A stretch of DNA of 64,000 nucleotides from positions 1,219,853-1,283,852 of the forward strand of contig JABXIG010000003.1 of assembly GCA_013373205.1 (NCBI GenBank), written 5' to 3'. Below are positions 1 to 64,000 of this stretch, piece by piece. Source of the stretch: Methylocystaceae bacterium. GTDB taxonomy: Bacteria; Pseudomonadota; Alphaproteobacteria; Rhodospirillales; Terasakiellaceae. The position numbers were made by a program, and so were the translations under genes. Numbering within the stretch: the stretch's first letter is position 1; every line of letters begins with the position of its first letter. The notes beneath the pieces are model-generated. The model saw only the letters and a program-made list of their open reading frames with translations, was not told the DNA's origin and searched no databases.

Positions 1-384
1 AACGATACGTTTGACATTTGTGACTTATCTATCTGCAAAGTCCTGTTAATGAATGATCAAAATTACCCATGGATCATTCTCGTGCCCATGCGTTCTGACA
101 CGACAGAACTACACCACCTAACCAAGGAAGATCAGATCAAAGCAATGCAAGACATTGATCTGGCCTCGCGCATTATGGAAAAAATGTTTGCCCCAACATC
201 CCTGAATGTGGCTGCCCTTGGCAATGTGGTCAGTCAGCTTCATATTCATATTGTCGCACGTTTTGAAAATGACCCCACTTGGCCGGGTCCGATCTGGGGG
301 CAAAAACCAGCCGTGCCATATGCCGACAAAAATCGTCTAGAGGATTTACGCGCCGCATTCCAACATTTGCAAAACCTGTCATAA
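1..384 (+). CDS. HIT-domain protein, 5' end outside window
   Basis: The frame is open from base 1, so the gene begins before the window and only its last 127 residues are seen. The residues before the first internal ATG (base 49) read like the family's conserved N-terminal part, so ATG-49 is not the true start. The histidine-triad region is present as QLHIHIVAR, with Gln in place of the first His of the usual HxHxH. It is followed by a W-P-G-P-x-W-G segment common in bacterial HIT proteins of this subgroup. HIT proteins are small nucleotide hydrolases or transferases acting on phosphoramidate or phosphoanhydride bonds. The substrate here cannot be told, and the missing first His leaves the activity uncertain. 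Confidence 0.85.
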   Translation, partial: NDTFDICDLSICKVLLMNDQNYPWIILVPMRSDTTELHHLTKEDQIKAMQDIDLASRIMEKMFAPTSLNVAALGNVVSQLHIHIVARFENDPTWPGPIWGQKPAVPYADKNRLEDLRAAFQHLQNLS

Positions 385-427
385 AGCAGTAGAACAGGCC
401 ATGACTTTGCAAAGGGGAAGACAAAGC

Positions 428-1057
428 ATGGCTGAACAACCGAAAAAAAGACGTTCGCGGATCCGGGAAAGAAACGAAGAATCTATTCTAAAAGCGGCAG
501 AAATCACATTTGCCCGCCGTGGCTTTGGGGCCGCAACAACGGCAGAAATTGCCAAGACAGCCGGAATCCCTAAGGCAAACCTGCATTATTATTTTAATAC
601 CAAAGAAGATCTGTATACCCGTGTTTTGGAAAATATTCTAACCACATGGTTGCGTGCTGCCGAAGATTTTGATGAAGACCATGAACCGCGTGAAGCATTG
701 GAAAGCTATATTCGCACCAAGGTTGAACTTTCACGCACCCGACCAGAAGCGTCCAAAATCTTTGCCAAAGAAATCATCAGCGGCGCCCCTTTTCTAAAAA
801 CACACCTGATCAATGACATTAACCCGTGGATGCAAAAGAAAAGACAAATCATTCAGGGCTGGATTGATGCTGGTAAAATGGCTCCGGTCGATGTGGAACA
901 TTTATTCTTCCTGATCTGGTCCATGAGTCAGACTTATGCGGATTTTTCCACCCAAATGGAAATCGTCCTGCAAAAAGATGAATTACAGGAAAATGATTAT
1001 CGAAAAGCCGCAGACATGATTGTCAGTATGGTCTTTTTTCTGTGCAAGCTTAATTAA
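428..1057 (+). CDS. TetR-family transcriptional regulator, RutR-like
   Basis: This 209-residue protein has an N-terminal TetR DNA-binding domain (roughly residues 10-60), including the recognition-helix signature KANLHYYFNTKEDLY. The rest is an all-helical ligand-binding and dimerisation domain resembling the RutR/YcdC C-terminal family. The start at 428 is chosen because AGGGGA at 413-418 lies at good distance; an in-frame ATG at 401 has no such site. It lies 43 bp after the HIT gene on the same strand. TetR proteins usually repress their own or a neighbouring operon and are released by a small molecule. The ligand and targets are unknown. Confidence 0.9.
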   Translation: MAEQPKKRRSRIRERNEESILKAAEITFARRGFGAATTAEIAKTAGIPKANLHYYFNTKEDLYTRVLENILTTWLRAAEDFDEDHEPREALESYIRTKVELSRTRPEASKIFAKEIISGAPFLKTHLINDINPWMQKKRQIIQGWIDAGKMAPVDVEHLFFLIWSMSQTYADFSTQMEIVLQKDELQENDYRKAADMIVSMVFFLCKLN

Positions 1058-1172
1058 ATTGTCATTTGTGTGATCTTCGTCACTCCGGTAATAAAGGTGC
1101 GCACTTATACTGCGTTCAAACCCATAAGAATTATCAGGGCATTAACGCTAACAGAATGAAGCGAGCAGACAC

Positions 1173-1337
1173 ATGTTGACGACAAAATGGTCACAAGCTG
1201 GTGAAGAACCCAAATTGCAAGAATTGATGGCAGACCCGTTAGTGGCGCTTATCATGGCGCGCGATAATCTTCAGGCTGATGATGTCTGGAAGGTGGTCGA
1301 AAAAGCAAAAGAGCATTTCGACAAAAAAGCCGCCTAA
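1173..1337 (+). CDS. 54-residue conserved-looking small protein
   Basis: A short ATG ORF encodes 54 residues, starting MLTTKWSQAGEEPKLQELM and ending in a lysine/alanine-rich helix (VEKAKEHFDKKAA). It is acidic to neutral, probably helical, and has no signal peptide or cysteines. The ORF fills most of the gap between the TetR gene and the parvulin gene and is followed by a hairpin, as expected of an independent transcript. The composition looks like real protein, and I recall similar short proteins of unknown function in alphaproteobacteria. No function can be assigned. Confidence 0.6.
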   Translation: MLTTKWSQAGEEPKLQELMADPLVALIMARDNLQADDVWKVVEKAKEHFDKKAA

Positions 1338-1379
1338 CCCCTCTTTCTTTTTTGGCACGACAGTTGTAAGTTAAGGCAA

Positions 1380-1402
1380 AAGCGTCCAATGAATGGACGC
1401 TT
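1380..1402 (+). terminator. Hairpin after the 54-residue ORF
   Basis: AAGCGTCCA at 1380-1388 pairs perfectly with TGGACGCTT at 1394-1402 across a 5-base loop. The tract after it is T-rich but interrupted, so it may be a weak intrinsic terminator or a processing hairpin just upstream of the parvulin gene. Confidence 0.5.
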
Positions 1403-1429
1403 GTCTTATTTATATAGCTGGAGATACCC

Positions 1430-1750
1430 ATGTCAGGTCAAGTTGGTGCCGCCCATATTCTTTTGATGTACGCAGGTTCTGCGCGTTCTACTGCCACACG
1501 CACTAAAGAAGAAGCCCTCGAACAAATTAACCAAATGAAAAGCGACATCGATGATGGTGCTGATTTTGCTGAACTTGCACAAAAAAATTCTGATTGCCCA
1601 TCCGGTCAAAGCGGTGGCGATCTGGGCATGTTTGGTCGTGGTCAAATGGTCCCGGAATTTGAAGAAGCCGCTTTCAACATGGAAGTTGGTGCAACAAGCG
1701 ACGTTGTGGAAACCGATTTCGGCTACCACCTGATTAAACGTACCGCTTAA
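1430..1750 (+). CDS. Parvulin-type peptidyl-prolyl cis-trans isomerase
   Basis: This 106-residue protein is a stand-alone parvulin (PpiC/rotamase) domain. Diagnostic segments are AAHILLMY at the N-terminus, the central [13 protein letters not shown] turn, the [15 protein letters not shown] helix and the C-terminal FGYHLIKR. The length matches single-domain cytosolic parvulins, and there is no signal peptide or membrane segment. It should catalyse Xaa-Pro isomerisation during folding in the cytoplasm. ATG-1430 is preceded by a CTGGAGA Shine-Dalgarno. The next gene starts 16 bp after its stop, so the two are probably cotranscribed. Confidence 0.95.
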
Positions 1751-1766
1751 ATCCAAGAGGTTCGAT

Positions 1767-2435
1767 GTGACAGGCGTTGATCTAGAACATCCCGAAGTCA
1801 TTTTCATCAAGCGACTTGATGGGACAGGCTATGGTTTTTTCTATTCAACGCCTGCACAGTTTGATAATGCTGCCAACGGTTTTATCTACCCTATTAAAGA
1901 ACGGATCAAACAAGAATCCGAAGAAAAAAATGAAGTCCCCACTAATGCCCAAGAACTCTGTTTCAAGGCATCGGTTGCGACCATCGCCAAAGTGTTCGAC
2001 CCCAATTGGGATGACGAACCCGGCATTGATGCCGCGCGCTGCGTTGCCGCCTCTTGCGCGGCCGAGGCCACATGGCCAGAAACCATTCCGCAATGTATCG
2101 TCATCGAACAGGCCGGTGATGAAGTGATCTTACGAGAAGGTTTTGAATTTTTAGAACATCCGGGCTACCCCTTATGCGTTGTCCTAGGTTCAAAGGCCGA
2201 TGGCGGGGGGATGTGTTCTTTCTTTGATACAGAAGATGAATTCAGACTGTTTGCCACAAAACCACCCAGCAAAGACGTGTGGCTGCCCCAATTGATCTAT
2301 CGCCTTTATAAACGCACCCCGTCCATCATGACAGGCCTCCCTACCCCGCCAGCCGAAGAAGGCCAAGGCGTTGGTGTTGAATGCCATGCCTTCACCCTAA
2401 ACCGCAAAGGCCAGTTGATTGAACGCGCAAGATAG
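1767..2435 (+). CDS. Conserved hypothetical protein, 222 residues
   Basis: The ORF starts at GTG-1767, with AAGAGG at 1755-1760 as ribosome binding site; the ATG overlapping it runs straight into a stop. The protein is acidic, has no signal peptide or membrane helix, and contains several scattered cysteines (two in the CVAASCAAEA segment) but no recognisable metal motif. I do not recognise the family. The close spacing to the parvulin gene suggests one transcript. Everything beyond its coding nature is unknown. Confidence 0.75.
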   Translation: MTGVDLEHPEVIFIKRLDGTGYGFFYSTPAQFDNAANGFIYPIKERIKQESEEKNEVPTNAQELCFKASVATIAKVFDPNWDDEPGIDAARCVAASCAAEATWPETIPQCIVIEQAGDEVILREGFEFLEHPGYPLCVVLGSKADGGGMCSFFDTEDEFRLFATKPPSKDVWLPQLIYRLYKRTPSIMTGLPTPPAEEGQGVGVECHAFTLNRKGQLIERAR

Positions 2436-2621
2436 CGCTTCTTATCAAGCGAGTTGTCCCCATCCCGATACATGTTCAAAATATGATCTCCGTTTTTACG
2501 AGGATGTCGTTTTTGTGAAAATTCATATCCACACTAAAACTAAGTGTTTATACGGCTAGGTCTCCCTCAAAAAACATGTATAGTTAAGCTCATCTTATAC
2601 ATTTTTTCGGGAGTGTCCGTG

Positions 2622-3158
2622 ATGCTTGGTGCAGTCTTTACCGAATTCCTTGAAATGGTCGAAGATAAGTTTTCTTTCGACGTAGCTGATAAAATCCTTG
2701 AAGAAGCAGGCTTGGCTGACAATTCCTCTTTCACTGCTGTTGGTAATTATGATCATGGGCAAATGGTCAAGCTGGTGGTCGCCTTAAGCAAAGAAACAAA
2801 CATGGAAATTGATGACCTGATAAAAACCTTTGGCGCACATCTTTTTGGGCAATTTGTGCAAAAATACCCCATGTTCTTTGACAACGTAGACTCCTCATTA
2901 GATTTTCTGCAAGGAATTGAAGATAAAATCCATACCGAAGTGCGCAAACTCTATCCTCATGCTGAACTTCCCAGTTTCGAATGTGTGCGTCATTCGGACA
3001 ATGTCCTGGAAATGAATTACAGTTCCACACGCCCCTTTGGGGACCTCGCCCATGGCTTGATCGCGGGGTGCGGGGAACATTTCAATGACAACCTCACCAT
3101 TCAACGTATTGATCTGGACGGCTCAAACCATGTGCATTTCATCATCAGCAAAGAGTAG
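2622..3158 (+). CDS. H-NOX heme-nitric oxide/oxygen binding sensor
   Basis: This 178-residue protein matches bacterial H-NOX domains over its full length. The proximal heme ligand is His104, placed seven residues before the Y-P of the LYPHAELPSF segment exactly as in soluble guanylate cyclase. The heme-propionate motif Y-x-S-x-R is Tyr133-Ser135-Arg137. Such proteins bind NO (some also O2) through a b-type heme in the cytoplasm and modulate a partner enzyme. The start at 2622 follows GGGAG at 2609-2613; a longer in-frame ORF from 2544 lacks support. The kinase gene begins 8 bp after its stop, so H-NOX is almost certainly the sensory input of that kinase, which has no sensor domain of its own. 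Confidence 0.95.
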   Translation: MLGAVFTEFLEMVEDKFSFDVADKILEEAGLADNSSFTAVGNYDHGQMVKLVVALSKETNMEIDDLIKTFGAHLFGQFVQKYPMFFDNVDSSLDFLQGIEDKIHTEVRKLYPHAELPSFECVRHSDNVLEMNYSSTRPFGDLAHGLIAGCGEHFNDNLTIQRIDLDGSNHVHFIISKE

Positions 3159-3166
3159 CTGCGATC

Positions 3167-5584
3167 ATGGATGAGGCCGACAAATGGAAAAAACGTTTTG
3201 AACGCGAAAGACGCGCGCGCAAAGAAGCGGAAAATATTTTAGAGCTCAAAAGCAAAGAGCTGTATCATGTGAATGAAGAACTGCGTGGCACCCTTGAAAA
3301 TCTCGAAAAACGCGTTCAAGAGAGAACGCAAGAACTGAGCGTCGCCGTCGAAGAGGCACAAAAAGCCAATACGGCAAAATCGGCATTTCTAGCCAATATG
3401 AGCCATGAAATCAGAACGCCGATGAATGCTATGATCGGCTTTACAGAACTATGCCTGCATAAAACCTCACCCAGCCCAAAACAGAAACAATATCTCAACA
3501 AAATCCATCATTCTGCCATCTCTCTTCTGGGGATCATTAATGATATCCTTGATTTTTCAAAGATTGAAGCTGGCGAAATGAAGATGAAAAACGTGCCCTT
3601 CACCTTGGGCCATGTCTTTCAGAATCTGACCAACCTTGTTTCAGACAAAGTGCACAGTAAAAATCTGGATTTTATTATTGAAAGATCCCCTGACCTATCT
3701 GACCATTTTATTGGGGATGCGGGCCGACTGGGGCAAATATTACTGAACCTTACCTTCAATGCCGTTAAATTCACCCATAAAGGTTACGTAAAACTGACCA
3801 TCAGACAAGTGAAGGTGAAAGACGGTTATTCTACGTTGGAATTTTCAGTCTCAGACACGGGGATTGGCATGACCCGTGAACAACAGGAACATTTGTTTAA
3901 GCCTTTTACCCAGGTTGATAATTCAGATACCAGAAAATACGATGGGACAGGGTTAGGACTTGCCATCGCCAAAGACTTTGTTAAGCGCATGGACGGTGAT
4001 ATCTGGCTAGAAAGTGCCCCCGGGGTTGGGTCTACATTCAGCTTTCAGATTAAACTTAAGCTAAACCCAGATGCAGAGAAAACAGATCACAAACTGCCCA
4101 GAATTTTCAGCAAAAAGCAGGTTCTTCTGATTGATGATCAAACCATCTCTCTAAAAGGTATGGCAAATTATTTAGAAGGCTGCGGCCTGAATGTGAGCGC
4201 CTTTCTCAACGATCAAACAACAGACATAGACCATGCCTGTAGCTCGCAGGAATTTGATCTTCTGATCTATAACATCAGCCAGATTAGTCGCGCATGTGAA
4301 CAACAACTGAATGATTTGTTGGATCGACATTACCGTTTGCGAAATTTAAAATTCATTCTAATCAGCAATGATGAACCTGACCTGTTTGAAGATGGCCTGT
4401 GCACAATAACGCCAACCGCCTATATCCAGAAACCGATTGATCCGTCATATCTGTTTGACACGATATTAGAAACTTTTGGCAATGAAGTCCTTTCAGAAAC
4501 GGCCCGCAGACAAGACCTGAATATTGATTCATTGCCTTTGGATAAAATCCAAGGGGCCCACCTGCTCTTGGTCGAAGACAACAAGATCAATCAACAGGTT
4601 GCTCGCGAACTACTGGAACATGCCAGATTTCATGTGGATGTGGCCGAAAATGGTCAACAAGCCCTAGATCTCTTAAATACCAAAACCTATGACTGTGTCC
4701 TTATGGACATTCAGATGCCTGTTATGGGGGGCTATGAAGCCACCAGACACATCCGCGCCCAGCGTCGCTTTGCTGATCTACCCATTATCGCCATGACGGC
4801 AAATGCCCTTGTCTCTGACAAACAGGCCGCTATTGAAGCTGGGATGAATGACCATGTGGCGAAACCGATTAATACACGCGTGCTCTTTTCAGTTCTGCTG
4901 GATGTGATAAAACATAAAGACCGCCCCCTTCCCCAAACGACTGATGTTCAAAAACAAGCAATCGACATTCCCAAAATTAAAGGCCTGAATACCAAAACCA
5001 GCATTAAAAATTTGAACGGTGATACGAAAATTTATCAACAAATTCTCAAGACTTTTTGCTTTGTTGGTCATGGCCTTTTGCAAGATCTGACCCATGCTGT
5101 TGGCGAAAAAAACCAAGAGGCCATGATCGGTACAACCCACACCTTAAAAGGTCTTGCAGCCACCATCGGTGCAGAAATGCTGGAAGAAAAATCGCGACAA
5201 TTTGAATACACCCTAAAAGACGGAAACCCTGATCAAACTTCTAATTTACGAGACCATTTGTTAGAGGAATTACACAATACCATCACTGCCATTGAAACCT
5301 TCTTTCAGGAAAACACCAATACTTCAGCCGTTCGTGCTGTGCAAGATCATAAAAAGATTAAACAGGAACTGTTGATCTTATGTGATATGCTGGACCAATA
5401 TGACGTTGCAGCAGAAGACCAGTTCCACAACATTATGCTGGCAGCGCTTGATAAAAAGCTCAGAAACAGCCTGATTAAAATCGGCGAGAAAATTGAAGCT
5501 TATGAATTTGAGGAAGCCCATGCGCTCTTAAGTGCTGAACTTGAACACCTTAAAGATAATGCAAACGAAGGCACACCGACATAA
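3167..5584 (+). CDS. H-NOX-associated hybrid histidine kinase (HnoK-like)
   Basis: The 805-residue kinase begins with a charged coiled coil (about 1-70) and has no membrane segment or PAS domain. The order is HisKA with phospho-acceptor His80 (NMSHEIRTPMN), HATPase with N box (FNAVKFTHKG) and G boxes (DTGIGM, GTGLGLAIAK), a first receiver (about 318-430), a second receiver with acceptor Asp514 (VLMDIQMP), then an HPt domain with His658 (THTLKGLA). The first receiver has Asn369 where the acceptor Asp should be, so it is probably a regulatory pseudo-receiver. The complete His-Asp-His chain can feed the downstream HD-GYP regulator, which overlaps it by one base. This is the multistep form of H-NOX signalling. 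Confidence 0.93.
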   Translation: MDEADKWKKRFERERRARKEAENILELKSKELYHVNEELRGTLENLEKRVQERTQELSVAVEEAQKANTAKSAFLANMSHEIRTPMNAMIGFTELCLHKTSPSPKQKQYLNKIHHSAISLLGIINDILDFSKIEAGEMKMKNVPFTLGHVFQNLTNLVSDKVHSKNLDFIIERSPDLSDHFIGDAGRLGQILLNLTFNAVKFTHKGYVKLTIRQVKVKDGYSTLEFSVSDTGIGMTREQQEHLFKPFTQVDNSDTRKYDGTGLGLAIAKDFVKRMDGDIWLESAPGVGSTFSFQIKLKLNPDAEKTDHKLPRIFSKKQVLLIDDQTISLKGMANYLEGCGLNVSAFLNDQTTDIDHACSSQEFDLLIYNISQISRACEQQLNDLLDRHYRLRNLKFILISNDEPDLFEDGLCTITPTAYIQKPIDPSYLFDTILETFGNEVLSETARRQDLNIDSLPLDKIQGAHLLLVEDNKINQQVARELLEHARFHVDVAENGQQALDLLNTKTYDCVLMDIQMPVMGGYEATRHIRAQRRFADLPIIAMTANALVSDKQAAIEAGMNDHVAKPINTRVLFSVLLDVIKHKDRPLPQTTDVQKQAIDIPKIKGLNTKTSIKNLNGDTKIYQQILKTFCFVGHGLLQDLTHAVGEKNQEAMIGTTHTLKGLAATIGAEMLEEKSRQFEYTLKDGNPDQTSNLRDHLLEELHNTITAIETFFQENTNTSAVRAVQDHKKIKQELLILCDMLDQYDVAAEDQFHNIMLAALDKKLRNSLIKIGEKIEAYEFEEAHALLSAELEHLKDNANEGTPT

Positions 5585-6564
5585 TGGCAGAGAAAAAAAC
5601 GATTCTGATTGTCGATGACATTGCAGATAACATCGATGTCTTAAAAGATATTCTGATCGATACCTACGCTGTCAAGGTTGCTAAAAACGGCCCCACAGCC
5701 ATCAAGATCGCCCAAAAACAACTGCCCGACCTGATCTTGCTGGATGTTATGATGCCGGGCATGGATGGCTATGAAGTCTGCGAAACCTTGAAAAATGACA
5801 ATTCCACAGCCCATATTCCTATCATCTTTGTGACTGCAAAAAATGAAGAACGTGACGAAGCCAAGGGATTTGATGTCGGGGCTGTCGACTATATCACCAA
5901 GCCCGTTTCCAGTGCCATTGTCCTTCGTCGGGTACATAATCACCTATCGCTTATCAAGGCGGATCAACTCAACCAACTGGCGCGTTCTGCCATCCGCATG
6001 ATGGGGGAAGCTGGGCACTATAATGATACGGATACCGGACAGCATATCTGGCGCATGGCTGCTTATGCCAAGGCACTGGCTCTTGAAATCGGTTTACCAT
6101 CTGAGTTTGCAGAAATGATTGAACTTGCAGCCCCAATGCATGACACGGGTAAAATCGGCACCCCCGACAGTATATTGAAAGCACCGCGCAAACTAACGCC
6201 AGATGAATGGGAAATCATGAAGCAACATTCCCAAATCGGCGCAGAAATCCTCAGCCATTCTGAAAATCCTGTCTTTAAACTGGCAGCTGAAATTGCGCTT
6301 AATCACCATGAACGTTGGGATGGCACAGGATACCCCAAAGAGATTAAAGGTGAAGATATCCCCCTGAGCGCCCGACTGGTGGCCATTGCCGATGTGTTTG
6401 ATGCCCTGACCATGAAACGGCCCTATAAGACCCCTTGGTCCGTTGAAGATGCCTTGGCAGAAATTCAAGCCAGTAGCGGTAGCCACTTTGATCCTGAACT
6501 CGTCATTACTTTTTGTGCCATGAAAGATCAATTGCTGGAAATTAAAAACAAATGGGATGATTAA
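5584..6564 (+). CDS. Response regulator with HD-GYP c-di-GMP phosphodiesterase domain
   Basis: This 326-residue protein has a CheY-like receiver (1-120, acceptor Asp54 in LILLDVMMPGMDG) and an HD-GYP domain (about 135-320). The catalytic elements look complete: His154, HD at 186-187 (HDTGKIG) and HHERWDGTGYP at 241-251. It should therefore hydrolyse cyclic di-GMP when phosphorylated. Its ATG shares one base with the kinase stop (TAATG), showing translational coupling. In Shewanella-type H-NOX circuits the corresponding HnoD regulator has a degenerate HD-GYP. Here the domain appears active, so NO sensing may be tied directly to c-di-GMP removal and to motility or biofilm choice. Confidence 0.95.
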   Translation: MAEKKTILIVDDIADNIDVLKDILIDTYAVKVAKNGPTAIKIAQKQLPDLILLDVMMPGMDGYEVCETLKNDNSTAHIPIIFVTAKNEERDEAKGFDVGAVDYITKPVSSAIVLRRVHNHLSLIKADQLNQLARSAIRMMGEAGHYNDTDTGQHIWRMAAYAKALALEIGLPSEFAEMIELAAPMHDTGKIGTPDSILKAPRKLTPDEWEIMKQHSQIGAEILSHSENPVFKLAAEIALNHHERWDGTGYPKEIKGEDIPLSARLVAIADVFDALTMKRPYKTPWSVEDALAEIQASSGSHFDPELVITFCAMKDQLLEIKNKWDD

Positions 6565-7859
6565 AGCAGTGCTTCACCCAACACTTGTTGAAAAATGACT
6601 TCGCGTACATCATCGGCATTCAGCTGATGGGCATCCATTTGAACTTTACTTTCAGCCATAATCATATCGACATCTTCCATCAAGCGTAGCTTCTTAAACA
6701 AATCTTCCCGCTTGATCCCCATTGCGTCGCCAATCAAATCCATATAATTGACGATTTCAAAGGGGCGTTCAGGTTCATGGCGTACCAATTCACGGTGATC
6801 GGAATGATAGATACCGACAAAACTATCCACCTTTTCTTCTTCAGCGCGTTTTAAAAAATTTGAAAGATGCTTTTTTGAAAAATCCTTGTTGGTTAGCGTC
6901 GACAATTGATAGCCCACTTTCTGAACATCCAGCGACACAACCTCCAATCCGTCAATCGCGGTTAAAAGCTGCGTCACAGCCTCTGTCACCCCGTGAGAGC
7001 CGGGATATTCATGCAAGGCCACCCGTTTACTGACGCGGTGTTTAAATAAAGGTCTCAACCGATCAAGATGCCGTCTTAAAAAAATGGGGAACATGGTCAT
7101 GGCAAACGGGGCAGGTCCACCAGCAGCATAACTAGGTAAAAGGTTTTCGTTAAACTGGATTTCACATGTTGGACACCATGATAACACATCCCCTGCACCT
7201 GTCTTTTCGAACCTTTCGATGGTTTTTCCGCCTTGTCGAGCAGAGTTTTCATCATCCCCTGCCCATAACTGCAAAATCCCGCAACAATTTGCCGGTCCGC
7301 CATGAACTTCATACGACACCCCCAGCTCATCCAAGACATCGAGACAGAGCAATCCAATATGCGGCGTCTTTAACATGTTGCACCCCGTATAGAAGATTAC
7401 ATCCGGTGCAGTCTCTCGTTCGGGGTGGGACGACGGACTGAGGCGAGCCATCATATCAGGGGCAAGCTGTAACCGCGAAATCAATCGAACACCTGTGCTC
7501 ATGTATTTAAAGTCAGACTTGCCTTGTGCTTTTAGCTCCTGAGATGGATTATTCTGCTTTAAGCGACGCTTTGCCATCGCGAGCATAAAACGCGGGTTAA
7601 TCCCTTCCTCACAGACAGACTGGCAAAAACCACTCGCACAACAGGATGTAATCCATTTTTGCGACACAAGGGGACCCTGCCCTGTCTTCAGAACATCCAG
7701 CACCCCTTCTGCTACGGTCTTACTATCTTTCACATCAAGCCCGTCAATCGAAGGTGTTGGGCAAACATCCACACAGGCACCACAAGCGGTGCAGCAATCT
7801 ACGATATCGTTGACGCGTTCATTAAGGGATTGCACAATTTCTTTCGGGTTAAAGGGCAT
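6561..7859 (-). CDS. Heterodisulfide-reductase-like (Fe-S)-binding protein
   Basis: This 432-residue soluble protein combines an HdrC-like ferredoxin part with an HdrB-like CCG part. The N-terminal region has two cluster motifs: CCTACGACVDVCP and CCASGFCQSVCEEGINP. The C-terminal half has one CCG-type site (FYTGCNML, then GGPANCCGI) plus a CPTC motif. In the second repeat the expected cysteines are replaced in HEYPGSHG, so that half is degenerate. Such proteins carry electrons between flavoproteins, quinones and thiol or disulfide substrates; the partner is unknown. The start at 7859 has AAGGA upstream; a longer in-frame extension to 8003 is rejected. Its 3' end overlaps the convergent HD-GYP gene by 4 bp. 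Confidence 0.8.
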   Translation of the reverse strand: MPFNPKEIVQSLNERVNDIVDCCTACGACVDVCPTPSIDGLDVKDSKTVAEGVLDVLKTGQGPLVSQKWITSCCASGFCQSVCEEGINPRFMLAMAKRRLKQNNPSQELKAQGKSDFKYMSTGVRLISRLQLAPDMMARLSPSSHPERETAPDVIFYTGCNMLKTPHIGLLCLDVLDELGVSYEVHGGPANCCGILQLWAGDDENSARQGGKTIERFEKTGAGDVLSWCPTCEIQFNENLLPSYAAGGPAPFAMTMFPIFLRRHLDRLRPLFKHRVSKRVALHEYPGSHGVTEAVTQLLTAIDGLEVVSLDVQKVGYQLSTLTNKDFSKKHLSNFLKRAEEEKVDSFVGIYHSDHRELVRHEPERPFEIVNYMDLIGDAMGIKREDLFKKLRLMEDVDMIMAESKVQMDAHQLNADDVREVIFQQVLGEALL

Positions 7860-8030
7860 GATTTTTGATCCTTTGCTGCTTTTGTTAAGGCTAAGAAAAG
7901 CAGAATCAGAGATCAATGATTTCATTGTGTCGGTGACAATGTTTTGAGGTGGAAAGAGTTTCCTGCATTCGCAGGAAATCGCACTGCGCTCTTGCGAACA
8001 CAAGGGGCTTTACCCACATAGAAATCAGAA

Positions 8031-8064
8031 TCAAAAAACGCCGCCAATATGTATTGGCAGCGTT
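8031..8064 (-). terminator. Terminator downstream of the tRNA-Glu genes
   Basis: Read leftward, the arms 8052-8064 and 8037-8049 form a bulged hairpin (AACG/CGTT plus GCCAATA/TATTGGC), followed by a run of six T. It lies just past the 3' end of the left tRNA-Glu and should end that transcript. Confidence 0.7.
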
Positions 8065-8071
8065 CTTTGAA

Positions 8072-8147
8072 TGGCATCTCCAAGGGGACTCGAACCCCTG
8101 TTGCCGCCGTGAAAGGGCGGAGTCCTAGGCCACTAGACGATGGAGAC
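8072..8147 (-). tRNA. tRNA-Glu (anticodon UUC), copy 1
   Basis: The reverse complement folds as a 76-nt tRNA with encoded CCA. The acceptor arms are GTCTCCA and TGGAGAT (one G-U pair), the discriminator is G, the anticodon loop is CTTTCAC inside a CCGCC/GGCGG stem, and the T arm contains GGTTCGAGTCC. UUC in the loop reads glutamate codons GAA and GAG. It sits 68 bp from a second tRNA-Glu in the same orientation, but their acceptor and T stems differ. Confidence 0.95.
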
Positions 8148-8215
8148 CTAATATATAAACAAGTAATAAAAATATAAAATAAAGTCCATATTTTTCTTAC
8201 TTTACCAAAGCGCGA

Positions 8216-8291
8216 TGGCGACCCCTACGGGACTCGAACCCGTGTTACCGCCGTGAAAGGGCGGTGTCCTAGGCCACTAGACGAAGGGGTC
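8216..8291 (-). tRNA. tRNA-Glu (anticodon UUC), copy 2
   Basis: This 76-nt tRNA with encoded CCA has acceptor arms GACCCCT and AGGGGTC (fully paired), discriminator G and anticodon loop CTTTCAC, giving UUC for glutamate. Compared with copy 1 it has the same D and anticodon arms but a different acceptor stem and T stem. It was therefore not made by a very recent tandem duplication. Confidence 0.95.
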
Positions 8292-8403
8292 ATCGGCGTT
8301 GGTGAGCGGGTTATAGACGATGGGTGGCGATGCTGGCAAGACTAAATTTGCATTTTTTTTAATTTTTTTCATTTTTATTGCAAAGGCTATTAAAAACAGC
8401 ATG

Positions 8404-10179
8404 TTATGCCTGCGCCGCATCATCGATCAGAAGCTGCACAGACGTTCCCCCGCCCCAGGTATCCAATTTTAGACGTCCGGCTATATGAAGTTTTTTACCG
8501 TTATGTTGCAACAGGGCCTGACCCAATTCCGTATCCAATGCGCGAAAGGCAATCGCCTTTAACCGAACACCAAATTGATCGGTCAAAAAACAACGCACAT
8601 GATCGCGACCAACCACATCCGCGCGCTGCACCTGCACATCCGAGAGGATAAACCGCGGCTGTGCATTACCTGCACCAAAGGGGCCAACTTGTTCCAGTTC
8701 TTCCACCAAAGCAGGTGTAACGCCACTGGGAGAAATCACCCCATCACAGCTATAAGTCGGCTGGACATTCTGTTCTTTAATTTGACTAAAAATGCGATCG
8801 CTCAGAAAATCTTTAAAGTCATCCAGTTTGTCTTTTGCAACCGTAAACCCTGCTGCCATCGCATGACCGCCCCCTTTAACCAACAGGCCGGACTGACGTG
8901 CCGCAATGATCGCACAGCCTAAATCCACACCTGTGACAGAACGTCCGGATCCATGCCCCTGACCATCCTCATTAAAGGAAATAACGCACGCTGGCAGGCT
9001 GTAGCGTTCTTTTAGACGTGACGCTACAATCCCGATCACACCGGGGTGCCAACCTTCACCAACGGCAATTACAATACCTTTATGCTCAACCGCATCCACT
9101 TGTGCGATGGCATCATCTAAAACGTTTTGTTCCAGTTCTTTGCGATCATGATTATACCCATCCAACTGCGCTGCGATTTCAGCAGCCAATTTGGCATTAT
9201 CAGTCGATAAAAGATTAGCCCCCAGATAGGATTCCCCGACCCGCCCGCCAGCATTAACACGGGGACCGAGGATATAGCCCGCATGATAAGCCTCGGGGGC
9301 TTCATTCACACCAGCCGTATCCGCTAGAGCCGCCAAACCCGGATTGGCCCGTTTTGCCATGACCTTCAAACCTTGTGTCACAAAGGCACGATTTAACCCT
9401 TTTAAAGGCACAACATCACACACAGTGCCCAAGGCCACCAAATCCAGCAAGCCTATAAGGTTAGGTTCTTTTCGATCATTTTTAAACCAGTCTGCATCAC
9501 GCAAAGCCCGGTTCAGGCCAACGGCAAATAAAAATGTCATGCCAACAGCCGCCAGATGGGCATATTGTCCATCTTCATCCAGTCTTTTGGGATTTATCAG
9601 TGCGACACAATCAGGCAGTTTGACTTCAGCTTCATGGTGGTCCACGACGATAACATCCAGATCAAGGCTTGCCGCATGGCTCAACGGCTCAAAAGAAGTG
9701 GTTCCACAATCCACAGTCACGACCACACGCACGCCTTGCTTTTTAAGCATGTCCATGGCTTCTGAATTGGGGCCGTAGCCTTCACTCATTCGGTCAGGAA
9801 TATAAATAGTGGATTTAGCACCCGCTGCATTTAGATAACGACGCAGCAAAGCAGAAGACGTTGCCCCATCCACATCGTAATCCCCAAAGATCGCGATCAG
9901 TTCTCCATCCTGAACTGCTTTTGCCACCCGTTGGACGCCTTCATACATTCCTTTAAAATGGTCAGGATCGGGCAAAAGGTCGCGTAAGGTCGGGTTAAGA
10001 AAGCTCTGAGCATCATCCAAGCCCACATTTCGCGCCGCCATCACCCGGCCCGTCAATTCAGAAACTTTCAGGCGTTGCGATAAAGTAATCGCCGTTCGTT
10101 CATCATAAGGGCGTGACACCCAACGCTTGCCGGAAACGGATTTTTCCACATTAAGAAGATAATCCATGTCCAGTGCCAT
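8404..10179 (-). CDS. recJ: Single-stranded-DNA-specific exonuclease RecJ
   Basis: The 591-residue protein has the length and motifs of RecJ: DYDVDGATS near residue 100, the DHH signature VVDHHE, and the DHHA1 motif GGGHAMAAGF in the C-terminal half, followed by an OB-type domain. RecJ degrades single-stranded DNA 5' to 3' in RecF-pathway recombination, mismatch and base excision repair, using Mn or Mg bound by the DHH aspartates. Its ATG shares one base with the glpX stop (TAATG), so the two are translationally coupled. It is last in the leftward block hom-glpX-recJ, a gene order often kept in alphaproteobacteria. Confidence 0.97.
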   Translation of the reverse strand: MALDMDYLLNVEKSVSGKRWVSRPYDERTAITLSQRLKVSELTGRVMAARNVGLDDAQSFLNPTLRDLLPDPDHFKGMYEGVQRVAKAVQDGELIAIFGDYDVDGATSSALLRRYLNAAGAKSTIYIPDRMSEGYGPNSEAMDMLKKQGVRVVVTVDCGTTSFEPLSHAASLDLDVIVVDHHEAEVKLPDCVALINPKRLDEDGQYAHLAAVGMTFLFAVGLNRALRDADWFKNDRKEPNLIGLLDLVALGTVCDVVPLKGLNRAFVTQGLKVMAKRANPGLAALADTAGVNEAPEAYHAGYILGPRVNAGGRVGESYLGANLLSTDNAKLAAEIAAQLDGYNHDRKELEQNVLDDAIAQVDAVEHKGIVIAVGEGWHPGVIGIVASRLKERYSLPACVISFNEDGQGHGSGRSVTGVDLGCAIIAARQSGLLVKGGGHAMAAGFTVAKDKLDDFKDFLSDRIFSQIKEQNVQPTYSCDGVISPSGVTPALVEELEQVGPFGAGNAQPRFILSDVQVQRADVVGRDHVRCFLTDQFGVRLKAIAFRALDTELGQALLQHNGKKLHIAGRLKLDTWGGGTSVQLLIDDAAQA

Positions 10180-11162
10180 TATGCTTCCATTACGCCTGAA
10201 CGTTCCAGATCATGATAGGCTTCGACAAACCGCACCGTTCCGCTTTGGGAATTCATCACCAATGAATGGGTTTGTGCCTTTGTGCCCACACGCTGAACAC
10301 CTTGCAACAAGGCCCCATCAGTTACACCTGTTGCCGCAAACATCACATTACCCTGTACAAGATCATCCAGTGAATATTTCTTGTCCAGATCATCAATCCC
10401 CATCTCAAGGGCAATTTTGCGTTCTTCGGGTTTACGAAAAACCAGACGACCCTGAAACTGTCCCCCAATACATTTTAAGGCAACAGCTCCCAGCACACCT
10501 TCCAGTGCACCACCAATGCCGATATAAACATCAATGCCGCTATCGGGCTGACTGGTTGCAATAACAGCCGATACATCCCCGTCCGGGATCAGTTTAATGC
10601 GAGCACCAGTTTCACGGATATCACTGATGATAGCTTCATGGCGCGGACGCTCCAGTACACAGACCACCAGATCAGCAACCTGACAGCCTTTGGCATCTGC
10701 AATAGCGCGCAAATTATCTTCCGAAGTTGCATCAAGATCGATAATTCCATCGGGAAGACCGCCGCCAACGGCAATTTTATTCATATAGACGGGAGGCGCA
10801 TGGAACAGTTTTTCACGCTCAGCCATCGCCACAATCGACAAGGCATTCGGCCCGCCTTTGGCAGCGGAAGTAATACATTCCAAAGGTTCAAGGGCGAAAT
10901 CAATCTGCGCCCCTTTTCCCATACCCACTTTTTCACCGGTGTAAAGGATTGGTGTATCTTCCTGATCCCCTTCCCCAATAACAACACGGCCATCGATATA
11001 CATACCGTTTAAAGCATCGCGTAAAGCTTTGGCGGCTGATTTATCCGCCAATTCTTCATCACCGCGCCCCATGACAGAAGACGACGCGATTGCAGCCGCT
11101 TCGGTTGCACGCACCGCTTCCAGTGCCAGATTACGGTTAATTCCACCCAATTGTGTCATCAT
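10179..11162 (-). CDS. glpX: Class II fructose-1,6-bisphosphatase GlpX
   Basis: This 327-residue protein has class II FBPase features: NRNLALEAVRATE at the N-terminus, GRGDEELADKSA, VVIGEGDQED and the GGLPDGIIDLD region. It should hydrolyse fructose 1,6-bisphosphate (or sedoheptulose 1,7-bisphosphate) in gluconeogenesis or the pentose-phosphate cycle. One point is unusual. The metal-binding element, normally D-P-(I/L)-E-G-T, reads E-P-L-E-C-I, so the Asp, Gly and Thr of the consensus are all changed. The gene is 10 bp from hom and overlaps recJ by one base. Confidence 0.93.
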   Translation of the reverse strand: MMTQLGGINRNLALEAVRATEAAAIASSSVMGRGDEELADKSAAKALRDALNGMYIDGRVVIGEGDQEDTPILYTGEKVGMGKGAQIDFALEPLECITSAAKGGPNALSIVAMAEREKLFHAPPVYMNKIAVGGGLPDGIIDLDATSEDNLRAIADAKGCQVADLVVCVLERPRHEAIISDIRETGARIKLIPDGDVSAVIATSQPDSGIDVYIGIGGALEGVLGAVALKCIGGQFQGRLVFRKPEERKIALEMGIDDLDKKYSLDDLVQGNVMFAATGVTDGALLQGVQRVGTKAQTHSLVMNSQSGTVRFVEAYHDLERSGVMEA

Positions 11163-11172
11163 CGACTATGTC

Positions 11173-12465
11173 CTAGAAGTCTTCGATACGGATCATTCGC
11201 GGCGTTTCCACCACACTCTCCAAAGCATCGATCGCCTGCAATGCGGTTAACATTGCTGTTTCATCGGTTTCATGCAGTGTTAGAACCAACGGCACATGCC
11301 CGCCCGGAGCGCGCGTGCGTTGAACAACCGTTTCCATAGAAACATCATGATCTTTCAACACACAGGCCACATCGGCAAACACACCCGGCTTATCCAACAC
11401 CATAAGCCGAACATAGTAGGCCCCTTTGTGTCGAGCAAGGCTTGATGACGGGATTTTTTTCAATTTATCAGCAGATACCGAGAATGTCGGCACACGAAGC
11501 CCGCGCGCAATATCAACCAGATCACCCACAACAGCAGAAGCCGTCGGGCCTTCACCGGCGCCGCGTCCTTCAAACACGGTACGATCTACAAAGTTACCTT
11601 CAACAACAACAGCGTTAAACACATCTTCAACACGTGAAATCGGGGTTTCTTTAGATACCATACACGGATGAACACGTTGTTCCAAATGGCCGTCTTTTAG
11701 GGACGTTATACCTAACAACTTAATGCGATAGCCCAGTTCTTCTGCAAATTCGATATCAATCGGGGATACATGACGAATGCCTTCGACCTGCACACCGTCA
11801 AAATCCACTTCGCAGCCAAAGGCAACCGATGTCAAAATCGCAAGCTTGTGGGCGGCATCAATGCCATCCACATCAAATGTTGGGTCTGCTTCTGCATAGC
11901 CAAGGTCCTGCGCTTCAGAAAGGATTACGTCGAAATCACGTCCTGTTTCACGCATATTTGTCAGCATATAGTTACAAGTGCCGTTCAGGATACCGTAAAC
12001 ACGATCAAAGCCATTACCAGCAAGACCTTCACGCAGGGCTTTGATGATGGGAATTCCCCCCGCTACAGCCGCTTCATAGGATAGATTGACCTGTTTGGCT
12101 TCTGCTGCTTTTGCCAGTGCTGTACCGTGATGTGCAATCAATGCTTTGTTCGCCGTGACCACATGTTTACCGTTTTCAATCGCAGCTTCACACATGGCTT
12201 TGGCGATCCCGTCTGATCCACCGATCAGTTCCACCAAAACATCAACGTTATCATCTGCTGCCATTTCAACAGGGTTATCATACCAGGTCATACCGTCTAA
12301 CGAGACACCGCGATCACGGTTGCGGTCGCGCGCACTGACGGCCGTCACCACAACGGGGCGACCGCAGCGTGCAGAGATTAAATCTGCATTATCGTTTAAG
12401 ACTTTAATGACACCAGCACCGACTGTACCGAGGCCAGCAATAGCAATTTTAATGGGCTTGTCCAT
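11173..12465 (-). CDS. hom: Homoserine dehydrogenase
   Basis: The 430-residue protein starts with a Rossmann NAD(P)-binding motif (IAGLGTVGAGV). It has the catalytic and dimerisation part with GILNGTCNYML and the lysine-containing motif AHKLAILTS, and ends in an ACT domain (about 350-430) for allosteric feedback. It reduces aspartate 4-semialdehyde to homoserine, the branch point for threonine and methionine. This is the usual length for the monofunctional, ACT-containing form. The gene lies 49 bp downstream of an aminotransferase and 10 bp upstream of glpX, in one leftward transcription unit. Confidence 0.97.
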   Translation of the reverse strand: MDKPIKIAIAGLGTVGAGVIKVLNDNADLISARCGRPVVVTAVSARDRNRDRGVSLDGMTWYDNPVEMAADDNVDVLVELIGGSDGIAKAMCEAAIENGKHVVTANKALIAHHGTALAKAAEAKQVNLSYEAAVAGGIPIIKALREGLAGNGFDRVYGILNGTCNYMLTNMRETGRDFDVILSEAQDLGYAEADPTFDVDGIDAAHKLAILTSVAFGCEVDFDGVQVEGIRHVSPIDIEFAEELGYRIKLLGITSLKDGHLEQRVHPCMVSKETPISRVEDVFNAVVVEGNFVDRTVFEGRGAGEGPTASAVVGDLVDIARGLRVPTFSVSADKLKKIPSSSLARHKGAYYVRLMVLDKPGVFADVACVLKDHDVSMETVVQRTRAPGGHVPLVLTLHETDETAMLTALQAIDALESVVETPRMIRIEDF

Positions 12466-12514
12466 GGTTCACTTAACCTAAAAAACAAGTGGAAGAAAAA
12501 GGGTCGAAATAAAA

Positions 12515-13711
12515 TTAAAGGGACTCGCCTGCATTATGCGTTCGCATAAAAGTTTTGATATTGCGCACAGCTTGTCGGATGCGATGTACATTTTCCACCA
12601 GACCAATACGAACAAACCCTTCGCCATGTTCCCCAAAGCCAACACCTGGGGCAACGGCCACTTGCGCTTCTTTCAACAACAATTTTGAAAATTCAAGCGA
12701 GCCAAGATGTGCGAATTTTTCAGGAATCGGCGCCCAGGCAAACATGGTCGCAGGCGGGCTTGGAATATCCCATCCTGCTGCGGCCAAACCTTCAATCAAA
12801 ACATCACGGCGTTTTTTGTAAAGGGCACGAATATCATCCACACAATCTTGCGGACCATTCAACGCAGCTGCAGCCGCAACCTGTACCGGTGTAAAGGCAC
12901 CATAATCGAGATAGGACTTAATACGCGTCAACGCCCCGATCAGTTCCTTGTTCCCTGTGGCATAACCAATACGCCAGCCGGCCATGGAATAGGTTTTGGA
13001 CATGGACGTAAATTCCACCGCGCAATCCCAGGCATTTTTAACCTGCAGAATGCTGGGTGGAGGGTTGTCATCATAATAAATTTCAGCATACGCCAAATCT
13101 GACAAAATCCAGATACCATGGGCGCGGCAGAAATCCACGATCTCTTCATAAAAAGCTACATCACAGACACATGCTGTCGGGTTGCTCGGATAGTTCAGAA
13201 CAATCGCAGACGGCTTGGGCAAACTATGCTGAACGGCACGTTTCAAAGCTTCCAACATGCCTTCGCCAGGATATGCCGGGATATTGCGTACAGATGCCCC
13301 TGCAATCATAAACCCGAAATGGTGGATCGGGTAAGACGGGTTCGGCACCAGAATAACATCCCCCGGTGTCGTGATCGCAGACGCCAGATTTGCCAACCCT
13401 TCTTTCGATCCAAGAGTTACAACAGTTTCCGTTTCCGGATCGACCTTGACGCCAAAACGACGCTCGTAATAAGCCGCATTGGCATTACGCAAGCCTTTAA
13501 TCCCACGAGAGACAGAATAACCATGTGATTTCGGGTTTTGTACAGTTTCAATCAGCTTATCGACAATATGTTGAGGTGTTGGGCTATCCGGATTGCCCAT
13601 CCCGAAGTCAATGATATCTTCCCCCGCCGCTCGCGCCGCTGCCTTCATTGCATTTACTTCAGCAAAAACATAAGGGGGCAAGCGTTTGATGCGGTGAAAC
13701 TCGTGTTCCAT
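12515..13711 (-). CDS. Class I/II PLP aminotransferase (AlaC/DapL-like)
   Basis: This 398-residue fold-type I aminotransferase has the N-terminal signature RIKRLPPYVFAEVN, the cofactor contacts GSKEGLANL and NPSYPIHHFG, the NYPSNPT loop, and the Schiff-base lysine in SMSKTYSMAGWRIG. The sequence is close to the AlaC/LL-diaminopimelate aminotransferase group. In many alphaproteobacteria this gene precedes hom, which suggests a step in aspartate-family or alanine metabolism. The exact donor and acceptor cannot be read from sequence. A role in diaminopimelate synthesis is possible but unproven. Confidence 0.9.
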   Translation of the reverse strand: MEHEFHRIKRLPPYVFAEVNAMKAAARAAGEDIIDFGMGNPDSPTPQHIVDKLIETVQNPKSHGYSVSRGIKGLRNANAAYYERRFGVKVDPETETVVTLGSKEGLANLASAITTPGDVILVPNPSYPIHHFGFMIAGASVRNIPAYPGEGMLEALKRAVQHSLPKPSAIVLNYPSNPTACVCDVAFYEEIVDFCRAHGIWILSDLAYAEIYYDDNPPPSILQVKNAWDCAVEFTSMSKTYSMAGWRIGYATGNKELIGALTRIKSYLDYGAFTPVQVAAAAALNGPQDCVDDIRALYKKRRDVLIEGLAAAGWDIPSPPATMFAWAPIPEKFAHLGSLEFSKLLLKEAQVAVAPGVGFGEHGEGFVRIGLVENVHRIRQAVRNIKTFMRTHNAGESL

Positions 13712-13850
13712 GACCTCGGGGTACCTTTCGATAAGGGTGTTAAAATGAAATAGGCTTTCCGTTATAGAAAGCGCATAAGTGCTTTAGAACACAGGAGCGC
13801 CGAAACGAAAAGCCTAAAGTTAGGTTTGAATGTGGATTTTATAAAAAAAA

Positions 13851-15017
13851 TCAGTAATCCACAAAAATTTCCGTACGGCGGTTGCCTGCCTCGCCTGATG
13901 GCATCACTTCCTGATAAAGCGGCTGACTGTCTGACACACCACCAACGAACAAACGATCGCCCGGCATACCCAATTGCAATAGCTTGTTCGCGACTTTATC
14001 CGCACGGCTCAGCGCAACTTTGTGATTAACCTGCATATGCTGTTCAGGTGTCATGTTGCGCGTACGTGAACTGGCATGTCCGACGATGCGAATAACGCCA
14101 CCTTGTTGATTATGAATGCTTAGGACTTCTTTCAAAATCCGAACATCTTCATTGCTCAGACTAGCTGAACCTACACCAAACTGGATCGTTGCAACTTGGA
14201 ATGACCCGGTAAACATAGACGGGTTATATTGGCTTAAAGACAAGGCCTGTCCACTGCGTACGACCTGCGGTTCAATCGCCATACCTGCTGCATAGGTGCT
14301 GCGGACATCCGTTGTCATCACGTTGTTTAATGCAGCCACTTGCGTTGGTTGTTGACCATATGCAGCGCCTTGATGTTGCACACCATTACTCGAAATAACA
14401 ACTGTTTCAAACGGATGGGTGTTTAATTCATAAGCAGAAGTATTGTTCATAGTGTCCATAGAATTCAACGGGCGAGTCTGTGCAAGATTGGCTTCATAGA
14501 CTTCACTGACACTGCGGGTGTCACGTGGTTGCGTCGGCTGAATTGGAGAAGACTGTGTCGGTGTAGATGCGACAACACGATTTTCTGCCGGGTTCGTATC
14601 AATCACCGGATTTTCATTGATTTGTGTCGTAATCACAGGCTCAGTTGGCGCCGCTTTAGGTGCAGGTGGTTGTGCAGCAACATCCACATCAGTGGAATCA
14701 TTCAGCGCATTGACAACTTGACCCTGACGCATCACAGGTTGGGCATATTGACGCTGTGGTGTCTGTGCGGCAACAAAGCCGGATTCAATTTTCTTTTGAG
14801 CTTCAGGCGCTGCCTCTGCAACATCGCCCGCTTCACTTCCTGAATCCGCCTGTTCTGCAACATCCGTATCGTCTTCATTAAAGTATTCAACACTGGAACG
14901 ATACCATTCAACCGGATTAACCGCATCGGGAACGGATGAACAACCAACCAGCAATAACGGTGCCGCCAGCACAGCCGCCTGCATCATCAGCTTATTTTTC
15001 AGTGTTTTAGACAACAT
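13851..15017 (-). CDS. OmpA-family outer-membrane lipoprotein
   Basis: The 388-residue precursor begins with a lipoprotein signal peptide ending in the lipobox LLLVGC, so the mature protein is lipidated at that Cys. A long Ala/Pro/Thr/Gln-rich, probably disordered region follows (about 40-250). The C-terminal OmpA/MotB peptidoglycan-binding domain (about 275-388) contains IRIVGHASSRTR and NHKVALSRADKVANKL. It likely tethers the outer membrane to the cell wall. The start at 15017 is chosen for its AGGGGA site; a 10-residue extension to 15047 lacks one. It stands alone between convergent and divergent neighbours. Confidence 0.9.
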   Translation of the reverse strand: MLSKTLKNKLMMQAAVLAAPLLLVGCSSVPDAVNPVEWYRSSVEYFNEDDTDVAEQADSGSEAGDVAEAAPEAQKKIESGFVAAQTPQRQYAQPVMRQGQVVNALNDSTDVDVAAQPPAPKAAPTEPVITTQINENPVIDTNPAENRVVASTPTQSSPIQPTQPRDTRSVSEVYEANLAQTRPLNSMDTMNNTSAYELNTHPFETVVISSNGVQHQGAAYGQQPTQVAALNNVMTTDVRSTYAAGMAIEPQVVRSGQALSLSQYNPSMFTGSFQVATIQFGVGSASLSNEDVRILKEVLSIHNQQGGVIRIVGHASSRTRNMTPEQHMQVNHKVALSRADKVANKLLQLGMPGDRLFVGGVSDSQPLYQEVMPSGEAGNRRTEIFVDY

Positions 15018-15119
15018 GAATGATCCCCTTGTATCACGACACAGCATAAATATATGCCACCTTTATAGCGCAATCTAAACCAATAACATCATAAGGTTAA
15101 TACTAAATTACAAAAATAC

Positions 15120-15644
15120 TTATTTTTCTTCTTTTAGGTACTCTGCTGCAACATCAACATAGTGGTCCGTACCGGCTTTTAAACCCTTAATTTGATCTTC
15201 GGTTAAATCACGCATTTTCTTGGCCGGATTCCCCCCCCAAAGCTCGCCTGATTTAACGCGTTTTCCCGGTGCAACAAGGGCACCAGCAGCGACCATGGCC
15301 CCGCCTTCAACGACAGCACCATCCAAAACAACCGCGCCCATGCCAACAAAAGCACCATCTTCTAACGTGCAACCATGGATCACAGCATTGTGTCCCACCA
15401 GCACATCATCACCAATAAAAGTGCCAAACTTGCCTGCGGTCACATGAACAACGGTTCCATCCTGAATATTGCTGCGTTTACCAACGCGGATCCGTTCCAC
15501 ATCGCCACGAAGTACGCAGCCGTACCAGATACTAGCCTGTTCTCCGATTTCTACATCCCCAATAAGCACCGCATTTTCAGCAATAAAAGCATCTTCGGCA
15601 ATTCTAGGTTTTACCCCCTTATAAGTCCGCAATAATGGTTTCAC
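15120..15644 (-). CDS. Gamma carbonic anhydrase-like hexapeptide protein
   Basis: This 174-residue protein is a left-handed beta-helix of hexapeptide repeats. The zinc-site histidines expected in gamma carbonic anhydrases are present in DGTVVHV and VGHNAVIHGC, and ELWGGNPAKKMRDL is the typical C-terminal helix entry. It should form a trimer. Family members hydrate CO2, or have become PaaY-like thioesterases or cofactor-binding proteins, so the reaction is not certain. It is last in a tight leftward group with an alpha/beta hydrolase and an isochorismatase-type hydrolase (gaps of 21 and 1 bp). Confidence 0.92.
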   Translation of the reverse strand: MKPLLRTYKGVKPRIAEDAFIAENAVLIGDVEIGEQASIWYGCVLRGDVERIRVGKRSNIQDGTVVHVTAGKFGTFIGDDVLVGHNAVIHGCTLEDGAFVGMGAVVLDGAVVEGGAMVAAGALVAPGKRVKSGELWGGNPAKKMRDLTEDQIKGLKAGTDHYVDVAAEYLKEEK

Positions 15645-15665
15645 GTCTTTATATCCTTTTGATTT

Positions 15666-16364
15666 TTATGACTGCATCCATAAGCGCAAAACGGCGCTTA
15701 GGGCTTCTGGTTGTTCCATGGTTGAAAGATGGCCGCAGTTCTCTATTTCCACAAGCTTGGCGTCAGGTATTTCATCTGCCATCTGTTGCGATATCTTAAG
15801 CGGCGTCAACTGATCCTGACGACCCACGATGACGCTCGTTGGACAGTCTATGTTTTTTAAATCTACAAAACTATCGCGGCGATTTAATAAGGCCACTTGC
15901 TGGTCAATAAAGACTTTTTCTCCAACACGATGGGCCATGGCATCAACTTGCTTGATAAGGTCCTGATCTTCAATCCGGGCCGAATGGATCAATCGGGGCA
16001 ACAAGGTTTCCACGACCTGTCCCATCCCCTGATCGCGTGCCACATCCATAACGCCTTTGCGAAAGGCCGCATGGTCTTCCAAATCTGCATAAGGTGACGT
16101 ATCGATCAACGCAAGTCGGGTAACTACCTCTGGTTTACGTCGCAAAATTTCGAACGCGACATAGCCCCCCATCGACAGCCCCGCCAGTGAAAACCGATCC
16201 GGTGCCTCGTTTAAAACATGATCTGCAAAGGCATCAATACTGTCACCTTTGGTAAAATCTGCCACACGTATATCATAAAGCGGACTAAGCGTTTCAATTT
16301 GATGGCGCCACAAGCTGCGGTCACACATCATTCCGGGTAAAAGGAAAAGTGTTTCTTTTGTCAT
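15666..16364 (-). CDS. Alpha/beta hydrolase
   Basis: The 232-residue protein has the alpha/beta-hydrolase fold: oxyanion region FLLPGMMCD, nucleophile elbow LAGLSMGGY (Ser in G-x-S-x-G), the acid in VGRQDQLTP, and catalytic His in NCGHLSTME. There is no signal peptide, so it is cytosolic. The substrate is unknown; the closest-looking relatives are small carboxylesterases or thioesterases. It begins 1 bp after the stop of the isochorismatase-type gene, so the two are translationally coupled. Confidence 0.9.
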   Translation of the reverse strand: MTKETLFLLPGMMCDRSLWRHQIETLSPLYDIRVADFTKGDSIDAFADHVLNEAPDRFSLAGLSMGGYVAFEILRRKPEVVTRLALIDTSPYADLEDHAAFRKGVMDVARDQGMGQVVETLLPRLIHSARIEDQDLIKQVDAMAHRVGEKVFIDQQVALLNRRDSFVDLKNIDCPTSVIVGRQDQLTPLKISQQMADEIPDAKLVEIENCGHLSTMEQPEALSAVLRLWMQS

Positions 16365-16365
16365 C

Positions 16366-16914
16366 TTATTTAATCAACGGTAAAATCTTTTTAAAATTAT
16401 CAGTGCCTGACACACCGAGCCATTCAAACATGACCATTTCTGCACAAACAATCTGTGCCCCAGCTTGGCGCATACGTTCAATACCAAGCATTTTGTTTTT
16501 CGCGGTTCTAGACGCACAGGCATCTTCCACCACAAAAACCTGATAACCTGCTTCAACTAAATCAAGCACGGTTTGTAGAACGCAAACATGGGTTTCCATA
16601 CCCGAAAGAACAATTTGTCTGGCACCTGACAATTCAATCGTTTTCACAAAAGAGGGTTCTTCCATGCAGGAAAAGTTCATTTTCTTGATCACATTTTGGC
16701 TTGCGACATGTTTAGCCAGTTCTGTAACAGTATGTCCGATCCCTTCAGGGTATTGTTCGCTCACCACATGGGGAATATTCAGAATCGTTGCCGCCTGCAA
16801 CAGCTTCATATTGGCTGTAATGGCTTCTTCCCCCTTAAACATAGCTGGAGCGAGTTTTTCCTGCACATCAACAATCACAAACAGACTGTCTTTTGCTGTC
16901 ATCCGCAAGGCCAT
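16366..16914 (-). CDS. Isochorismatase-family cysteine hydrolase
   Basis: This 182-residue protein has the catalytic triad of the family: Asp in FVIVDVQEKL, Lys in IKKMNFSC and Cys in METHVCVLQT. The size fits YcaC-like amide or nicotinamidase-type hydrolases rather than the EntB fusion. It probably cleaves an amide or ester in the cytoplasm; the substrate is not determined. AAGGGAAGA lies just upstream of the start. It is the first gene of a three-gene leftward unit with an alpha/beta hydrolase and a gamma carbonic anhydrase-like protein, suggesting a small catabolic or detoxification set. Confidence 0.92.
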   Translation of the reverse strand: MALRMTAKDSLFVIVDVQEKLAPAMFKGEEAITANMKLLQAATILNIPHVVSEQYPEGIGHTVTELAKHVASQNVIKKMNFSCMEEPSFVKTIELSGARQIVLSGMETHVCVLQTVLDLVEAGYQVFVVEDACASRTAKNKMLGIERMRQAGAQIVCAEMVMFEWLGVSGTDNFKKILPLIK

Positions 16915-16987
16915 AAATCAATTCTTCCCTTTTGTTGCTTTTTTGCACGTTAACACCTCTGATCCACAAGTGAAAGTGCCATGATCA

Positions 16988-17015
16988 TTGACTTCTTGTC
17001 ATAATTGCCTAATAT
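16988..17015 (+). promoter_or_regulatory. Candidate sigma-70 promoter of rhlE
   Basis: TTGACT (16988-16993) and TAATAT (17010-17015) are separated by 16 bp. They lie 31 bp before the rhlE start, in the gap shared with the divergent isochorismatase-type gene. The match is by eye only. Confidence 0.45.
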
Positions 17016-17046
17016 CCCGCCAATATATGTATGGAAAGAAATCTAA

Positions 17047-18621
17047 ATGAATTTTGCGGACCTCGGTCTTACCGACGAACTCCTCTCTGCTGTCAGTGAT
17101 GCAGGATACGAAACCCCGACCCCTATTCAAGCCCAAGCCATCCCACAGGTATTAATGGGGCGTGACATTCTCGGCTGTGCGCAAACCGGGACAGGTAAGA
17201 CGGCTTCTTTCACCTTGCCGATGATTGATATTCTGGCTTCAGGACGAGCACGGGCACGCATGCCACGATCCTTAATTCTGGCCCCGACCCGTGAACTGGC
17301 GGCACAGGTTGCAGATAACTTCGAAACTTATGGCAAAAACCACAAACTGACTATGGCACTGCTGATTGGCGGGACCTCTATGGGCGATCAAATGAAGATC
17401 ATTGATCGCGGCGTTGATGTTCTGATCGCAACCCCGGGACGCCTGCTTGACCTGTTTGAGCGTGGCAGCCTGATTTTGCGTGATGTGAAAATTCTGGTGA
17501 TCGATGAAGCCGACCGCATGATGGACATGGGCTTTATCCCGGATGTGGAAAAAATCGTTTCCCTGATCCCGCAAATTCGCCAGACTCTGTTTTTCTCCGC
17601 CACCATGGCCCCGGAAATTAAAAAGCTTGCAGACAAGTTTTTGATGAACCCGAAAGAAATAACTGTTACGCGTCCGGCCACAACAGCCGATACAGTGCGC
17701 CAAGGAGTTTTACAGGTTAATTGCAAGCCCCATGATGGCAAAACAAAACGCACTGCTCTTCGTGCACTCATCAACAGCGAAGAGGTCAAAAACGCGATCG
17801 TTTTCTGTAACCGCAAACGCGATGTAGGGATTGTTTGTCGATCACTGAACAAACATGGTTTCAACGCAGGTCAGATGCATGGCGACATGGCACAATCTGC
17901 ACGCATGGAAACGCTGGAAAAATTCAAAAACGACGAAATTACCTTCCTCGTTTGTAGTGATGTTGCCGCCCGCGGTCTGGATGTTCCTGCCCTTAGCCAC
18001 GTGTTTAACTATGACCTGCCAAGCCATGCTGATGATTATGTCCACCGGATCGGGCGCACAGGTCGTGCTGGTAAAAAAGGAACCGCACTTAGCCTGTCCA
18101 CACCCGCAGATAAAAAATATCTAGGCGCAATCGTCAAGCTAATTGGCGGCCAAATTCCAGCCATTGAGCTTGAGGTCGAACCTACAGAACAAGAACGCCC
18201 GCGTGAAGATAAACGCGAAGACAGAAACGAGCGAAACCAGAAACGTGGCCGCGCCAACAATAATAACAACAACAATAATCGCCGTAACAAACGCGATGCC
18301 AGCGATAAAGTTCAGGTTCAGGAAGAACCGGAAAATGGCGCCGTTATTGGCATGGGTGCCCATACACCTGCTTTCTTGCTGCGTCCCATAACATGGGAAG
18401 AAGAAAAGGCTGCAGCTAAGCCGAAAAAAGCACCTGCCAAGAAAAGAACTACGACCCGCAAGAAAAAAGTAGAGACTGTGGCAAAAACCGAGGATGAAAC
18501 CAAAGCAGCGGAAAAGCCAAAGGCACCGCGCAAGCGTCGGGCACCGAGGAAAAAAGTAGAAGAAAAACCCGCTGAAACGGTCGTGGAAATTGCTATTGAA
18601 GAAGGCCCTGTGGAAGAATAA
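17047..18621 (+). CDS. rhlE: DEAD-box RNA helicase RhlE
   Basis: The 524-residue protein has all helicase motifs in order: Q motif (TPIQAQAIP), Walker A (AQTGTGKT), PTRELA, DEAD (VIDEADRMM), SAT, and HRIGRTGR. The core spans about 1-375. The C-terminal 150 residues are low complexity: a basic stretch with a run of eight Asn, then a Lys/Ala/Pro-rich tail that should bind RNA. RhlE-type helicases remodel ribosome precursors and RNA-degradation complexes, often in the cold. The Asn run (AAC/AAT repeats near 18260) could vary in length. Confidence 0.96.
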   Translation: MNFADLGLTDELLSAVSDAGYETPTPIQAQAIPQVLMGRDILGCAQTGTGKTASFTLPMIDILASGRARARMPRSLILAPTRELAAQVADNFETYGKNHKLTMALLIGGTSMGDQMKIIDRGVDVLIATPGRLLDLFERGSLILRDVKILVIDEADRMMDMGFIPDVEKIVSLIPQIRQTLFFSATMAPEIKKLADKFLMNPKEITVTRPATTADTVRQGVLQVNCKPHDGKTKRTALRALINSEEVKNAIVFCNRKRDVGIVCRSLNKHGFNAGQMHGDMAQSARMETLEKFKNDEITFLVCSDVAARGLDVPALSHVFNYDLPSHADDYVHRIGRTGRAGKKGTALSLSTPADKKYLGAIVKLIGGQIPAIELEVEPTEQERPREDKREDRNERNQKRGRANNNNNNNNRRNKRDASDKVQVQEEPENGAVIGMGAHTPAFLLRPITWEEEKAAAKPKKAPAKKRTTTRKKKVETVAKTEDETKAAEKPKAPRKRRAPRKKVEEKPAETVVEIAIEEGPVEE

Positions 18622-18634
18622 TTCCTTCCGTACT

Positions 18635-18701
18635 GTCATCCCCGCAAAGGCGGGGATCAAGCAAATTATCTAAGCTTAATTCCCGCTTTCGCGGGGATGA
18701 C
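18635..18701. repeat. REP-like pair of GC-rich hairpins between rhlE and the decarboxylase
   Basis: Two hairpins, ATCCCCGC-AAAG-GCGGGGAT (18638-18657) and ATTCCCGC-TTTC-GCGGGGAT (18679-18698), lie within an outer perfect 11-bp inverted repeat (GTCATCCCCGC at 18635, GCGGGGATGAC ending at 18701). The two neighbouring genes converge here, so the element can stop transcription from both sides. The sequence resembles the REP/BIME elements spread through many proteobacterial genomes. Confidence 0.75.
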
Positions 18702-18715
18702 GTATAAACTTACAT

Positions 18716-19852
18716 TCACACAAAATATTCAGATGGCGGGGCAAAACCGTTAAAGCCTTGTGATGCGTACATAGTTGTATAAGCCCCGGCAGACAAGATC
18801 TGCACCTTATCTCCTGCTTTCAACGCCAATGGCAATTGATAAAGCGTACGTTCATAAAGCGTATCGCAGCTGTCACAGGTTGGTCCTGCCACAATGACAG
18901 GGCCCATTTCATCTTCGCCATATGGGGTAATCATTTTATAGACGATGGATTCATCAATCGTTTCGGCCAAACCGCCAAATTTTCCCACATCCAGATATAC
19001 CCAGCGGACTTCCTCACCGAAATCCTTGATCGCAACACAGACGACTTCAGTTTGTAAAACACCAGCTTCTGCGACAATAAAACGCCCCGGTTCCATAAAA
19101 ATTTCTGGCCAGTGGTTGCCAAAATTGCTTTTGAAATGTTCTTTAATAAAGTCGATAAAGTCGGACAGGCATGGAATGTCATCTTGATAGTGCGCAGGTA
19201 ATCCGCCACCTATATTCACCATTTCCAACTTGATCCCGACTTCACGCAAGGCATCAAACAAAACGGAACAATCGCTAATGGCTTTGCCCCAGTGTGCCGG
19301 GTCAAGTTGTTGTGAACCAACATGGAAAGACAAACCGTATGGCACCAGACCTTTGGCTTTGGCCTGCATCAACAAATCATGTGCCATGGATGATGAACAG
19401 CCGAATTTACGAGACAGCGGCCAGCTTGCCCCAGCCCCATGTCGGTTAACCAGAATGCGGCAATAAACGCGAGCCCCTGGTGCAACTTCGGCAATTTTTT
19501 CCAACTCTTCGATACAGTCAAAAACAAACAGCGTCACACCCATATCAAAGGCTTTTTTGATATCGCTTTTTTTCTTTAACGTGTTGCCAAACGAAATGCG
19601 CTTAGGGTCAACACCCACACTTAAGCATTCTTGAATCTCGCCAATACTCGCGGCATCAAAGCTAGAGCCCAGTTTATTCAGACGTTCCAGAATCGGACGA
19701 GCTGGATTGGCCTTCATCGCATAATAAATTTTGGCCTCGTCAAACGAGGAATGCAACTGTGTATAGCGGTCCTCGACCACATCCAGATCAACGACCAAAA
19801 ACGGTGAATCTTGTTCAGCTTCTTTCAAGAATGCAGAAATTTTAGGTGTCAT
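18716..19852 (-). CDS. Ornithine/lysine decarboxylase, type III PLP fold
   Basis: This 378-residue alanine-racemase-fold decarboxylase binds PLP through Lys47 (YYAMKANP). It has the FHVGSQ and NIGGGLP cofactor motifs, MEPGR, and the subunit-crossing catalytic Cys in GPTCDSCDTLYE. It should decarboxylate ornithine to putrescine, lysine to cadaverine, or both, for polyamine synthesis. The start at 19852 is preferred for GGAAAGG just upstream; ATG-19879 has no such site. A MocR regulator gene lies 77 bp further upstream on the same strand. Confidence 0.93.
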   Translation of the reverse strand: MTPKISAFLKEAEQDSPFLVVDLDVVEDRYTQLHSSFDEAKIYYAMKANPARPILERLNKLGSSFDAASIGEIQECLSVGVDPKRISFGNTLKKKSDIKKAFDMGVTLFVFDCIEELEKIAEVAPGARVYCRILVNRHGAGASWPLSRKFGCSSSMAHDLLMQAKAKGLVPYGLSFHVGSQQLDPAHWGKAISDCSVLFDALREVGIKLEMVNIGGGLPAHYQDDIPCLSDFIDFIKEHFKSNFGNHWPEIFMEPGRFIVAEAGVLQTEVVCVAIKDFGEEVRWVYLDVGKFGGLAETIDESIVYKMITPYGEDEMGPVIVAGPTCDSCDTLYERTLYQLPLALKAGDKVQILSAGAYTTMYASQGFNGFAPPSEYFV

Positions 19853-19929
19853 CGCCAGAGCCTTTCCAAAAGCAGGCATAAAAAAAGTCAGCGCTGTATA
19901 AGGCTTTTTTTTATAAATGGAAGTGGTTT

Positions 19930-21393
19930 TTACAGGTTTAAGTATTTTTTTACAATGACCAATGCTTTAACCAGTTCTTCTTCATCATATCCGGCAAACC
20001 CCATGACCAAGCCAAACTTCTTTTTTTCCCTTTTATAAAAAGGACTTAAGGGGCGAACTATCACTCCGTTTTCAGCTAGTTTTTGCGCGAAAGTCACGTC
20101 ATTTCTTTGTTGCTTAAAAAGCACACAAATATGCAACCCTCCGTCCGAGGGCATGACGTATAGGTCATCATTTAAATCTCGTGAGATCCAGTCGACTAAA
20201 AAGGCACGGCGGGTTTGATATAGTTTCTTCATTCGCCTTAAATGACTATGAAAATACCCTTCTTCGAAAAAATCAGCCAAGGCCGCCTGATGGACGATGG
20301 AAGCATGTCCATCCATAAAGGATTTAGCCGCTTCAAAGGTTGGAACCAGTTGTTTGGGGGCAACGATAAACCCCAAACGCAAAGCAGGGAACAAGATACG
20401 ACTGAAGGTACCGACATAAATCACCCGACCATCGCCATCCACACTTTGTAGCGATGATAAAGGCGGACCGTCAAAGCGAAAATCACAATCGAAATCGTCT
20501 TCAACCACCCAGGCTTCATGGGCGCGCGCTGTCTTTAAAAGCTCCATACGGCGTGCCAAAGACAGACTAACACCCAAGGGATAGTTTCTGGATGGAGTAA
20601 CAAGAAAGCTTTTAATCTTGTGATCTTGCTCCAATCCCTCAAGGCAAATCCCTTCATCATCAATGGGCAAGGTTAATTGCCTCACCCCGGCCCCGCTCAA
20701 TACACCTGAAATGCCTGGAAATGAGGGATCGTCCGTAACAATCACATCACCCTCTTCCCACAAAACACGGGCGATTATATCAAGCCCCTGTTGCGCCCCT
20801 GATGTAATAATGATCTGATCGGGGTCACACTGCCCCCCGCGGCTGGCTTGAAGGTGGCGTGCGATATGTTGACGCAAAAGATCATATCCTTTCACATCTT
20901 CCGCCATCGCCAAACTTGGTCCGCTTAATCGCCAACGCCGTGACAAAAGTCGCGCCCAGATATCAAAAGGAAAGCGATCAAGGGCAGGTTTACCGGGGGC
21001 AAAAGCCTTTGCGTTTAAACCGACTTTTTTACTTCGGTGAACATTCAGCCATTCTGTTGCCCGATGGCTGATCGCAGGTGTTTTAGCATCCTGTTCCTGT
21101 ATTAAACGCGCATTTTTCAAAACGGTTTCATCCAGGCCAGAACTCACAAAAGTACCAGCACCGGGACGACTTTCCAAAAGGCCATCACTTACGAGCATCT
21201 CTATCGCCTGATTAACCGTATTGCGAGATATGCTTAGTGCAACAGCCAGTTTTCTGGATGCAGGTATAATCGATCCAGCAACAACTTCCCCGCTGTGAAT
21301 ACATTCGCGCAAATATTGATATAGGGATTTATAAACCGGCCGGGTGGCTGTTGGTTTCCAGTCATGAATGAGACGGCTGAGAAGAATACCCAA
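19930..21393 (-). CDS. MocR/PdxR-family regulator (GntR HTH fused to aminotransferase-like domain)
   Basis: The 487-residue protein has an N-terminal GntR winged helix (about 15-85, ASRKLAVALSISRNTVNQAIEMLVSDGLLESRPGAGTFV) joined to a class I aminotransferase-like domain. PLP contacts such as SGAQQGLD and EDDFDCDFR are visible. The position normally holding the Schiff-base lysine (GTFSK) reads GTFSR, from codon CGT, so covalent PLP binding may be lost. MocR proteins usually activate PLP or amine-metabolism genes. The divergent flavin-binding protein gene is the obvious target, with an inverted-repeat operator between them. Confidence 0.94.
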   Translation of the reverse strand: MGILLSRLIHDWKPTATRPVYKSLYQYLRECIHSGEVVAGSIIPASRKLAVALSISRNTVNQAIEMLVSDGLLESRPGAGTFVSSGLDETVLKNARLIQEQDAKTPAISHRATEWLNVHRSKKVGLNAKAFAPGKPALDRFPFDIWARLLSRRWRLSGPSLAMAEDVKGYDLLRQHIARHLQASRGGQCDPDQIIITSGAQQGLDIIARVLWEEGDVIVTDDPSFPGISGVLSGAGVRQLTLPIDDEGICLEGLEQDHKIKSFLVTPSRNYPLGVSLSLARRMELLKTARAHEAWVVEDDFDCDFRFDGPPLSSLQSVDGDGRVIYVGTFSRILFPALRLGFIVAPKQLVPTFEAAKSFMDGHASIVHQAALADFFEEGYFHSHLRRMKKLYQTRRAFLVDWISRDLNDDLYVMPSDGGLHICVLFKQQRNDVTFAQKLAENGVIVRPLSPFYKREKKKFGLVMGFAGYDEEELVKALVIVKKYLNL

Positions 21394-21415
21394 ATTGGAC
21401 CTAATAATATTTAAA

Positions 21416-21441
21416 TATTGGAACTTAATTTAGAACCAATA
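21416..21441. promoter_or_regulatory. Inverted-repeat operator between the MocR gene and the flavin-binding protein gene
   Basis: TATTGG at 21416-21421 and CCAATA at 21436-21441 form a dyad with a 14-bp centre, which itself holds a GGAAC/GAACC half-symmetry. It lies in the 84-bp divergent gap. MocR regulators bind paired sites in exactly this setting, so this is the likely autoregulatory and target operator. Confidence 0.5.
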
Positions 21442-21477
21442 TTAAGCCATGTTCCTTTCATCGAAAAGGAGAAAATC

Positions 21478-22107
21478 ATGACCACCTACCCCATCACCCC
21501 CAGAACAAAAGTGAAAAGAGGCCAGCAACGTGCTAGTTATGATGTTGAGCTTGTTCATAACATTTTAGATGAAGCTTATATCTGTCATGTCGGTGCCAAA
21601 ATGGCGGACCGCCCCATGGTTCAGCCAACAGTTCACTGGCGTGTCGAAGACAAGCTATATATCCATGGTTCCAGCAAAAACGGTTTATTTCAAACGTTAC
21701 TCGCAGGCGAAGAAGCCTGCATTACAGTGACCATTCTTGATGGATTGGTCATGGCGCGTTCCAGCTTCCACCATTCCGCCAATTACCGCTGTGTCATGAT
21801 TTTTGCAAAAGCCACCAAGATAGAAGAAGAAAGCGAAAAACTTCGGCTCCTTGATCTGATGATGGAAAAAATCACACCTGATCGCCTTAAGGACGTTCGA
21901 GGCCCCAATCCACAAGAACTAAAAGCGACAACTGTGCTGGCCTTTGACTTAAAGGAAGTTTCTGCCAAAGTCCGCACAGGCCCCCCTGTGGACGACGATG
22001 AAGATTACGCCCTCCCCGTTTGGGCAGGGGTGATCCCGGTAGATCAAAAACTTGGAAAACCAGTTGACGATCCGCGTTGGGTGGAAGATCATGGCAGAAA
22101 AGATTAG
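21478..22107 (+). CDS. Pyridoxamine 5'-phosphate oxidase-family flavin-binding protein
   Basis: The 209-residue protein belongs to the split-barrel FMN-binding group (PNPOx-like, nitroimidazole-resistance type). Conserved parts include YICHVGAKMADRPMVQPTVHW, LYIHGSSKNGLF, and the SSFHHSANYRCVMIFAKA segment. It lacks the substrate residues of true PdxH as far as can be judged, so it is more likely an FMN or F420-type reductase or a heme/flavin reductase. ATG-21478 has an AAAGGAGA site; an upstream in-frame extension is rejected. It is divergent from the MocR gene and 9 bp before a small Cys-rich ORF. Confidence 0.9.
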   Translation: MTTYPITPRTKVKRGQQRASYDVELVHNILDEAYICHVGAKMADRPMVQPTVHWRVEDKLYIHGSSKNGLFQTLLAGEEACITVTILDGLVMARSSFHHSANYRCVMIFAKATKIEEESEKLRLLDLMMEKITPDRLKDVRGPNPQELKATTVLAFDLKEVSAKVRTGPPVDDDEDYALPVWAGVIPVDQKLGKPVDDPRWVEDHGRKD

Positions 22108-22116
22108 GAGATACTA

Positions 22117-22320
22117 ATGAGTGGTTGGAGCTGCCCCAACGAAGTCAAAGGTAATTGTGAACATGTCCCGGGTCAAAAATGTGATCCGGGCATGAAAGGC
22201 TGTATTTTGTATGGTAAGTTCAGGTTCGCAAATACTGAAAAAAACAGCCCAAGGCGTGAACGTGAACGCCTTGAAGCCATGTCAAAAGATAGCGAAGATT
22301 TAACGAAACATCGTGGCTAA
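22117..22320 (+). CDS. 67-residue Cys-rich small protein
   Basis: The protein has four cysteines spaced C6-x7-C14-x7-C22-x6-C29 in a Gly/Pro/Lys-rich N-terminal half, then a charged, probably helical tail. Such spacing could hold a metal or form two disulfides in a small knuckle. There is no signal peptide, so metal binding in the cytoplasm is more likely. A TTAGGAGA ribosome site and the 9-bp gap mean it is cotranscribed with the flavin-binding protein. I do not recognise a named family. Confidence 0.75.
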   Translation: MSGWSCPNEVKGNCEHVPGQKCDPGMKGCILYGKFRFANTEKNSPRRERERLEAMSKDSEDLTKHRG

Positions 22321-22329
22321 AAAAAGGAT

Positions 22330-23610
22330 TTATGCCGTTACGATTTTGTTTCGACCTGTCTGCTTGGCTTTATAGAGACATTCATCAGCCCGTTTCATGA
22401 CCTCGTCATATTCCATCTCTTCTGTCCATTCAGCCAAACCACCGCTTATGGCCATTTTCAGGATGCCGCCATCAGCCAAAACCATTTCATTCTGTTCAAC
22501 CCGTTCGCGGATACGTTCAGCCAGAATTAAGGCCCCTTCCATATCCGTTTCAGGCAACATCAAGGCAAATTCTTCGCCGCCTAAACGACCAAAGGCGTCG
22601 GTAACACGTAAATTATGCCCAACCAGAGAAACCAGTTCTTTCAAAGCATCATCGCCGATATCATGACCATATGTATCATTAATGACTTTAAAGTGGTCAA
22701 TATCGATCATCAGCATACAGATCGGATGTTTATTACGGTTAGCCCGTTGGCGTTCAAAATCGGCGCGTTCAATGAAGGCACGGCGATTTAAAAGGCCTGT
22801 CAAATAATCTGTTGTTGCAGCTTTTTCCAGCGCCAGTTCCATTTCTTTGCGTTCAGAGATATCGCTAAAGGTTACAAAAAACACTTCTTCACTGGACAGC
22901 TTCAACGGTGTTGCAGAAAACAAAGTTGTAAAACAATCACCTGATCGGGTTTTTAATTCAATTTCCTGATTGGCAATCAGCCCATTGCGTCGAACGGTTT
23001 CCACTAATTGTGAACGAATTTCCGGTTTAGAATAAAAATCAATCGCCTTGTGAAGATGGATGTCTTCTTCAGCGACATCCAGCGCACTTAAGGCTTTTTC
23101 ATTCATTTCCAGAATTTGACCAGTTTTCTGCTTTGAAATTATATAGGGAACAGGAATGGCTGCCAAAATCTTTTGCATCCGGTCTTTTTCTTCTTCTGCG
23201 TTATGTTTGAGTTTTTGAAGCATGAGCTGGTTTCCCACACGCGCCAGCACTTCAGGCATCTGTAAGGGTCGTGGGATATAATCTGCCGCCCCGACCTTAA
23301 AACCTTCAACTTTACCTTCAATGGTATCCGTTGCCGTAATGAAGATAACCGGAATATCTTCTGTTTTTCCCTGTGCTTTCAGGCGGCGACAGACTTCAAA
23401 CCCATCCATGTTAGGCATCTGCACATCTAAAAGGATCAAATCCAGCTCATTTACAAGAGCATGTTCCAGCGCTTCTGCCCCATCCGAAGCCGTCAGCGTT
23501 TCATATCCGTTGCTTTCCAGAACCTTTTGTAAGACCTTCTGATTAACCGCATTGTCATCAACAATCAGGATCGTACTATTTCCAATACTTTTCTCTAGAT
23601 TCCAATGCAT
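22330..23610 (-). CDS. Response-regulator diguanylate cyclase (REC-PAS-GGDEF)
   Basis: The 426-residue protein has a receiver (about 12-130, acceptor Asp in LDLILLDVQMPNMDG), a PAS domain (about 145-260), and a GGDEF domain (about 265-426). The active-site motif is GGEEF. An RVTD motif five residues upstream matches the RxxD inhibitory site, so product inhibition by c-di-GMP is expected. It should make c-di-GMP in response to phosphorylation. It is the synthesising counterpart in this window to the HD-GYP hydrolase of the H-NOX operon, though nothing shows they share a signal. No cognate kinase is adjacent. Confidence 0.95.
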   Translation of the reverse strand: MHWNLEKSIGNSTILIVDDNAVNQKVLQKVLESNGYETLTASDGAEALEHALVNELDLILLDVQMPNMDGFEVCRRLKAQGKTEDIPVIFITATDTIEGKVEGFKVGAADYIPRPLQMPEVLARVGNQLMLQKLKHNAEEEKDRMQKILAAIPVPYIISKQKTGQILEMNEKALSALDVAEEDIHLHKAIDFYSKPEIRSQLVETVRRNGLIANQEIELKTRSGDCFTTLFSATPLKLSSEEVFFVTFSDISERKEMELALEKAATTDYLTGLLNRRAFIERADFERQRANRNKHPICMLMIDIDHFKVINDTYGHDIGDDALKELVSLVGHNLRVTDAFGRLGGEEFALMLPETDMEGALILAERIRERVEQNEMVLADGGILKMAISGGLAEWTEEMEYDEVMKRADECLYKAKQTGRNKIVTA

Positions 23611-23754
23611 AAGCCAGCCTTAAAACTTGGGTGAAGATAATATATCATAGGATATATCTATAAACTCAACAAAGAGTTAACTGGCAGCTTCAATTAAAAA
23701 CTAAAGTGTATCGGCTAACTTTTATTGCATTCTTCTAAAGAATACGATTGCATG

Positions 23755-24030
23755 TTATTTTTCAAGTGAAATATCAGGAAAATGTGCATCAACATCGATT
23801 TCTTCGGCCCCATTCATGATGGCTTCCAGACCATCCAGAGCATTGTCGATATTTGCAGCATCTTCTTCTGTAAGAACTTCGCGAGCCGATCCCAAAAAGT
23901 TGAGGACCCAAGTACCTTCCTCTTGCGGGCCGATTAGCATCATATTGACTTCCACCTGACCGTTGCGCCCTTCACATAAGGCCATAAAGCCACGATTTTC
24001 AATAACTTTAACCGGAGTTCCTATGCACAT
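23755..24030 (-). CDS. hypC: Hydrogenase maturation chaperone HypC/HybG
   Basis: This 91-residue protein carries the family's N-terminal MCIGTPVKV. Cys2 is the residue that holds the iron-cyanide/CO unit with HypD and later docks on the large-subunit precursor. The start at 24030 is set by that Cys2 rule; the ATG three codons upstream would bury it. It overlaps the hybD end by 10 bp. The C-terminal acidic tail is slightly longer than usual. As last gene of the hyb operon it is probably dedicated to HybC, like E. coli HybG; hypABDEF are not in this window. Confidence 0.93.
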   Translation of the reverse strand: MCIGTPVKVIENRGFMALCEGRNGQVEVNMMLIGPQEEGTWVLNFLGSAREVLTEEDAANIDNALDGLEAIMNGAEEIDVDAHFPDISLEK

Positions 24031-24563
24031 GGCAAACATCCATTCTGGGCATGTTGCGACCAGAAACCCGCAATCGGTTGATGGCGTTTTTTGAGAGCTA
24101 TACCGCGATTTTCAATTTCATCGACCAGCATATTCAGCATCTTATAAACCCGTTCTTCCGTTTCCGGACTAAGGCCCAGGCTTTCTTCTAACTTATAAGG
24201 CACCATTCCAATGATGGTCACACTTTCTGGTGACTGCCCTTGCAACTGTAAAATTCCCAACAAGTCAGACAGACCCAATTGATGATTTGAAATTTTAGTT
24301 TGGAAAAAGGCCGGGACCTGTTCATCAGCCAGGCGAATAAGTGTGCCTTCCGGGTCACCTGTATTGACAGAATCTGTGACGATCAGATGCTTAACATCAC
24401 GCATAGGCTCCAGCAATTCCGTCCCCGTTGTACCGCCATCCATCACAACCATATCGTCGGGAATGTCATAAAGTCCTTCAAGAGCTTCTACAGCGCGAAC
24501 ACCCACACCTTCATCCTGCATCAAGACATTGCCTAAACCGATTACCAGAATTTCTGTCGTCAT
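24021..24563 (-). CDS. hybD: Hydrogenase maturation endopeptidase HybD
   Basis: The 180-residue protein has the HybD/HyaD motifs: GLGNVLMQDEGVGVRAVE with the Ni-sensing Glu, VVMDGGTTGTELL with the Asp, and SNHQLGLSDLL with the His. It removes the C-terminal peptide of the hydrogenase large subunit after nickel insertion, after the His of DPCIACAIH in HybC. The gene starts one base after the stop of a 28-residue hydrophobic ORF. Its last 20 residues (HAQNGCLPCA) form an unusual Cys-containing tail. Confidence 0.95.
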   Translation of the reverse strand: MTTEILVIGLGNVLMQDEGVGVRAVEALEGLYDIPDDMVVMDGGTTGTELLEPMRDVKHLIVTDSVNTGDPEGTLIRLADEQVPAFFQTKISNHQLGLSDLLGILQLQGQSPESVTIIGMVPYKLEESLGLSPETEERVYKMLNMLVDEIENRGIALKKRHQPIAGFWSQHAQNGCLPCA

Positions 24564-24564
24564 T

Positions 24565-24651
24565 TTAAAACACCTGCAAAATTATCTTTACCATAGCCAT
24601 TGGAAAAAGGGTGCCGAGCACTGCAATGGCAGCAACAGGCCCAGCACCCAT
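24565..24651 (-). CDS. 28-residue hydrophobic peptide between hybC and hybD
   Basis: The 102-bp gap between hybC and hybD holds an ATG ORF on the operon strand that starts 14 bp after the hybC stop and ends one base before the hybD ATG. Its product is one hydrophobic helix, beginning MGAGPVAAIAVLGTL and ending VKIILQVF, with two Lys-bounded sides typical of a single membrane pass. AAGGGC lies about 11 bp upstream. The packing, composition and operon position all suggest a real small membrane protein, possibly a minor hydrogenase subunit or an assembly aid. No homologue is known to me. Confidence 0.6.
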   Translation of the reverse strand: MGAGPVAAIAVLGTLFPMAMVKIILQVF

Positions 24652-24665
24652 TCTGATAAAAGCCC

Positions 24666-26372
24666 TTAAAGAGCTTTTACTTTGACGATTGGTTTCTGTT
24701 CGGTATCGACCATATGGATTGCACAAGCAATACATGGATCAAACGAGTGAACAGTACGCAAAACCTCAAGCGGTTTTTCTGGATCAGCAACCGGATTATC
24801 CATCAAGGATGCTTCATAAGGACCCATGTCGCCATTTTCAGCACGTGGTCCTGCATTCCAAGTGGATGGCACAACAGCCTGATAGTTTTTGATCTTGGCA
24901 TCTTCGATCACGACCCAGTGCGACAAAGTTCCGCGCGGGGCTTCATGATGACCCACGCCACGGATTTCCCCTTTCGGGAAGACGGGGGCGTTGAAGCTGT
25001 CTGTATCACCTGTTGCAATATTATCGACAAGCTTTTGCCATTGTTGTTTCAACGTATCCATCATCACACCGGCACGGATCGCACGTGCTGCATGACGCCC
25101 TATGGTGGAATGGAACGCCGCCAGCGGCACATCAGACAGACCAGACACAGCCTTGATCACGCCAACCGCATCGTTAACATATTTGGTTGTGCCTTCATGA
25201 CCTTGCGCCAACCAGACCATAACGTTAGCAAGCGGACCCACTTGGGCACGTTCCCCGTTAAAGGTCGGGGCTTTAATCCAGCTATACTGACCATCATCCT
25301 GGAAGTCTGTATATTGCGGTTCGGTTTCGCCTTCCCACGGATGCAGCGTGTCATCACCTTCATACCAAGAGTGTTTGGAACTTTCCGCCACCCCTTTTTG
25401 GAAGAAGGGATCGTGGAAGTCTTTAATCTCGGTGATTGACGACAGATCACCAGCTTTAATATAGCCACCTTTCAGGTCAAACTTTGTGCCTTTGGTATCT
25501 TGCGGACAATCCGGCACAGTCAGATAATTGGTCACCCCGGCCCCATATTCTGTCCAATCCAGATAAAACGCCCCGATAGCCGGCACATCTGTCATGTAAG
25601 TGGATTTGACAAAATGTTCTAATTTGTCAATCCAGCCTTTGATCATCATGATACGTTCCATGTTCAGGACAGATTGGCTGTTCATGTTGACAGAGTTTGA
25701 AATCCCACCCACAGCCAGATTTTGAATATGTGGTGATTTCCCGCCAAGGATCGCAACGATCTTGTTACAATAGTTTTGAACTTCCAGCGCTTGTAGATAG
25801 TGTGCAACAGCCATCAGATTGACTTCTGGCGATAGTTTCATCGCCGGATGGCCCCAATAACCAGATGCAAATGGGCCTAGCTGACCGCTGGACACAAAGG
25901 TTTTCAGACGATCCTGAACCGCTTTCATTTCGTGCGGACCATTCAACGACCAGTCTGACAGACTTTCAGCCAGCTTTGATGTAGCAACCGGGTCGGCATC
26001 CAATGCAGAAACTACATCTACCCAATCCACAGCGGACAGATGATAAAAATGCACGATATGATCCTGAATGGCATGTGCTGTCTGAATGATATTACGCACC
26101 AATTGCGCATTGATCGGCACTTCAAGCCCCAGCGCATTTTCAACAGAGCGTACAGATGTGATGGCATGAACCGTTGTACATACCCCACAAAAACGTTGTG
26201 TAAAAAGCCATGCTTCACGTGGGTCACGACCCACCAGAATTTTTTCAATACCACGCCACATTTGGCCAGATGACCAAGACTTTGAAACACGGCCCTGATC
26301 GTTAACTTCAACGTCGATGCGAAGGTGGCCTTCAATACGCGTGACCGGATCGACTGTAATACGTGTTGTCAC
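24666..26372 (-). CDS. hybC: [NiFe]-hydrogenase large subunit HybC
   Basis: The 568-residue large subunit has the L1 motif RFCGVCTTVHA and the C-terminal L2 motif DPCIACAIH, whose four Cys bind the Ni-Fe site. After the His comes a 15-residue tail (MVDTEQKPIVKVKAL) that HybD must remove. The N-terminal RIEGHLR is also conserved. The subunit has no signal of its own and is co-exported with HybO by the Tat route to the periplasmic side. The operon resembles E. coli hydrogenase 2, so H2 uptake to the quinone pool is expected. Confidence 0.97.
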   Translation of the reverse strand: MTTRITVDPVTRIEGHLRIDVEVNDQGRVSKSWSSGQMWRGIEKILVGRDPREAWLFTQRFCGVCTTVHAITSVRSVENALGLEVPINAQLVRNIIQTAHAIQDHIVHFYHLSAVDWVDVVSALDADPVATSKLAESLSDWSLNGPHEMKAVQDRLKTFVSSGQLGPFASGYWGHPAMKLSPEVNLMAVAHYLQALEVQNYCNKIVAILGGKSPHIQNLAVGGISNSVNMNSQSVLNMERIMMIKGWIDKLEHFVKSTYMTDVPAIGAFYLDWTEYGAGVTNYLTVPDCPQDTKGTKFDLKGGYIKAGDLSSITEIKDFHDPFFQKGVAESSKHSWYEGDDTLHPWEGETEPQYTDFQDDGQYSWIKAPTFNGERAQVGPLANVMVWLAQGHEGTTKYVNDAVGVIKAVSGLSDVPLAAFHSTIGRHAARAIRAGVMMDTLKQQWQKLVDNIATGDTDSFNAPVFPKGEIRGVGHHEAPRGTLSHWVVIEDAKIKNYQAVVPSTWNAGPRAENGDMGPYEASLMDNPVADPEKPLEVLRTVHSFDPCIACAIHMVDTEQKPIVKVKAL

Positions 26373-26399
26373 GATTTTTCTCCTAAAATACTAATTGCT

Positions 26400-27539
26400 T
26401 CACGCGTGCTTAGGTTTATGCAGCACAGGCAATGTCTTAACCAAAACGATGTAGGCCATGATTTCGAAGGCAACGATGCCCACAGTCACCATAATCTCAC
26501 TCACAGAAGGGAAATAGCTGTAGCCGGGTCCCGGATCATAGGTCAGCAAAAACGCATTAAAGCGATAAAGCGACCCTGCAAACAGCATCGACACAGCCGC
26601 CCAGATCAACACCTTGGGATTGTTGCGTTTTTCTTGTGAACTCAAGATCACAATCGGGATGATGAACAGTACCGTTTCCATAATAAACAACAGGCTATTC
26701 TTATCGCCAGCAAAGATATAACCGAACTTACCGTGCATCAGGATTTCCGCAAAACGGATCACCAGATAAACAGACAAAATACCGACAATGATCTTGCCCA
26801 GTTTGGATAGAAGATGGGTTTCATCATCCAGTTTAAAGGCCACCTTGGACATGGAGGCTTCGAAAATCACGATGGAAAAGCCCATACAAAGGGCCGTCAA
26901 CAAGGCCAGGACCGGTTGGAAATAAACCGTCTGCCACAATGGCGCCACCTTATAGCCCATCGCCACAAGGAAAGACCCGAGCGAGGATTGGTGCATGGTC
27001 GGCAGCAAAATGCCGAGCGCGATAAAGAGGAAGAGAACCTTGTTCAGGGCCTTCAACAGACCTGTCGCCCCGATACGTTCTAAAAAGGCGGGTGCAAACT
27101 CAATAACCAACACAAGGATATAGGTGGCCACACAAAGGCCAACTTCCAGCATGACGGCATTAAAGTTCATATGCCACGGCAACAGCAGGTTATAGAACTG
27201 CCAGTATCGCCCCATATCGATAAAGGCACCGATACCCCCAAGCGCATAACCGAGCAAACTTGCCAAAAGGGCGGCGCGCATCAACGGGTGATATTGCCCT
27301 TTGTTGAACAAATAAATGGTAATCGCCAACGCGTAACCACCACAGGCCAAGGCCGTGCCGATCACAACATCATAGACCACCCAGATACCCCAAGGATATC
27401 CACCATTGATATTGGCAACCGCGCCCATACCTTCGGTGAAACGAACACCTAAGAAATAAACACTGATCGCGAATAGGACCATCATAGCCATAAAGAAGGG
27501 GGTAAAGATTGTACCGCCCAAGGGTTGAGCTTTACTCAT
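26400..27539 (-). CDS. hybB: Hydrogenase membrane subunit HybB (NrfD family)
   Basis: This 379-residue polytopic protein has about ten hydrophobic segments and belongs to the NrfD/PsrC family that contacts quinone without heme. Recognisable parts are GINGGYPWGIW-like text (NINGGYPWGIWVVYDV), LPWHMNFNAVMLEVGL and HQSSLGSFLVAMGYK. It anchors HybO/HybA/HybC and passes electrons from HybA to menaquinone or ubiquinone. In E. coli Hyd-2 this subunit also allows proton-motive-force-driven reversal. It lies 3 bp after hybA and 27 bp before hybC. Confidence 0.95.
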   Translation of the reverse strand: MSKAQPLGGTIFTPFFMAMMVLFAISVYFLGVRFTEGMGAVANINGGYPWGIWVVYDVVIGTALACGGYALAITIYLFNKGQYHPLMRAALLASLLGYALGGIGAFIDMGRYWQFYNLLLPWHMNFNAVMLEVGLCVATYILVLVIEFAPAFLERIGATGLLKALNKVLFLFIALGILLPTMHQSSLGSFLVAMGYKVAPLWQTVYFQPVLALLTALCMGFSIVIFEASMSKVAFKLDDETHLLSKLGKIIVGILSVYLVIRFAEILMHGKFGYIFAGDKNSLLFIMETVLFIIPIVILSSQEKRNNPKVLIWAAVSMLFAGSLYRFNAFLLTYDPGPGYSYFPSVSEIMVTVGIVAFEIMAYIVLVKTLPVLHKPKHA

Positions 27540-27542
27540 GTC

Positions 27543-28511
27543 TTATTCCTCCCCATCTTTATCTTTGTTTCGTTTGACAAAATAGGTCAGCCCCGCCAAA
27601 GCAACCGCAGGCAACGCCATCCCTTTATAGATGGTGTGCTGCAAGGTTTCTGATTGCGAGGCATACGAGCGATCACCAAGTGGCGGCATGCCCAGTTTGT
27701 CAAAAGAAACACCGGAAATATGTAGAACATTTGTGCCACCTGCTTCGGTTTCACCCCAAACATGGTTAACATAATTGGCATCCAGATCTTTTTCATGGAA
27801 GCTTTCCGGTTTGGAAATATCGCCACGCGGATAATGATACGTATCACCACCTTTAAGGTTTGTGCGACGCTTGGCTTCTTCCAGCAACATCGTGCGCGGA
27901 CCAAACAAGGTCGCCCCTGTCGGGCAAACTTCTGCACAGGCGGTCATGCCACCTTTGCTGATCCGCTCCAAACCTGCCTGGTTGCACATTTGGCATTTGT
28001 GAATACGACCAAAGGCTTCATCATATTCAAACTGCGGCACATTATATGGACAGCCGCCCATACAAGTACGACACCCAATACAGGCATCGGTATGATGGGT
28101 CACAATCCCGGTCAAAGGGTCTCGGCGCATGGCCGTGACCGGACAGACAGAGACACAGCCTGGATCAACACAATGCATACAACTGCGTTTTTCAAAAGCA
28201 AAACCATTTTCTTCATGGTCTTTGACTTCAGCCGTACCGTCTTTATAGATTTTAATAACGTTTAATGTATCACCGGATAAATCCTTGGCGCTGTCATATT
28301 GCAGATCATCACCGGAAATAACAGGATCCATGTTGTTCGCTTCTTTACAAGCCGCTACACAGGCCTTACAGCCGATACATAAGGTGGAATCATAGAGCAT
28401 ACCCAACGCTTCGGGGGCAGGCTCCAGATTGGGTCGCGCTTCGGCAACAGTGCTGACACATGCAGCAGCAGCTCCGACACTCGCACCCTTTAAAAAGCTT
28501 CTACGATCCAT
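27543..28511 (-). CDS. hybA: Hydrogenase iron-sulfur subunit HybA
   Basis: The 322-residue protein starts with a Tat signal (MDRRSFLKGASVGAAAA) and ends with a hydrophobic helix (ALPAVALAGLTYFV) that anchors it. Between them are four [4Fe-4S] motif groups: CIGCKACVAACKE, CMHCVDPGCVSVCP, CIGCRTCMGGCP and CQMCN with CAEVCP. It wires HybO to HybB. The start at 28511 has GAGGGGC upstream and gives the correct Tat N-terminus; a 25-residue extension is rejected. The gap to hybO is 10 bp. Confidence 0.96.
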   Translation of the reverse strand: MDRRSFLKGASVGAAAACVSTVAEARPNLEPAPEALGMLYDSTLCIGCKACVAACKEANNMDPVISGDDLQYDSAKDLSGDTLNVIKIYKDGTAEVKDHEENGFAFEKRSCMHCVDPGCVSVCPVTAMRRDPLTGIVTHHTDACIGCRTCMGGCPYNVPQFEYDEAFGRIHKCQMCNQAGLERISKGGMTACAEVCPTGATLFGPRTMLLEEAKRRTNLKGGDTYHYPRGDISKPESFHEKDLDANYVNHVWGETEAGGTNVLHISGVSFDKLGMPPLGDRSYASQSETLQHTIYKGMALPAVALAGLTYFVKRNKDKDGEE

Positions 28512-28521
28512 CACACGCCCC

Positions 28522-29640
28522 TCAGTCTTGACTGTCGCGAGCATCAGATGAACCGGATTTTTTCGCTGCCATGGCCGCGCCGCCAACGATGGCCCCTACA
28601 GCTGCGCCCGCAACCGCTGCTGCACCCGCTGTCACGTTGGATGTTTCTTCGCGATCTGAAATTTCAGGGAAGGCATTTGGCGGTGTATGGGTTTTGACAT
28701 CTGCCAATGAGAACAGCGGCTTGGTAAAGCCCACGCCTTCTTCTGTACAGCCAAAACAAGGATGGCCCACACCAATCGGCCAAGTCCCACCACCGATATC
28801 GTTAAATTCAACGGCCGGACAGTTGGAATAAGTCTCAGGACCTTTACAGCCCAGTTTATATAGACAGTAGCCTTTCTTATGGCCTTCATCGCCAAATTCT
28901 TTTGCAAAACGACCTGCATCAAAGTGCGGACGACGTTCACAGTTTTCATGGATCAAGCGACCATAAGCAAATTTTGGGCGGTTCTGACTATCCAGTTCCG
29001 GCAAAGACCCAAAGGTCAAAAAGTGCATGACCGTAGCTAAAAAGTTATATGGGTTTGGCGGACAGCCCGGAATATTAACAACGGTTTTGCCCGGCAAAAC
29101 AGATTGTGTCCCTTGCGCTCCTGTTGGGTTTGGATAAGCCGATTGCACGCCCCCCCATGACGCACATGACCCAAACGCGATGATGGCTGCTGCATTTTCA
29201 GCAGCTTCGACCGTGTGTTCAAGCATGGTTTTCCCGGCGATCTTACAATAGACGCCCCCGTCCTTGGTCGGGATCGCCCCTTCCACCACCAGCAGATATT
29301 TGCCGGCGTTTTCTTTCATGGACAGTTCCTTCATATGTTCAACCTGATGACCCGCCCCTGTATCCAGCGTCTGGTGGTATTCCAGCGAGATCATTTCAAG
29401 GATTAAACGTTCGAGCGTCGGATGCTCTGAACGGAGCAGGGTTTCAGTCGGACCAGTACATTCCTGACCATGCAACCAGATCACCACCGGGCGTTTCTTC
29501 GGTTTGGCGACAGCTTCTGCCATAGCGATGGCGTCAGAAGTGGACAAGCCCAAAGAAGCAGCAATGCCTGTGCAATATTTCAGGAAATCCCGGCGACTTA
29601 CACCAAGTCGTTTTTCGAGCGTTGTAAAATCACCCTTCAT
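28522..29640 (-). CDS. hybO: [NiFe]-hydrogenase small subunit HybO
   Basis: The 372-residue precursor has a Tat motif SRRDFLKYC within the first 25 residues. Cluster ligands for the proximal, medial and distal Fe-S centres are in HGQECTGPTE, NIPGCPPNP, HENCERRPHFD, GCKGPETYSNC and GHPCFGCTEEG. A glycine/alanine-rich hydrophobic helix near the C-terminus (GAAVGAIVGGAAMAA) fits a membrane anchor. The start at 29640 is chosen because GGGAGG lies 10 bp upstream; the ATG at 29658 overlaps that site. It is the first gene of the operon and follows a sigma-54 promoter. Confidence 0.96.
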   Translation of the reverse strand: MKGDFTTLEKRLGVSRRDFLKYCTGIAASLGLSTSDAIAMAEAVAKPKKRPVVIWLHGQECTGPTETLLRSEHPTLERLILEMISLEYHQTLDTGAGHQVEHMKELSMKENAGKYLLVVEGAIPTKDGGVYCKIAGKTMLEHTVEAAENAAAIIAFGSCASWGGVQSAYPNPTGAQGTQSVLPGKTVVNIPGCPPNPYNFLATVMHFLTFGSLPELDSQNRPKFAYGRLIHENCERRPHFDAGRFAKEFGDEGHKKGYCLYKLGCKGPETYSNCPAVEFNDIGGGTWPIGVGHPCFGCTEEGVGFTKPLFSLADVKTHTPPNAFPEISDREETSNVTAGAAAVAGAAVGAIVGGAAMAAKKSGSSDARDSQD

Positions 29641-29706
29641 ATTCGGATATCCTCCCATTGTGAGGCCCTTGCCCCGATAACATAAAAATCGTCCTGCCAT
29701 CGGAGC

Positions 29707-29721
29707 GCAATTTCCATGCCA
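29707..29721 (-). promoter_or_regulatory. Sigma-54 (RpoN) promoter of the hyb operon
   Basis: On the minus strand the sequence TGGCATGGAAATTGC matches the sigma-54 consensus TGGCAC-G-N4-TTGC at all but one position, with the invariant GG and GC exactly 10 bases apart. The predicted start lies near 29696, about 55 bp before hybO. The divergent operon encodes an NtrC-class activator that requires sigma-54, which supports the call. Confidence 0.85.
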
Positions 29722-29776
29722 TGCGCTTAAAGGTAAGTAACAAAAGGGAAATATGCCTTACGTAAAAAATTCACCA

Positions 29777-29790
29777 TTCCACAAGTGGAA
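29777..29790. promoter_or_regulatory. Candidate enhancer palindrome upstream of the sigma-54 promoter
   Basis: TTCCAC-AA-GTGGAA is a perfect 6-bp inverted repeat centred roughly 88 bp upstream of the predicted hyb transcription start. That is a normal distance for an NtrC-class activator site. The remaining 29722-30069 DNA is A/T-rich, with no ORF of note. Confidence 0.4.
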
Positions 29791-30015
29791 GCAACAATCC
29801 GCCTTGGACCCAAAAGATGCAAAGATACTTACCACCTCACAATAAAACCAAGCACATTTATCAGGTTTTTTATTAGAAAAAATGCATTTGCAAAGGGTTA
29901 TTATTGCGATTCAAATCAATTCGCAGGGGAAAAAAGAATTTTTGCGCAACTTAATACAAACAAACAGATAATTCGTAAACAAACTGTCCATTTATGACGT
30001 AAATTGAAAAAAAAC

Positions 30016-30032
30016 TTTCCATTTTATGGAAA
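30016..30032. repeat. 17-bp palindrome in the hybE leader
   Basis: TTTCCAT-TTT-ATGGAAA is perfectly symmetric and lies 38 bp before the hybE start. It shares the TTCCA core with the palindrome at 29777, so it could be a second site for the same regulator, or an AT-rich hairpin in the leader. Confidence 0.4.
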
Positions 30033-30069
30033 ATCATGTTTTTTAGAAACATTCCACAGGTTTCATTTA

Positions 30070-30657
30070 ATGAGGGGCATGGCTGTGAATAGTGCCAACA
30101 CAGAAGACATCAGCACCAAACTGGAAAGCTGCTTTAACCATATTCTGAACGAAAACATGCAGGGTATTAACATCCTTAACCACGAACTTGAGGTGGAAGC
30201 CGTTGAATTTCAGCACTGGGATGGTCGCATGCTTGGGATGATCATTACCCCCTGGTTTGTTAATCTGGTCATGCTGCCCAAAAACGGTGATAACTGGGAC
30301 CAGCTTGCCTTGGGCCAGAAGGAAAAAATCGCCTTTCCCTCTAAAGATTTGGACATGATGGTCAATGATATTGATGGCTTTGGCTATTGCCGGACCTATT
30401 CTCTTTATTCGCCATGCAAGGACCTGCCCAATCAGGAATCCGCACGTATTGCCGCTGCCATGTTTCTGCGTGATCTTTTGGACGAAACCAAACGGGTAGA
30501 ACCAACCTATTCAGAAGAACAAATCGCACGCTACCTTGAAAAAGAAGACATGATTCATCAGGAAGAATTAAAAAAACAATTCTCAGAGCCACTCCAGATG
30601 AAGGAAGAAGTCAACCGTCGTGATCTTTTGCGTGGCAAATTACGTCAAGATAACTAG
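30070..30657 (+). CDS. hybE: HybE/HupJ-type hydrogenase assembly chaperone
   Basis: The 195-residue protein has the HybE signature region INILNHELEVEAVEFQ followed by GMIITPWFVNLVMLP, then an acidic/charged C-terminal helix. HybE binds the Tat signal of the hydrogenase small subunit and delays export until the large subunit is mature. There is no rubredoxin fusion as in HupJ. The start is uncertain: ATG-30070 has CAGG upstream, while ATG-30079 and GTG-30085 are alternatives; a TTG at 30004 is unlikely. It lies 17 bp before the regulator gene and is divergent from the structural operon. Confidence 0.88.
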   Translation: MRGMAVNSANTEDISTKLESCFNHILNENMQGINILNHELEVEAVEFQHWDGRMLGMIITPWFVNLVMLPKNGDNWDQLALGQKEKIAFPSKDLDMMVNDIDGFGYCRTYSLYSPCKDLPNQESARIAAAMFLRDLLDETKRVEPTYSEEQIARYLEKEDMIHQEELKKQFSEPLQMKEEVNRRDLLRGKLRQDN

Positions 30658-30674
30658 GACTTAAGGACAGATTG

Positions 30675-32150
30675 ATGATGCAGGAACGTGCCACCATCCT
30701 TGTTGTTGACGATGAAGTCAGAAGCCTTGAAAGCTTAAACCGCATTCTCGAAGATGATTTCAACGTACTGATGGCTGAAAATACCATTGAAGCTGAGAAA
30801 ATCCTCAAGACAGAATGGGTGCAAATTATCCTGTGTGACCAGCGCCTGCCCGGTCTGACTGGCGTAGAGTTTTTAAAGCATGTGCGCCACAAATGGCCCA
30901 ACATCATCCGTATGATCATTTCGGGCTATACCGACAGCGAAGATATTATCAGGGCACTAAATGAAGCTGGTATTTACCATTATATTACAAAACCTTGGCA
31001 ACCCGACAATCTATTAATCACGATTAAAAATGCCGTCCAGCTTTTCGACCTGCAACGCCAAAATGAATCGCTGTCTATTGAACTAAAAATCGCCCCCGAT
31101 GCCGTTGAAAAATCTGTCGGACAAAAGCGCGAAACCTTGAAACGCAGCTATTCCAGTGACGATGGTATTGTGCGCGCAAAAGACAGCCCGTTAAACGAAG
31201 TCTGCGACAAGATCAAACGGGTTGCTCCTTATGACATTTCGGTCATGATCACGGGAGAATCAGGAACGGGTAAAGAACTTGCCGCCCGTGCGTTGCATTA
31301 TAATTCACACCGGGCAGATAAACCTTTTATCGTCGAAAACTGTGCCGCCCTACCCGACCAATTGCTGGAAAGTGAACTGTTTGGCTATAAAAGCGGGGCC
31401 TTTACAGGGGCGGTCGAAGATCGTGTTGGTCTATTTGAACGCGCCAACGGTGGCACTATCTTTTTAGATGAAATTGGCGAAGTTTCCCCCGCTTTTCAGG
31501 TCAAACTGTTGCGTGTCCTGCAAGAAGGCGAAGTCCGTCCCCTTGGCGCCAGTCGCACCAGACAAGTTAATGTCCGCGTCATCGCTGCCACCAATCGTGA
31601 TTTGGCCGCAGATGTTAAAACCGGGCGTTTTCGCGAAGATTTATATTATCGGCTCACGCCGGTCAGCATCCATATTCCGCCGTTGCGTAAACGGATCAAT
31701 GACATACCTGTACTGGTAGATCGCCTGCTTGATCACGCCATGTCCCATCTTGGCAAAAAAGTTGATGGTATAAGTGACGAGGCCTTAAACTGCATGCAGG
31801 CTTATCACTGGCCGGGAAATGTACGTGAGTTGCAAAATGAACTGCAGCATCTTCTGGTCATGAGTGACAGTAAAGTTCTCGGGGCTGACATGTTATCTGC
31901 CCGTATTTTACGCGCAGCCCCAACCGATGAAGAATTGGAACTTCAAAGCCTTGCCCCGTTAAATGGCAACCTTAAAGATCGGGTCGAAGCCATTGAAGCG
32001 CGCATTTTGAAAGAATGTTTGATCCGACATCAATGGAACAAAAGCCGCGCGGCCAAAGAGTTAGGGCTTTCGCGTGTCGGTTTACGTTCAAAGCTGGAAC
32101 GGTATGGCCTGTCCAAAACAGAACAGATTACGCAACCAGACCCCGTTTAA
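30675..32150 (+). CDS. NtrC-family response regulator, HoxA/HupR-like hydrogenase activator
   Basis: The 491-residue protein has a receiver (1-125; Asp acceptor in [14 protein letters not shown]), an AAA+ domain (about 165-400) with Walker A GESGTGKE, the sigma-54 contact loop GAFTGA and Walker [12 protein letters not shown], and a Fis-type HTH at the end ([18 protein letters not shown]). It fits the HoxA/HupR group that turns on uptake hydrogenase genes with RpoN. The hyb sigma-54 promoter across the divergent gap is the expected target. A cognate HoxJ/HupT kinase and an H2-sensing hydrogenase are absent here. AAGGA at 30663 supports the start at 30675. Confidence 0.93.
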
Positions 32151-32284
32151 AAAGCGCAGTATCGCTTGATTTAGTAGGCAAATATTGCCTCTTTCGCGAG
32201 AGCAGAATTAACGATAAAATAACAAAATAGTGAAATGATGTCGGCTAACTTTGTTTTGGCTGTAGATGATAGATTGTTAATCAC

Positions 32285-32656
32285 ATGAAACCACAAGATC
32301 AAAAATACAGATTACATAAATCCGGTCTGGCATTGGCATGCGCAAGTATGCTGATACTTTCAGGCTGCACATCCAATTTTATGATTGGGGATGCGGTTTC
32401 CACAATTGCGACAGACAAAACAATGGGCGACCATATTATATCATACTTTAGCCGGAAAGATTGCTCCACTGTCCGTCAGGAACAGGGGCTTTCATATTGT
32501 AAAGAAGACACACCGGACCCTTCCAAAGCCCCAAAAACCCATTGCTATCGTGAACTTGGTAAAGTCACCTGCTACGAAGAAGCAGACTTAACAAGTATCC
32601 GCGCCCCTATTGAAGACCGAAAAGACCCGGTTCACACATGGAAAAAAAGTTATTAA
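32285..32656 (+). CDS. Small lipoprotein of unknown function
   Basis: The 123-residue precursor has a hydrophobic signal ending in lipobox LILSGC, so it should be lipidated. The mature part has four more cysteines (in KDCST, SYCKE, THCYR and VTCYE) that may pair as disulfides in the periplasm. No family is recognised. A strong bidirectional terminator follows, shared with the cold-shock gene on the other strand. Confidence 0.8.
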   Translation: MKPQDQKYRLHKSGLALACASMLILSGCTSNFMIGDAVSTIATDKTMGDHIISYFSRKDCSTVRQEQGLSYCKEDTPDPSKAPKTHCYRELGKVTCYEEADLTSIRAPIEDRKDPVHTWKKSY

Positions 32657-32692
32657 ACCACCTGTAAATCAGATGGCTCCGAATATAAAAAA

Positions 32693-32725
32693 AGCCCGCT
32701 GAGAATATCCTCAGCGGGCTTTTTG
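32693..32725. terminator. Bidirectional intrinsic terminator
   Basis: AGCCCGCTGAG (32693-32703) and CTCAGCGGGCT (32710-32720) pair perfectly over 11 bp, with T5 after and A6 before. It serves the lipoprotein gene on the plus strand and the cold-shock gene on the minus strand. Confidence 0.9.
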
Positions 32726-32742
32726 CATTCTTATCAGGCTTA

Positions 32743-32949
32743 TTAGTCAACAAGCTTGATGTCAGAAGCAGCTTCTTTACCGCGGCTCATGGCGATTTCG
32801 AAAGAAACTTTTTGGCCGTCATTCAATTGTTGAATGCCAGACTCGTGCAAAGCAGAGATATGAACGAAAACGTCCTTACCACCTTCTTCCGGAGAAATAA
32901 AGCCATACCCTTTAGTAGAGTTGAACCACTTAACTGTACCTGTAGCCAT
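32743..32949 (-). CDS. CspA-family cold-shock protein
   Basis: The 68-residue protein is a single cold-shock domain with RNP1-type KGYGFI and RNP2-type VFVHIS motifs. It binds single-stranded RNA and DNA and melts mRNA structure. The start is at 32949, where an AAGGA site lies upstream; the in-frame ORF to 33003 is leader. The 283-bp upstream gap leaves room for the long structured leader typical of csp mRNAs. Confidence 0.96.
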   Translation of the reverse strand: MATGTVKWFNSTKGYGFISPEEGGKDVFVHISALHESGIQQLNDGQKVSFEIAMSRGKEAASDIKLVD

Positions 32950-33232
32950 TAGTCTGTTTTCCTTAGTTAGTCTAATATGTTCGTTCCATTTCGGGAACAT
33001 CAAGAGTTCGGTAGTCTACGATTGAAGGCAAAGGAGAACTCAAGGAACTGATAGACCTAAGACCTGAGAACAGACCCTAACTATAAGATTCAGCTTAAGA
33101 CTCGGTTTTTTCCTTAAAACGAGCAAAAACGTAACTCACCAATATTTGTATGTGAATTATTGCTCAAAATCAATTTAATATTATATGACAGAGTTACGAC
33201 TTTAGCGTTTAACTGTTATAAAAAGTTAAAAA
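32950..33232 (-). other. Leader/promoter region of the cold-shock gene
   Basis: This gap has no ORF of interest. It is A/T-rich toward its right end and purine-rich near the gene. I could not place -35 and -10 boxes or a cold-box with confidence. The right part also covers the 3' flank of the leftward 106-residue gene. Confidence 0.3.
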
Positions 33233-33553
33233 TTACAACTCTGTATCGCCCGGCGCCACTGCCTTGCGGCGGGTTTCATCCAAAGCAAGCACTTTGATTT
33301 TTCCATTGGCGATTTTAAAAGCGTCATAGCCAAAGTCATAGACAAGCGCCAACAAGGTTTGCAGGACTTCAGGATCACTTTTGCGAAATTTGTCATTCGA
33401 CATCCAATGATTCGCAATTGATTGGATCGCCATTTGCTCAACCGTCATCTGATTTTTCTTGGCTTTTTCGACCAAAGCCTGGATGGCGTATTCATTGATA
33501 ACACCATCTTCAACGATGATTTTCTTTTTGTTGATTCGAATAAATTTATCCAT
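33233..33553 (-). CDS. Hypothetical protein, 106 residues
   Basis: A Lys/Ala-rich protein, mostly helical by composition, with no signal peptide, cysteines or membrane segment. A central segment (AYDFGYDAFKIANGKI-like, LALVYDFGYDAFKIANG) looks conserved in style, but I do not recognise the family. The AGGGCT before its ATG is a fair ribosome site. It stands alone, divergent from the DUF523/DUF1722 gene. Confidence 0.65.
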   Translation of the reverse strand: MDKFIRINKKKIIVEDGVINEYAIQALVEKAKKNQMTVEQMAIQSIANHWMSNDKFRKSDPEVLQTLLALVYDFGYDAFKIANGKIKVLALDETRRKAVAPGDTEL

Positions 33554-33703
33554 AGCCCTGCTCTAATATGATTTTCTTTCGTCTTTTTTAGACTAAGAAT
33601 GACTTTTTTTGAAGAATAAACTGATCCAATCACATAAGCTGTACGTACACAAAATAACGACCACCTTGGCACTTTTTGTAACCTGATCATAAGGACATGA
33701 AAA

Positions 33704-34657
33704 ATGGATAAACAACTAAAGATTGGCGTTTCAAGCTGCTTGATGGGCGAAGAGGTCAGATTTAACGGCGGTCACTGTCGCAACCGCTTTCTAACGGACA
33801 AAATCAGCGAATATGCTAAATTCTACCCCACTTGCCCTGAAATGGCCATTGGTATGGGAAAACCACGTGAATCTGTTCGGCTGGAACGCGAAGCAGATGG
33901 GCGCATCCACATGAGAAGCCCCAAATCACGCGAAGATTTTACAGATCGGATGGAACAGTTTAGCCATGGCTGGTCTGAAAACTTGCATGAAATGGACCTG
34001 GATGGATATGTCTTTAAGAAAGACTCACCGAGCTGTGGTGTTTTTCGTGTCAAAATCTATGAAAATGGGCAACCTGCTGAAAGACGCGGGACAGGGCTGT
34101 TTGCAAAAACAGTTATAAAGACCCTGCCCCAATTGCCTGTGGAAGAAGAAGGCCGACTGAATGATCCGGTCTTGTGCGAAATGTTTGTGGAACGCTGCTT
34201 TGCGTATCGTCGTGTGAAGGACCTGTTTCAAACAGGCTGGTCTCGAAAAGATGTCGTCGATTTCCATGCCCGCGAAAAACTGCTGTTAATGGCCTATAGC
34301 CCTGGTCGCTACAAATCACTAGGCCGTCTTGTTGCAGATATCAAAAACCTGACACGCGACGAATTTAAAGAACGCTATATCAAACTCTTTATGGATTGCA
34401 TGAATGATAAGCCCACCAAAGGGCGTCATGCCAATGCCTTAATGCATATGGCGGGCTATCTTAAATCCAAATTATCCAGCCAAGGGCGTGCAGAGCTTGC
34501 CAAATCCATTGATGATTATCGCGCCGGCTTTATCCCGTTGATTGTCCCCATCACCCTGATCGGTCATATGATTCGCCGCTTTGATGAACTGTATCTGGCA
34601 CAGCAAACTTACCTTTCCCCGCATCCCCATCAGCTTGCTTTACGCAACCATACTTAA
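33704..34657 (+). CDS. DUF523-DUF1722 protein (E. coli YbgA-like)
   Basis: The 317-residue protein has an N-terminal DUF523 domain (about 5-150; IGVSSCLMGEEVRFNGGH, YPTCPE, KKDSPSCG). The three conserved cysteines suggest an Fe-S cluster as in thiouracil desulfurase TudS. A C-terminal DUF1722 helical domain follows (about 190-305). E. coli YbgA has the same two-domain plan and sits next to phr. Here photolyase also follows after one gene, so a role in damage or modified-base handling is a reasonable inference. The glutathione peroxidase gene starts 10 bp after its stop. Confidence 0.9.
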   Translation: MDKQLKIGVSSCLMGEEVRFNGGHCRNRFLTDKISEYAKFYPTCPEMAIGMGKPRESVRLEREADGRIHMRSPKSREDFTDRMEQFSHGWSENLHEMDLDGYVFKKDSPSCGVFRVKIYENGQPAERRGTGLFAKTVIKTLPQLPVEEEGRLNDPVLCEMFVERCFAYRRVKDLFQTGWSRKDVVDFHAREKLLLMAYSPGRYKSLGRLVADIKNLTRDEFKERYIKLFMDCMNDKPTKGRHANALMHMAGYLKSKLSSQGRAELAKSIDDYRAGFIPLIVPITLIGHMIRRFDELYLAQQTYLSPHPHQLALRNHT

Positions 34658-34667
34658 GGGAGCCCTG

Positions 34668-35210
34668 ATGAAAACCGCCCTTATCTCTCTGTTCTTTATT
34701 GGATTAAGTCTCATGTCCCCTGCACAGGCTGCACAAACTGCCCATGATTTCAGCTTTGACACAATCGAAGGCACACCTTTGAACCTGTCTGACTATAAAG
34801 GCCACGTGGTGTTAGTGGTGAACACGGCCTCCGAATGCGGCTTTACGCCACAATATAAGGGTCTTCAGGCTTTGTGGGAGGCATATAAAGACAAGGGGCT
34901 GGTTGTACTTGGTGTCCCCTCCAATGATTTTGGCGGACAAGAACCTGGTCAAGCTGACGAAATTAAACAGTTTTGCGAAGTAAACTACGGTGTTGATTTC
35001 CCTTTGACAGACAAAACAGTCGTCAAAGGGGACCAAGCCCATCCGTTCTACAAATGGGCGCGTCAGGAACTGGGGTTCATGGCAGCACCTAAATGGAACT
35101 TTCATAAATATTTGATCGACCAGAATGGTCAGCTCGTCGATTGGTTTGCGACCACGACAAAACCACAATCTGACAAAATCACCAAAAAACTGGACCGTCT
35201 GCTGCCGTGA
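34668..35210 (+). CDS. Periplasmic glutathione peroxidase
   Basis: The 180-residue precursor starts with a signal peptide (cleavage after AQA, near residue 21). The rest is a GPx domain with peroxidatic Cys in NTASECGFTPQY, the GVPSNDFGGQEPG loop and WNFHKYLID. It reduces hydroperoxides using a thiol (thioredoxin-like or glutathione). The start at 34668 has AAGGGAG upstream; an in-frame extension from 34581 overlaps the previous gene. Its stop overlaps the GTG start of photolyase by 4 bp. Confidence 0.94.
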   Translation: MKTALISLFFIGLSLMSPAQAAQTAHDFSFDTIEGTPLNLSDYKGHVVLVVNTASECGFTPQYKGLQALWEAYKDKGLVVLGVPSNDFGGQEPGQADEIKQFCEVNYGVDFPLTDKTVVKGDQAHPFYKWARQELGFMAAPKWNFHKYLIDQNGQLVDWFATTTKPQSDKITKKLDRLLP

Positions 35211-36583
35211 CACAAAAACCTGTTATCGTCTGGTTTCGCCAGGATTTGCGCACCACAGACAATCCTGCCCTGTTTGAAGCCGCAAAATCAGGGGCGATTG
35301 TGCCCATCTACATTCTGGATGATGAAAATGCTGGTGATAAAAAAATGGGCAGGGCCAGTCGTGTCTGGCTCCATCACAGCTTAAACGCCCTGAACAAAAA
35401 CCTGAACGGAACCTTGCAAGTGTATCAAGGCAATCCGCTGGATATCCTCAAGGAACTTGATCCACGCGAAATCCACTGGAACCGTTGCTATGAACCGTGG
35501 CGTATCTTGCGTGACAAGGAAATAAAAAGCTTTTTTCAGGATAAAGGGGTAAGCGTCACCTCCCACAAAGCCAGCCTGTTATGGGAACCGTGGGAGGTGA
35601 GCAAAAAAGACGGCACGCCTTATAAAGTCTTCACTCCTTTTTATCGCAAGGGCTGCCTGTCCCTGTCTGAACCACGTGATGAACTGGACCCGGTTGTTAT
35701 TGAAGCTGAAAAAACCGCGAGCAATTCATTCAATTTCATCCCGGATCACCACAATTGGACCAAAACCATCACGCAAGGATGGGAGATTAGCCAAGAAGGT
35801 GCGATGGTCTGTCTTGATGATTTTCTAGAAGAAGGTCTGAAGCATTATAAACAGGGACGTGACTTCCCCGCCCTGAATGCGGTTTCCCGCCTATCGCCTT
35901 ATCTTCATTTTGGCCAAATTTCGCCCCAACAGGTCTGGCACAAAGCGCGTTTTTTTGCCAAAGCCCATGGGCTAGATCAACAAGTCGATCATTTTTGTTC
36001 TGAACTGGCGTGGCGGGAATTTTCCTACAGTCTGCTCTATTATAATCCCGATCTGGCAGAAAAAAACCTGAACCCAAAATTTAACCCGTTTGACTGGCGC
36101 ACAGATGACAATGCTTTTAAAGCCTGGACCCAAGGGCAAACAGGATATCCTTTAATTGATGCTGGTATGCGCGAGCTCTGGCAGACAGGATACATGCATA
36201 ACAGAGTTCGTATGGTTGTCGCTTCTTTTTTGGTGAAAAACCTGATGATTGACTGGCGTTTGGGGGAAAAGTGGTTCTGGGATTGCCTGTTTGATGCGGA
36301 TCAGGCCAACAATGCGGCCTCTTGGCAATGGGTTGCGGGGTGTGGTGCCGATGCAGCACCTTATTTTCGGATATTCAACCCGGTTACGCAAAGCCAGAAA
36401 TTTGACCCCGATGGAGACTATATTCTGAAATATGTCCCTGAGCTGAAGGGGCTTTCCAAAAAACATATGCATGAACCTTGGCTATCTGCGATCCCACCCA
36501 AAAACTACCCCGCCCCTATTGTGGAGCTGAAAGCCAGTCGGGAACGGGCCCTGACAGCCTATAAGGATTTATCCAGTTTATAG
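35207..36583 (+). CDS. phrB: Deoxyribodipyrimidine photolyase (class I CPD)
   Basis: The 458-residue flavoprotein has the N-terminal antenna domain (VIVWFRQDLRTTDNPAL) and the FAD-binding photolyase domain. Conserved parts are LSPYLHFGQISPQQVW, WREFSYSLLY, YPLIDAGMREL, GYMHNRVRMVVASFL and the electron-transfer Trp-rich region NNAASWQWVAGCGADAAP. It repairs cyclobutane pyrimidine dimers with blue light. The GTG start overlaps the gpx stop (GTGA), so translation is coupled. With gpx and DUF523/1722 this forms a light- and oxidant-stress operon. Confidence 0.96.
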   Translation: MTQKPVIVWFRQDLRTTDNPALFEAAKSGAIVPIYILDDENAGDKKMGRASRVWLHHSLNALNKNLNGTLQVYQGNPLDILKELDPREIHWNRCYEPWRILRDKEIKSFFQDKGVSVTSHKASLLWEPWEVSKKDGTPYKVFTPFYRKGCLSLSEPRDELDPVVIEAEKTASNSFNFIPDHHNWTKTITQGWEISQEGAMVCLDDFLEEGLKHYKQGRDFPALNAVSRLSPYLHFGQISPQQVWHKARFFAKAHGLDQQVDHFCSELAWREFSYSLLYYNPDLAEKNLNPKFNPFDWRTDDNAFKAWTQGQTGYPLIDAGMRELWQTGYMHNRVRMVVASFLVKNLMIDWRLGEKWFWDCLFDADQANNAASWQWVAGCGADAAPYFRIFNPVTQSQKFDPDGDYILKYVPELKGLSKKHMHEPWLSAIPPKNYPAPIVELKASRERALTAYKDLSSL

Positions 36584-36600
36584 ATCAGGCCCCTAAAACC

Positions 36601-37620
36601 TTAAACGGGGTTACATTCCCCGCAATAAGGCACCAGCAACTCATGCTTGATCGTATCGGTTGAACAGCCACGCGAAACCAAAAAATGTAATTTTGTAAAG
36701 GCTGCTTCCAACGTTAAATCTGCACCGGGAATGACGCCTAATTGATTTAATCGATCCGCTGCCGCATAAGCACCTTGTGTCACTTTTCCGACGATACATT
36801 GCGACACATTAACAAGCGCAATCCCCTTATCCCCAGCATCGCTCAAAAAATCGATCAGGCTTTTATTACTATCTGGTGGATTACCCACCCCATAAGACAT
36901 TAAAATCAGCGCTTTTAAATCAGCATGACCCAACATGGCACGAAACATATTCGCATCCATCCCCGGATACAAATGCATCATCGCAACAGCTTGTGGGGAA
37001 AAGTCTTTGTCGTGAAAATTCGCTGCTGTTTTTTGCAGGACTAAATGTTCATTGATGTCGATATGAATGCCGACCGTTCCTAACCATGGCAAGTTAGGCG
37101 TATCAAAGGCATCAAACCCGGTACTTTTAAGCTTGCGGGCCCTATTGCCGCGCAGAAGCCGACCATTAAAGTAAATGCAGACTTCCGACAGATCATAATC
37201 AGCCGCCAGTATCAAACTGGTGACTACATTTGTAAAAGCATCATTACGAAGTTCGATTAATGGAATTTGTGCACCGGTGAATATAACCGGCTTATTCAAT
37301 CCCAACAACATGAAGGATAAAGCCGAGGCCGTATAGGCCATGGTATCCGTGCCATGCAAAATCACAAATCCATCATAGTCATCCTTACATGACAATATGG
37401 TTTGTGCAATGGTGCTCCAATCCTCAGGATGGACATTTGCGCTATCAATCAATCTATCATATTCAATCAAATCATAATCCGGCAAAGGGGTTAGCGTACG
37501 GCCTTCCAGACGTTTGGATAAAAGATCAGCAAACCCGTCAACCGGTACATAGCCTTGTGGTGAGCGTCGCATGCCGATGGTGCCCCCCGTATAGACAATT
37601 AATATTCTTTTCTTATCCAT
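36601..37620 (-). CDS. ansA: L-asparaginase I, cytoplasmic type
   Basis: The 339-residue protein has both catalytic threonine motifs: YTGGTIGM at the N-terminus and ILHGTDTMAYTASAL near residue 90. There is no signal peptide, so it is the low-affinity cytoplasmic type. It hydrolyses asparagine to aspartate and ammonia. It stands alone and converges with the photolyase gene, 17 bp apart. Confidence 0.93.
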   Translation of the reverse strand: MDKKRILIVYTGGTIGMRRSPQGYVPVDGFADLLSKRLEGRTLTPLPDYDLIEYDRLIDSANVHPEDWSTIAQTILSCKDDYDGFVILHGTDTMAYTASALSFMLLGLNKPVIFTGAQIPLIELRNDAFTNVVTSLILAADYDLSEVCIYFNGRLLRGNRARKLKSTGFDAFDTPNLPWLGTVGIHIDINEHLVLQKTAANFHDKDFSPQAVAMMHLYPGMDANMFRAMLGHADLKALILMSYGVGNPPDSNKSLIDFLSDAGDKGIALVNVSQCIVGKVTQGAYAAADRLNQLGVIPGADLTLEAAFTKLHFLVSRGCSTDTIKHELLVPYCGECNPV

Positions 37621-37815
37621 CAGACATACCTTTTAAAATTGTGACTGCGCTACGGACAACTCAAATGGTCAAATTGTTCTGTCTGTACCACAATACCTTC
37701 AATGCTAATTTCTTCAAACATTTGACTGATTACGCATCGCATTTAAATGAGATAAAAACATCTCCTCAAAGCCTGATGGTAAGCCTTAAACAATTACATG
37801 CGAATGATTATTATT

Positions 37816-37847
37816 TATGTTGACAATCATTCTCAGTTGCATAATAG
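37816..37847 (+). promoter_or_regulatory. Fur-box-like site over the bfd promoter
   Basis: The 19-mer at 37816-37834 matches the Fur consensus at 14 positions by hand alignment (core ACAATCATTCTC). It overlaps a -35 TTGACA at 37820-37825, which is followed 16 bp later by TAATAG (37842-37847). Iron-dependent repression of bfd is expected. Confidence 0.65.
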
Positions 37848-37874
37848 TACCTACACGAACAGGAGGTACAAGAG

Positions 37875-38066
37875 ATGTACGTTTGTATTTGCAATGGTAT
37901 TCGAGAAAAAGAAGTCAAGCAGGCTGTGAATAACGGTGCTGCAACCGTTGCCCGTGTTTTCAAAGCGCATGGCTGCAAACCTGAATGCGCAAAATGTGTC
38001 AACTGCATACGCAATGTGATTGATGCTGAAACCGTTGAAAACACGACTCTCTTGGCTGCAGAATAA
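37875..38066 (+). CDS. bfd: Bacterioferritin-associated ferredoxin
   Basis: The 63-residue protein has the BFD-like [2Fe-2S] pattern C-x-C (YVCICNG) near the N-terminus and two further cysteines in the GCKPECAKC region. Bfd docks on bacterioferritin and reduces its iron core so Fe(II) can leave. The AGGAGG site is strong. It converges with the bacterioferritin genes, and its promoter carries a Fur-like site, so it should be made when iron is short. Confidence 0.95.
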   Translation: MYVCICNGIREKEVKQAVNNGAATVARVFKAHGCKPECAKCVNCIRNVIDAETVENTTLLAAE

Positions 38067-38068
38067 AA

Positions 38069-38100
38069 AATAACCCCGTGTGTTCAGACACGAGGTTATT
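38069..38100 (+). terminator. Terminator-like hairpin after bfd
   Basis: AATAACC-C-CGTGT and ACACG-A-GGTTATT pair with one internal mismatch around a 6-base loop, directly after the bfd stop. Confidence 0.65.
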
Positions 38101-38121
38101 TCAAAACGACTACTCAACAAG

Positions 38122-38153
38122 AAAAGCTTCGCTTCAAAAACGAGGCTTTTTTT
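38122..38153 (+). terminator. Second intrinsic terminator between bfd and bfr
   Basis: AAAAGCTTCG (38122-38131) pairs with CGAGGCTTTT (38141-38150; one G-U), and the T tract continues to 38153. It touches the stop codon of the convergent bacterioferritin gene. Confidence 0.75.
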
Positions 38154-38625
38154 ATGTAGATGATTTGGACTGGATGTAGTTTTTCAGGCCCATCTTGTCG
38201 ATCAGACCCAATTGCTTTTCCAGCCAGTATGTATGGTCAAGCTCAGTATCATCCAGCAATCCAATCAAGATTTGACGGGTGACATAATCTTGTTCTTTTT
38301 CACACACATTGATGACTTTTTTCAGTTCTTTCACAACAGAAAGCTCATAAGCCAGATCGCTTTTCATCATAGAAGGTACATCTTTACCAATGTTCAACGC
38401 CACACGTGACGCAACATCCGGGGTCCCTTCCAAAAACAGGATCCGTTCGACCAGCTTGGCCGCGTGGTCCAGTTCTTCTTCCTGTTCATGCTTGAGGCGC
38501 TCAAAAAGCTCCGTCATACCCCAATCGTCATACATGCGTGAATGGATGAAATATTGATCCGCCGCGCTCATTTCATGTGTCAAAAGCCCATTTAGGGCGT
38601 CAATTACTTTTTTGCTACCTTTCAT
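38152..38625 (-). CDS. bfr: Bacterioferritin, ferroxidase-competent subunit
   Basis: The 157-residue four-helix subunit keeps the di-iron ferroxidase residues Glu18, Glu51, His54 and Glu94. A Glu-x-x-His pair sits at 128 and 131, one position later than in E. coli. The heme ligand Met52 is replaced by Leu. It can therefore oxidise Fe(II) but should not ligate heme by itself. The adjacent upstream gene encodes a subunit with the opposite pattern, so the two probably co-assemble into one 24-mer shell. Confidence 0.95.
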   Translation of the reverse strand: MKGSKKVIDALNGLLTHEMSAADQYFIHSRMYDDWGMTELFERLKHEQEEELDHAAKLVERILFLEGTPDVASRVALNIGKDVPSMMKSDLAYELSVVKELKKVINVCEKEQDYVTRQILIGLLDDTELDHTYWLEKQLGLIDKMGLKNYIQSKSST

Positions 38626-38637
38626 CTGAAGGGCTCC

Positions 38638-39102
38638 TTAAGTTTGAGATTGGATATAGTTTTCAAGGCCTTGCTCTTTGATCTGCCACTGTTGGGTTTC
38701 CAACCAGTCCAGGAACTCTTCTTCATCTTCGAGAATATCGTCCAGAATTTCACGAGAGATATAGTCCTGTTCTTCTTCACACAGCGCGATGGCCGCACGC
38801 AGATCATCCAGCATACTAGACATTAAGTCCATTTCACACTTGATGATATCCTGAGTATCCTCACCGATGCGGAGCTTACCGAGGCTTTGCAAGTTTGGCA
38901 GACCTTCAAGGAAGAGAATGCGTTCAATCAACTTGTCAGCCTGCTTCATATCCTTGATGGACTTTTTATATTCTTTGGACCCGATATCACACAAGCCCCA
39001 GTCATTGAACATACGCGAGTGCAAGAAAGTCTGGTTAATCGAAACCAACTCATTGCCCAAGATTTTGTTCAATTGGGTAATGACTTTTTTACTACCCTTC
39101 AT
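38638..39102 (-). CDS. bfr: Bacterioferritin, heme-ligating subunit with degenerate ferroxidase site
   Basis: The 154-residue subunit keeps the heme-axial Met52 and the general Bfr fold (GNELVSINQTFLHSRMF, ERILFLEGLPNLQSLGKL). It has lost most ferroxidase ligands: position 51 is Asp, 54 is Gln, 94 is Met and 130 is Phe. It lies 12 bp upstream of the ferroxidase-competent subunit. Split pairs like this are known in Magnetospirillum and Neisseria. The intergenic region upstream has a strong Fur-box-like site. Confidence 0.94.
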   Translation of the reverse strand: MKGSKKVITQLNKILGNELVSINQTFLHSRMFNDWGLCDIGSKEYKKSIKDMKQADKLIERILFLEGLPNLQSLGKLRIGEDTQDIIKCEMDLMSSMLDDLRAAIALCEEEQDYISREILDDILEDEEEFLDWLETQQWQIKEQGLENYIQSQT

Positions 39103-39216
39103 ATTATCTCCTAGTCAGTTAGGGGATTTAAACAAAAAATTATAATGGAGACACACTTTTTATTATGGGCATACACAAATCATTTTCAAGGAAAAATCCA
39201 AAAAAATCATATAGTT

Positions 39217-39235
39217 AATTGTAATAATCATTATC
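39217..39235. promoter_or_regulatory. Fur-box-like site between bfr and the di-heme peroxidase gene
   Basis: The 19-mer matches the Fur consensus at 15 of 19 positions by hand alignment, with an intact ATAATCATTATC half. It lies 115 bp before bfr and 124 bp before the peroxidase gene, and could act on either. Confidence 0.65.
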
Positions 39236-39321
39236 AAAAAACTGTATTTTAAGCGTTATATTCTCATAAAAAAATGTGGATTTGATCTAAATCATTTGAA
39301 CCAAATGGAAAATCTCTTATT

Positions 39322-39340
39322 AATAATGAAAGTCATTTTT
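39322..39340 (+). promoter_or_regulatory. Second Fur-like site near the di-heme peroxidase start
   Basis: AATAATGAAAGTCATTTTT matches the Fur consensus at about 14 of 19 positions by hand. It ends 18 bp before the chosen start codon, where binding would block initiation. Confidence 0.5.
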
Positions 39341-39358
39341 ATTAGTAGTGAGTTTGCC

Positions 39359-40504
39359 ATGCCTTCCCACCTTTTCAAACCCCTTATTTTATCCACTTGC
39401 ATCCTGTTCTCAGGTCTTTCTCCGGCTAAAAGCGACGATTTATCCGAGCTTGGACAGCTGCTTTTTTTTGATACAGCCCTGTCAAAAAATGAAACACAGG
39501 CCTGTGCAACTTGTCATAACCCTGAATTTGGATTTACTGATCCGCGCGATAACGGTGTTTCAAAAATGGCATCCTTGGGAGATGATGACAAATCTATCGG
39601 AGATCGACAGGCGCCAACTGCGTCCTATGCCTCTTTCAGTCCAACGTTTCACAAGACGGACAAAGGAGTTTATAAAGGCGGACAGTTCTGGGATGGCCGC
39701 GCAGCCGACCTTGCTGAACAAGCAGGCGGCCCCCCCCTGAACCCGGCCGAGATGGGCATGCCCGATAAAGCATCGGTTATTGAACGCCTGAAGGAAAACC
39801 CGGATTACATTGATCGCTTCACCAAGCTGTTTGGCGCAGACATCTTTAAAGATGTCGATCTCGCCTATAATAAAATGACGCAAGCGATTGCCGCTTATGA
39901 ACGCACAAAAGAATTTGCCCCCTTTGATTCTAAGTATGACAGATTCTTGCGTGGCGAAGTCAAACTGACAGGACAGGAAGAATTGGGGCGCATTCTCTTT
40001 TTCTCCCAACAATTCACCAATTGCAATCGTTGTCACCAATTACAGACCCTGCCCGGTGCAGAAAATGAAACATTTACCAACTACGAATATCACAACATTG
40101 GCGTTCCTTCGAATACCGCACTAAGAAACGTCAATGGTGTGGGAGTAGAAGCCATTGATGATGGCCTACTTGCGAACCCCGGTGTCACTGAAAAAGAACA
40201 CCGCGGTAAACATAAGGTCCCGACTTTGCGCAATGTCGCTGTCACCGCCCCCTATATGCATAACGGTGTCTTTAAAGACCTACGCACTGTTATCAAATTC
40301 TATAACAAGTATAATTCCCGTTCACCTGTTTCACAAATCAACCCGGAAACAAAACAGAATTGGGCGCCTGCAGAAGTACCCGACACCATCTCCGAAGAAG
40401 ACTTAAAAGTAGGTGATGCACTGGACACCCGCAAGATTGACGCCCTCGTTGCTTTCATGGAAACTTTGACAGATGCCCGCTATGAACATTTGTTGAAAAA
40501 ATAA
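39359..40504 (+). CDS. Di-heme cytochrome c peroxidase / MauG-family protein
   Basis: The 381-residue precursor has a signal peptide and two c-type heme motifs, CATCH (N-terminal domain) and CNRCH (C-terminal domain). Typical CCP text includes FWDGRAADLAEQAGGP, NPAEMGM and VPTLRNVAVTAPYMHNG. It resides in the periplasm and either reduces H2O2 or oxidises another substrate. The start at 39359 gives a clean signal peptide; longer starts at 39296 or 39326 run through the Fur-like site. It heads the rightward iron cluster. Confidence 0.93.
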   Translation: MPSHLFKPLILSTCILFSGLSPAKSDDLSELGQLLFFDTALSKNETQACATCHNPEFGFTDPRDNGVSKMASLGDDDKSIGDRQAPTASYASFSPTFHKTDKGVYKGGQFWDGRAADLAEQAGGPPLNPAEMGMPDKASVIERLKENPDYIDRFTKLFGADIFKDVDLAYNKMTQAIAAYERTKEFAPFDSKYDRFLRGEVKLTGQEELGRILFFSQQFTNCNRCHQLQTLPGAENETFTNYEYHNIGVPSNTALRNVNGVGVEAIDDGLLANPGVTEKEHRGKHKVPTLRNVAVTAPYMHNGVFKDLRTVIKFYNKYNSRSPVSQINPETKQNWAPAEVPDTISEEDLKVGDALDTRKIDALVAFMETLTDARYEHLLKK

Positions 40505-40600
40505 CGAAAATAACCCTAAAAAACTGTTGCAAGTCATTCTTATTTGCTTTAAGAATCGTGCAATTGATAAGCGTTATTAATAAACAAACAAGGTTTCATC

Positions 40601-41878
40601 ATGAAGATTTTCGATCTTTTAAAGACGACAACAGCAGCGGCTCTTATTCTGAGCTCTGTTACTGTGGCTCAAGCTGCAGATACTTCCCCTAAAGAGGTTG
40701 TCAAAACATATGCTGACATTGCGTTGGCTATGTACGAAGACTCCCTTTCTGAAGCGAAAAAACTGAAAGCAGCCGTCTCTGCTCTTGTTGCACACCCAAG
40801 TGACAAGACGTTGAAAGCAGCACGTGCGGCATGGTTGAAAGCACGTGTGCCTTATCAACAAACAGAAGGCTTCCGCTTTGGCAACGCCGTTGTGGATGAT
40901 TGGGAAGGTAAAGTGAACGCATGGCCGTTAGACGAAGGTCTGATCGACTATGTTGATGCTTCCTATGGAAAATCTTCTGATGAAAACCCATCTTACACGC
41001 TGAACGTGATCGCTAACAAAAAATTCCGTATCGGCGCGAACGAAATTGATGCAAGCACCATCACACCAGACCTTTTGGCAGGTTCTCTGCACGAAGCACA
41101 GGAAGTTGAAGCCAACGTCGCAACAGGTTATCATGCCATTGAATTTCTGCTTTGGGGTCAAGACCTGAACGGAACTGGCGCGGGGGCAGGTCAACGCCCT
41201 GCAACTGATTTCGATACAAAAAACTGCACAAACGGCAATTGTGATCGTCGTGCGCAATATCTCACAGCTGCAACTGATCTGTTGATTACAGACCTTGAAG
41301 AAATCGTTGCGGCCTGGGGTACAGGTGGTCAAGCCCGTGCTGACATTTCCGGTAAATCTGATAACGAAGCTCTGGCGACGATCTTAACGGGTCTGGGCTC
41401 GCTGTCTTACGGTGAACTTGCCGGTGAACGTATGAAGCTGGGCGTTTTGCTGCACGACCCGGAAGAAGAGCATGATTGCTTCTCCGACAACACACACAAT
41501 TCACACTATTACAACCAGGTTGGCATGAACGCCATCTATAATGGACGCTACACACGTACAGACGGTTCTGTTCTGTTCGGTCCAAGCCTGGCTGATCTTG
41601 CAAAAGCAAAAGCACCAGCCGCACACCAGCGTCTGAGCGGTCTTTTGACTGAAACAAACGCCAAAATGCAAGTCATGAAAGACACTGCTGACAGCGGCAA
41701 AATGGCTTATGACCAGATGCTGGGTGAAAACAACGCAGAAGGTAACAAAATCCTGCTGGATGTTGTTGACGGTCTGGTTGCTCAAACCCGCGGGATCGAA
41801 CAAGTTGTTTCAGACCTCGGTCTGAAAATAGAAGTTGAAGGTTCCGATAGTCTGGATAACCCAACAGCTGTCAACTAA
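40601..41878 (+). CDS. Imelysin-family (M75) iron-regulated periplasmic protein, IrpA/ICMP-like
   Basis: The 425-residue precursor has a signal peptide cleaved near AQAAD, then an imelysin domain with the conserved GYHAIEFLLWGQD (GxHxxE) segment. Further family features are FRFGNAVVDDWEGKVNAWPLD and a two-fold repeat of four-helix bundles. Proteins of this family take part in iron uptake; peptidase activity is disputed. A TCATT-containing, weakly Fur-like stretch lies in the 96-bp upstream gap. It starts a run of four periplasmic genes. Confidence 0.93.
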   Translation: MKIFDLLKTTTAAALILSSVTVAQAADTSPKEVVKTYADIALAMYEDSLSEAKKLKAAVSALVAHPSDKTLKAARAAWLKARVPYQQTEGFRFGNAVVDDWEGKVNAWPLDEGLIDYVDASYGKSSDENPSYTLNVIANKKFRIGANEIDASTITPDLLAGSLHEAQEVEANVATGYHAIEFLLWGQDLNGTGAGAGQRPATDFDTKNCTNGNCDRRAQYLTAATDLLITDLEEIVAAWGTGGQARADISGKSDNEALATILTGLGSLSYGELAGERMKLGVLLHDPEEEHDCFSDNTHNSHYYNQVGMNAIYNGRYTRTDGSVLFGPSLADLAKAKAPAAHQRLSGLLTETNAKMQVMKDTADSGKMAYDQMLGENNAEGNKILLDVVDGLVAQTRGIEQVVSDLGLKIEVEGSDSLDNPTAVN

Positions 41879-41922
41879 GCAGGTTAGCATCTCTTATAGG
41901 GTAGGGGAAAAGGAGACACACC

Positions 41923-42153
41923 ATGCCCATATCCAGAAGGAGTGTTATCGGGGGGAGCGCGGCTTTAGTCGCGCTTTCCTCGTACCTGTTTTTATCACAG
42001 TCAAGCGTAAGCGCAGGCACCCCTGCTTTTGTGTTTTCGACCTTCAGCGATGATCCCCTGCCCCGCATCCAAGCACCAAAAGGCAGTCGCTTAAATAGCC
42101 ATTTCACCACACCATTGGCTTATACATGCGTCCATCCACGAGCATTGTATTAA
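41923..42153 (+). CDS. 76-residue Tat-signal mini-protein in the iron cluster
   Basis: A good AAGGAG site precedes an ATG that encodes a twin-arginine-type signal (MPISRRSVIGGSAALVAL) with a cleavage-like SVSAG. A mature part of only about 44 residues follows (PAFVFSTFSDDPLPRIQ early, then a His, Cys and Pro-containing end). There is no known domain. It lies between an imelysin and a di-heme DUF1111 gene, 44 bp from each or less. It may be a real small exported factor, or the start of a longer gene lost by frameshift; no continuation was seen in the other frames. Confidence 0.6.
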   Translation: MPISRRSVIGGSAALVALSSYLFLSQSSVSAGTPAFVFSTFSDDPLPRIQAPKGSRLNSHFTTPLAYTCVHPRALY

Positions 42154-42197
42154 CCTGCCGAAACAGGGATCATGAGTATTTTCAGAGTCACATAAAA

Positions 42198-43352
42198 ATG
42201 AAAAAATATATCTTCTTGATTGGTGGTTGTCTGCTTGCGACACCGTCCAGCGCCGACACGCTTGATTTCGCCATGGGCAAAGCCTTGTTTGATCGCCCTT
42301 GGACCTCAGCTCCTGCGGCCACACAAGCAACAGACGGTCTAGGCCCGCTTTTCAATGCACGTTCCTGCCTTGCCTGTCACCCAAAGTCAGGGCGTGGGGT
42401 GATTGATCGCGCCGAAAATGGACAATTAAGTGGTCGCGGCTACGTCATTCGCATCGGAAACGAAAAAGGTGAAGACGACCCCGTCTATGGACATCAGTTG
42501 CAAACCAATGCCATTCATGGCTTTAAGGGGGAAGCCAAAGTCTTTTATGAAGACGGCTATTACAAGCTGACAGAACTGACTTATGGAGAGATGGCTGAAG
42601 ATAGCAAGTTCGCCGGGCGTTTGTCCCAACCGCTTTACGGTCTGGGCCTTCTTGATCGTATCAGTGATGAGACCTTGCTTGCGCTGGCAGATCCCGATGA
42701 TAAAAACAAGGATGGAATATCCGGTCGTGTGAATATGGTCGATGGCAAGATTGGACGCTTTGCCTGGAAAGCCACAGCCCCTACCCTTGAAATTCAAGCC
42801 GCCAATGCCTTTTCAAATGACATCGGCATGTCCACCCCGGTTCACCCCCAACATTACGGAGATTGCACAAAAGCCCAACAAGACTGTCGACAAGGCCCAA
42901 GCGGGGCCAGCCCCCAGTTTGAAAACCTTGAAATTGACAGCCAAATGTTACATCTGGTGACAACCTATCTTAAAGGTCTGAAACCACCCGCCCCAACGAC
43001 CTTAAAAGATGACGGTTTATTCACCTCAACCGGATGTGCGGCTTGTCATATCCCTGTGCTAACCACATCAGATGGTCGCAAAGTTCAGGCCTATACCGAC
43101 CTGTTATTGCACAACATGGGTGATGCATTAGCCGATGGAATCCGTGAAGGGGACGCATCCGGGCGCGAGTGGCGCACGCAACCCTTGTGGGGCACACGTG
43201 ATACAAAACTTTTTCTCCATGACGGACGTGCTAAATCTGTGGAAGAAGCCATCTCTTTTCATGGTGGCGAAGCTCAATCGGCCAAAGAGCGCTTTTACAA
43301 CCTGTCAAAAGGCGCTAAAACAAAATTGCTTGCCTTCATCAATAGCCTGTAA
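42198..43352 (+). CDS. Di-heme oxidoreductase-like protein (DUF1111)
   Basis: The 384-residue precursor has a signal peptide and two heme c motifs, CLACH and CAACH, in the DUF1111 (di-heme, formerly thiol oxidoreductase) arrangement. LFNARSCLACHPKSGRG and WRTQPLWGTRDTKLFLHDGR are typical. It is periplasmic and redox-active. In many bacteria it lies between two imelysin genes, as here, in iron-controlled clusters. The start at 42198 gives the signal peptide; 24 upstream in-frame residues are not convincing. Confidence 0.9.
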   Translation: MKKYIFLIGGCLLATPSSADTLDFAMGKALFDRPWTSAPAATQATDGLGPLFNARSCLACHPKSGRGVIDRAENGQLSGRGYVIRIGNEKGEDDPVYGHQLQTNAIHGFKGEAKVFYEDGYYKLTELTYGEMAEDSKFAGRLSQPLYGLGLLDRISDETLLALADPDDKNKDGISGRVNMVDGKIGRFAWKATAPTLEIQAANAFSNDIGMSTPVHPQHYGDCTKAQQDCRQGPSGASPQFENLEIDSQMLHLVTTYLKGLKPPAPTTLKDDGLFTSTGCAACHIPVLTTSDGRKVQAYTDLLLHNMGDALADGIREGDASGREWRTQPLWGTRDTKLFLHDGRAKSVEEAISFHGGEAQSAKERFYNLSKGAKTKLLAFINSL

Positions 43353-43364
43353 GGACAAAATCTT

Positions 43365-44375
43365 ATGAAACGCTTTTTTCTGTTTTCCTTCCTCCTGCTC
43401 AGTCCTATTGCTGTACAAGCAGCCCCTTCAATGCAGGAAATGTCCTTAAAAGTAACTGAAGAATTCATCCTTCCGGCCTATGATGACTTTGCAAAACAAG
43501 CCCATGCCCAATCCGAACTCTGGGGTGAAACCTGTGATGCGGAAAAACTTAAACCCGCTTTTCAAAAAACATCAGATGCCTGGGCCAAAGTGCAACATAT
43601 CAACTTTGGTCCCATCACGTCACTTTTGCGCCGCGATCGTCTTTATCACTGGCCGGAGCGTCGTAATTCAATTTCAAAAAGCATAAATAAGTCTCTTGCA
43701 GACAAGGATCCTGCCTCCCTTGATCTAGATAAATTTGCCAGCACCAGCGTGGCCTTACAAGGGCTGCCCGCGCTTGAACGTCTGCTTTACAGTGACGGTC
43801 TGCTGGACGGCGACTTCGCTTGCAAATTGGGCCATACCATTGCGCTGAATATTGAAAAAATTGCTACGGGCACAGATAAAGACTGGCAAGAAGCTCTGGT
43901 CAATATTAAGGAAGGCATCGCCCATCCGATCTATTTTGAATCCATGGATGAAGTTGCCATCCGCTTTTTCACTGAAATGCTCGCAGGTTTTCAAATGATT
44001 ACAGATCAAAAGATTGCCCTGCCCTTAAGCAGCAGTCTTAAAAAAGCCAATGGCAAACGCGCTGAAGGTTGGCGCAGCAATCGATCTACACGTTATATCC
44101 AGCAAAACAGTCTGGCTTTAATGGCAATGGCAAAACCCTTTATGTCGTTCATGCCTGACGACGTGGAAAAGCAGGTTGTCGCACAATTCACCGTCTTTGC
44201 CCGCGCGGCCAATGCCCTGCCGCTGTCCATTAAAGACGGTGTGAAAGATGAAGAAGGCCGGGCAAAGATTAAAAAGTTTTTGGACGAAACCCGCACCACA
44301 CGCAACCTTCTCGTCCAAACATTTACCAAACACCTTGGCCTGACTGTCGGGTTTAACAGCCTGGATGGAGATTAA
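43365..44375 (+). CDS. Second imelysin-family protein
   Basis: The 336-residue precursor has a signal peptide (cleavage after VQA) and an imelysin-type helical domain: LKPAFQKTSDAWAKVQHINFGPI, then ALQGLPALERLLY in place of the GxHxxE segment. That motif is altered (LPALERLLY), so its metal or ligand site differs from the first imelysin. It follows the DUF1111 gene by 12 bp and precedes DUF1513 by 5 bp, so one transcript is likely. Confidence 0.88.
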   Translation: MKRFFLFSFLLLSPIAVQAAPSMQEMSLKVTEEFILPAYDDFAKQAHAQSELWGETCDAEKLKPAFQKTSDAWAKVQHINFGPITSLLRRDRLYHWPERRNSISKSINKSLADKDPASLDLDKFASTSVALQGLPALERLLYSDGLLDGDFACKLGHTIALNIEKIATGTDKDWQEALVNIKEGIAHPIYFESMDEVAIRFFTEMLAGFQMITDQKIALPLSSSLKKANGKRAEGWRSNRSTRYIQQNSLALMAMAKPFMSFMPDDVEKQVVAQFTVFARAANALPLSIKDGVKDEEGRAKIKKFLDETRTTRNLLVQTFTKHLGLTVGFNSLDGD

Positions 44376-44380
44376 GTAAC

Positions 44381-45433
44381 ATGGATAGACGTGATTTTCT
44401 ACGCCTTGGAAGCGCAGCATTCACAACTGCAACCTTCTTTCCGCAGCTCAGCTTTGCAGGCACCCTACCCCATGGATGGCTTAACGGTTTTAAAGATAAC
44501 CAAGGCCGTTATGGTGTTGCCTACATTGATCAAAAGCTACAAGCCGAGGTTCTTTTCCATACACCACTACGCCTGCATGGTATTTACAAACATCCGACAC
44601 GTGATCTGATTGTCGCCCCTGCGCGCCGTCCGGATACAGAGCTCTATGTCTTTGATGTGACCACAAAATCCATCAAAGTCATCACAGCAGATGAGGGACG
44701 CCATTTTTATGGTCATGGACAATTTAATCAGGATGGCACCCTCTATTTCACCACAGAAAATGCCTATGATGAAGAACGCGGCATGGTCGGCGTTTATGAT
44801 GTCACCCAAGGCTTTAAACGCATTGCGGAATGGTCAAGCGGTGGGATCGGCCCGCACCAGATGCGTCTTTACAAAAATCGACTGATCATCGCCAATGGCG
44901 GTATCCTAACCCATCCCGACACAGGCCGTGCGACCCTAAATATGGATGACATGGCGCCGAACCTGACCTATATCGATATAACAACGGGCCAAATTACACA
45001 GCAGTTCAGCCTGTCCGAAGATCTGCAACATCTTTCCATTCGTCATATTGATGTTGATGATAACGGTATCGTCTATATGGGCCTGCAAGATCAGGTGAAA
45101 AACCGCCGTGATTTGCCTCTGGTCTGGAAAACAAATGGCGACACACTTGACATGATGGATGAACCTGTCGAAGGCTGGGAAATATTCAACGGGTATATTG
45201 GTAGTGTCAGCACGAATACACACGGGTTGTGCGTAGCCTCGCCCCGTGGTGGCTGCGCCCATATATGGGATCAAACCGGCACAACTTATATCAAACAAAA
45301 AGATGTCTGTGGTGTCTCAAAAAATGCTGATGGATCTTTTATCCTGACATCGGGCGAAGGCATTGTTCGTGACCTCGACGGTCAAAACCAACGCCATGCC
45401 CTCCATTTTGATAACCATTGCCAGGCTGTTTAA
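44381..45433 (+). CDS. DUF1513 Tat-exported protein
   Basis: The 350-residue precursor has a Tat signal (MDRRDFLRLGSAAFTTATFF) and a beta-propeller-like body with HGIYKHPTRDLIVAPARRP, GHGQFNQDGTLYFTTEN and GGIGPHQMRL. DUF1513 proteins accompany imelysin/DUF1111 clusters. Their function is unknown, and periplasmic iron or heme handling is inferred from context. It converges with the FAD oxidoreductase, sharing 4 bp. Confidence 0.9.
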   Translation: MDRRDFLRLGSAAFTTATFFPQLSFAGTLPHGWLNGFKDNQGRYGVAYIDQKLQAEVLFHTPLRLHGIYKHPTRDLIVAPARRPDTELYVFDVTTKSIKVITADEGRHFYGHGQFNQDGTLYFTTENAYDEERGMVGVYDVTQGFKRIAEWSSGGIGPHQMRLYKNRLIIANGGILTHPDTGRATLNMDDMAPNLTYIDITTGQITQQFSLSEDLQHLSIRHIDVDDNGIVYMGLQDQVKNRRDLPLVWKTNGDTLDMMDEPVEGWEIFNGYIGSVSTNTHGLCVASPRGGCAHIWDQTGTTYIKQKDVCGVSKNADGSFILTSGEGIVRDLDGQNQRHALHFDNHCQAV

Positions 45434-46695
45434 CGCGCATTAATAAAATGATGTCCACGCGCGCCTAATTCGATAAAGAAGCTTTGCGTTTTGGTAAAGG
45501 CTTCGGCCTTCAATTTTGCTTGAGCTAATGGCACATCATCGGCGTCATTACTTTGCACAAATTCTGCTAAGGCTTTCCCAAACACGGTGCCCGGTGCAAT
45601 ACCACGCCCATTATAGCCCCAAACCATGGCCCAGCCCGGCATAGGGTTGGCGAAGCGCGGGATATGGTCGTTGGTCAGGGCGATGCGACCATACCATTGA
45701 TGGGTGAAGGGCTTGTCTTTCAATTCCGGGTAAAGCTGCGCCATTGTCCTGCGTGCCCAGTTTATGTGGAAAGCCCCGCCCATATGATCCAGATTACCAA
45801 TACTTCCTATGACAAATCGGCCTTCATCATTTAACCGGAAAGATGTCAGGATGGTATTGGTATCCCAGCAGCCCTGTTTGCCTTTTAAGATCCGTGCCAG
45901 CTGATTCGGGCTTAATGGATCAGTTGCGACCTGAAAATAATAAAGCGATGACATGGCAGGTGGTTGATTAGCCTGAGCATGTTCATGATAAGCGTTTGTT
46001 GCGCAAATAACTTTCTCAGCTGCAACCTTGCCTTTTTCAGTTTGCAAGCTCCACCCATTGGTCGTTTGCTCTGCCTTTAAAACCGCGCTTTTTTCATAAA
46101 TTTTCACACCATGGCTCATGGCGGCGCGTGCCAATCCACAAGCATATGACAAAGGTTGAACCGTCCCGGCACGTTTATCCAAAAGGGCCGCTTTATAGCG
46201 ATCCGTGCCCAGTGCGTCTGTCGTTTGGCTTTGATCCAATAAAGTAACCGGTGCGCCTTGATCTTGCCATTGTTGCAGGCGATCTTCCAAATCTTTCACA
46301 CCTTTGACATTGGGCGCGCAATGAAGCGTGCCATTTGTCTTTGCTTCACACTCCATGTCGTATTTTTGAACCAGATTAAAAACTTCAGCAGGTGCTTCCC
46401 CTAAAAATTTAATCAGTCTTTCACCTGTCTTTTCTCCTGTGCGGGCAATAACTTCAGCAGGTTTTAACCAAAGCCCCGCATTAACCAGCCCCACATTGCG
46501 ACCCGATCCGCCATGACCGATTTCATTCGCTTCCAATACCGCAACAGAAATACCTTTTTGCGCGAGATGGAGCGCCGCTGACAGACCGGTAAAGCCTGCA
46601 CCTATCACAGCAACGTCAACCTTATGTTCACCTGCAAGCTGTGGCATATCCAATAACAGGGGCGCCGTCGCACGCCATAAACTTTTTTCCTGCAC
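45430..46695 (-). CDS. FAD-dependent amine/imino-acid oxidoreductase (DadA/AmaA/PuuB-like)
   Basis: The 421-residue flavoprotein has the Rossmann motif VAVIGAGFTGLSAALHLAQKG, the GGSGRNVGLVN segment and the C-terminal GYNGRGIAPGTVFGKALAE of the DAO family. It oxidises a secondary amine or amino acid. The neighbouring ALDH7-type dehydrogenase suggests an AmaA-like pipecolate oxidase; gamma-glutamylputrescine oxidase is the main alternative. The start at GTG-46695 is set by GGGAGG five bases upstream. It is divergent from the aminotransferase operon. Confidence 0.88.
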   Translation of the reverse strand: MQEKSLWRATAPLLLDMPQLAGEHKVDVAVIGAGFTGLSAALHLAQKGISVAVLEANEIGHGGSGRNVGLVNAGLWLKPAEVIARTGEKTGERLIKFLGEAPAEVFNLVQKYDMECEAKTNGTLHCAPNVKGVKDLEDRLQQWQDQGAPVTLLDQSQTTDALGTDRYKAALLDKRAGTVQPLSYACGLARAAMSHGVKIYEKSAVLKAEQTTNGWSLQTEKGKVAAEKVICATNAYHEHAQANQPPAMSSLYYFQVATDPLSPNQLARILKGKQGCWDTNTILTSFRLNDEGRFVIGSIGNLDHMGGAFHINWARRTMAQLYPELKDKPFTHQWYGRIALTNDHIPRFANPMPGWAMVWGYNGRGIAPGTVFGKALAEFVQSNDADDVPLAQAKLKAEAFTKTQSFFIELGARGHHFINAR

Positions 46696-46959
46696 AAAAA
46701 CCTCCCATAAAAAAAGGGCTGAAAAGACAAATTTCACTTTAGGCACAAGCTACGGATTATGGTAGAGATATTTTTTCGCACAACATCAAATTTATTTTAT
46801 AGTAAGTGCTATTTTTAGATGTTTTTTATGATTTTTTCATAAGCAAAACCACTTTCCACAAATTATATTCATAGTAGAACAAAGAATTATCATTTTTACA
46901 GGCCTGACAAATTGGTTAGGTTAAATACAGGAATATTTGATCTAGCCAAAGGCCCCGAG

Positions 46960-48210
46960 ATGACACACGAGCAAACTGTCAGCACCAGCCTGAAACGCCT
47001 TCACCCCCTTCTCATTGAAAAAGGGGAAAATGCATTTGTCTGGGATAATACAGGTAAGCGATACATTGATTTTGTCGGCGGCATCGGTGTTTTATCCGTC
47101 GGTCACCGTCACCCGAAAGTTATTAAGGCTGCAAAAAGTCAGTTAGATCAACTGACACACAGCTGCTTTAACGCGCTGCCCCATCAGGGTTATCTGAATG
47201 TAACGGACTGGCTCGCCAACAACCTGCCGATCACGGGTCCGCTCACCAGCATGCTGACGAACAGCGGCGCTGAGTCCATGGAAAACGCCTTAAAAGTCGC
47301 GCGGGCCTACACCGGACGTACTGGCGTCATCGCCTTTGACGGTGGTTTTCATGGCCGCACCCTTGCAACACTTGCCCTAACAGGTAAGGTTGCCCCTTAT
47401 AAGAACAAGCTGGGCCCCCTGCCCGGTCCTGTCCATCATGTACCCTTTGCCAGTATCAATAATGATATTATGGTCGAAGATACCCTAAAGGCTATTCACC
47501 GTTTGTTTAAAGTCACCATCTCATCAGAAGATATTGCTGCCATTGTGCTGGAACCCGTGCAAGGAGAAGGTGGATTTTTAATGGCAGACCCTGAAATGGT
47601 ACAAGGTTTGCGCAAAATTTGTGATGACTTCGGTATCGTCCTGATTGCTGATGAAATTCAAAGTGGTTTTGCCCGTTCCGGCAAACTGTTTGCCATGGAA
47701 CATATGGGCTGTGAAGCCGATATTATTGTCATGGGTAAAGCCATTGGGGGCGGTTTCCCCTTAGGCGCATTGACGGGTCGTGCTGAGATGATGAATACTC
47801 TTGCACCCGGTGGGCTTGGTGGAACCTACAGCGGCAACCCGGTTGCCTGTGCCGCCGCCAGTGCAGTCTTTGACATTATCGATCATGAGGACCTAATCGG
47901 TTGCGCCAACCGCTTAGGAGCCCATATCAAAGATAAGATCGACCAATTATGTGAAACTAAAGCAGGTCTGCATATCGGTTCCGTTCGTGGCGTTGGGGCC
48001 ATGCGTGCCATAGAAATTGTCAATCCGGATGGAAGTGCAGCCGCAGATAAGCTTGCAAAAATTCTAACCCATTGCCGTGAAAACGGCTTGCTTTTAATGC
48101 CCAGTGGGGAAAATGGAAATGTCATTCGCTTCCTCCCCCCCTTAACGATCGAGTTGGAAAATGTCGATCGGGCCTTTACCTTAATAGAAGACGCGCTCAG
48201 CGCCCTTTAA
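46960..48210 (+). CDS. Class III PLP aminotransferase (GabT/lysine aminotransferase-like)
   Basis: The 416-residue protein has the class III signature: LTNSGAESMENALKVARAYTGR, FHGRTLATLALTGK, LEPVQGEGG, DEIQSGFARSGKLFA, and the PLP lysine in IVMGKAIGGGFPLG. Likely substrates are terminal amino groups such as GABA, 5-aminovalerate or lysine epsilon-amine. Its place before an ALDH7-type enzyme makes lysine or aminoadipate metabolism attractive. The start at 46960 is preferred; a 16-residue extension lacks a ribosome site. Confidence 0.92.
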   Translation: MTHEQTVSTSLKRLHPLLIEKGENAFVWDNTGKRYIDFVGGIGVLSVGHRHPKVIKAAKSQLDQLTHSCFNALPHQGYLNVTDWLANNLPITGPLTSMLTNSGAESMENALKVARAYTGRTGVIAFDGGFHGRTLATLALTGKVAPYKNKLGPLPGPVHHVPFASINNDIMVEDTLKAIHRLFKVTISSEDIAAIVLEPVQGEGGFLMADPEMVQGLRKICDDFGIVLIADEIQSGFARSGKLFAMEHMGCEADIIVMGKAIGGGFPLGALTGRAEMMNTLAPGGLGGTYSGNPVACAAASAVFDIIDHEDLIGCANRLGAHIKDKIDQLCETKAGLHIGSVRGVGAMRAIEIVNPDGSAAADKLAKILTHCRENGLLLMPSGENGNVIRFLPPLTIELENVDRAFTLIEDALSAL

Positions 48211-48230
48211 CCCTTAGGAGAAATTAAAAC

Positions 48231-49733
48231 ATGTCATATCAAGAAATCTTTGAAGCCCTCGGCCTGAGCAAAAGTGATTATGAAGGCGGCGACTTAGCCG
48301 TCCAAAGCCCGATTGATGGCGCAACCATCGCCAATGTTTCAACAACGCCGCTGGCTGACATGGATGCCATCATTGATAACGCCGATAAGGCTTTTAAAGA
48401 CTGGCGCATGGTCCCTGCCCCACGTCGCGGCGAATTGGTTCGCCTGCTGGGGGAAGAACTACGCGAAAACAAAGAATCTTTGGGCCGTTTGGTCTCCCTT
48501 GAATGTGGTAAAATTTATCAAGAAGGTCTGGGCGAAGTTCAGGAAATGATCGACATTTGCGACTTTGCCGTTGGTCTGTCACGTCAATTATACGGCCTGA
48601 CCATTGCCTCTGAACGCCCCGGTCACAACATGCGTGAAACTTGGCACCCGACAGGTCCGGTTGGCATTATTTCTGCTTTTAACTTCCCGGTTGCCGTTTG
48701 GTCGTGGAATGCTGCACTGGCTTTGGTCTGCGGCGATCCGATCATCTGGAAACCGTCTGAAAAGACACCTTTGACTGCCATGGCTTGTCAAAAAATCATG
48801 GAAAACGCCTTAAAACGTTTTGGCGATGATGCGCCTGCGCATCTGTCACAGCTGGTTCAAGGCATGCGTGAAATCGGCGAAGCTCTGGTCGACAGCCCGA
48901 AAGTCCCTGTTATTTCTGCCACAGGCTCCACACGTATGGGCCGCGAAGTTGGCCCGCGTGTTGCCCAACGTTTCGGTAAATCCATTCTAGAACTGGGTGG
49001 CAACAACGCCATGATCCTGACCCCATCAGCTGATCTGGATATGGCCTTGCGCGCCATCGTCTTTTCTGCGGTTGGGACATGCGGTCAGCGCTGTACATCA
49101 CTGCGTCGTCTGATTATTCAGGAAGATGTTAAAGACCAGCTTCTACCCAAACTGATTAAAGCCTACGAAGGAATTTCGGTTGGTAACCCGCTGGATGAAA
49201 GCAATCTAGTTGGCCCACTGGTCGATGAAGATGCGTTCAATAACATGCAAGATGCCCTTGCACGTGCCAAAGACGAAGGCGGGACCATTCATGGCGGAGA
49301 ACGCATCACAGATGGCGACCTTGCCAACGGTTTTTATGTTCGCCCAGCCATTGTTGAAATGCCTGCCCAATCTTCTGTGGTCTGCCACGAAACTTTTGCC
49401 CCGATTCTGTATGTCGTAACATACAAGACATTGGATGAAGCAATTGACTTGCAAAACAACGTCCCACAAGGCCTGTCTTCCTGCATCTTCTCAACAGACG
49501 TGCGTGAAACAGAATACTTCCTGTCTGCTGGTGGGTCCGATTGCGGTATTGCCAACGTCAACATCGGCCCAAGCGGGGCTGAAATCGGTGGTGCCTTTGG
49601 TGGTGAAAAAGAAACAGGTGGCGGGCGTGAGTCTGGATCAGACGCTTGGAAAGCTTACATGCGCCGCCAAACCAACACGGTCAACTATTCTCGCGAATTG
49701 CCACTGGCACAAGGGATCAAATTTGATGTCTAA
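48231..49733 (+). CDS. ALDH7-type aldehyde dehydrogenase (AASA/P6C dehydrogenase-like, AmaB)
   Basis: The 500-residue dehydrogenase has the N-terminal SPIDGATIANV, NAD-binding FNFPVAVWSWN and GSTRMGREVG, catalytic Glu in LELGGNNAMI and catalytic Cys in GTCGQRCTSLRRLI. The last pattern is characteristic of the ALDH7/antiquitin group. That group oxidises 2-aminoadipate 6-semialdehyde (or its cyclic form, piperideine-6-carboxylate) to 2-aminoadipate in lysine breakdown. It lies 20 bp after the aminotransferase and overlaps the TPP enzyme by 8 bp. Confidence 0.92.
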   Translation: MSYQEIFEALGLSKSDYEGGDLAVQSPIDGATIANVSTTPLADMDAIIDNADKAFKDWRMVPAPRRGELVRLLGEELRENKESLGRLVSLECGKIYQEGLGEVQEMIDICDFAVGLSRQLYGLTIASERPGHNMRETWHPTGPVGIISAFNFPVAVWSWNAALALVCGDPIIWKPSEKTPLTAMACQKIMENALKRFGDDAPAHLSQLVQGMREIGEALVDSPKVPVISATGSTRMGREVGPRVAQRFGKSILELGGNNAMILTPSADLDMALRAIVFSAVGTCGQRCTSLRRLIIQEDVKDQLLPKLIKAYEGISVGNPLDESNLVGPLVDEDAFNNMQDALARAKDEGGTIHGGERITDGDLANGFYVRPAIVEMPAQSSVVCHETFAPILYVVTYKTLDEAIDLQNNVPQGLSSCIFSTDVRETEYFLSAGGSDCGIANVNIGPSGAEIGGAFGGEKETGGGRESGSDAWKAYMRRQTNTVNYSRELPLAQGIKFDV

Positions 49734-51375
49734 GACGGGTGCCCAAATTCTTGTGGATTGTCTGGAAGCTTTAGGGTCAACCAAAGCTTTCGGCGTCCCC
49801 GGTGAAAGTTATCTGGCTGTGCTAGATGCGCTTTACGATTCATCCATCGACTTTGTTACTTGTCGTCAAGAAGGTGGGGCTGCCATGTCAGCCGAAGCCT
49901 TTGGCAAGCTGACAGGTGAGCCAGGCATTTGCATGGTAACACGAGGACCGGGCGCAACAAACGCCAGTGCGGGTGTCCATGTGGCCTATCAGGATTCAAC
50001 GCCTATGATCCTGTTTATCGGGCAGGTCGGGCGATCCATGGTCGAGCGCGAAGCTTTTCAGGAAATCGATTATCGTCGCATGTTTGGTCAAATGACAAAA
50101 TGGGTGGCACAAATTGATGATGCCGCGCGCATTCCTGAATTTATCTCCCATGCCTTCCATTGTGCAACAAACGGGCGTCCCGGCCCGGTTGTTCTGGCGT
50201 TACCTGAAGATATGCTGCGCGACGTGGTGGAAAAGTACGATATTCCAACTAGCTATAACCGTGCAGCCCCTGCGCCATCCCCAGACGAGTTTGCCCAACT
50301 GAGCGAACGTCTTCAAAAGGCTGAACGCCCCTTGATGATCGTTGGCGGTGGAAACTGGTCGGCCGATTGCGCCAAAGGCATCGCCGTCTTTGCTGAACAG
50401 AATAACCTGCCGGTAGCGACATCATTTCGTTGTCAGGATTACATCAATAACGACCATCCCAACTATGCCGGACATGTGGGCATCGGTATCGACCCGAAGT
50501 TGGCCGAAAAAATTAAACAGAGCGATCTGTTGATCCTGTTTGGCACCCGCCTGGGTGAAATGGCGAGCAATGGCTACAGCCTGTTGGATATCCCCTGCCC
50601 GAAACAGGAGGTGGTTCATATCCATACAAGTGCAGAAGAACTGGGGCGTGTTTATAACGTTGGCCTAGCCATCAATTGCGCCCCCAAGACATTGATTGCC
50701 ATGTTAAAGGAAAAAGGTCAGATTTGCACACGTTCAACAACAGAATGGGTTGCGACATGTCGCAGTGGCTATGACGCCTTTTTGGATGTTGCCCAAGTCG
50801 CCAGCCATGTGGAGCTGAAAGAAATTATCACACAGACCCGTGATGCTTTGGATGATGATGCAATTGTGACCAACTGTGCAGGCAATTATGCGATCTGGTT
50901 ACATCGTTTCTTCAAATACCGCGATTATCGCACACAACTGGCCCCAACATCCGGGTCCATGGGATATGGTGTGCCCGCAGCCGTTGCTGCCGCCAGTGCA
51001 AACCCGGATAAACAAGTGATCTGTTTTGCTGGGGACGGGGGTTTCATGATGATCTGTCAGGAATTGGCAACCGCTGTTCAACATGACATGAACATGACCG
51101 TGGTGATCGTCAATAACGCCATGTACGGCACCATCCGCATGCATCAGGAACGAAATTACCCTGAACGCACCAGCGGAACCGACCTTAAAAACCCCGATTT
51201 TGTTGCCATGGCCAAAGCCTTTGGCGCAAGCGGGGAACTGGTTACAAAGACCGAAGACTATGCTGGTGCACTAGTTCGTGCACTTTCACATAAAGGTGTG
51301 TCTGTGATTGAAATTCAGACAGACCCGAATGTGATTACGCCTGTTGCAGATATTGCATCATTGCGTAAAAAATAA
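49726..51375 (+). CDS. Thiamine-diphosphate-dependent enzyme, acetolactate-synthase-like
   Basis: The 549-residue protein has the N-terminal FGVPGESYLAVLDAL with the catalytic Glu region (RQEGGAAMSAEAFGKLTG), a central domain (about 190-340), and the TPP/Mg motif GDGGFMMICQELATAV-NN. It belongs to the ALS/pyruvate oxidase/2-keto-acid decarboxylase group. The operon suggests a keto acid made by the aminotransferase, for example 2-oxoadipate, as substrate; that is inference. True AHAS partners (ilvN) are absent. The start at 49726 overlaps the ALDH end; the longer in-frame ORF runs inside ALDH. Confidence 0.9.
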   Translation: MSKTGAQILVDCLEALGSTKAFGVPGESYLAVLDALYDSSIDFVTCRQEGGAAMSAEAFGKLTGEPGICMVTRGPGATNASAGVHVAYQDSTPMILFIGQVGRSMVEREAFQEIDYRRMFGQMTKWVAQIDDAARIPEFISHAFHCATNGRPGPVVLALPEDMLRDVVEKYDIPTSYNRAAPAPSPDEFAQLSERLQKAERPLMIVGGGNWSADCAKGIAVFAEQNNLPVATSFRCQDYINNDHPNYAGHVGIGIDPKLAEKIKQSDLLILFGTRLGEMASNGYSLLDIPCPKQEVVHIHTSAEELGRVYNVGLAINCAPKTLIAMLKEKGQICTRSTTEWVATCRSGYDAFLDVAQVASHVELKEIITQTRDALDDDAIVTNCAGNYAIWLHRFFKYRDYRTQLAPTSGSMGYGVPAAVAAASANPDKQVICFAGDGGFMMICQELATAVQHDMNMTVVIVNNAMYGTIRMHQERNYPERTSGTDLKNPDFVAMAKAFGASGELVTKTEDYAGALVRALSHKGVSVIEIQTDPNVITPVADIASLRKK

Positions 51376-51411
51376 AATGAGATAAGGTAACGGCGTGTAC
51401 AAATTAAATTC

Positions 51412-52302
51412 ATGATGATTATGCGCCGTTACCTACCTACCTTTACCGCCCTGCAATGTTTTGAGGCTTCCGCCCGGCACCTGAATTTCACCCATGCCGC
51501 AAAAGAGCTAAACCTGACCCAAAGTGCAGTCAGTCATCAGGTGCGCAACCTTGAAAAATTCCTTGGCGTAGATATGTTCAAACGCGTGGGTAAAAAACTC
51601 GTCCTCACTCCGGATGGGGAACGTTATGCCAAAGATGTCGCGCAGAATATGGATGTACTGGAAGCCTGCACCTTATCGGTGATGACCCAAAGCAAACCGG
51701 GTAATGTTTTAAATTTAGGGACTTTTCCGACTTTTGGCTCCATCTGGCTGATCCCAAAATTGGCTGATTTTTCCAAGAAACACCCCAATATTCAGCTTAA
51801 TCTGGAAACGCGTACAGATACCTTTGATCTACATAACAGCCATCTGGATATGGCGATCCTGTTTGGCAATGGGACATGGCCAGAAACGGTTTCCCATAAA
51901 ATTGCAGAAGAAAGCACCATTGCGGTTTGCACCCCGAAATTGATTGAAGATAAAACCGACCTGACGCCTGAAGATGTACAGAACTATCCCTTGCTCCGGT
52001 TAAAATCACGCGCAACGGCCTGGCTGGAATGGATGCAGGCCAAGAACATTACCTCAAAAAACTTTGTCAGCGGCCCATGTTTTGAACAATTTAACATGTT
52101 GATCCGCGCCGCCCATGCAGGCCTTGGCGTCGCTGTCCTACCCACTTTTTTCGTCCAAGATGAACTGGACAATGGCGAGTTAATAGCCCCTTTTGGCAAG
52201 GCCATAAAAAGTGAAAATGCCTATTATCTTGTTTATTCCCAAAGAAAAAGCGGCGATACAAACATAAAGAAATTTACCAATTGGATTACACAACTGGATT
52301 AA
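51412..52302 (+). CDS. LysR-type regulator, GcvA-like
   Basis: The 296-residue protein has an N-terminal LysR HTH (RRYLPTFTALQCFEASARH, then HAAKELNLTQSAVSHQVRNLE) and a periplasmic-binding-like effector domain. It resembles GcvA-type LysR proteins. It lies 36 bp after the TPP gene and probably controls the catabolic block, sensing an amino acid or keto-acid intermediate. A terminator follows directly. Confidence 0.93.
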   Translation: MMIMRRYLPTFTALQCFEASARHLNFTHAAKELNLTQSAVSHQVRNLEKFLGVDMFKRVGKKLVLTPDGERYAKDVAQNMDVLEACTLSVMTQSKPGNVLNLGTFPTFGSIWLIPKLADFSKKHPNIQLNLETRTDTFDLHNSHLDMAILFGNGTWPETVSHKIAEESTIAVCTPKLIEDKTDLTPEDVQNYPLLRLKSRATAWLEWMQAKNITSKNFVSGPCFEQFNMLIRAAHAGLGVAVLPTFFVQDELDNGELIAPFGKAIKSENAYYLVYSQRKSGDTNIKKFTNWITQLD

Positions 52303-52320
52303 TCCACACAATTGATCGAA

Positions 52321-52345
52321 GTGCTTATATAAGCACCCTTTTTTA
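52321..52345 (+). terminator. Intrinsic terminator after the LysR gene
   Basis: GTGCTTA-TA-TAAGCAC (52321-52336) is followed by CC and a T6 tract. It overlaps the stop codon of the convergent giant gene. Confidence 0.85.
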
Positions 52346-55300
52346 CTGGGCAGCCGGAACTAAAGTATCCTCAGGTGTTTGCGTTGTGGTGTAAGAGTCC
52401 TGTTCATCTGCCAAAACGATTACATCATTGCTATTTGTCGAGGCCTGATTAGACGATTGCGTGACATTAACATCATTATCAGTAACCGTTTCCTTGCTCA
52501 CGCCTGCCACGTTTTCGCTTCCTACGATTTCTTTTAACAAAGCAATTTCGTCCAGATCAGCAGCAGGTTGATCAACCGTTTCAGCATCAGGCACATCACC
52601 TATGACTGGCAATGTTTCTTCATCCAGTAAAGGGGAAAGAACTTCTGTGAACAATTCGTCGCTGTTCTCCAGACCGAAGGCGACTTCGTTCCATTCTGTC
52701 TCGGAACCATCTTCATAAATGGCCGTCCCGGATTTAGAAACCTGATTGCCGTCCACAACGTTGTCTTCTTCCTCATAACCAAGATCAATGGCTGCAATGC
52801 CTTCGTCTTTTAGGCTGCGCATTTCACCTTCATCGGTGATGCCGTCACCATTGGCATCCTGCCAGACGGACAAGCCATCATAAATCTCGTCATGTTCATC
52901 GATTTTGCCATCCATGTTATCGTCATAAAGCGACAACACTTCCATGGAGCTATCCAGCAACAATTCAGCATTTCGATCCTGATAAGAGAAATAATGCGAA
53001 ATCACTTCGGACATATCATTAATGACCCCATCCTGATTTACGTCAAAAACCAGAATACCATCATCCATCCCGGCCCAACCGATCTGTTCTTTATCACCAT
53101 CCGCATCCGCATCAAACTGAACGCCATTTTCGGCCCCGACCAGTTCAACGCCATCCCCGTCCAGATCAAGAATAATCGGGTCGGTATTAACGAATTTAAT
53201 ATAAGCACCAGATTGTGAAATTGTGCCTGTATCATCCAAAACCGTCAGGCCAAGGGTACGCGTCCCTGCTGTTGCCACAGAACTATTAAATTCAACGCTT
53301 TGCAACGCTGTTTGATAATTGGCAAGCGTATCATCGCCATAAACTTCCAACACACCTGTTGTTGAATTGAAGTTAAAGGTCAAACTGCCCGGCGTCCCCA
53401 CAGTGAGTGTGTCACCGACTTGATACCCTGTGATTGTCACAAAAGCGCGCACAAGGTTGGTTGAATCACTATCGCTTATGGTCAGCGTATCAAACGGGGT
53501 AATCGCTGCCGGGCTTGCATAGCAGAAATCCGTTTCATTGGTGGCGTTGATCATGATCTCGCTTGTGAAACCAGCCCCCTGTTCATTGGCGATAAAGACA
53601 TCATCAAAACCATCACCATTGAAATCAGCCATATTGACTGCAAACCCCCAGCCACCTTGTGTCGAAATTTCGCCATTTTCATTGATGTTGGTAAAGGTGC
53701 CCCCATCATTGCGCCAAAATTCATTCGGACCACCACGACCAACAATGATGTCGAGATCACCATCCCCATCAAAGTCACCATAACTGGAACCTTCACGCGT
53801 ATCATCTGTATTTACAGACGCTGCATAGTTTGTGGCTGTCGAAAATGTGTAATCGCCGACCCCCGTACTTTGGTTGGTAAAGAACATATTATCTGTGCCG
53901 CGATTTGTAAGCCAGATATCATCTTTACCATCCCCATCAAAATCGGCAATTTCGATCGCCTTAATGGTAGAGGTTGGTGTCGCAAGTGTGGTTTCAAGCG
54001 TAAAGTTTCCAAAGCCGTCATTCGACCAGATTTCAGCGCCCGTGTTACTCGCCCCGACAATCATATCCAGATCGCCATCGCCATCCAGATCACCGAAACC
54101 TAACGCATCACCATATGCGGAACCAATAGATTGCCCATTCTCAGTCAACACCATTGTGCCGGGGGTAACCGTTTCGTTCAGGTAAACTTTTGTGCTCGCA
54201 TTACTGACAAGAATAAGGTCATCTCGGCCATCATTGTTGACATCAACAACCATCATTGATGTATTTGAAATACCATTAAAACCAGCATTAAGTGTGAAAT
54301 TTGCACTTCCATCATTTTGATAGACCTTTCCTTCTGTCGTGATGAAGTCGAGATCACCATCAAGGTCCAAATCACCAAGTGCAAGACGGTTGATGCCTGT
54401 ACTCATCGCAAGGGTGGGCGTCCCGGTTGTAAAGGTGCCGTCGCCATTATTCAGGCTGAAATTAATATGACCGTTATAATCCCCATCTGTGAATTGGTGA
54501 TAGATCAGATCAATATCACCGTCCCCATCCAGGTCACCCACATCAGCCCCTCGCATACGTGCTGTATCCACAAAAGTGGTTATGTCAAATGCCGCTGTTC
54601 CTGATTGCTCAAGAACAGGGGCGGCATGATCGGTTGCAACAGTCGTATCCACCGTGCCATCCGCATTAAAGCGTTTTATGAAAATGCCGGAATCATGACC
54701 GTCTAAACCACTATCATCCTGCCAAGTCACCACAAAGTCACCATCGGCAAGGGCGGCCACATCTGGAATAGCTTGTCCAGCCTCAACCGTGTCGTTAATC
54801 AGGATTTCACCACCGACTTTATTGCCGGAACCATCATAAACCTGCCCCCAGATACCAAGATCAGCCGGATTGGCAATATTATCGCCCGGTCCTTGCCAGA
54901 CAACGACAAAACCACCACCCGATAAGGCCACAACATCGCAATCGCTTTGATCGCCTATTGTCGTTGTATTCACAGTAAATTCTGTGCCTGACAAGCTGCC
55001 ATCGGCATTTAAAATCTGCCCCTGAATGGCATTACTATCACCATCAACACCTGAGCCTTGCCACGTCACAATGAATTTACCATCGCTTAAAGTATCAATT
55101 TTCGGCAAACGACCTGCACTTGTGATGTTAATGGCATAATCCGATTCCCATGTATTCGTGTCAGTATTATAGACACGGGCATAAATCCCGTTGGTTATCT
55201 GACCGGATGTTTCCGCCCATACCACCACAACCTTGGTGCCGGAAACGGCGATATCCTGTTCTGTTTGATGCTCCAGATAGTTATTTGTATTCACAACGAC

Positions 55301-58300
55301 TTGCGAACCACCGACGTTCGACGCATCAAATTCTCTATAGAAAATATCGGAATAATCGGTATTGGCAACACCACTCCCTTCCAGACGATAAGCAACACCA
55401 AAGCTGCCACCGCCCAGATCAATCAACTCAGCCTGACCGGGATAGTTAATGTTGGTTTCATTCAGTTTAAATTCAGACCCAATCGGCACCATATTGGAGT
55501 CATAGCGTTGTGCATAAGACCCGCTGTTAGCCCCATCACTCACCCCAAAAGAGATAATAATATCACCGTTACTCAGTTGTAGAGCTGACGGTTCATACTG
55601 ATTATTTAATGTTTGTGTATTGACCTGAAACTCCGGTCCATATTTTGACCCGTCGGCATTATAGCGTTGCGCATAAACCCCTTCAGCGGAGCCATCCTGA
55701 AGGTTGGATTGCCAAGTTACCAGCCATCCCCCATCGGACAAGGCCGTTATATCCCCATTTGTTTGCGCATCAAGAACGTAGGTATTAACCTGTGTCTGCG
55801 TTTCAGGAACATCTGTGACGACCAGACGCATGTGGGCTTCGGTAATATCCGTGCCATCAGATGCTGTAATCACAACACTCAATTGACCATAGTAATCTTT
55901 AGGCGGGCTATAGCTATAGGTCGTGCCATCAAAACTCATGGCTTCACCGTTCACCATGACATTCGTGATGGAAACACTATCACCTTCAGCGTCACTGAAC
56001 TGTGCCAGAATATCCGCTTCAGTCATAGTGAACAGCGTATCTTCAGCAATAACCGCAACCTGCATCGGCATGGGGGTTTCGGTACCCGATGTGGTAAAGA
56101 CGCGGCTTTCTACCCCATAATTGCTGCTGCCGTCATATTCGGCATAGACAACCTGGAAGTCACCATCACCAAGATCAACCACTTGCGGCATAAACTGATT
56201 ATTGGTCCCGGTTGCATTGACCATAAATTCAGTGCCAATCAGAACGCCAGACGCGCTGAACCGTTGACCATAGATGCCCTGACCGTCCCCGTCCTGACCT
56301 GATTCTGAATTCCAGATCACAACGAACGTGCCATCAGAAAGGGCCGCGATACTTGGGTCTTTTTGTGAACCCGTTGTATAAGTATTTGCCAACACTGTGG
56401 TTGTGCTAATCAGTGATCCATCGGCAGAACTGACAATCGAAACAGAAATCCCATATCCATCACCATCAACCGTATCATCCTTCCAGACGGCGGCAATATT
56501 GCCATCCATCAATTGGGTAAAGTTAGAAGTCGACTTACCACTGACGACTTGAACGGCCAAATTTTCCGAGTCAAATACCGGTGACCAAGTATTTGTCCCG
56601 GTATCAAAATTATAGGACGACAAATGAACATTAAAAGACGAATTATTATGGAAGCTAAAAGCAATAGACCCATCGTCAAGCACTTCAATCTGGTTGATCG
56701 AGGCGTTCGCAAAGCCAAGTGACACATTATGTGGAGTACCATAAGTGGTACCACTTTCATCAACAACCTGAGCAAACACGGCGCCTGACTCATCGTTCCA
56801 AGTCACCACATATTTACCACCGCCTATATCCGCAATACCAGGTGACCAGTTATTGACACCATCAGCAATTCTTACGTCAACTTCGCTCGTCGCGCTTAAG
56901 TCTGCACCCTCGCTGGTTACATCAATTTTGCGCATGACAATATCATAATCAGCAGACTGCTTCATCCAGGTCATGATGTAGCCACCGTCAAATGTGGCCA
57001 CGACATTATTGGTCATGCCGACAGATTCTACACTGGCATCAGCACTATCCGCATTAATCTGGAAGGAACTTCCCAAAGGATTGCCATCAGCATCATAAAG
57101 CTGGCCATACATATCGTAATTTGTATTGCCACTTAATCGGCCAGACCAGAACACACCATACGATCCATCTGGTTGATAGACGACATTGGGGTATTGAACA
57201 TCACTAAACCCGTTAGCAACCAGATAATCCGCCATGGCATCAGCCGGATTTCCATCAAAGCTAGGCGCATCATTAACCGGATCAAACGTGGCGCTTGCTG
57301 TCGCCGGTGTATAATCGGTTCCATCAAAAACATCATAGGTGAAATTAACCGTACCCGACCAGTTTGGATCAGGCGTGAAATCCCACGTGCCATCGCCATT
57401 ATCAACCAACGTCCCGCTGTCTACGGTCAGGTTGGCGATAGACATTGTGTCACCTTCAACGTCTGTGGCATTAGCCAAGAAATCAGCTTCTGAAATGGTA
57501 TAAAGCGTATCTTCTGTACCTGTAACCAACGTCAAAGGACCGGAAACGACAGGCGCATCATTGAGTGCGGCGAAAGTGCTTGTCGCACTGCCCTCAGTTG
57601 TGGTTGTACCATCTGAAACGTCATAGGTGAAATTGACCGTCCCGTTCCAACTTGCTGGTGGGGTGAAGGTCCAAGTTCCATCGCCGTTATCAACAACACT
57701 TCCTGTGTCAACAACGAGATTTTCAACGGACAAAATATCCCCATCCGCGTCACTGGCATTCGCCAATAACTCAGCTTCAGTGATGATGAGGTCAGTGTTT
57801 TCCGTTCCCGCGCTCAAAGTGACCACACTTGAGACCGTCGGCGCTTCGTTAACGGGATCGCTAATTTGCTGTCCTGTAGCTTCTTCCTCTTCCTGTTCTG
57901 GTTCTGGAGTAACAGGATCCGGAATAGGAGGCGGAGGTGGCGGCGGAGGTGGTGGCGGAGGCGGAGGTGGTGGTGGTGGTGCCGCAATAACTGGTGGTTC
58001 AGGCGGTGTATCCTGTGGCGCATCACCGTTTATAGGATCAATCGGGCTGTCGTTTTGACCTGTCAGGTTTGTATTTTGATCCAGTCCAACAACACCCATT
58101 TCTTCACCAAGGTCATTGGCGGCCTGAATGATCTCCTCACCAGATTGTTCTAACTCACCTTCTGCTTGTTCGGCTTCATCAGCAGCTGCATTCAGTTCAG
58201 CTTCCAGCTCTTCTGTATCTTCACCCGCAGCTTGCTTTTCTGCGATCTCTTTTTGGATTTGTTCAACTTTGTCACGGGCTTCGCGAACGGCCTGTTCACG

Positions 58301-59296
58301 ATCCATGAATTGCAAAACTTTATCAACGGCTTGCTTCAAAGTTGGCGGCACACTGGCCTTATTCGGGTTGGCTGACACAACAGCACCAAACACACGCCCA
58401 ATTTCCATCATGGAAACCACTTGCGGCGGTGGTGGTGTTTGGGTGGAACTATTAATGGATACCCCTTGGAATCCACCCCCAATAACTTGCGAGCCCCCAC
58501 TGTTGGTCAGGATTGCTTCACCGACAAAGGTGTTCCCGTCCCCACCGGCTTCAGGCAACATAACGAGGGAGAGTTTGGGCTCCCCCTGCCCTCCTTGTGG
58601 CGGTTGAGAATCAATCAGGACTGAAGTCCCGCGGATACCGATGGTCGCAATCGGGGTATCAATGGAAACCGCATCAGGATTTAATTTTGCAATGCTACCG
58701 GATACAAAACTCATGGTGCCTTGCAGGACAAACATGGTCGCGGACCCATCATCCCCGCCCGGATCATAAACCATCTCGTCAATGACCATACGGCCATCCT
58801 GATCCAGTGACAGAGTGCTATCATCGGCGAATGTAATACCGATAACACCATCCCCACCAGTTTCAATCGTGTCGCCCTGAAAGATCGGGTCGCCCTGTTT
58901 CAATTCAACACGGGTACCATCAACGCGAACAGCAAACACACTGCCTTCCAATGTTTCGGCCTGACCAATCGGTTCAGCCGAATCAAGTTCAACAGCCTGG
59001 GCATATTGTCCCGGCACTTCACTTCCCGCAAGACGTTCAACAATATGTGCAGGAATCTCAGTGCCACCCACACCAGACAAAGCCGGGGGTGTTTCACTGG
59101 AAAAATAATTAAGGAGAAAGAGTTTTTCGCCGGATGGACTTTCCAGAACTAGGTCAGAACCCAGACGCACATAATCTGCGCTGGTTAACCAGTCGACATC
59201 CGGCAGATCAACGGTCGCATCATTTGATGCACCGACATCTACATAATTTACATTCTCCTGGAGGTCTTCTACCCCCATCGATTGAATGGTTGCCAT
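52343..59296 (-). CDS. Giant FecR/cadherin-like/FG-GAP repeat protein, 2317 residues
   Basis: The domain order is: an N-terminal module (1-110); a FecR-type domain (about 115-245, VRVDGTRVELKQGDPIFQGD and IGIRGTSV); a charged coiled coil (about 330-400); a run of about 18 prolines (near 440-460); two tandem Cadherin_5-like repeats (about 500-690, DNGDGTWTFTP and DNGDGTWDFTP); and a long series of W-x-S/G-D-G repeats (FVVTWQ...DGDG...I-GQ, about 690-1610). These are followed by about seven FG-GAP/VCBS calcium motifs (D-x-D-G-D-G-D-x-D, 1640-1890), EF-hand/dockerin-like loops (2010-2180) and a Ser/Thr/Asn tail. It has no N-terminal signal peptide, so type I secretion is the likely route, with no transporter genes here. 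It is probably a Ca-dependent adhesin or matrix protein. The start has CAGGG upstream. Confidence 0.9.
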   Translation of the reverse strand: MATIQSMGVEDLQENVNYVDVGASNDATVDLPDVDWLTSADYVRLGSDLVLESPSGEKLFLLNYFSSETPPALSGVGGTEIPAHIVERLAGSEVPGQYAQAVELDSAEPIGQAETLEGSVFAVRVDGTRVELKQGDPIFQGDTIETGGDGVIGITFADDSTLSLDQDGRMVIDEMVYDPGGDDGSATMFVLQGTMSFVSGSIAKLNPDAVSIDTPIATIGIRGTSVLIDSQPPQGGQGEPKLSLVMLPEAGGDGNTFVGEAILTNSGGSQVIGGGFQGVSINSSTQTPPPPQVVSMMEIGRVFGAVVSANPNKASVPPTLKQAVDKVLQFMDREQAVREARDKVEQIQKEIAEKQAAGEDTEELEAELNAAADEAEQAEGELEQSGEEIIQAANDLGEEMGVVGLDQNTNLTGQNDSPIDPINGDAPQDTPPEPPVIAAPPPPPPPPPPPPPPPPPPIPDPVTPEPEQEEEEATGQQISDPVNEAPTVSSVVTLSAGTENTDLIITEAELLANASDADGDILSVENLVVDTGSVVDNGDGTWTFTPPASWNGTVNFTYDVSDGTTTTEGSATSTFAALNDAPVVSGPLTLVTGTEDTLYTISEADFLANATDVEGDTMSIANLTVDSGTLVDNGDGTWDFTPDPNWSGTVNFTYDVFDGTDYTPATASATFDPVNDAPSFDGNPADAMADYLVANGFSDVQYPNVVYQPDGSYGVFWSGRLSGNTNYDMYGQLYDADGNPLGSSFQINADSADASVESVGMTNNVVATFDGGYIMTWMKQSADYDIVMRKIDVTSEGADLSATSEVDVRIADGVNNWSPGIADIGGGKYVVTWNDESGAVFAQVVDESGTTYGTPHNVSLGFANASINQIEVLDDGSIAFSFHNNSSFNVHLSSYNFDTGTNTWSPVFDSENLAVQVVSGKSTSNFTQLMDGNIAAVWKDDTVDGDGYGISVSIVSSADGSLISTTTVLANTYTTGSQKDPSIAALSDGTFVVIWNSESGQDGDGQGIYGQRFSASGVLIGTEFMVNATGTNNQFMPQVVDLGDGDFQVVYAEYDGSSNYGVESRVFTTSGTETPMPMQVAVIAEDTLFTMTEADILAQFSDAEGDSVSITNVMVNGEAMSFDGTTYSYSPPKDYYGQLSVVITASDGTDITEAHMRLVVTDVPETQTQVNTYVLDAQTNGDITALSDGGWLVTWQSNLQDGSAEGVYAQRYNADGSKYGPEFQVNTQTLNNQYEPSALQLSNGDIIISFGVSDGANSGSYAQRYDSNMVPIGSEFKLNETNINYPGQAELIDLGGGSFGVAYRLEGSGVANTDYSDIFYREFDASNVGGSQVVVNTNNYLEHQTEQDIAVSGTKVVVVWAETSGQITNGIYARVYNTDTNTWESDYAINITSAGRLPKIDTLSDGKFIVTWQGSGVDGDSNAIQGQILNADGSLSGTEFTVNTTTIGDQSDCDVVALSGGGFVVVWQGPGDNIANPADLGIWGQVYDGSGNKVGGEILINDTVEAGQAIPDVAALADGDFVVTWQDDSGLDGHDSGIFIKRFNADGTVDTTVATDHAAPVLEQSGTAAFDITTFVDTARMRGADVGDLDGDGDIDLIYHQFTDGDYNGHINFSLNNGDGTFTTGTPTLAMSTGINRLALGDLDLDGDLDFITTEGKVYQNDGSANFTLNAGFNGISNTSMMVVDVNNDGRDDLILVSNASTKVYLNETVTPGTMVLTENGQSIGSAYGDALGFGDLDGDGDLDMIVGASNTGAEIWSNDGFGNFTLETTLATPTSTIKAIEIADFDGDGKDDIWLTNRGTDNMFFTNQSTGVGDYTFSTATNYAASVNTDDTREGSSYGDFDGDGDLDIIVGRGGPNEFWRNDGGTFTNINENGEISTQGGWGFAVNMADFNGDGFDDVFIANEQGAGFTSEIMINATNETDFCYASPAAITPFDTLTISDSDSTNLVRAFVTITGYQVGDTLTVGTPGSLTFNFNSTTGVLEVYGDDTLANYQTALQSVEFNSSVATAGTRTLGLTVLDDTGTISQSGAYIKFVNTDPIILDLDGDGVELVGAENGVQFDADADGDKEQIGWAGMDDGILVFDVNQDGVINDMSEVISHYFSYQDRNAELLLDSSMEVLSLYDDNMDGKIDEHDEIYDGLSVWQDANGDGITDEGEMRSLKDEGIAAIDLGYEEEDNVVDGNQVSKSGTAIYEDGSETEWNEVAFGLENSDELFTEVLSPLLDEETLPVIGDVPDAETVDQPAADLDEIALLKEIVGSENVAGVSKETVTDNDVNVTQSSNQASTNSNDVIVLADEQDSYTTTQTPEDTLVPAAQ
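57927..57980. repeat. GGN triplet tract encoding poly-proline
   Basis: A 54-bp tract of GGA/GGC/GGT triplets on the plus strand encodes the proline run of the giant protein on the minus strand. Copy number may vary by slippage. It links the FecR/coiled-coil part to the extracellular repeats. Confidence 0.85.
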
Positions 59297-59636
59297 AACA
59301 AACCCTGCATAAAAAGTTTATGGGGTTATCCCAAAAGCATCTATTGTATTTGGATTTTCTATCCATTTTTTCAATATAACATACTCTCACATTTCTGCAC
59401 GGCCACCTATGCTTTTTTCGCTTGCACTGCAAATATGACTAAATAATTCATCTTATTTACACCAAAAATGGAGTAACACTCCCATGAAACACATTCCCAA
59501 ACTCACTGAAATGTTTATTTTCCAGCCCCAAGACCTAAGAGTCGCCAAATAAAAATCAATCCGCTTCTTTTTTCGCTTGCACAGGGAAAAGCTTTAAGCT
59601 AATTTCCGCTCGCTTTCGAAAGAGAGCCTGACATAT
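59297..59636. other. Gap between the giant gene and tRNA-Thr
   Basis: This 340-bp A/T-rich gap should hold the leftward promoter of the giant gene and the rightward promoter of tRNA-Thr. I could not place either with confidence. One 22-codon ORF (59484-59552, plus strand, starting MKHIPKLTEMF) has GGAG nine bases upstream, but it is too short to call as a gene. Confidence 0.35.
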
Positions 59637-59712
59637 GCCTCTATAGCTCAGTTGGTAGAGCAACTGATTTGTAATCAGTAGGTCCGCGGTTCGAGTCCGT
59701 GTGGAGGCACCA
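59637..59712 (+). tRNA. tRNA-Thr (anticodon UGU)
   Basis: A 76-nt tRNA with encoded CCA: acceptor GCCTCTA/TGGAGGC (one G-U pair), D arm GCTCAGTTGGTAGAGC, anticodon arm CTGATTTGTAATCAG with UGU, and T arm GCGGTTCGAGTCCGT. It reads threonine codons ACA and, by wobble, ACG. Its 3' part from tRNA position 30 onward is repeated exactly 1248 bp downstream. It therefore serves as the attachment site of the adjacent element and stays intact. Confidence 0.96.
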
Positions 59713-59717
59713 GAATT
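59666..59717 (+). repeat. Attachment repeat, left copy (within tRNA-Thr)
   Basis: This 52-bp copy runs from tRNA position 30 through the CCA end and five bases beyond. The flanking base differs from the right copy on both sides, so the 52 bp are the exact limits of identity. Confidence 0.9.
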
Positions 59718-59719
59718 CA

Positions 59720-59749
59720 CCCGCTAGGTCAATGACTTAGCGGGTTTTT
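59720..59749 (+). terminator. Terminator after tRNA-Thr
   Basis: CCCGCTAAG-type arms (CCCGCTAGGT and ACTTAGCGGG) form a hairpin followed by T5. Its arm sequences GCTAGGTC and GACTTAGC occur in swapped order in the hairpin after the right repeat at 60971. Confidence 0.8.
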
Positions 59750-59940
59750 CTTTTGCCTATCATTGTTATATAGAAAAATGACAGACGAATTTGGCAGATT
59801 AGAAAGTGCTGATTCAAATTCACAATCCCGTATAAATTTTAAATCCGCATTGTACAAAATAAAAAAACACTTTGACCCTATGTGAAGCAGGAATAAACTC
59901 TAACCCTTAATAGTAACAATTCATATTTTATGACTTAAAG

Positions 59941-60870
59941 GTGCTTCAAGTGACTCTATTGCATGAAATTCAAGAAGCTATTATCCAACCATCAAGCGAC
60001 CTTGGACCAATTCTGCTGAAACTGCGATTGTTAGCTAGTCGTCTTGGAAGTCATCAACTCGAAGAATGGGTAAAATATGAATCCGAAGGCTATCCTAAAG
60101 GCGCAGAAGTACCAGATTATAGGCAGATAGAATTATCATACTCATGCAATTGTCAAAACATCGCTTGGCAAGCAACAAATCAACCTATTCCTCCAGCGCT
60201 AATAAAAACGTTCTGCGGTGAAGATTGGTTAAGAACCAAAATACGAGAAAGCATTTCTGCGATTGAAGGCCTACTTCGCAGTGCTGAAAATGGCGCGCAA
60301 ATTGGAATAGATTCATCAAATCTTATACTTTCCCTTCAAGGGAAAATCTATCCCGACATGAACATTTCATCTGTTAAAGCACAAATGTCGGCTATCGCCA
60401 TTAAAGAAATCCAAAATACAGTCCGCACCCGTATTCTGGAATTAACGATGAAACTTGAACAAGAGGTCCCTGAATCTAGCACCATTTCAATCCGTACACC
60501 GATAGAAGTTAATGCACGCACAACCGAAAAAGTTGAACACGTTTTTCACATGACGGTGCTTGGAAATAACACTATGATTACCAGTACAGGCGCAAATGCA
60601 AACATTGCTGTTAATAATGTTCAAGGTGATGCCAGCGGTGTTAAAAGCGAACTGGAAAAAGCAGGTATCCCAAAAGACAAGGCTGGAGAGTTTGCGGAAA
60701 TTGTAGCAAGTGAAAGTAACACCTCAGCAACTACCCCCCTTGGAAAAAAAGCACAGGACTGGCTTGCGGAGAAAGTGCCTGAAATTGCAAGCGGAGCCTG
60801 GAACATATCTCTATCGGTAGCAACTAGTATACTTGAAGAAGTCGCTAAACGATATTACGGACTGAGTTGA
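59941..60870 (+). CDS. AbiTii-domain abortive-infection-type protein
   Basis: The 309-residue protein begins with a region (1-100) resembling the AbiTii domain: LLHEIQEAIIQPSSDLGPILLK, LRLLASRLGSHQLEEWV and the ESEGYPKGAEVPDYR segment. A middle part is rich in beta and Asn/Thr residues (TVLGNNTMITSTGANANIAVNN). A helical C-terminal third ends in a hydrophobic-amphipathic helix (GAWNISLSVATSILEEV). AbiT systems of lactococci stop phage growth by abortive infection, and there AbiTii works with AbiTi. No AbiTi partner is present here. It starts at GTG with only a weak AAAG site. As sole cargo of the tRNA-Thr element it is probably a phage-defence gene. Confidence 0.75.
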   Translation: MLQVTLLHEIQEAIIQPSSDLGPILLKLRLLASRLGSHQLEEWVKYESEGYPKGAEVPDYRQIELSYSCNCQNIAWQATNQPIPPALIKTFCGEDWLRTKIRESISAIEGLLRSAENGAQIGIDSSNLILSLQGKIYPDMNISSVKAQMSAIAIKEIQNTVRTRILELTMKLEQEVPESSTISIRTPIEVNARTTEKVEHVFHMTVLGNNTMITSTGANANIAVNNVQGDASGVKSELEKAGIPKDKAGEFAEIVASESNTSATTPLGKKAQDWLAEKVPEIASGAWNISLSVATSILEEVAKRYYGLS

Positions 60871-60913
60871 ACGGGTTAAGCTTTCTTTCCAATTATCAAA
60901 AATCATACAATCA

Positions 60914-60965
60914 GATTTGTAATCAGTAGGTCCGCGGTTCGAGTCCGTGTGGAGGCACCAGAATT
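60914..60965 (+). repeat. Attachment repeat, right copy (tRNA-Thr fragment)
   Basis: This is a perfect copy of the left 52-bp repeat. It lacks any 5' tRNA half, so it is a non-functional fragment that marks the right junction. It ends six bases before a hairpin with T run. Confidence 0.92.
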
Positions 60966-60970
60966 TGAAG

Positions 60971-61002
60971 AGGACTTAGCCCTTATCGGCTAGGTCCTTT
61001 TT
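60971..61002 (+). terminator. Terminator at the right junction of the element
   Basis: AGGACTTAGCC (60971-60981) pairs with GGCTAGGTCCT (60988-60998; one G-U), followed by a T tract. It was probably the original tRNA-Thr terminator before insertion. Confidence 0.75.
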
Positions 61003-61034
61003 CTTTATGCCATAAATTTAAATACCGCACCAAA

Positions 61035-61065
61035 GGGGCAGAGGTTTCCCTCTACCCCCATTTTT
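61035..61065. terminator. GC-rich hairpin with T run
   Basis: GGGG-CA-GAGG and CCTCT-A-CCCC arms form a bulged stem followed by a T5 tract. The remaining DNA to 61213 shows no ORF. It may be a second rightward terminator. Confidence 0.5.
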
Positions 61066-61213
61066 AACCTTCCTTGAAACTTGGAGGTCACAAAGAAAAG
61101 GCTCTTTAAATATAACAACATGAAGCCCCCTTGCGCCAATAGGTAAGAAGATAAATTTCAAAAAACTTATTTATACCAAAAGAGAAACACTTCATGATGA
61201 CTTATTTATAGGC

Positions 61214-63445
61214 CTACCCTTCCAGCTGCAGTATGTCTTTGGCAAACCTTTTTTGATTTTCTGCCGACTTGCGTAACTTGGTAATGACCATGGCGACATT
61301 ATCATCTAATGCAGCGATTTGCTGAGCCGTATTGCCCGATGCATCGCGCACCTTGCCGGACAGCTCCTTCGTTTTTTCAGCATCATTAAAGACCGTATGA
61401 ATGCCCGTATGGACTTCATCGGTTTTATCTGCGGCTGTGCGCATATTTTCAGAGATTTCGGTTGTCGCCTGACCTTGCTCTTCCACCGTCTGTGTGATCG
61501 TCAACGCAATTTCATTGATCTGGGAAATCGTGTTGGAAATATTTGAAATACTGCCCGCTGCATCATTGGTTGCCAGCTGAATTTCCTGAATATGTTGGGA
61601 AATCTGCTCGGTTGCTTTGGCTGTTTGATCGGCCAGTGTTTTTACTTCGGAGGCGACGACGGCAAAACCTTTACCATGTTCACCAGCGCGCGCAGCTTCG
61701 ATCGTAGCGTTTAAGGCCAGCATATTAGTTTGATCGGCAATGTCGGAAATTAAATCCGTCACCTGCCCGATACTTTGCGCCGCCTGTGTCAGACTTTCCA
61801 CTTTGGAATTGGCATCATCGGACTGAGCCTGAGCAGAAATGGAAATCTTGGAAGAATGGCTGGATTGACGCTGAATTTCTGAAATAGTCGAAACCAATTC
61901 TTCAATAGCTGCCGCAACCGTGCCGACTGCATTGGATGTTTCCTGCGAGGCACCTTCAGCGGATTGGCTGCGTATCGCCGTGTCGCCTGCAACTTCATCC
62001 AGCTGATCTGCCGCATCCTGTAACAAAGAAGATTGATCTTTTACGCCATGGGCCAGTTCCTGAACTTCCTCTTCCAAGGAAACGGCAATCTTCTCTAGTT
62101 CTTTGGACAGTTCAATTTTTTGATTATATTCCTTCGTCCGGTCTTCGACCTTCATTTCTTCGATTTGTTGGGCATTGGTTTTAAAAACTTCGACAGCGGC
62201 TGCCATTTTAGAAATTTCGTCATTGCCAGCTGTGTCTACATCCACATTCAAATCCCCGCTTGAAAGCGAACGCATAGTTTGATGCAGCCTTTTCAGGCGT
62301 GCACCAACATTTCGGATTACGTAGAACCACACAGTCATCAGAGAAACCAACAAGCTTGTTCCCGTTGCAACCGCAACAGCCATAAGCATTTGATCACTGA
62401 CTTTCTTGGCTTTCGCCCCTGCCAGTTCAATATTGTCATTTAACTGAAGCTTCAAGGCGCCAACGACCTTGCCCAATTGATCCAGATTAACATAAAGCGC
62501 TGCAATTAAATCCTGTGCCTGTTGCGTGGTATTTAGTACTTCACTGCGCAATTCAATCAAGGAAGCGCGCGTTTCCTTGCCTTCAGAAAAGCTTGCCAGT
62601 TCGTTGATAATTTCAGCAAAGACATTCTTCATTTGCGGGTTAAATTTTTCTGAAATTTCCCGTGCGTTATCCAACATAACCGACGTTTTGATACCAGCCA
62701 GAGCCAGTTTTGATGGATCATTCACCTTTAGAATATTTTTTAAGGAACCTTCATATTCGAAGCTAATCCGTTCAACTTCAGAAAACATCAAACGGTCTTC
62801 GGTCGCGGTAATTACATCTTTTAAAAGAGATTGCGCCATCGCGGGTTCCGCCAATTGTTCTGGCTGCTCTTCCATAATGAACTTGCCGTTTTCGATCTGC
62901 CCTTTTGTGAAAGAATAAGCCGGGGCAAGGTTATTTGAAATTTTTGCACGTTCCGCTTCCAACAGATCAAAACCTGTTAACAACTGATCGCGTGCCTTTA
63001 ATTTTTCAAGTTGAATAACAGCAATATCATTAAAGCTGGTGGTGATGTTCTCTACAATCTTGCGGACTTTCTTGACCTGTTGATTGTCTGGATAATGACT
63101 AACTAGAAGTTTAAGCTCAGCCTGTAAACCTGAGAAAAGTTTTTCAATATTGGCCTTGGCCTCTGGCAGATTATCCGCATTTTCTTCACCTGCGTAGGCC
63201 CGAATATCAGCCGCCAGACGTTCACTGTCGCGCAACAAATCACCTGCTGCCACCATGGGTGGGATTTGTTTATCCGTAATATTGCGAAGTTCAAATCCTG
63301 CGCTTTCAAAAGCAAAATATGCAACCACCCCTGAAACAACTGCCAAAGCGGACACAGCACCGAAAGCACCAATGAGTTTTTGACGAACGCCCAGCGATAT
63401 TTTTATTGTTTTTATAATGCTGAGAGGTTTTCCGAATTTATTCAT
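61214..63445 (-). CDS. Methyl-accepting chemotaxis protein with large periplasmic sensor
   Basis: The 743-residue receptor has TM1 (about 25-48), a helical periplasmic sensor of about 315 residues (HBM-like size), TM2 (about 365-390, [22 protein letters not shown]), a HAMP domain, and a signalling domain. The signalling tip is [31 protein letters not shown]. The start at 63445 has AGAGGA; a TTG at 63463 is less likely. The ligand is unknown. It is a lone receptor without che genes nearby. A strong terminator separates it from the upstream gene. Confidence 0.95.
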
Positions 63446-63510
63446 AGAGAAAGTCCTCTTCAAGATTAAGTTTTAATGATATTACGCTGACAAATCGTCA
63501 TCGTTTGGTT

Positions 63511-63554
63511 AAAAAAAACCTTAACAGTCCTGCTATCCCTCAAGACTGTTAAGG
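63511..63554 (-). terminator. Intrinsic terminator downstream of the PxpA-like gene
   Basis: Reading leftward, an 11-bp perfect stem (63544-63554 with 63519-63529, CCTTAACAGTC type) is followed by T8 at 63511-63518. It ends transcription from the right-edge gene before the chemoreceptor. Confidence 0.85.
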
Positions 63555-63606
63555 GCACTTTTTGAAAAGAGTTGATGCTTTTTAAATAACCCCTTTCGAA
63601 CACCGC

Positions 63607-64000
63607 TTATAAGCCAAGGCTTGAAGATGCCTTCATGGCTTCTAAACTTAAAACCTCAAGGCCATTTTTCTTAAGTCCTTGCAAAATAAAAGCCGCCGTA
63701 TCACAGGCGGCCGGCGTATCCCCATGGACACAAATGCTATGAATATCACAAGGTAGAACCTTACCCTCCACAGTAACAAGACCGCCTTTTTCAATCATAT
63801 CCAAAACCCGATTGAGACAGGTTTCAGGATCATGGATAACAGACCCTTTAACTTTGCGGTTCACCAAGCTACCCGTATCGCTATAGGCACGGTCTGCAAA
63901 AATCTCTTCTGCAACACAAAGACCTGCGCGTTTAGCCGCCGCTGAAAGTTCAGACAGAGCCGGGGCGAGAAAGATCAGGTCTTTGTCCATATCCTTCACA
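63607..64000 (-). CDS. pxpA: 5-oxoprolinase subunit A / LamB-YcsF family protein, partial
   Basis: Only the C-terminal 131 residues lie in the window and the frame stays open at the right edge. Family features are CVAEEIFADRAYSDTGSLVNRKVKGSVI and the SICVHGDTPAA motif with conserved His and Asp. PxpA works with PxpB and PxpC to hydrolyse 5-oxoproline to glutamate with ATP. The other subunits, if present, lie beyond the window. Confidence 0.92.
   Translation of the reverse strand, partial: VKDMDKDLIFLAPALSELSAAAKRAGLCVAEEIFADRAYSDTGSLVNRKVKGSVIHDPETCLNRVLDMIEKGGLVTVEGKVLPCDIHSICVHGDTPAACDTAAFILQGLKKNGLEVLSLEAMKASSSLGL

Follow-up and report, generated by a model that had tools for sequence, protein, structure and literature searches.

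Cis-mobilizable elements (CIMEs) are decayed ICEs or IMEs that keep attL and attR and have lost their genes for integration and transfer (PMC5704250), and non-autonomous elements that depend on helpers are likewise well described (PMC11389934). AbiTii is a conserved domain of the second protein of the lactococcal AbiT system; it contains a highly conserved glutamate and in relatives precedes predicted HEPN RNase domains (PMC3710099). When lactococcal AbiTi and AbiTii were each expressed singly in Escherichia coli, no toxicity was seen in one study (PMC3985639). We analysed a 64-kb stretch of DNA, here called the window, which contains an AbiTii-family gene within a small unit bounded by tRNA-derived repeats. 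Like a CIME, this unit is att-bounded, lies in a tRNA 3′ end and holds no integration or transfer genes, its one sizeable open reading frame being that of AbiTii; on the reading preferred below it also probably arose by decay. It differs from the CIMEs in comprising one gene in 1.25 kb, and neither a homologous parent element, nor a tandem partner, nor excision is known here. Integrase-less remnants bounded by att sites are a known kind of element, and there is no sign of the one-gene form recurring elsewhere.

The unit is delimited by an exact 52-bp direct repeat (59666-59717 and 60914-60965, 100% identity, start-to-start distance 1248 bp). Using ARAGORN, a tRNA-Thr(UGU) gene, the target gene, was called on the forward strand at 59637-59712 alone; the right repeat copy lacks the 5′ half of the tRNA and was not called. 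Base 30 of the tRNA, two bases 5′ of the anticodon loop, is the first position of the repeat, in line with the earlier note, which had placed its start in the anticodon stem. The left copy (attL core, forward strand) consists of the 3′ part of the tRNA from the anticodon stem/loop through CCA, followed by GAATT, and the right copy (attR core, forward strand) is a truncated tRNA-Thr. As expected for a CIME, attL and attR are direct repeats of the target end, identical at 52/52 positions with the right one truncated. From base 30-32 onward, the target tRNA-Thr carries the incoming 3′ part in place of the native one and is still intact. In a comparison of the flanks of approximately 40 AbiTii loci, the best repeat score from shuffled flanks did not exceed 16.5, compared with 52 in the window. 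Elsewhere in the window, a tandem pair of tRNA-Glu(TTC) genes is located at 8072-8291.

Between the two cores lie a left inner arm (59718-59949, 33% G+C) without an integrase, the AbiTii-family gene (59950-60870, forward strand) and a right inner arm of 43 bp extending from the stop codon to the attR core (60871-60913). The G+C content inside the unit is 40% vs 47% for the 64-kb window. The earlier note had described a perfect repeat around an AbiTii-like gene, which the exact copies and the Pfam and PADLOC assignments bear out, and had stated that no second gene is present. With regard to sizeable open reading frames the latter is correct; a small correction concerns an additional frame of 35 codons at 59778-59885, which had no homologue among the AbiTii loci compared and is probably not a gene. 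The absence of mobility genes from the unit, also claimed there, was confirmed, and the contig gave no Phage_integrase match over the stretch covered by the window.

Each core is followed by a hairpin, and both hairpins (59719-59745 and 60967-61002) fold strongly. The left one, together with its T tract, forms a tRNA trailer just within the element (59719-59754, forward strand; folding, z −6.2). The right one (60967-61002, forward strand) was recognized as the displaced native trailer terminator of tRNA-Thr by comparison with a second tRNA-Thr(UGU) locus of the same genome (C59:638643), to which the right core and this terminator are 97% identical over 91 bp. When the left flank was joined to the right copy and its flank, a tRNA-Thr with its trailer was restored that gave an unbroken alignment to the second locus (149/160), spanning the promoter region, the tRNA and the trailer hairpin. 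On the occupied left side the match is lost where the 52-bp core ends. Because the joined flanks match the second locus while the left side stops matching at the core, the simplest reading is that the native trailer is the right hairpin and that the left hairpin is element-borne; by the geometry of integration, the latter is the P′ arm. The two hairpins share the half-sites GCTAGGTC and GACTTAGC in reversed order, as though one were the other turned inside out.

That the unit was inserted at a tRNA-Thr att site is well supported, since the native site can be reconstructed, the same cut recurs elsewhere and the gene is patchily distributed (see below). The genes flanking the unit are not syntenic among the congeners, and no orthologous empty site can be demonstrated in them because these flanking genes differ. 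An artefact of assembly or sequence is extremely unlikely. The genome consists of 69 contigs and reads might be misjoined at a 52-bp repeat, but the contig in question is 1.35 Mb long, reads are usually longer than the repeat, and the two junctions carry distinct trailers, each with independent parallels.

The site is used by other elements as well. In congener G005, a partial tRNA-Thr copy (C1:1076766-1076813) is situated 167 bp from the gene for a 422-aa integrase, and in congener G003 a partial copy on C19 lies 138 bp from the gene for an unrelated, shorter integrase. Like the right copy in the window, these partial copies begin at the anticodon loop or at most two bases from it. The unit thus shares the tRNA-Thr att core and the anticodon-loop truncation with tRNA islands carrying a tyrosine integrase, such as that of G005, and differs from them in that the integrase there is kept beside the att copy, whereas the window's unit has none. 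That two unrelated integrases adjoin one and the same core suggests that the tRNA-Thr site is a hotspot.

Among viral contigs, approximately 20 tRNA-Thr copies without a complete tRNA were found; the search pattern started at the loop, so later cuts were invisible to it. An IMG/VR contig (L154) has a tRNA-Thr copy with the same cut at the edge of phage-like genes, and the same hairpin as on the left in the window is located beside this att copy (86/87 identity over core and hairpin). The left trailer was rejected as proof of phage origin: in L154 the hairpin flanks the att copy on its outer side, and the 25-mer of this hairpin is widespread. The 25-mer trailer hairpin CCCGCTAGGTCAATGACTTAGCGGG (59719-59745) recurs letter for letter after a tRNA fragment with a CAU anticodon in 18 viral contigs (L277-L294). 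Its occurrence after a different tRNA fragment indicates that tRNA trailers can be common to several tRNAs and hosts. Two partial tRNA-Thr(UGU) copies stand 6.3 kb apart in L180 (L180:361-6696), a viral contig derived from an isolate genome; an integrase-like gene lies between them, and more phage-like genes are adjacent to the unit. Judged by eye and not by HMM, the genes of this unit read as if they also include a restriction endonuclease and a methyltransferase. It could be a compact, integrase-bearing defence island at tRNA-Thr and could show what a fuller relative might look like.

The recurrent position of the cut also bears on the possibility that the right copy is the remainder of a second tRNA-Thr, left by homologous recombination or tandem duplication. 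G003 and G005 do have tandem tRNA-Thr(UGU) pairs, and the second tRNA-Thr of G005 and the genome's own second locus have trailers almost identical to the right one. The pairs of G003 and G005, however, lie at a different locus and consist of full tRNAs spaced approximately 110 bp apart, the foreign gene in the window lies exactly between the copies, and the cut of the right copy at the anticodon loop is non-random, matching that of the integrase-linked copies. Tandem tRNA duplication, which the earlier note had set against its own reading, was rejected on account of this cut, and we consider an origin of this kind very unlikely. In two congeners, tandem tRNA-Thr(UGU) pairs were located at a conserved tRNA-Thr locus (L039:3658-3836 and L044:2402-2587). 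At this locus the window's genome has one gene, its second tRNA-Thr being the one in the window.

The only sizeable open reading frame between the repeat copies is an intact, full-length AbiTii-family gene encoding 306 aa, as judged by Pfam, PADLOC and homologue alignment. The frame is open from 59941, and the homologues place the start at a GTG at 59950. The protein matched the Pfam family AbiTii (PF18864) with an E value of 1.4e-41 (143 bits vs a cut-off of 27.6) and the PADLOC AbiTii model with an E value of 6.5e-39. All 35 aligned members matched PF18864. The W-x3-E-x2-GYP motif is kept in the window's protein, and its glutamate, E44, is invariant across the 35 sequences; it presumably corresponds to the conserved glutamate of the family description (PMC3710099). 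The gene shares with AbiTii of Lactococcus lactis the PF18864 domain and this glutamate. It differs in being solo, without an AbiTi partner or a HEPN domain, and in having a predicted helical C-terminal region behind the AbiTii domain instead. This region was seen in an AlphaFold model (mean pLDDT 82). A fold search with the model in PDB and BFVD gave no convincing match, and therefore an enzymatic mechanism cannot be read from the fold. Anti-phage activity has been established for the lactococcal AbiT system and not for the subfamily to which the window's gene belongs. Judging from its family membership, the window's protein may have antiviral activity.

Relatives of the gene were collected by an alignment search, which yielded 34 loci in species genomes and three in viral contigs. 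A scan of genome contigs with the single protein gave no AbiTii relative, while the alignment-based scan succeeded. At the thresholds used, AbiTii is nearly absent from the order, with matches in 3 of 317 genomes; the sample of the class gave 3 of 385, and phage records contained none. Four of the five congeners had no match; the fifth, G005, has a relative of 23% identity elsewhere in its genome, with two integrase matches within 4 kb. Homologues of approximately 40% identity are carried on plasmids of enterobacteria, Synechococcus and others. At tRNA-Thr(CGU) in L264 and at tRNA-Ser in L268, an integrase sits between the tRNA and AbiTii. AbiTii is found near tRNA-Phe in L252, and in L245 it lies directly downstream of tRNA-Gln without a second tRNA copy. 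At tRNA-Val in L298 (L298:1483-2848), a truncated AbiTii of 50% identity adjoins what resembles the C-terminal part of an integrase; this is a tRNA island that is visibly decaying.

In a member of the Xanthomonadaceae, AbiTii forms a single integron cassette between attC sites (L266:7929-8981). Judged by eye, L240, L251 and perhaps L242 are integron-cassette-like, with AbiTii between attC-like sites. Both the window's unit and these cassettes (L266; L240 and L251 look alike) present a single AbiTii gene between short repeats without its own recombinase. The cassettes differ in relying on attC sites and an integron integrase, whereas the repeats flanking the window's gene are tRNA 3′ ends, att sites of the phage-type integrase kind. 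In the flank comparison of approximately 40 loci, close direct repeats around AbiTii were confined to the window (tRNA att) and, as a clear case, L266 (attC); L240 and L261 gave weaker signals. No other one-gene AbiTii unit between tRNA att copies was present among these loci. The AbiTii gene rides many vehicles, and the one-gene tRNA-att unit was seen once among the loci examined. The suggestion that the unit represents a class of minimal, trans-mobilised anti-phage cassettes is therefore not supported, as some 40 AbiTii loci yielded no second example.

Regarding the origin of the unit, the earlier note had left two readings side by side, a stripped island and a non-autonomous element that borrows an integrase. 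The former fits best and matches a CIME; the latter is an unlikely alternative. On this view the unit would be a one-gene cassette that is still active, has functional arms and is served in trans by the integrase of a prophage or island having the same att core. In its favour, both cores are perfect and surround an intact gene, unrelated elements in congeners and phage-like contigs use the same core, and integrons already carry AbiTii homologues as trans-mobilised single-gene units (clearly in L266, and in L240, L251 and perhaps L242). On the other hand, the genome has no second copy of the unit, and no similar unit occurs in the congeners, the viral contigs or the 34 genome loci. The ends of the unit do not share 10-bp direct arm repeats, and the non-coding right arm measures just 43 bp. 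The earlier note had proposed to look elsewhere in the genome for an integrase with the same att core. There are 14 Phage_integrase matches in this genome of 69 contigs, none of which closely resembles the G005 integrase (best 27% identity) or matches the G003 integrase. This absence is not absolute because the genome is assembled in 69 contigs.

We favour a CIME-type decayed island, which probably kept attL and attR, lost its integration genes and retained one intact defence gene. A tyrosine-integrase island of the tRNA-3′-end type would have entered tRNA-Thr(UGU) through an anticodon-loop crossover. The tRNA 3′ end and trailer terminator that it carried would have come to lie on the left side, and their native counterparts would have been shifted 1.25 kb downstream, to the right side. 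The integrase and other cargo would then have disappeared, either through an internal deletion or because an autonomous neighbour excised itself from an accreted array. What was left would be a CIME-type remnant in which both att cores and the single AbiTii-family gene between them are intact. The product of this gene probably works alone as an anti-phage protein of the abortive-infection type, and such a lone action would explain why the gene was retained. With respect to a larger ancestor, no integrase remnant is visible inside the unit, so that loss of an integrase is deduced and not read from its interior; integrases adjoin the same att core in the congeners. A further point counts against decay: the right core is perfect though under no known selection, which implies either a recent insertion or a homogenised core, and hence little time for stripping.

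The unit illustrates in a very small and clean form that a lone defence gene can be left behind by a tRNA integration hotspot. If it is a remnant only, its value lies mainly in being a well-dissected case. As for CIMEs, the unit could conceivably be mobilised in cis once a related element sharing its att has accreted. A rather improbable scenario is that of an active minimal element, in which the defence gene moves in and out of tRNA-Thr(UGU) by means of the integrases of resident prophages and constitutes the tRNA-site counterpart of an integron cassette. Owing to its perfect att cores, the unit is well suited for testing whether a foreign integrase may excise one-gene units without an integrase in trans. 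Such excision would bear on the spread of single-gene defence systems.
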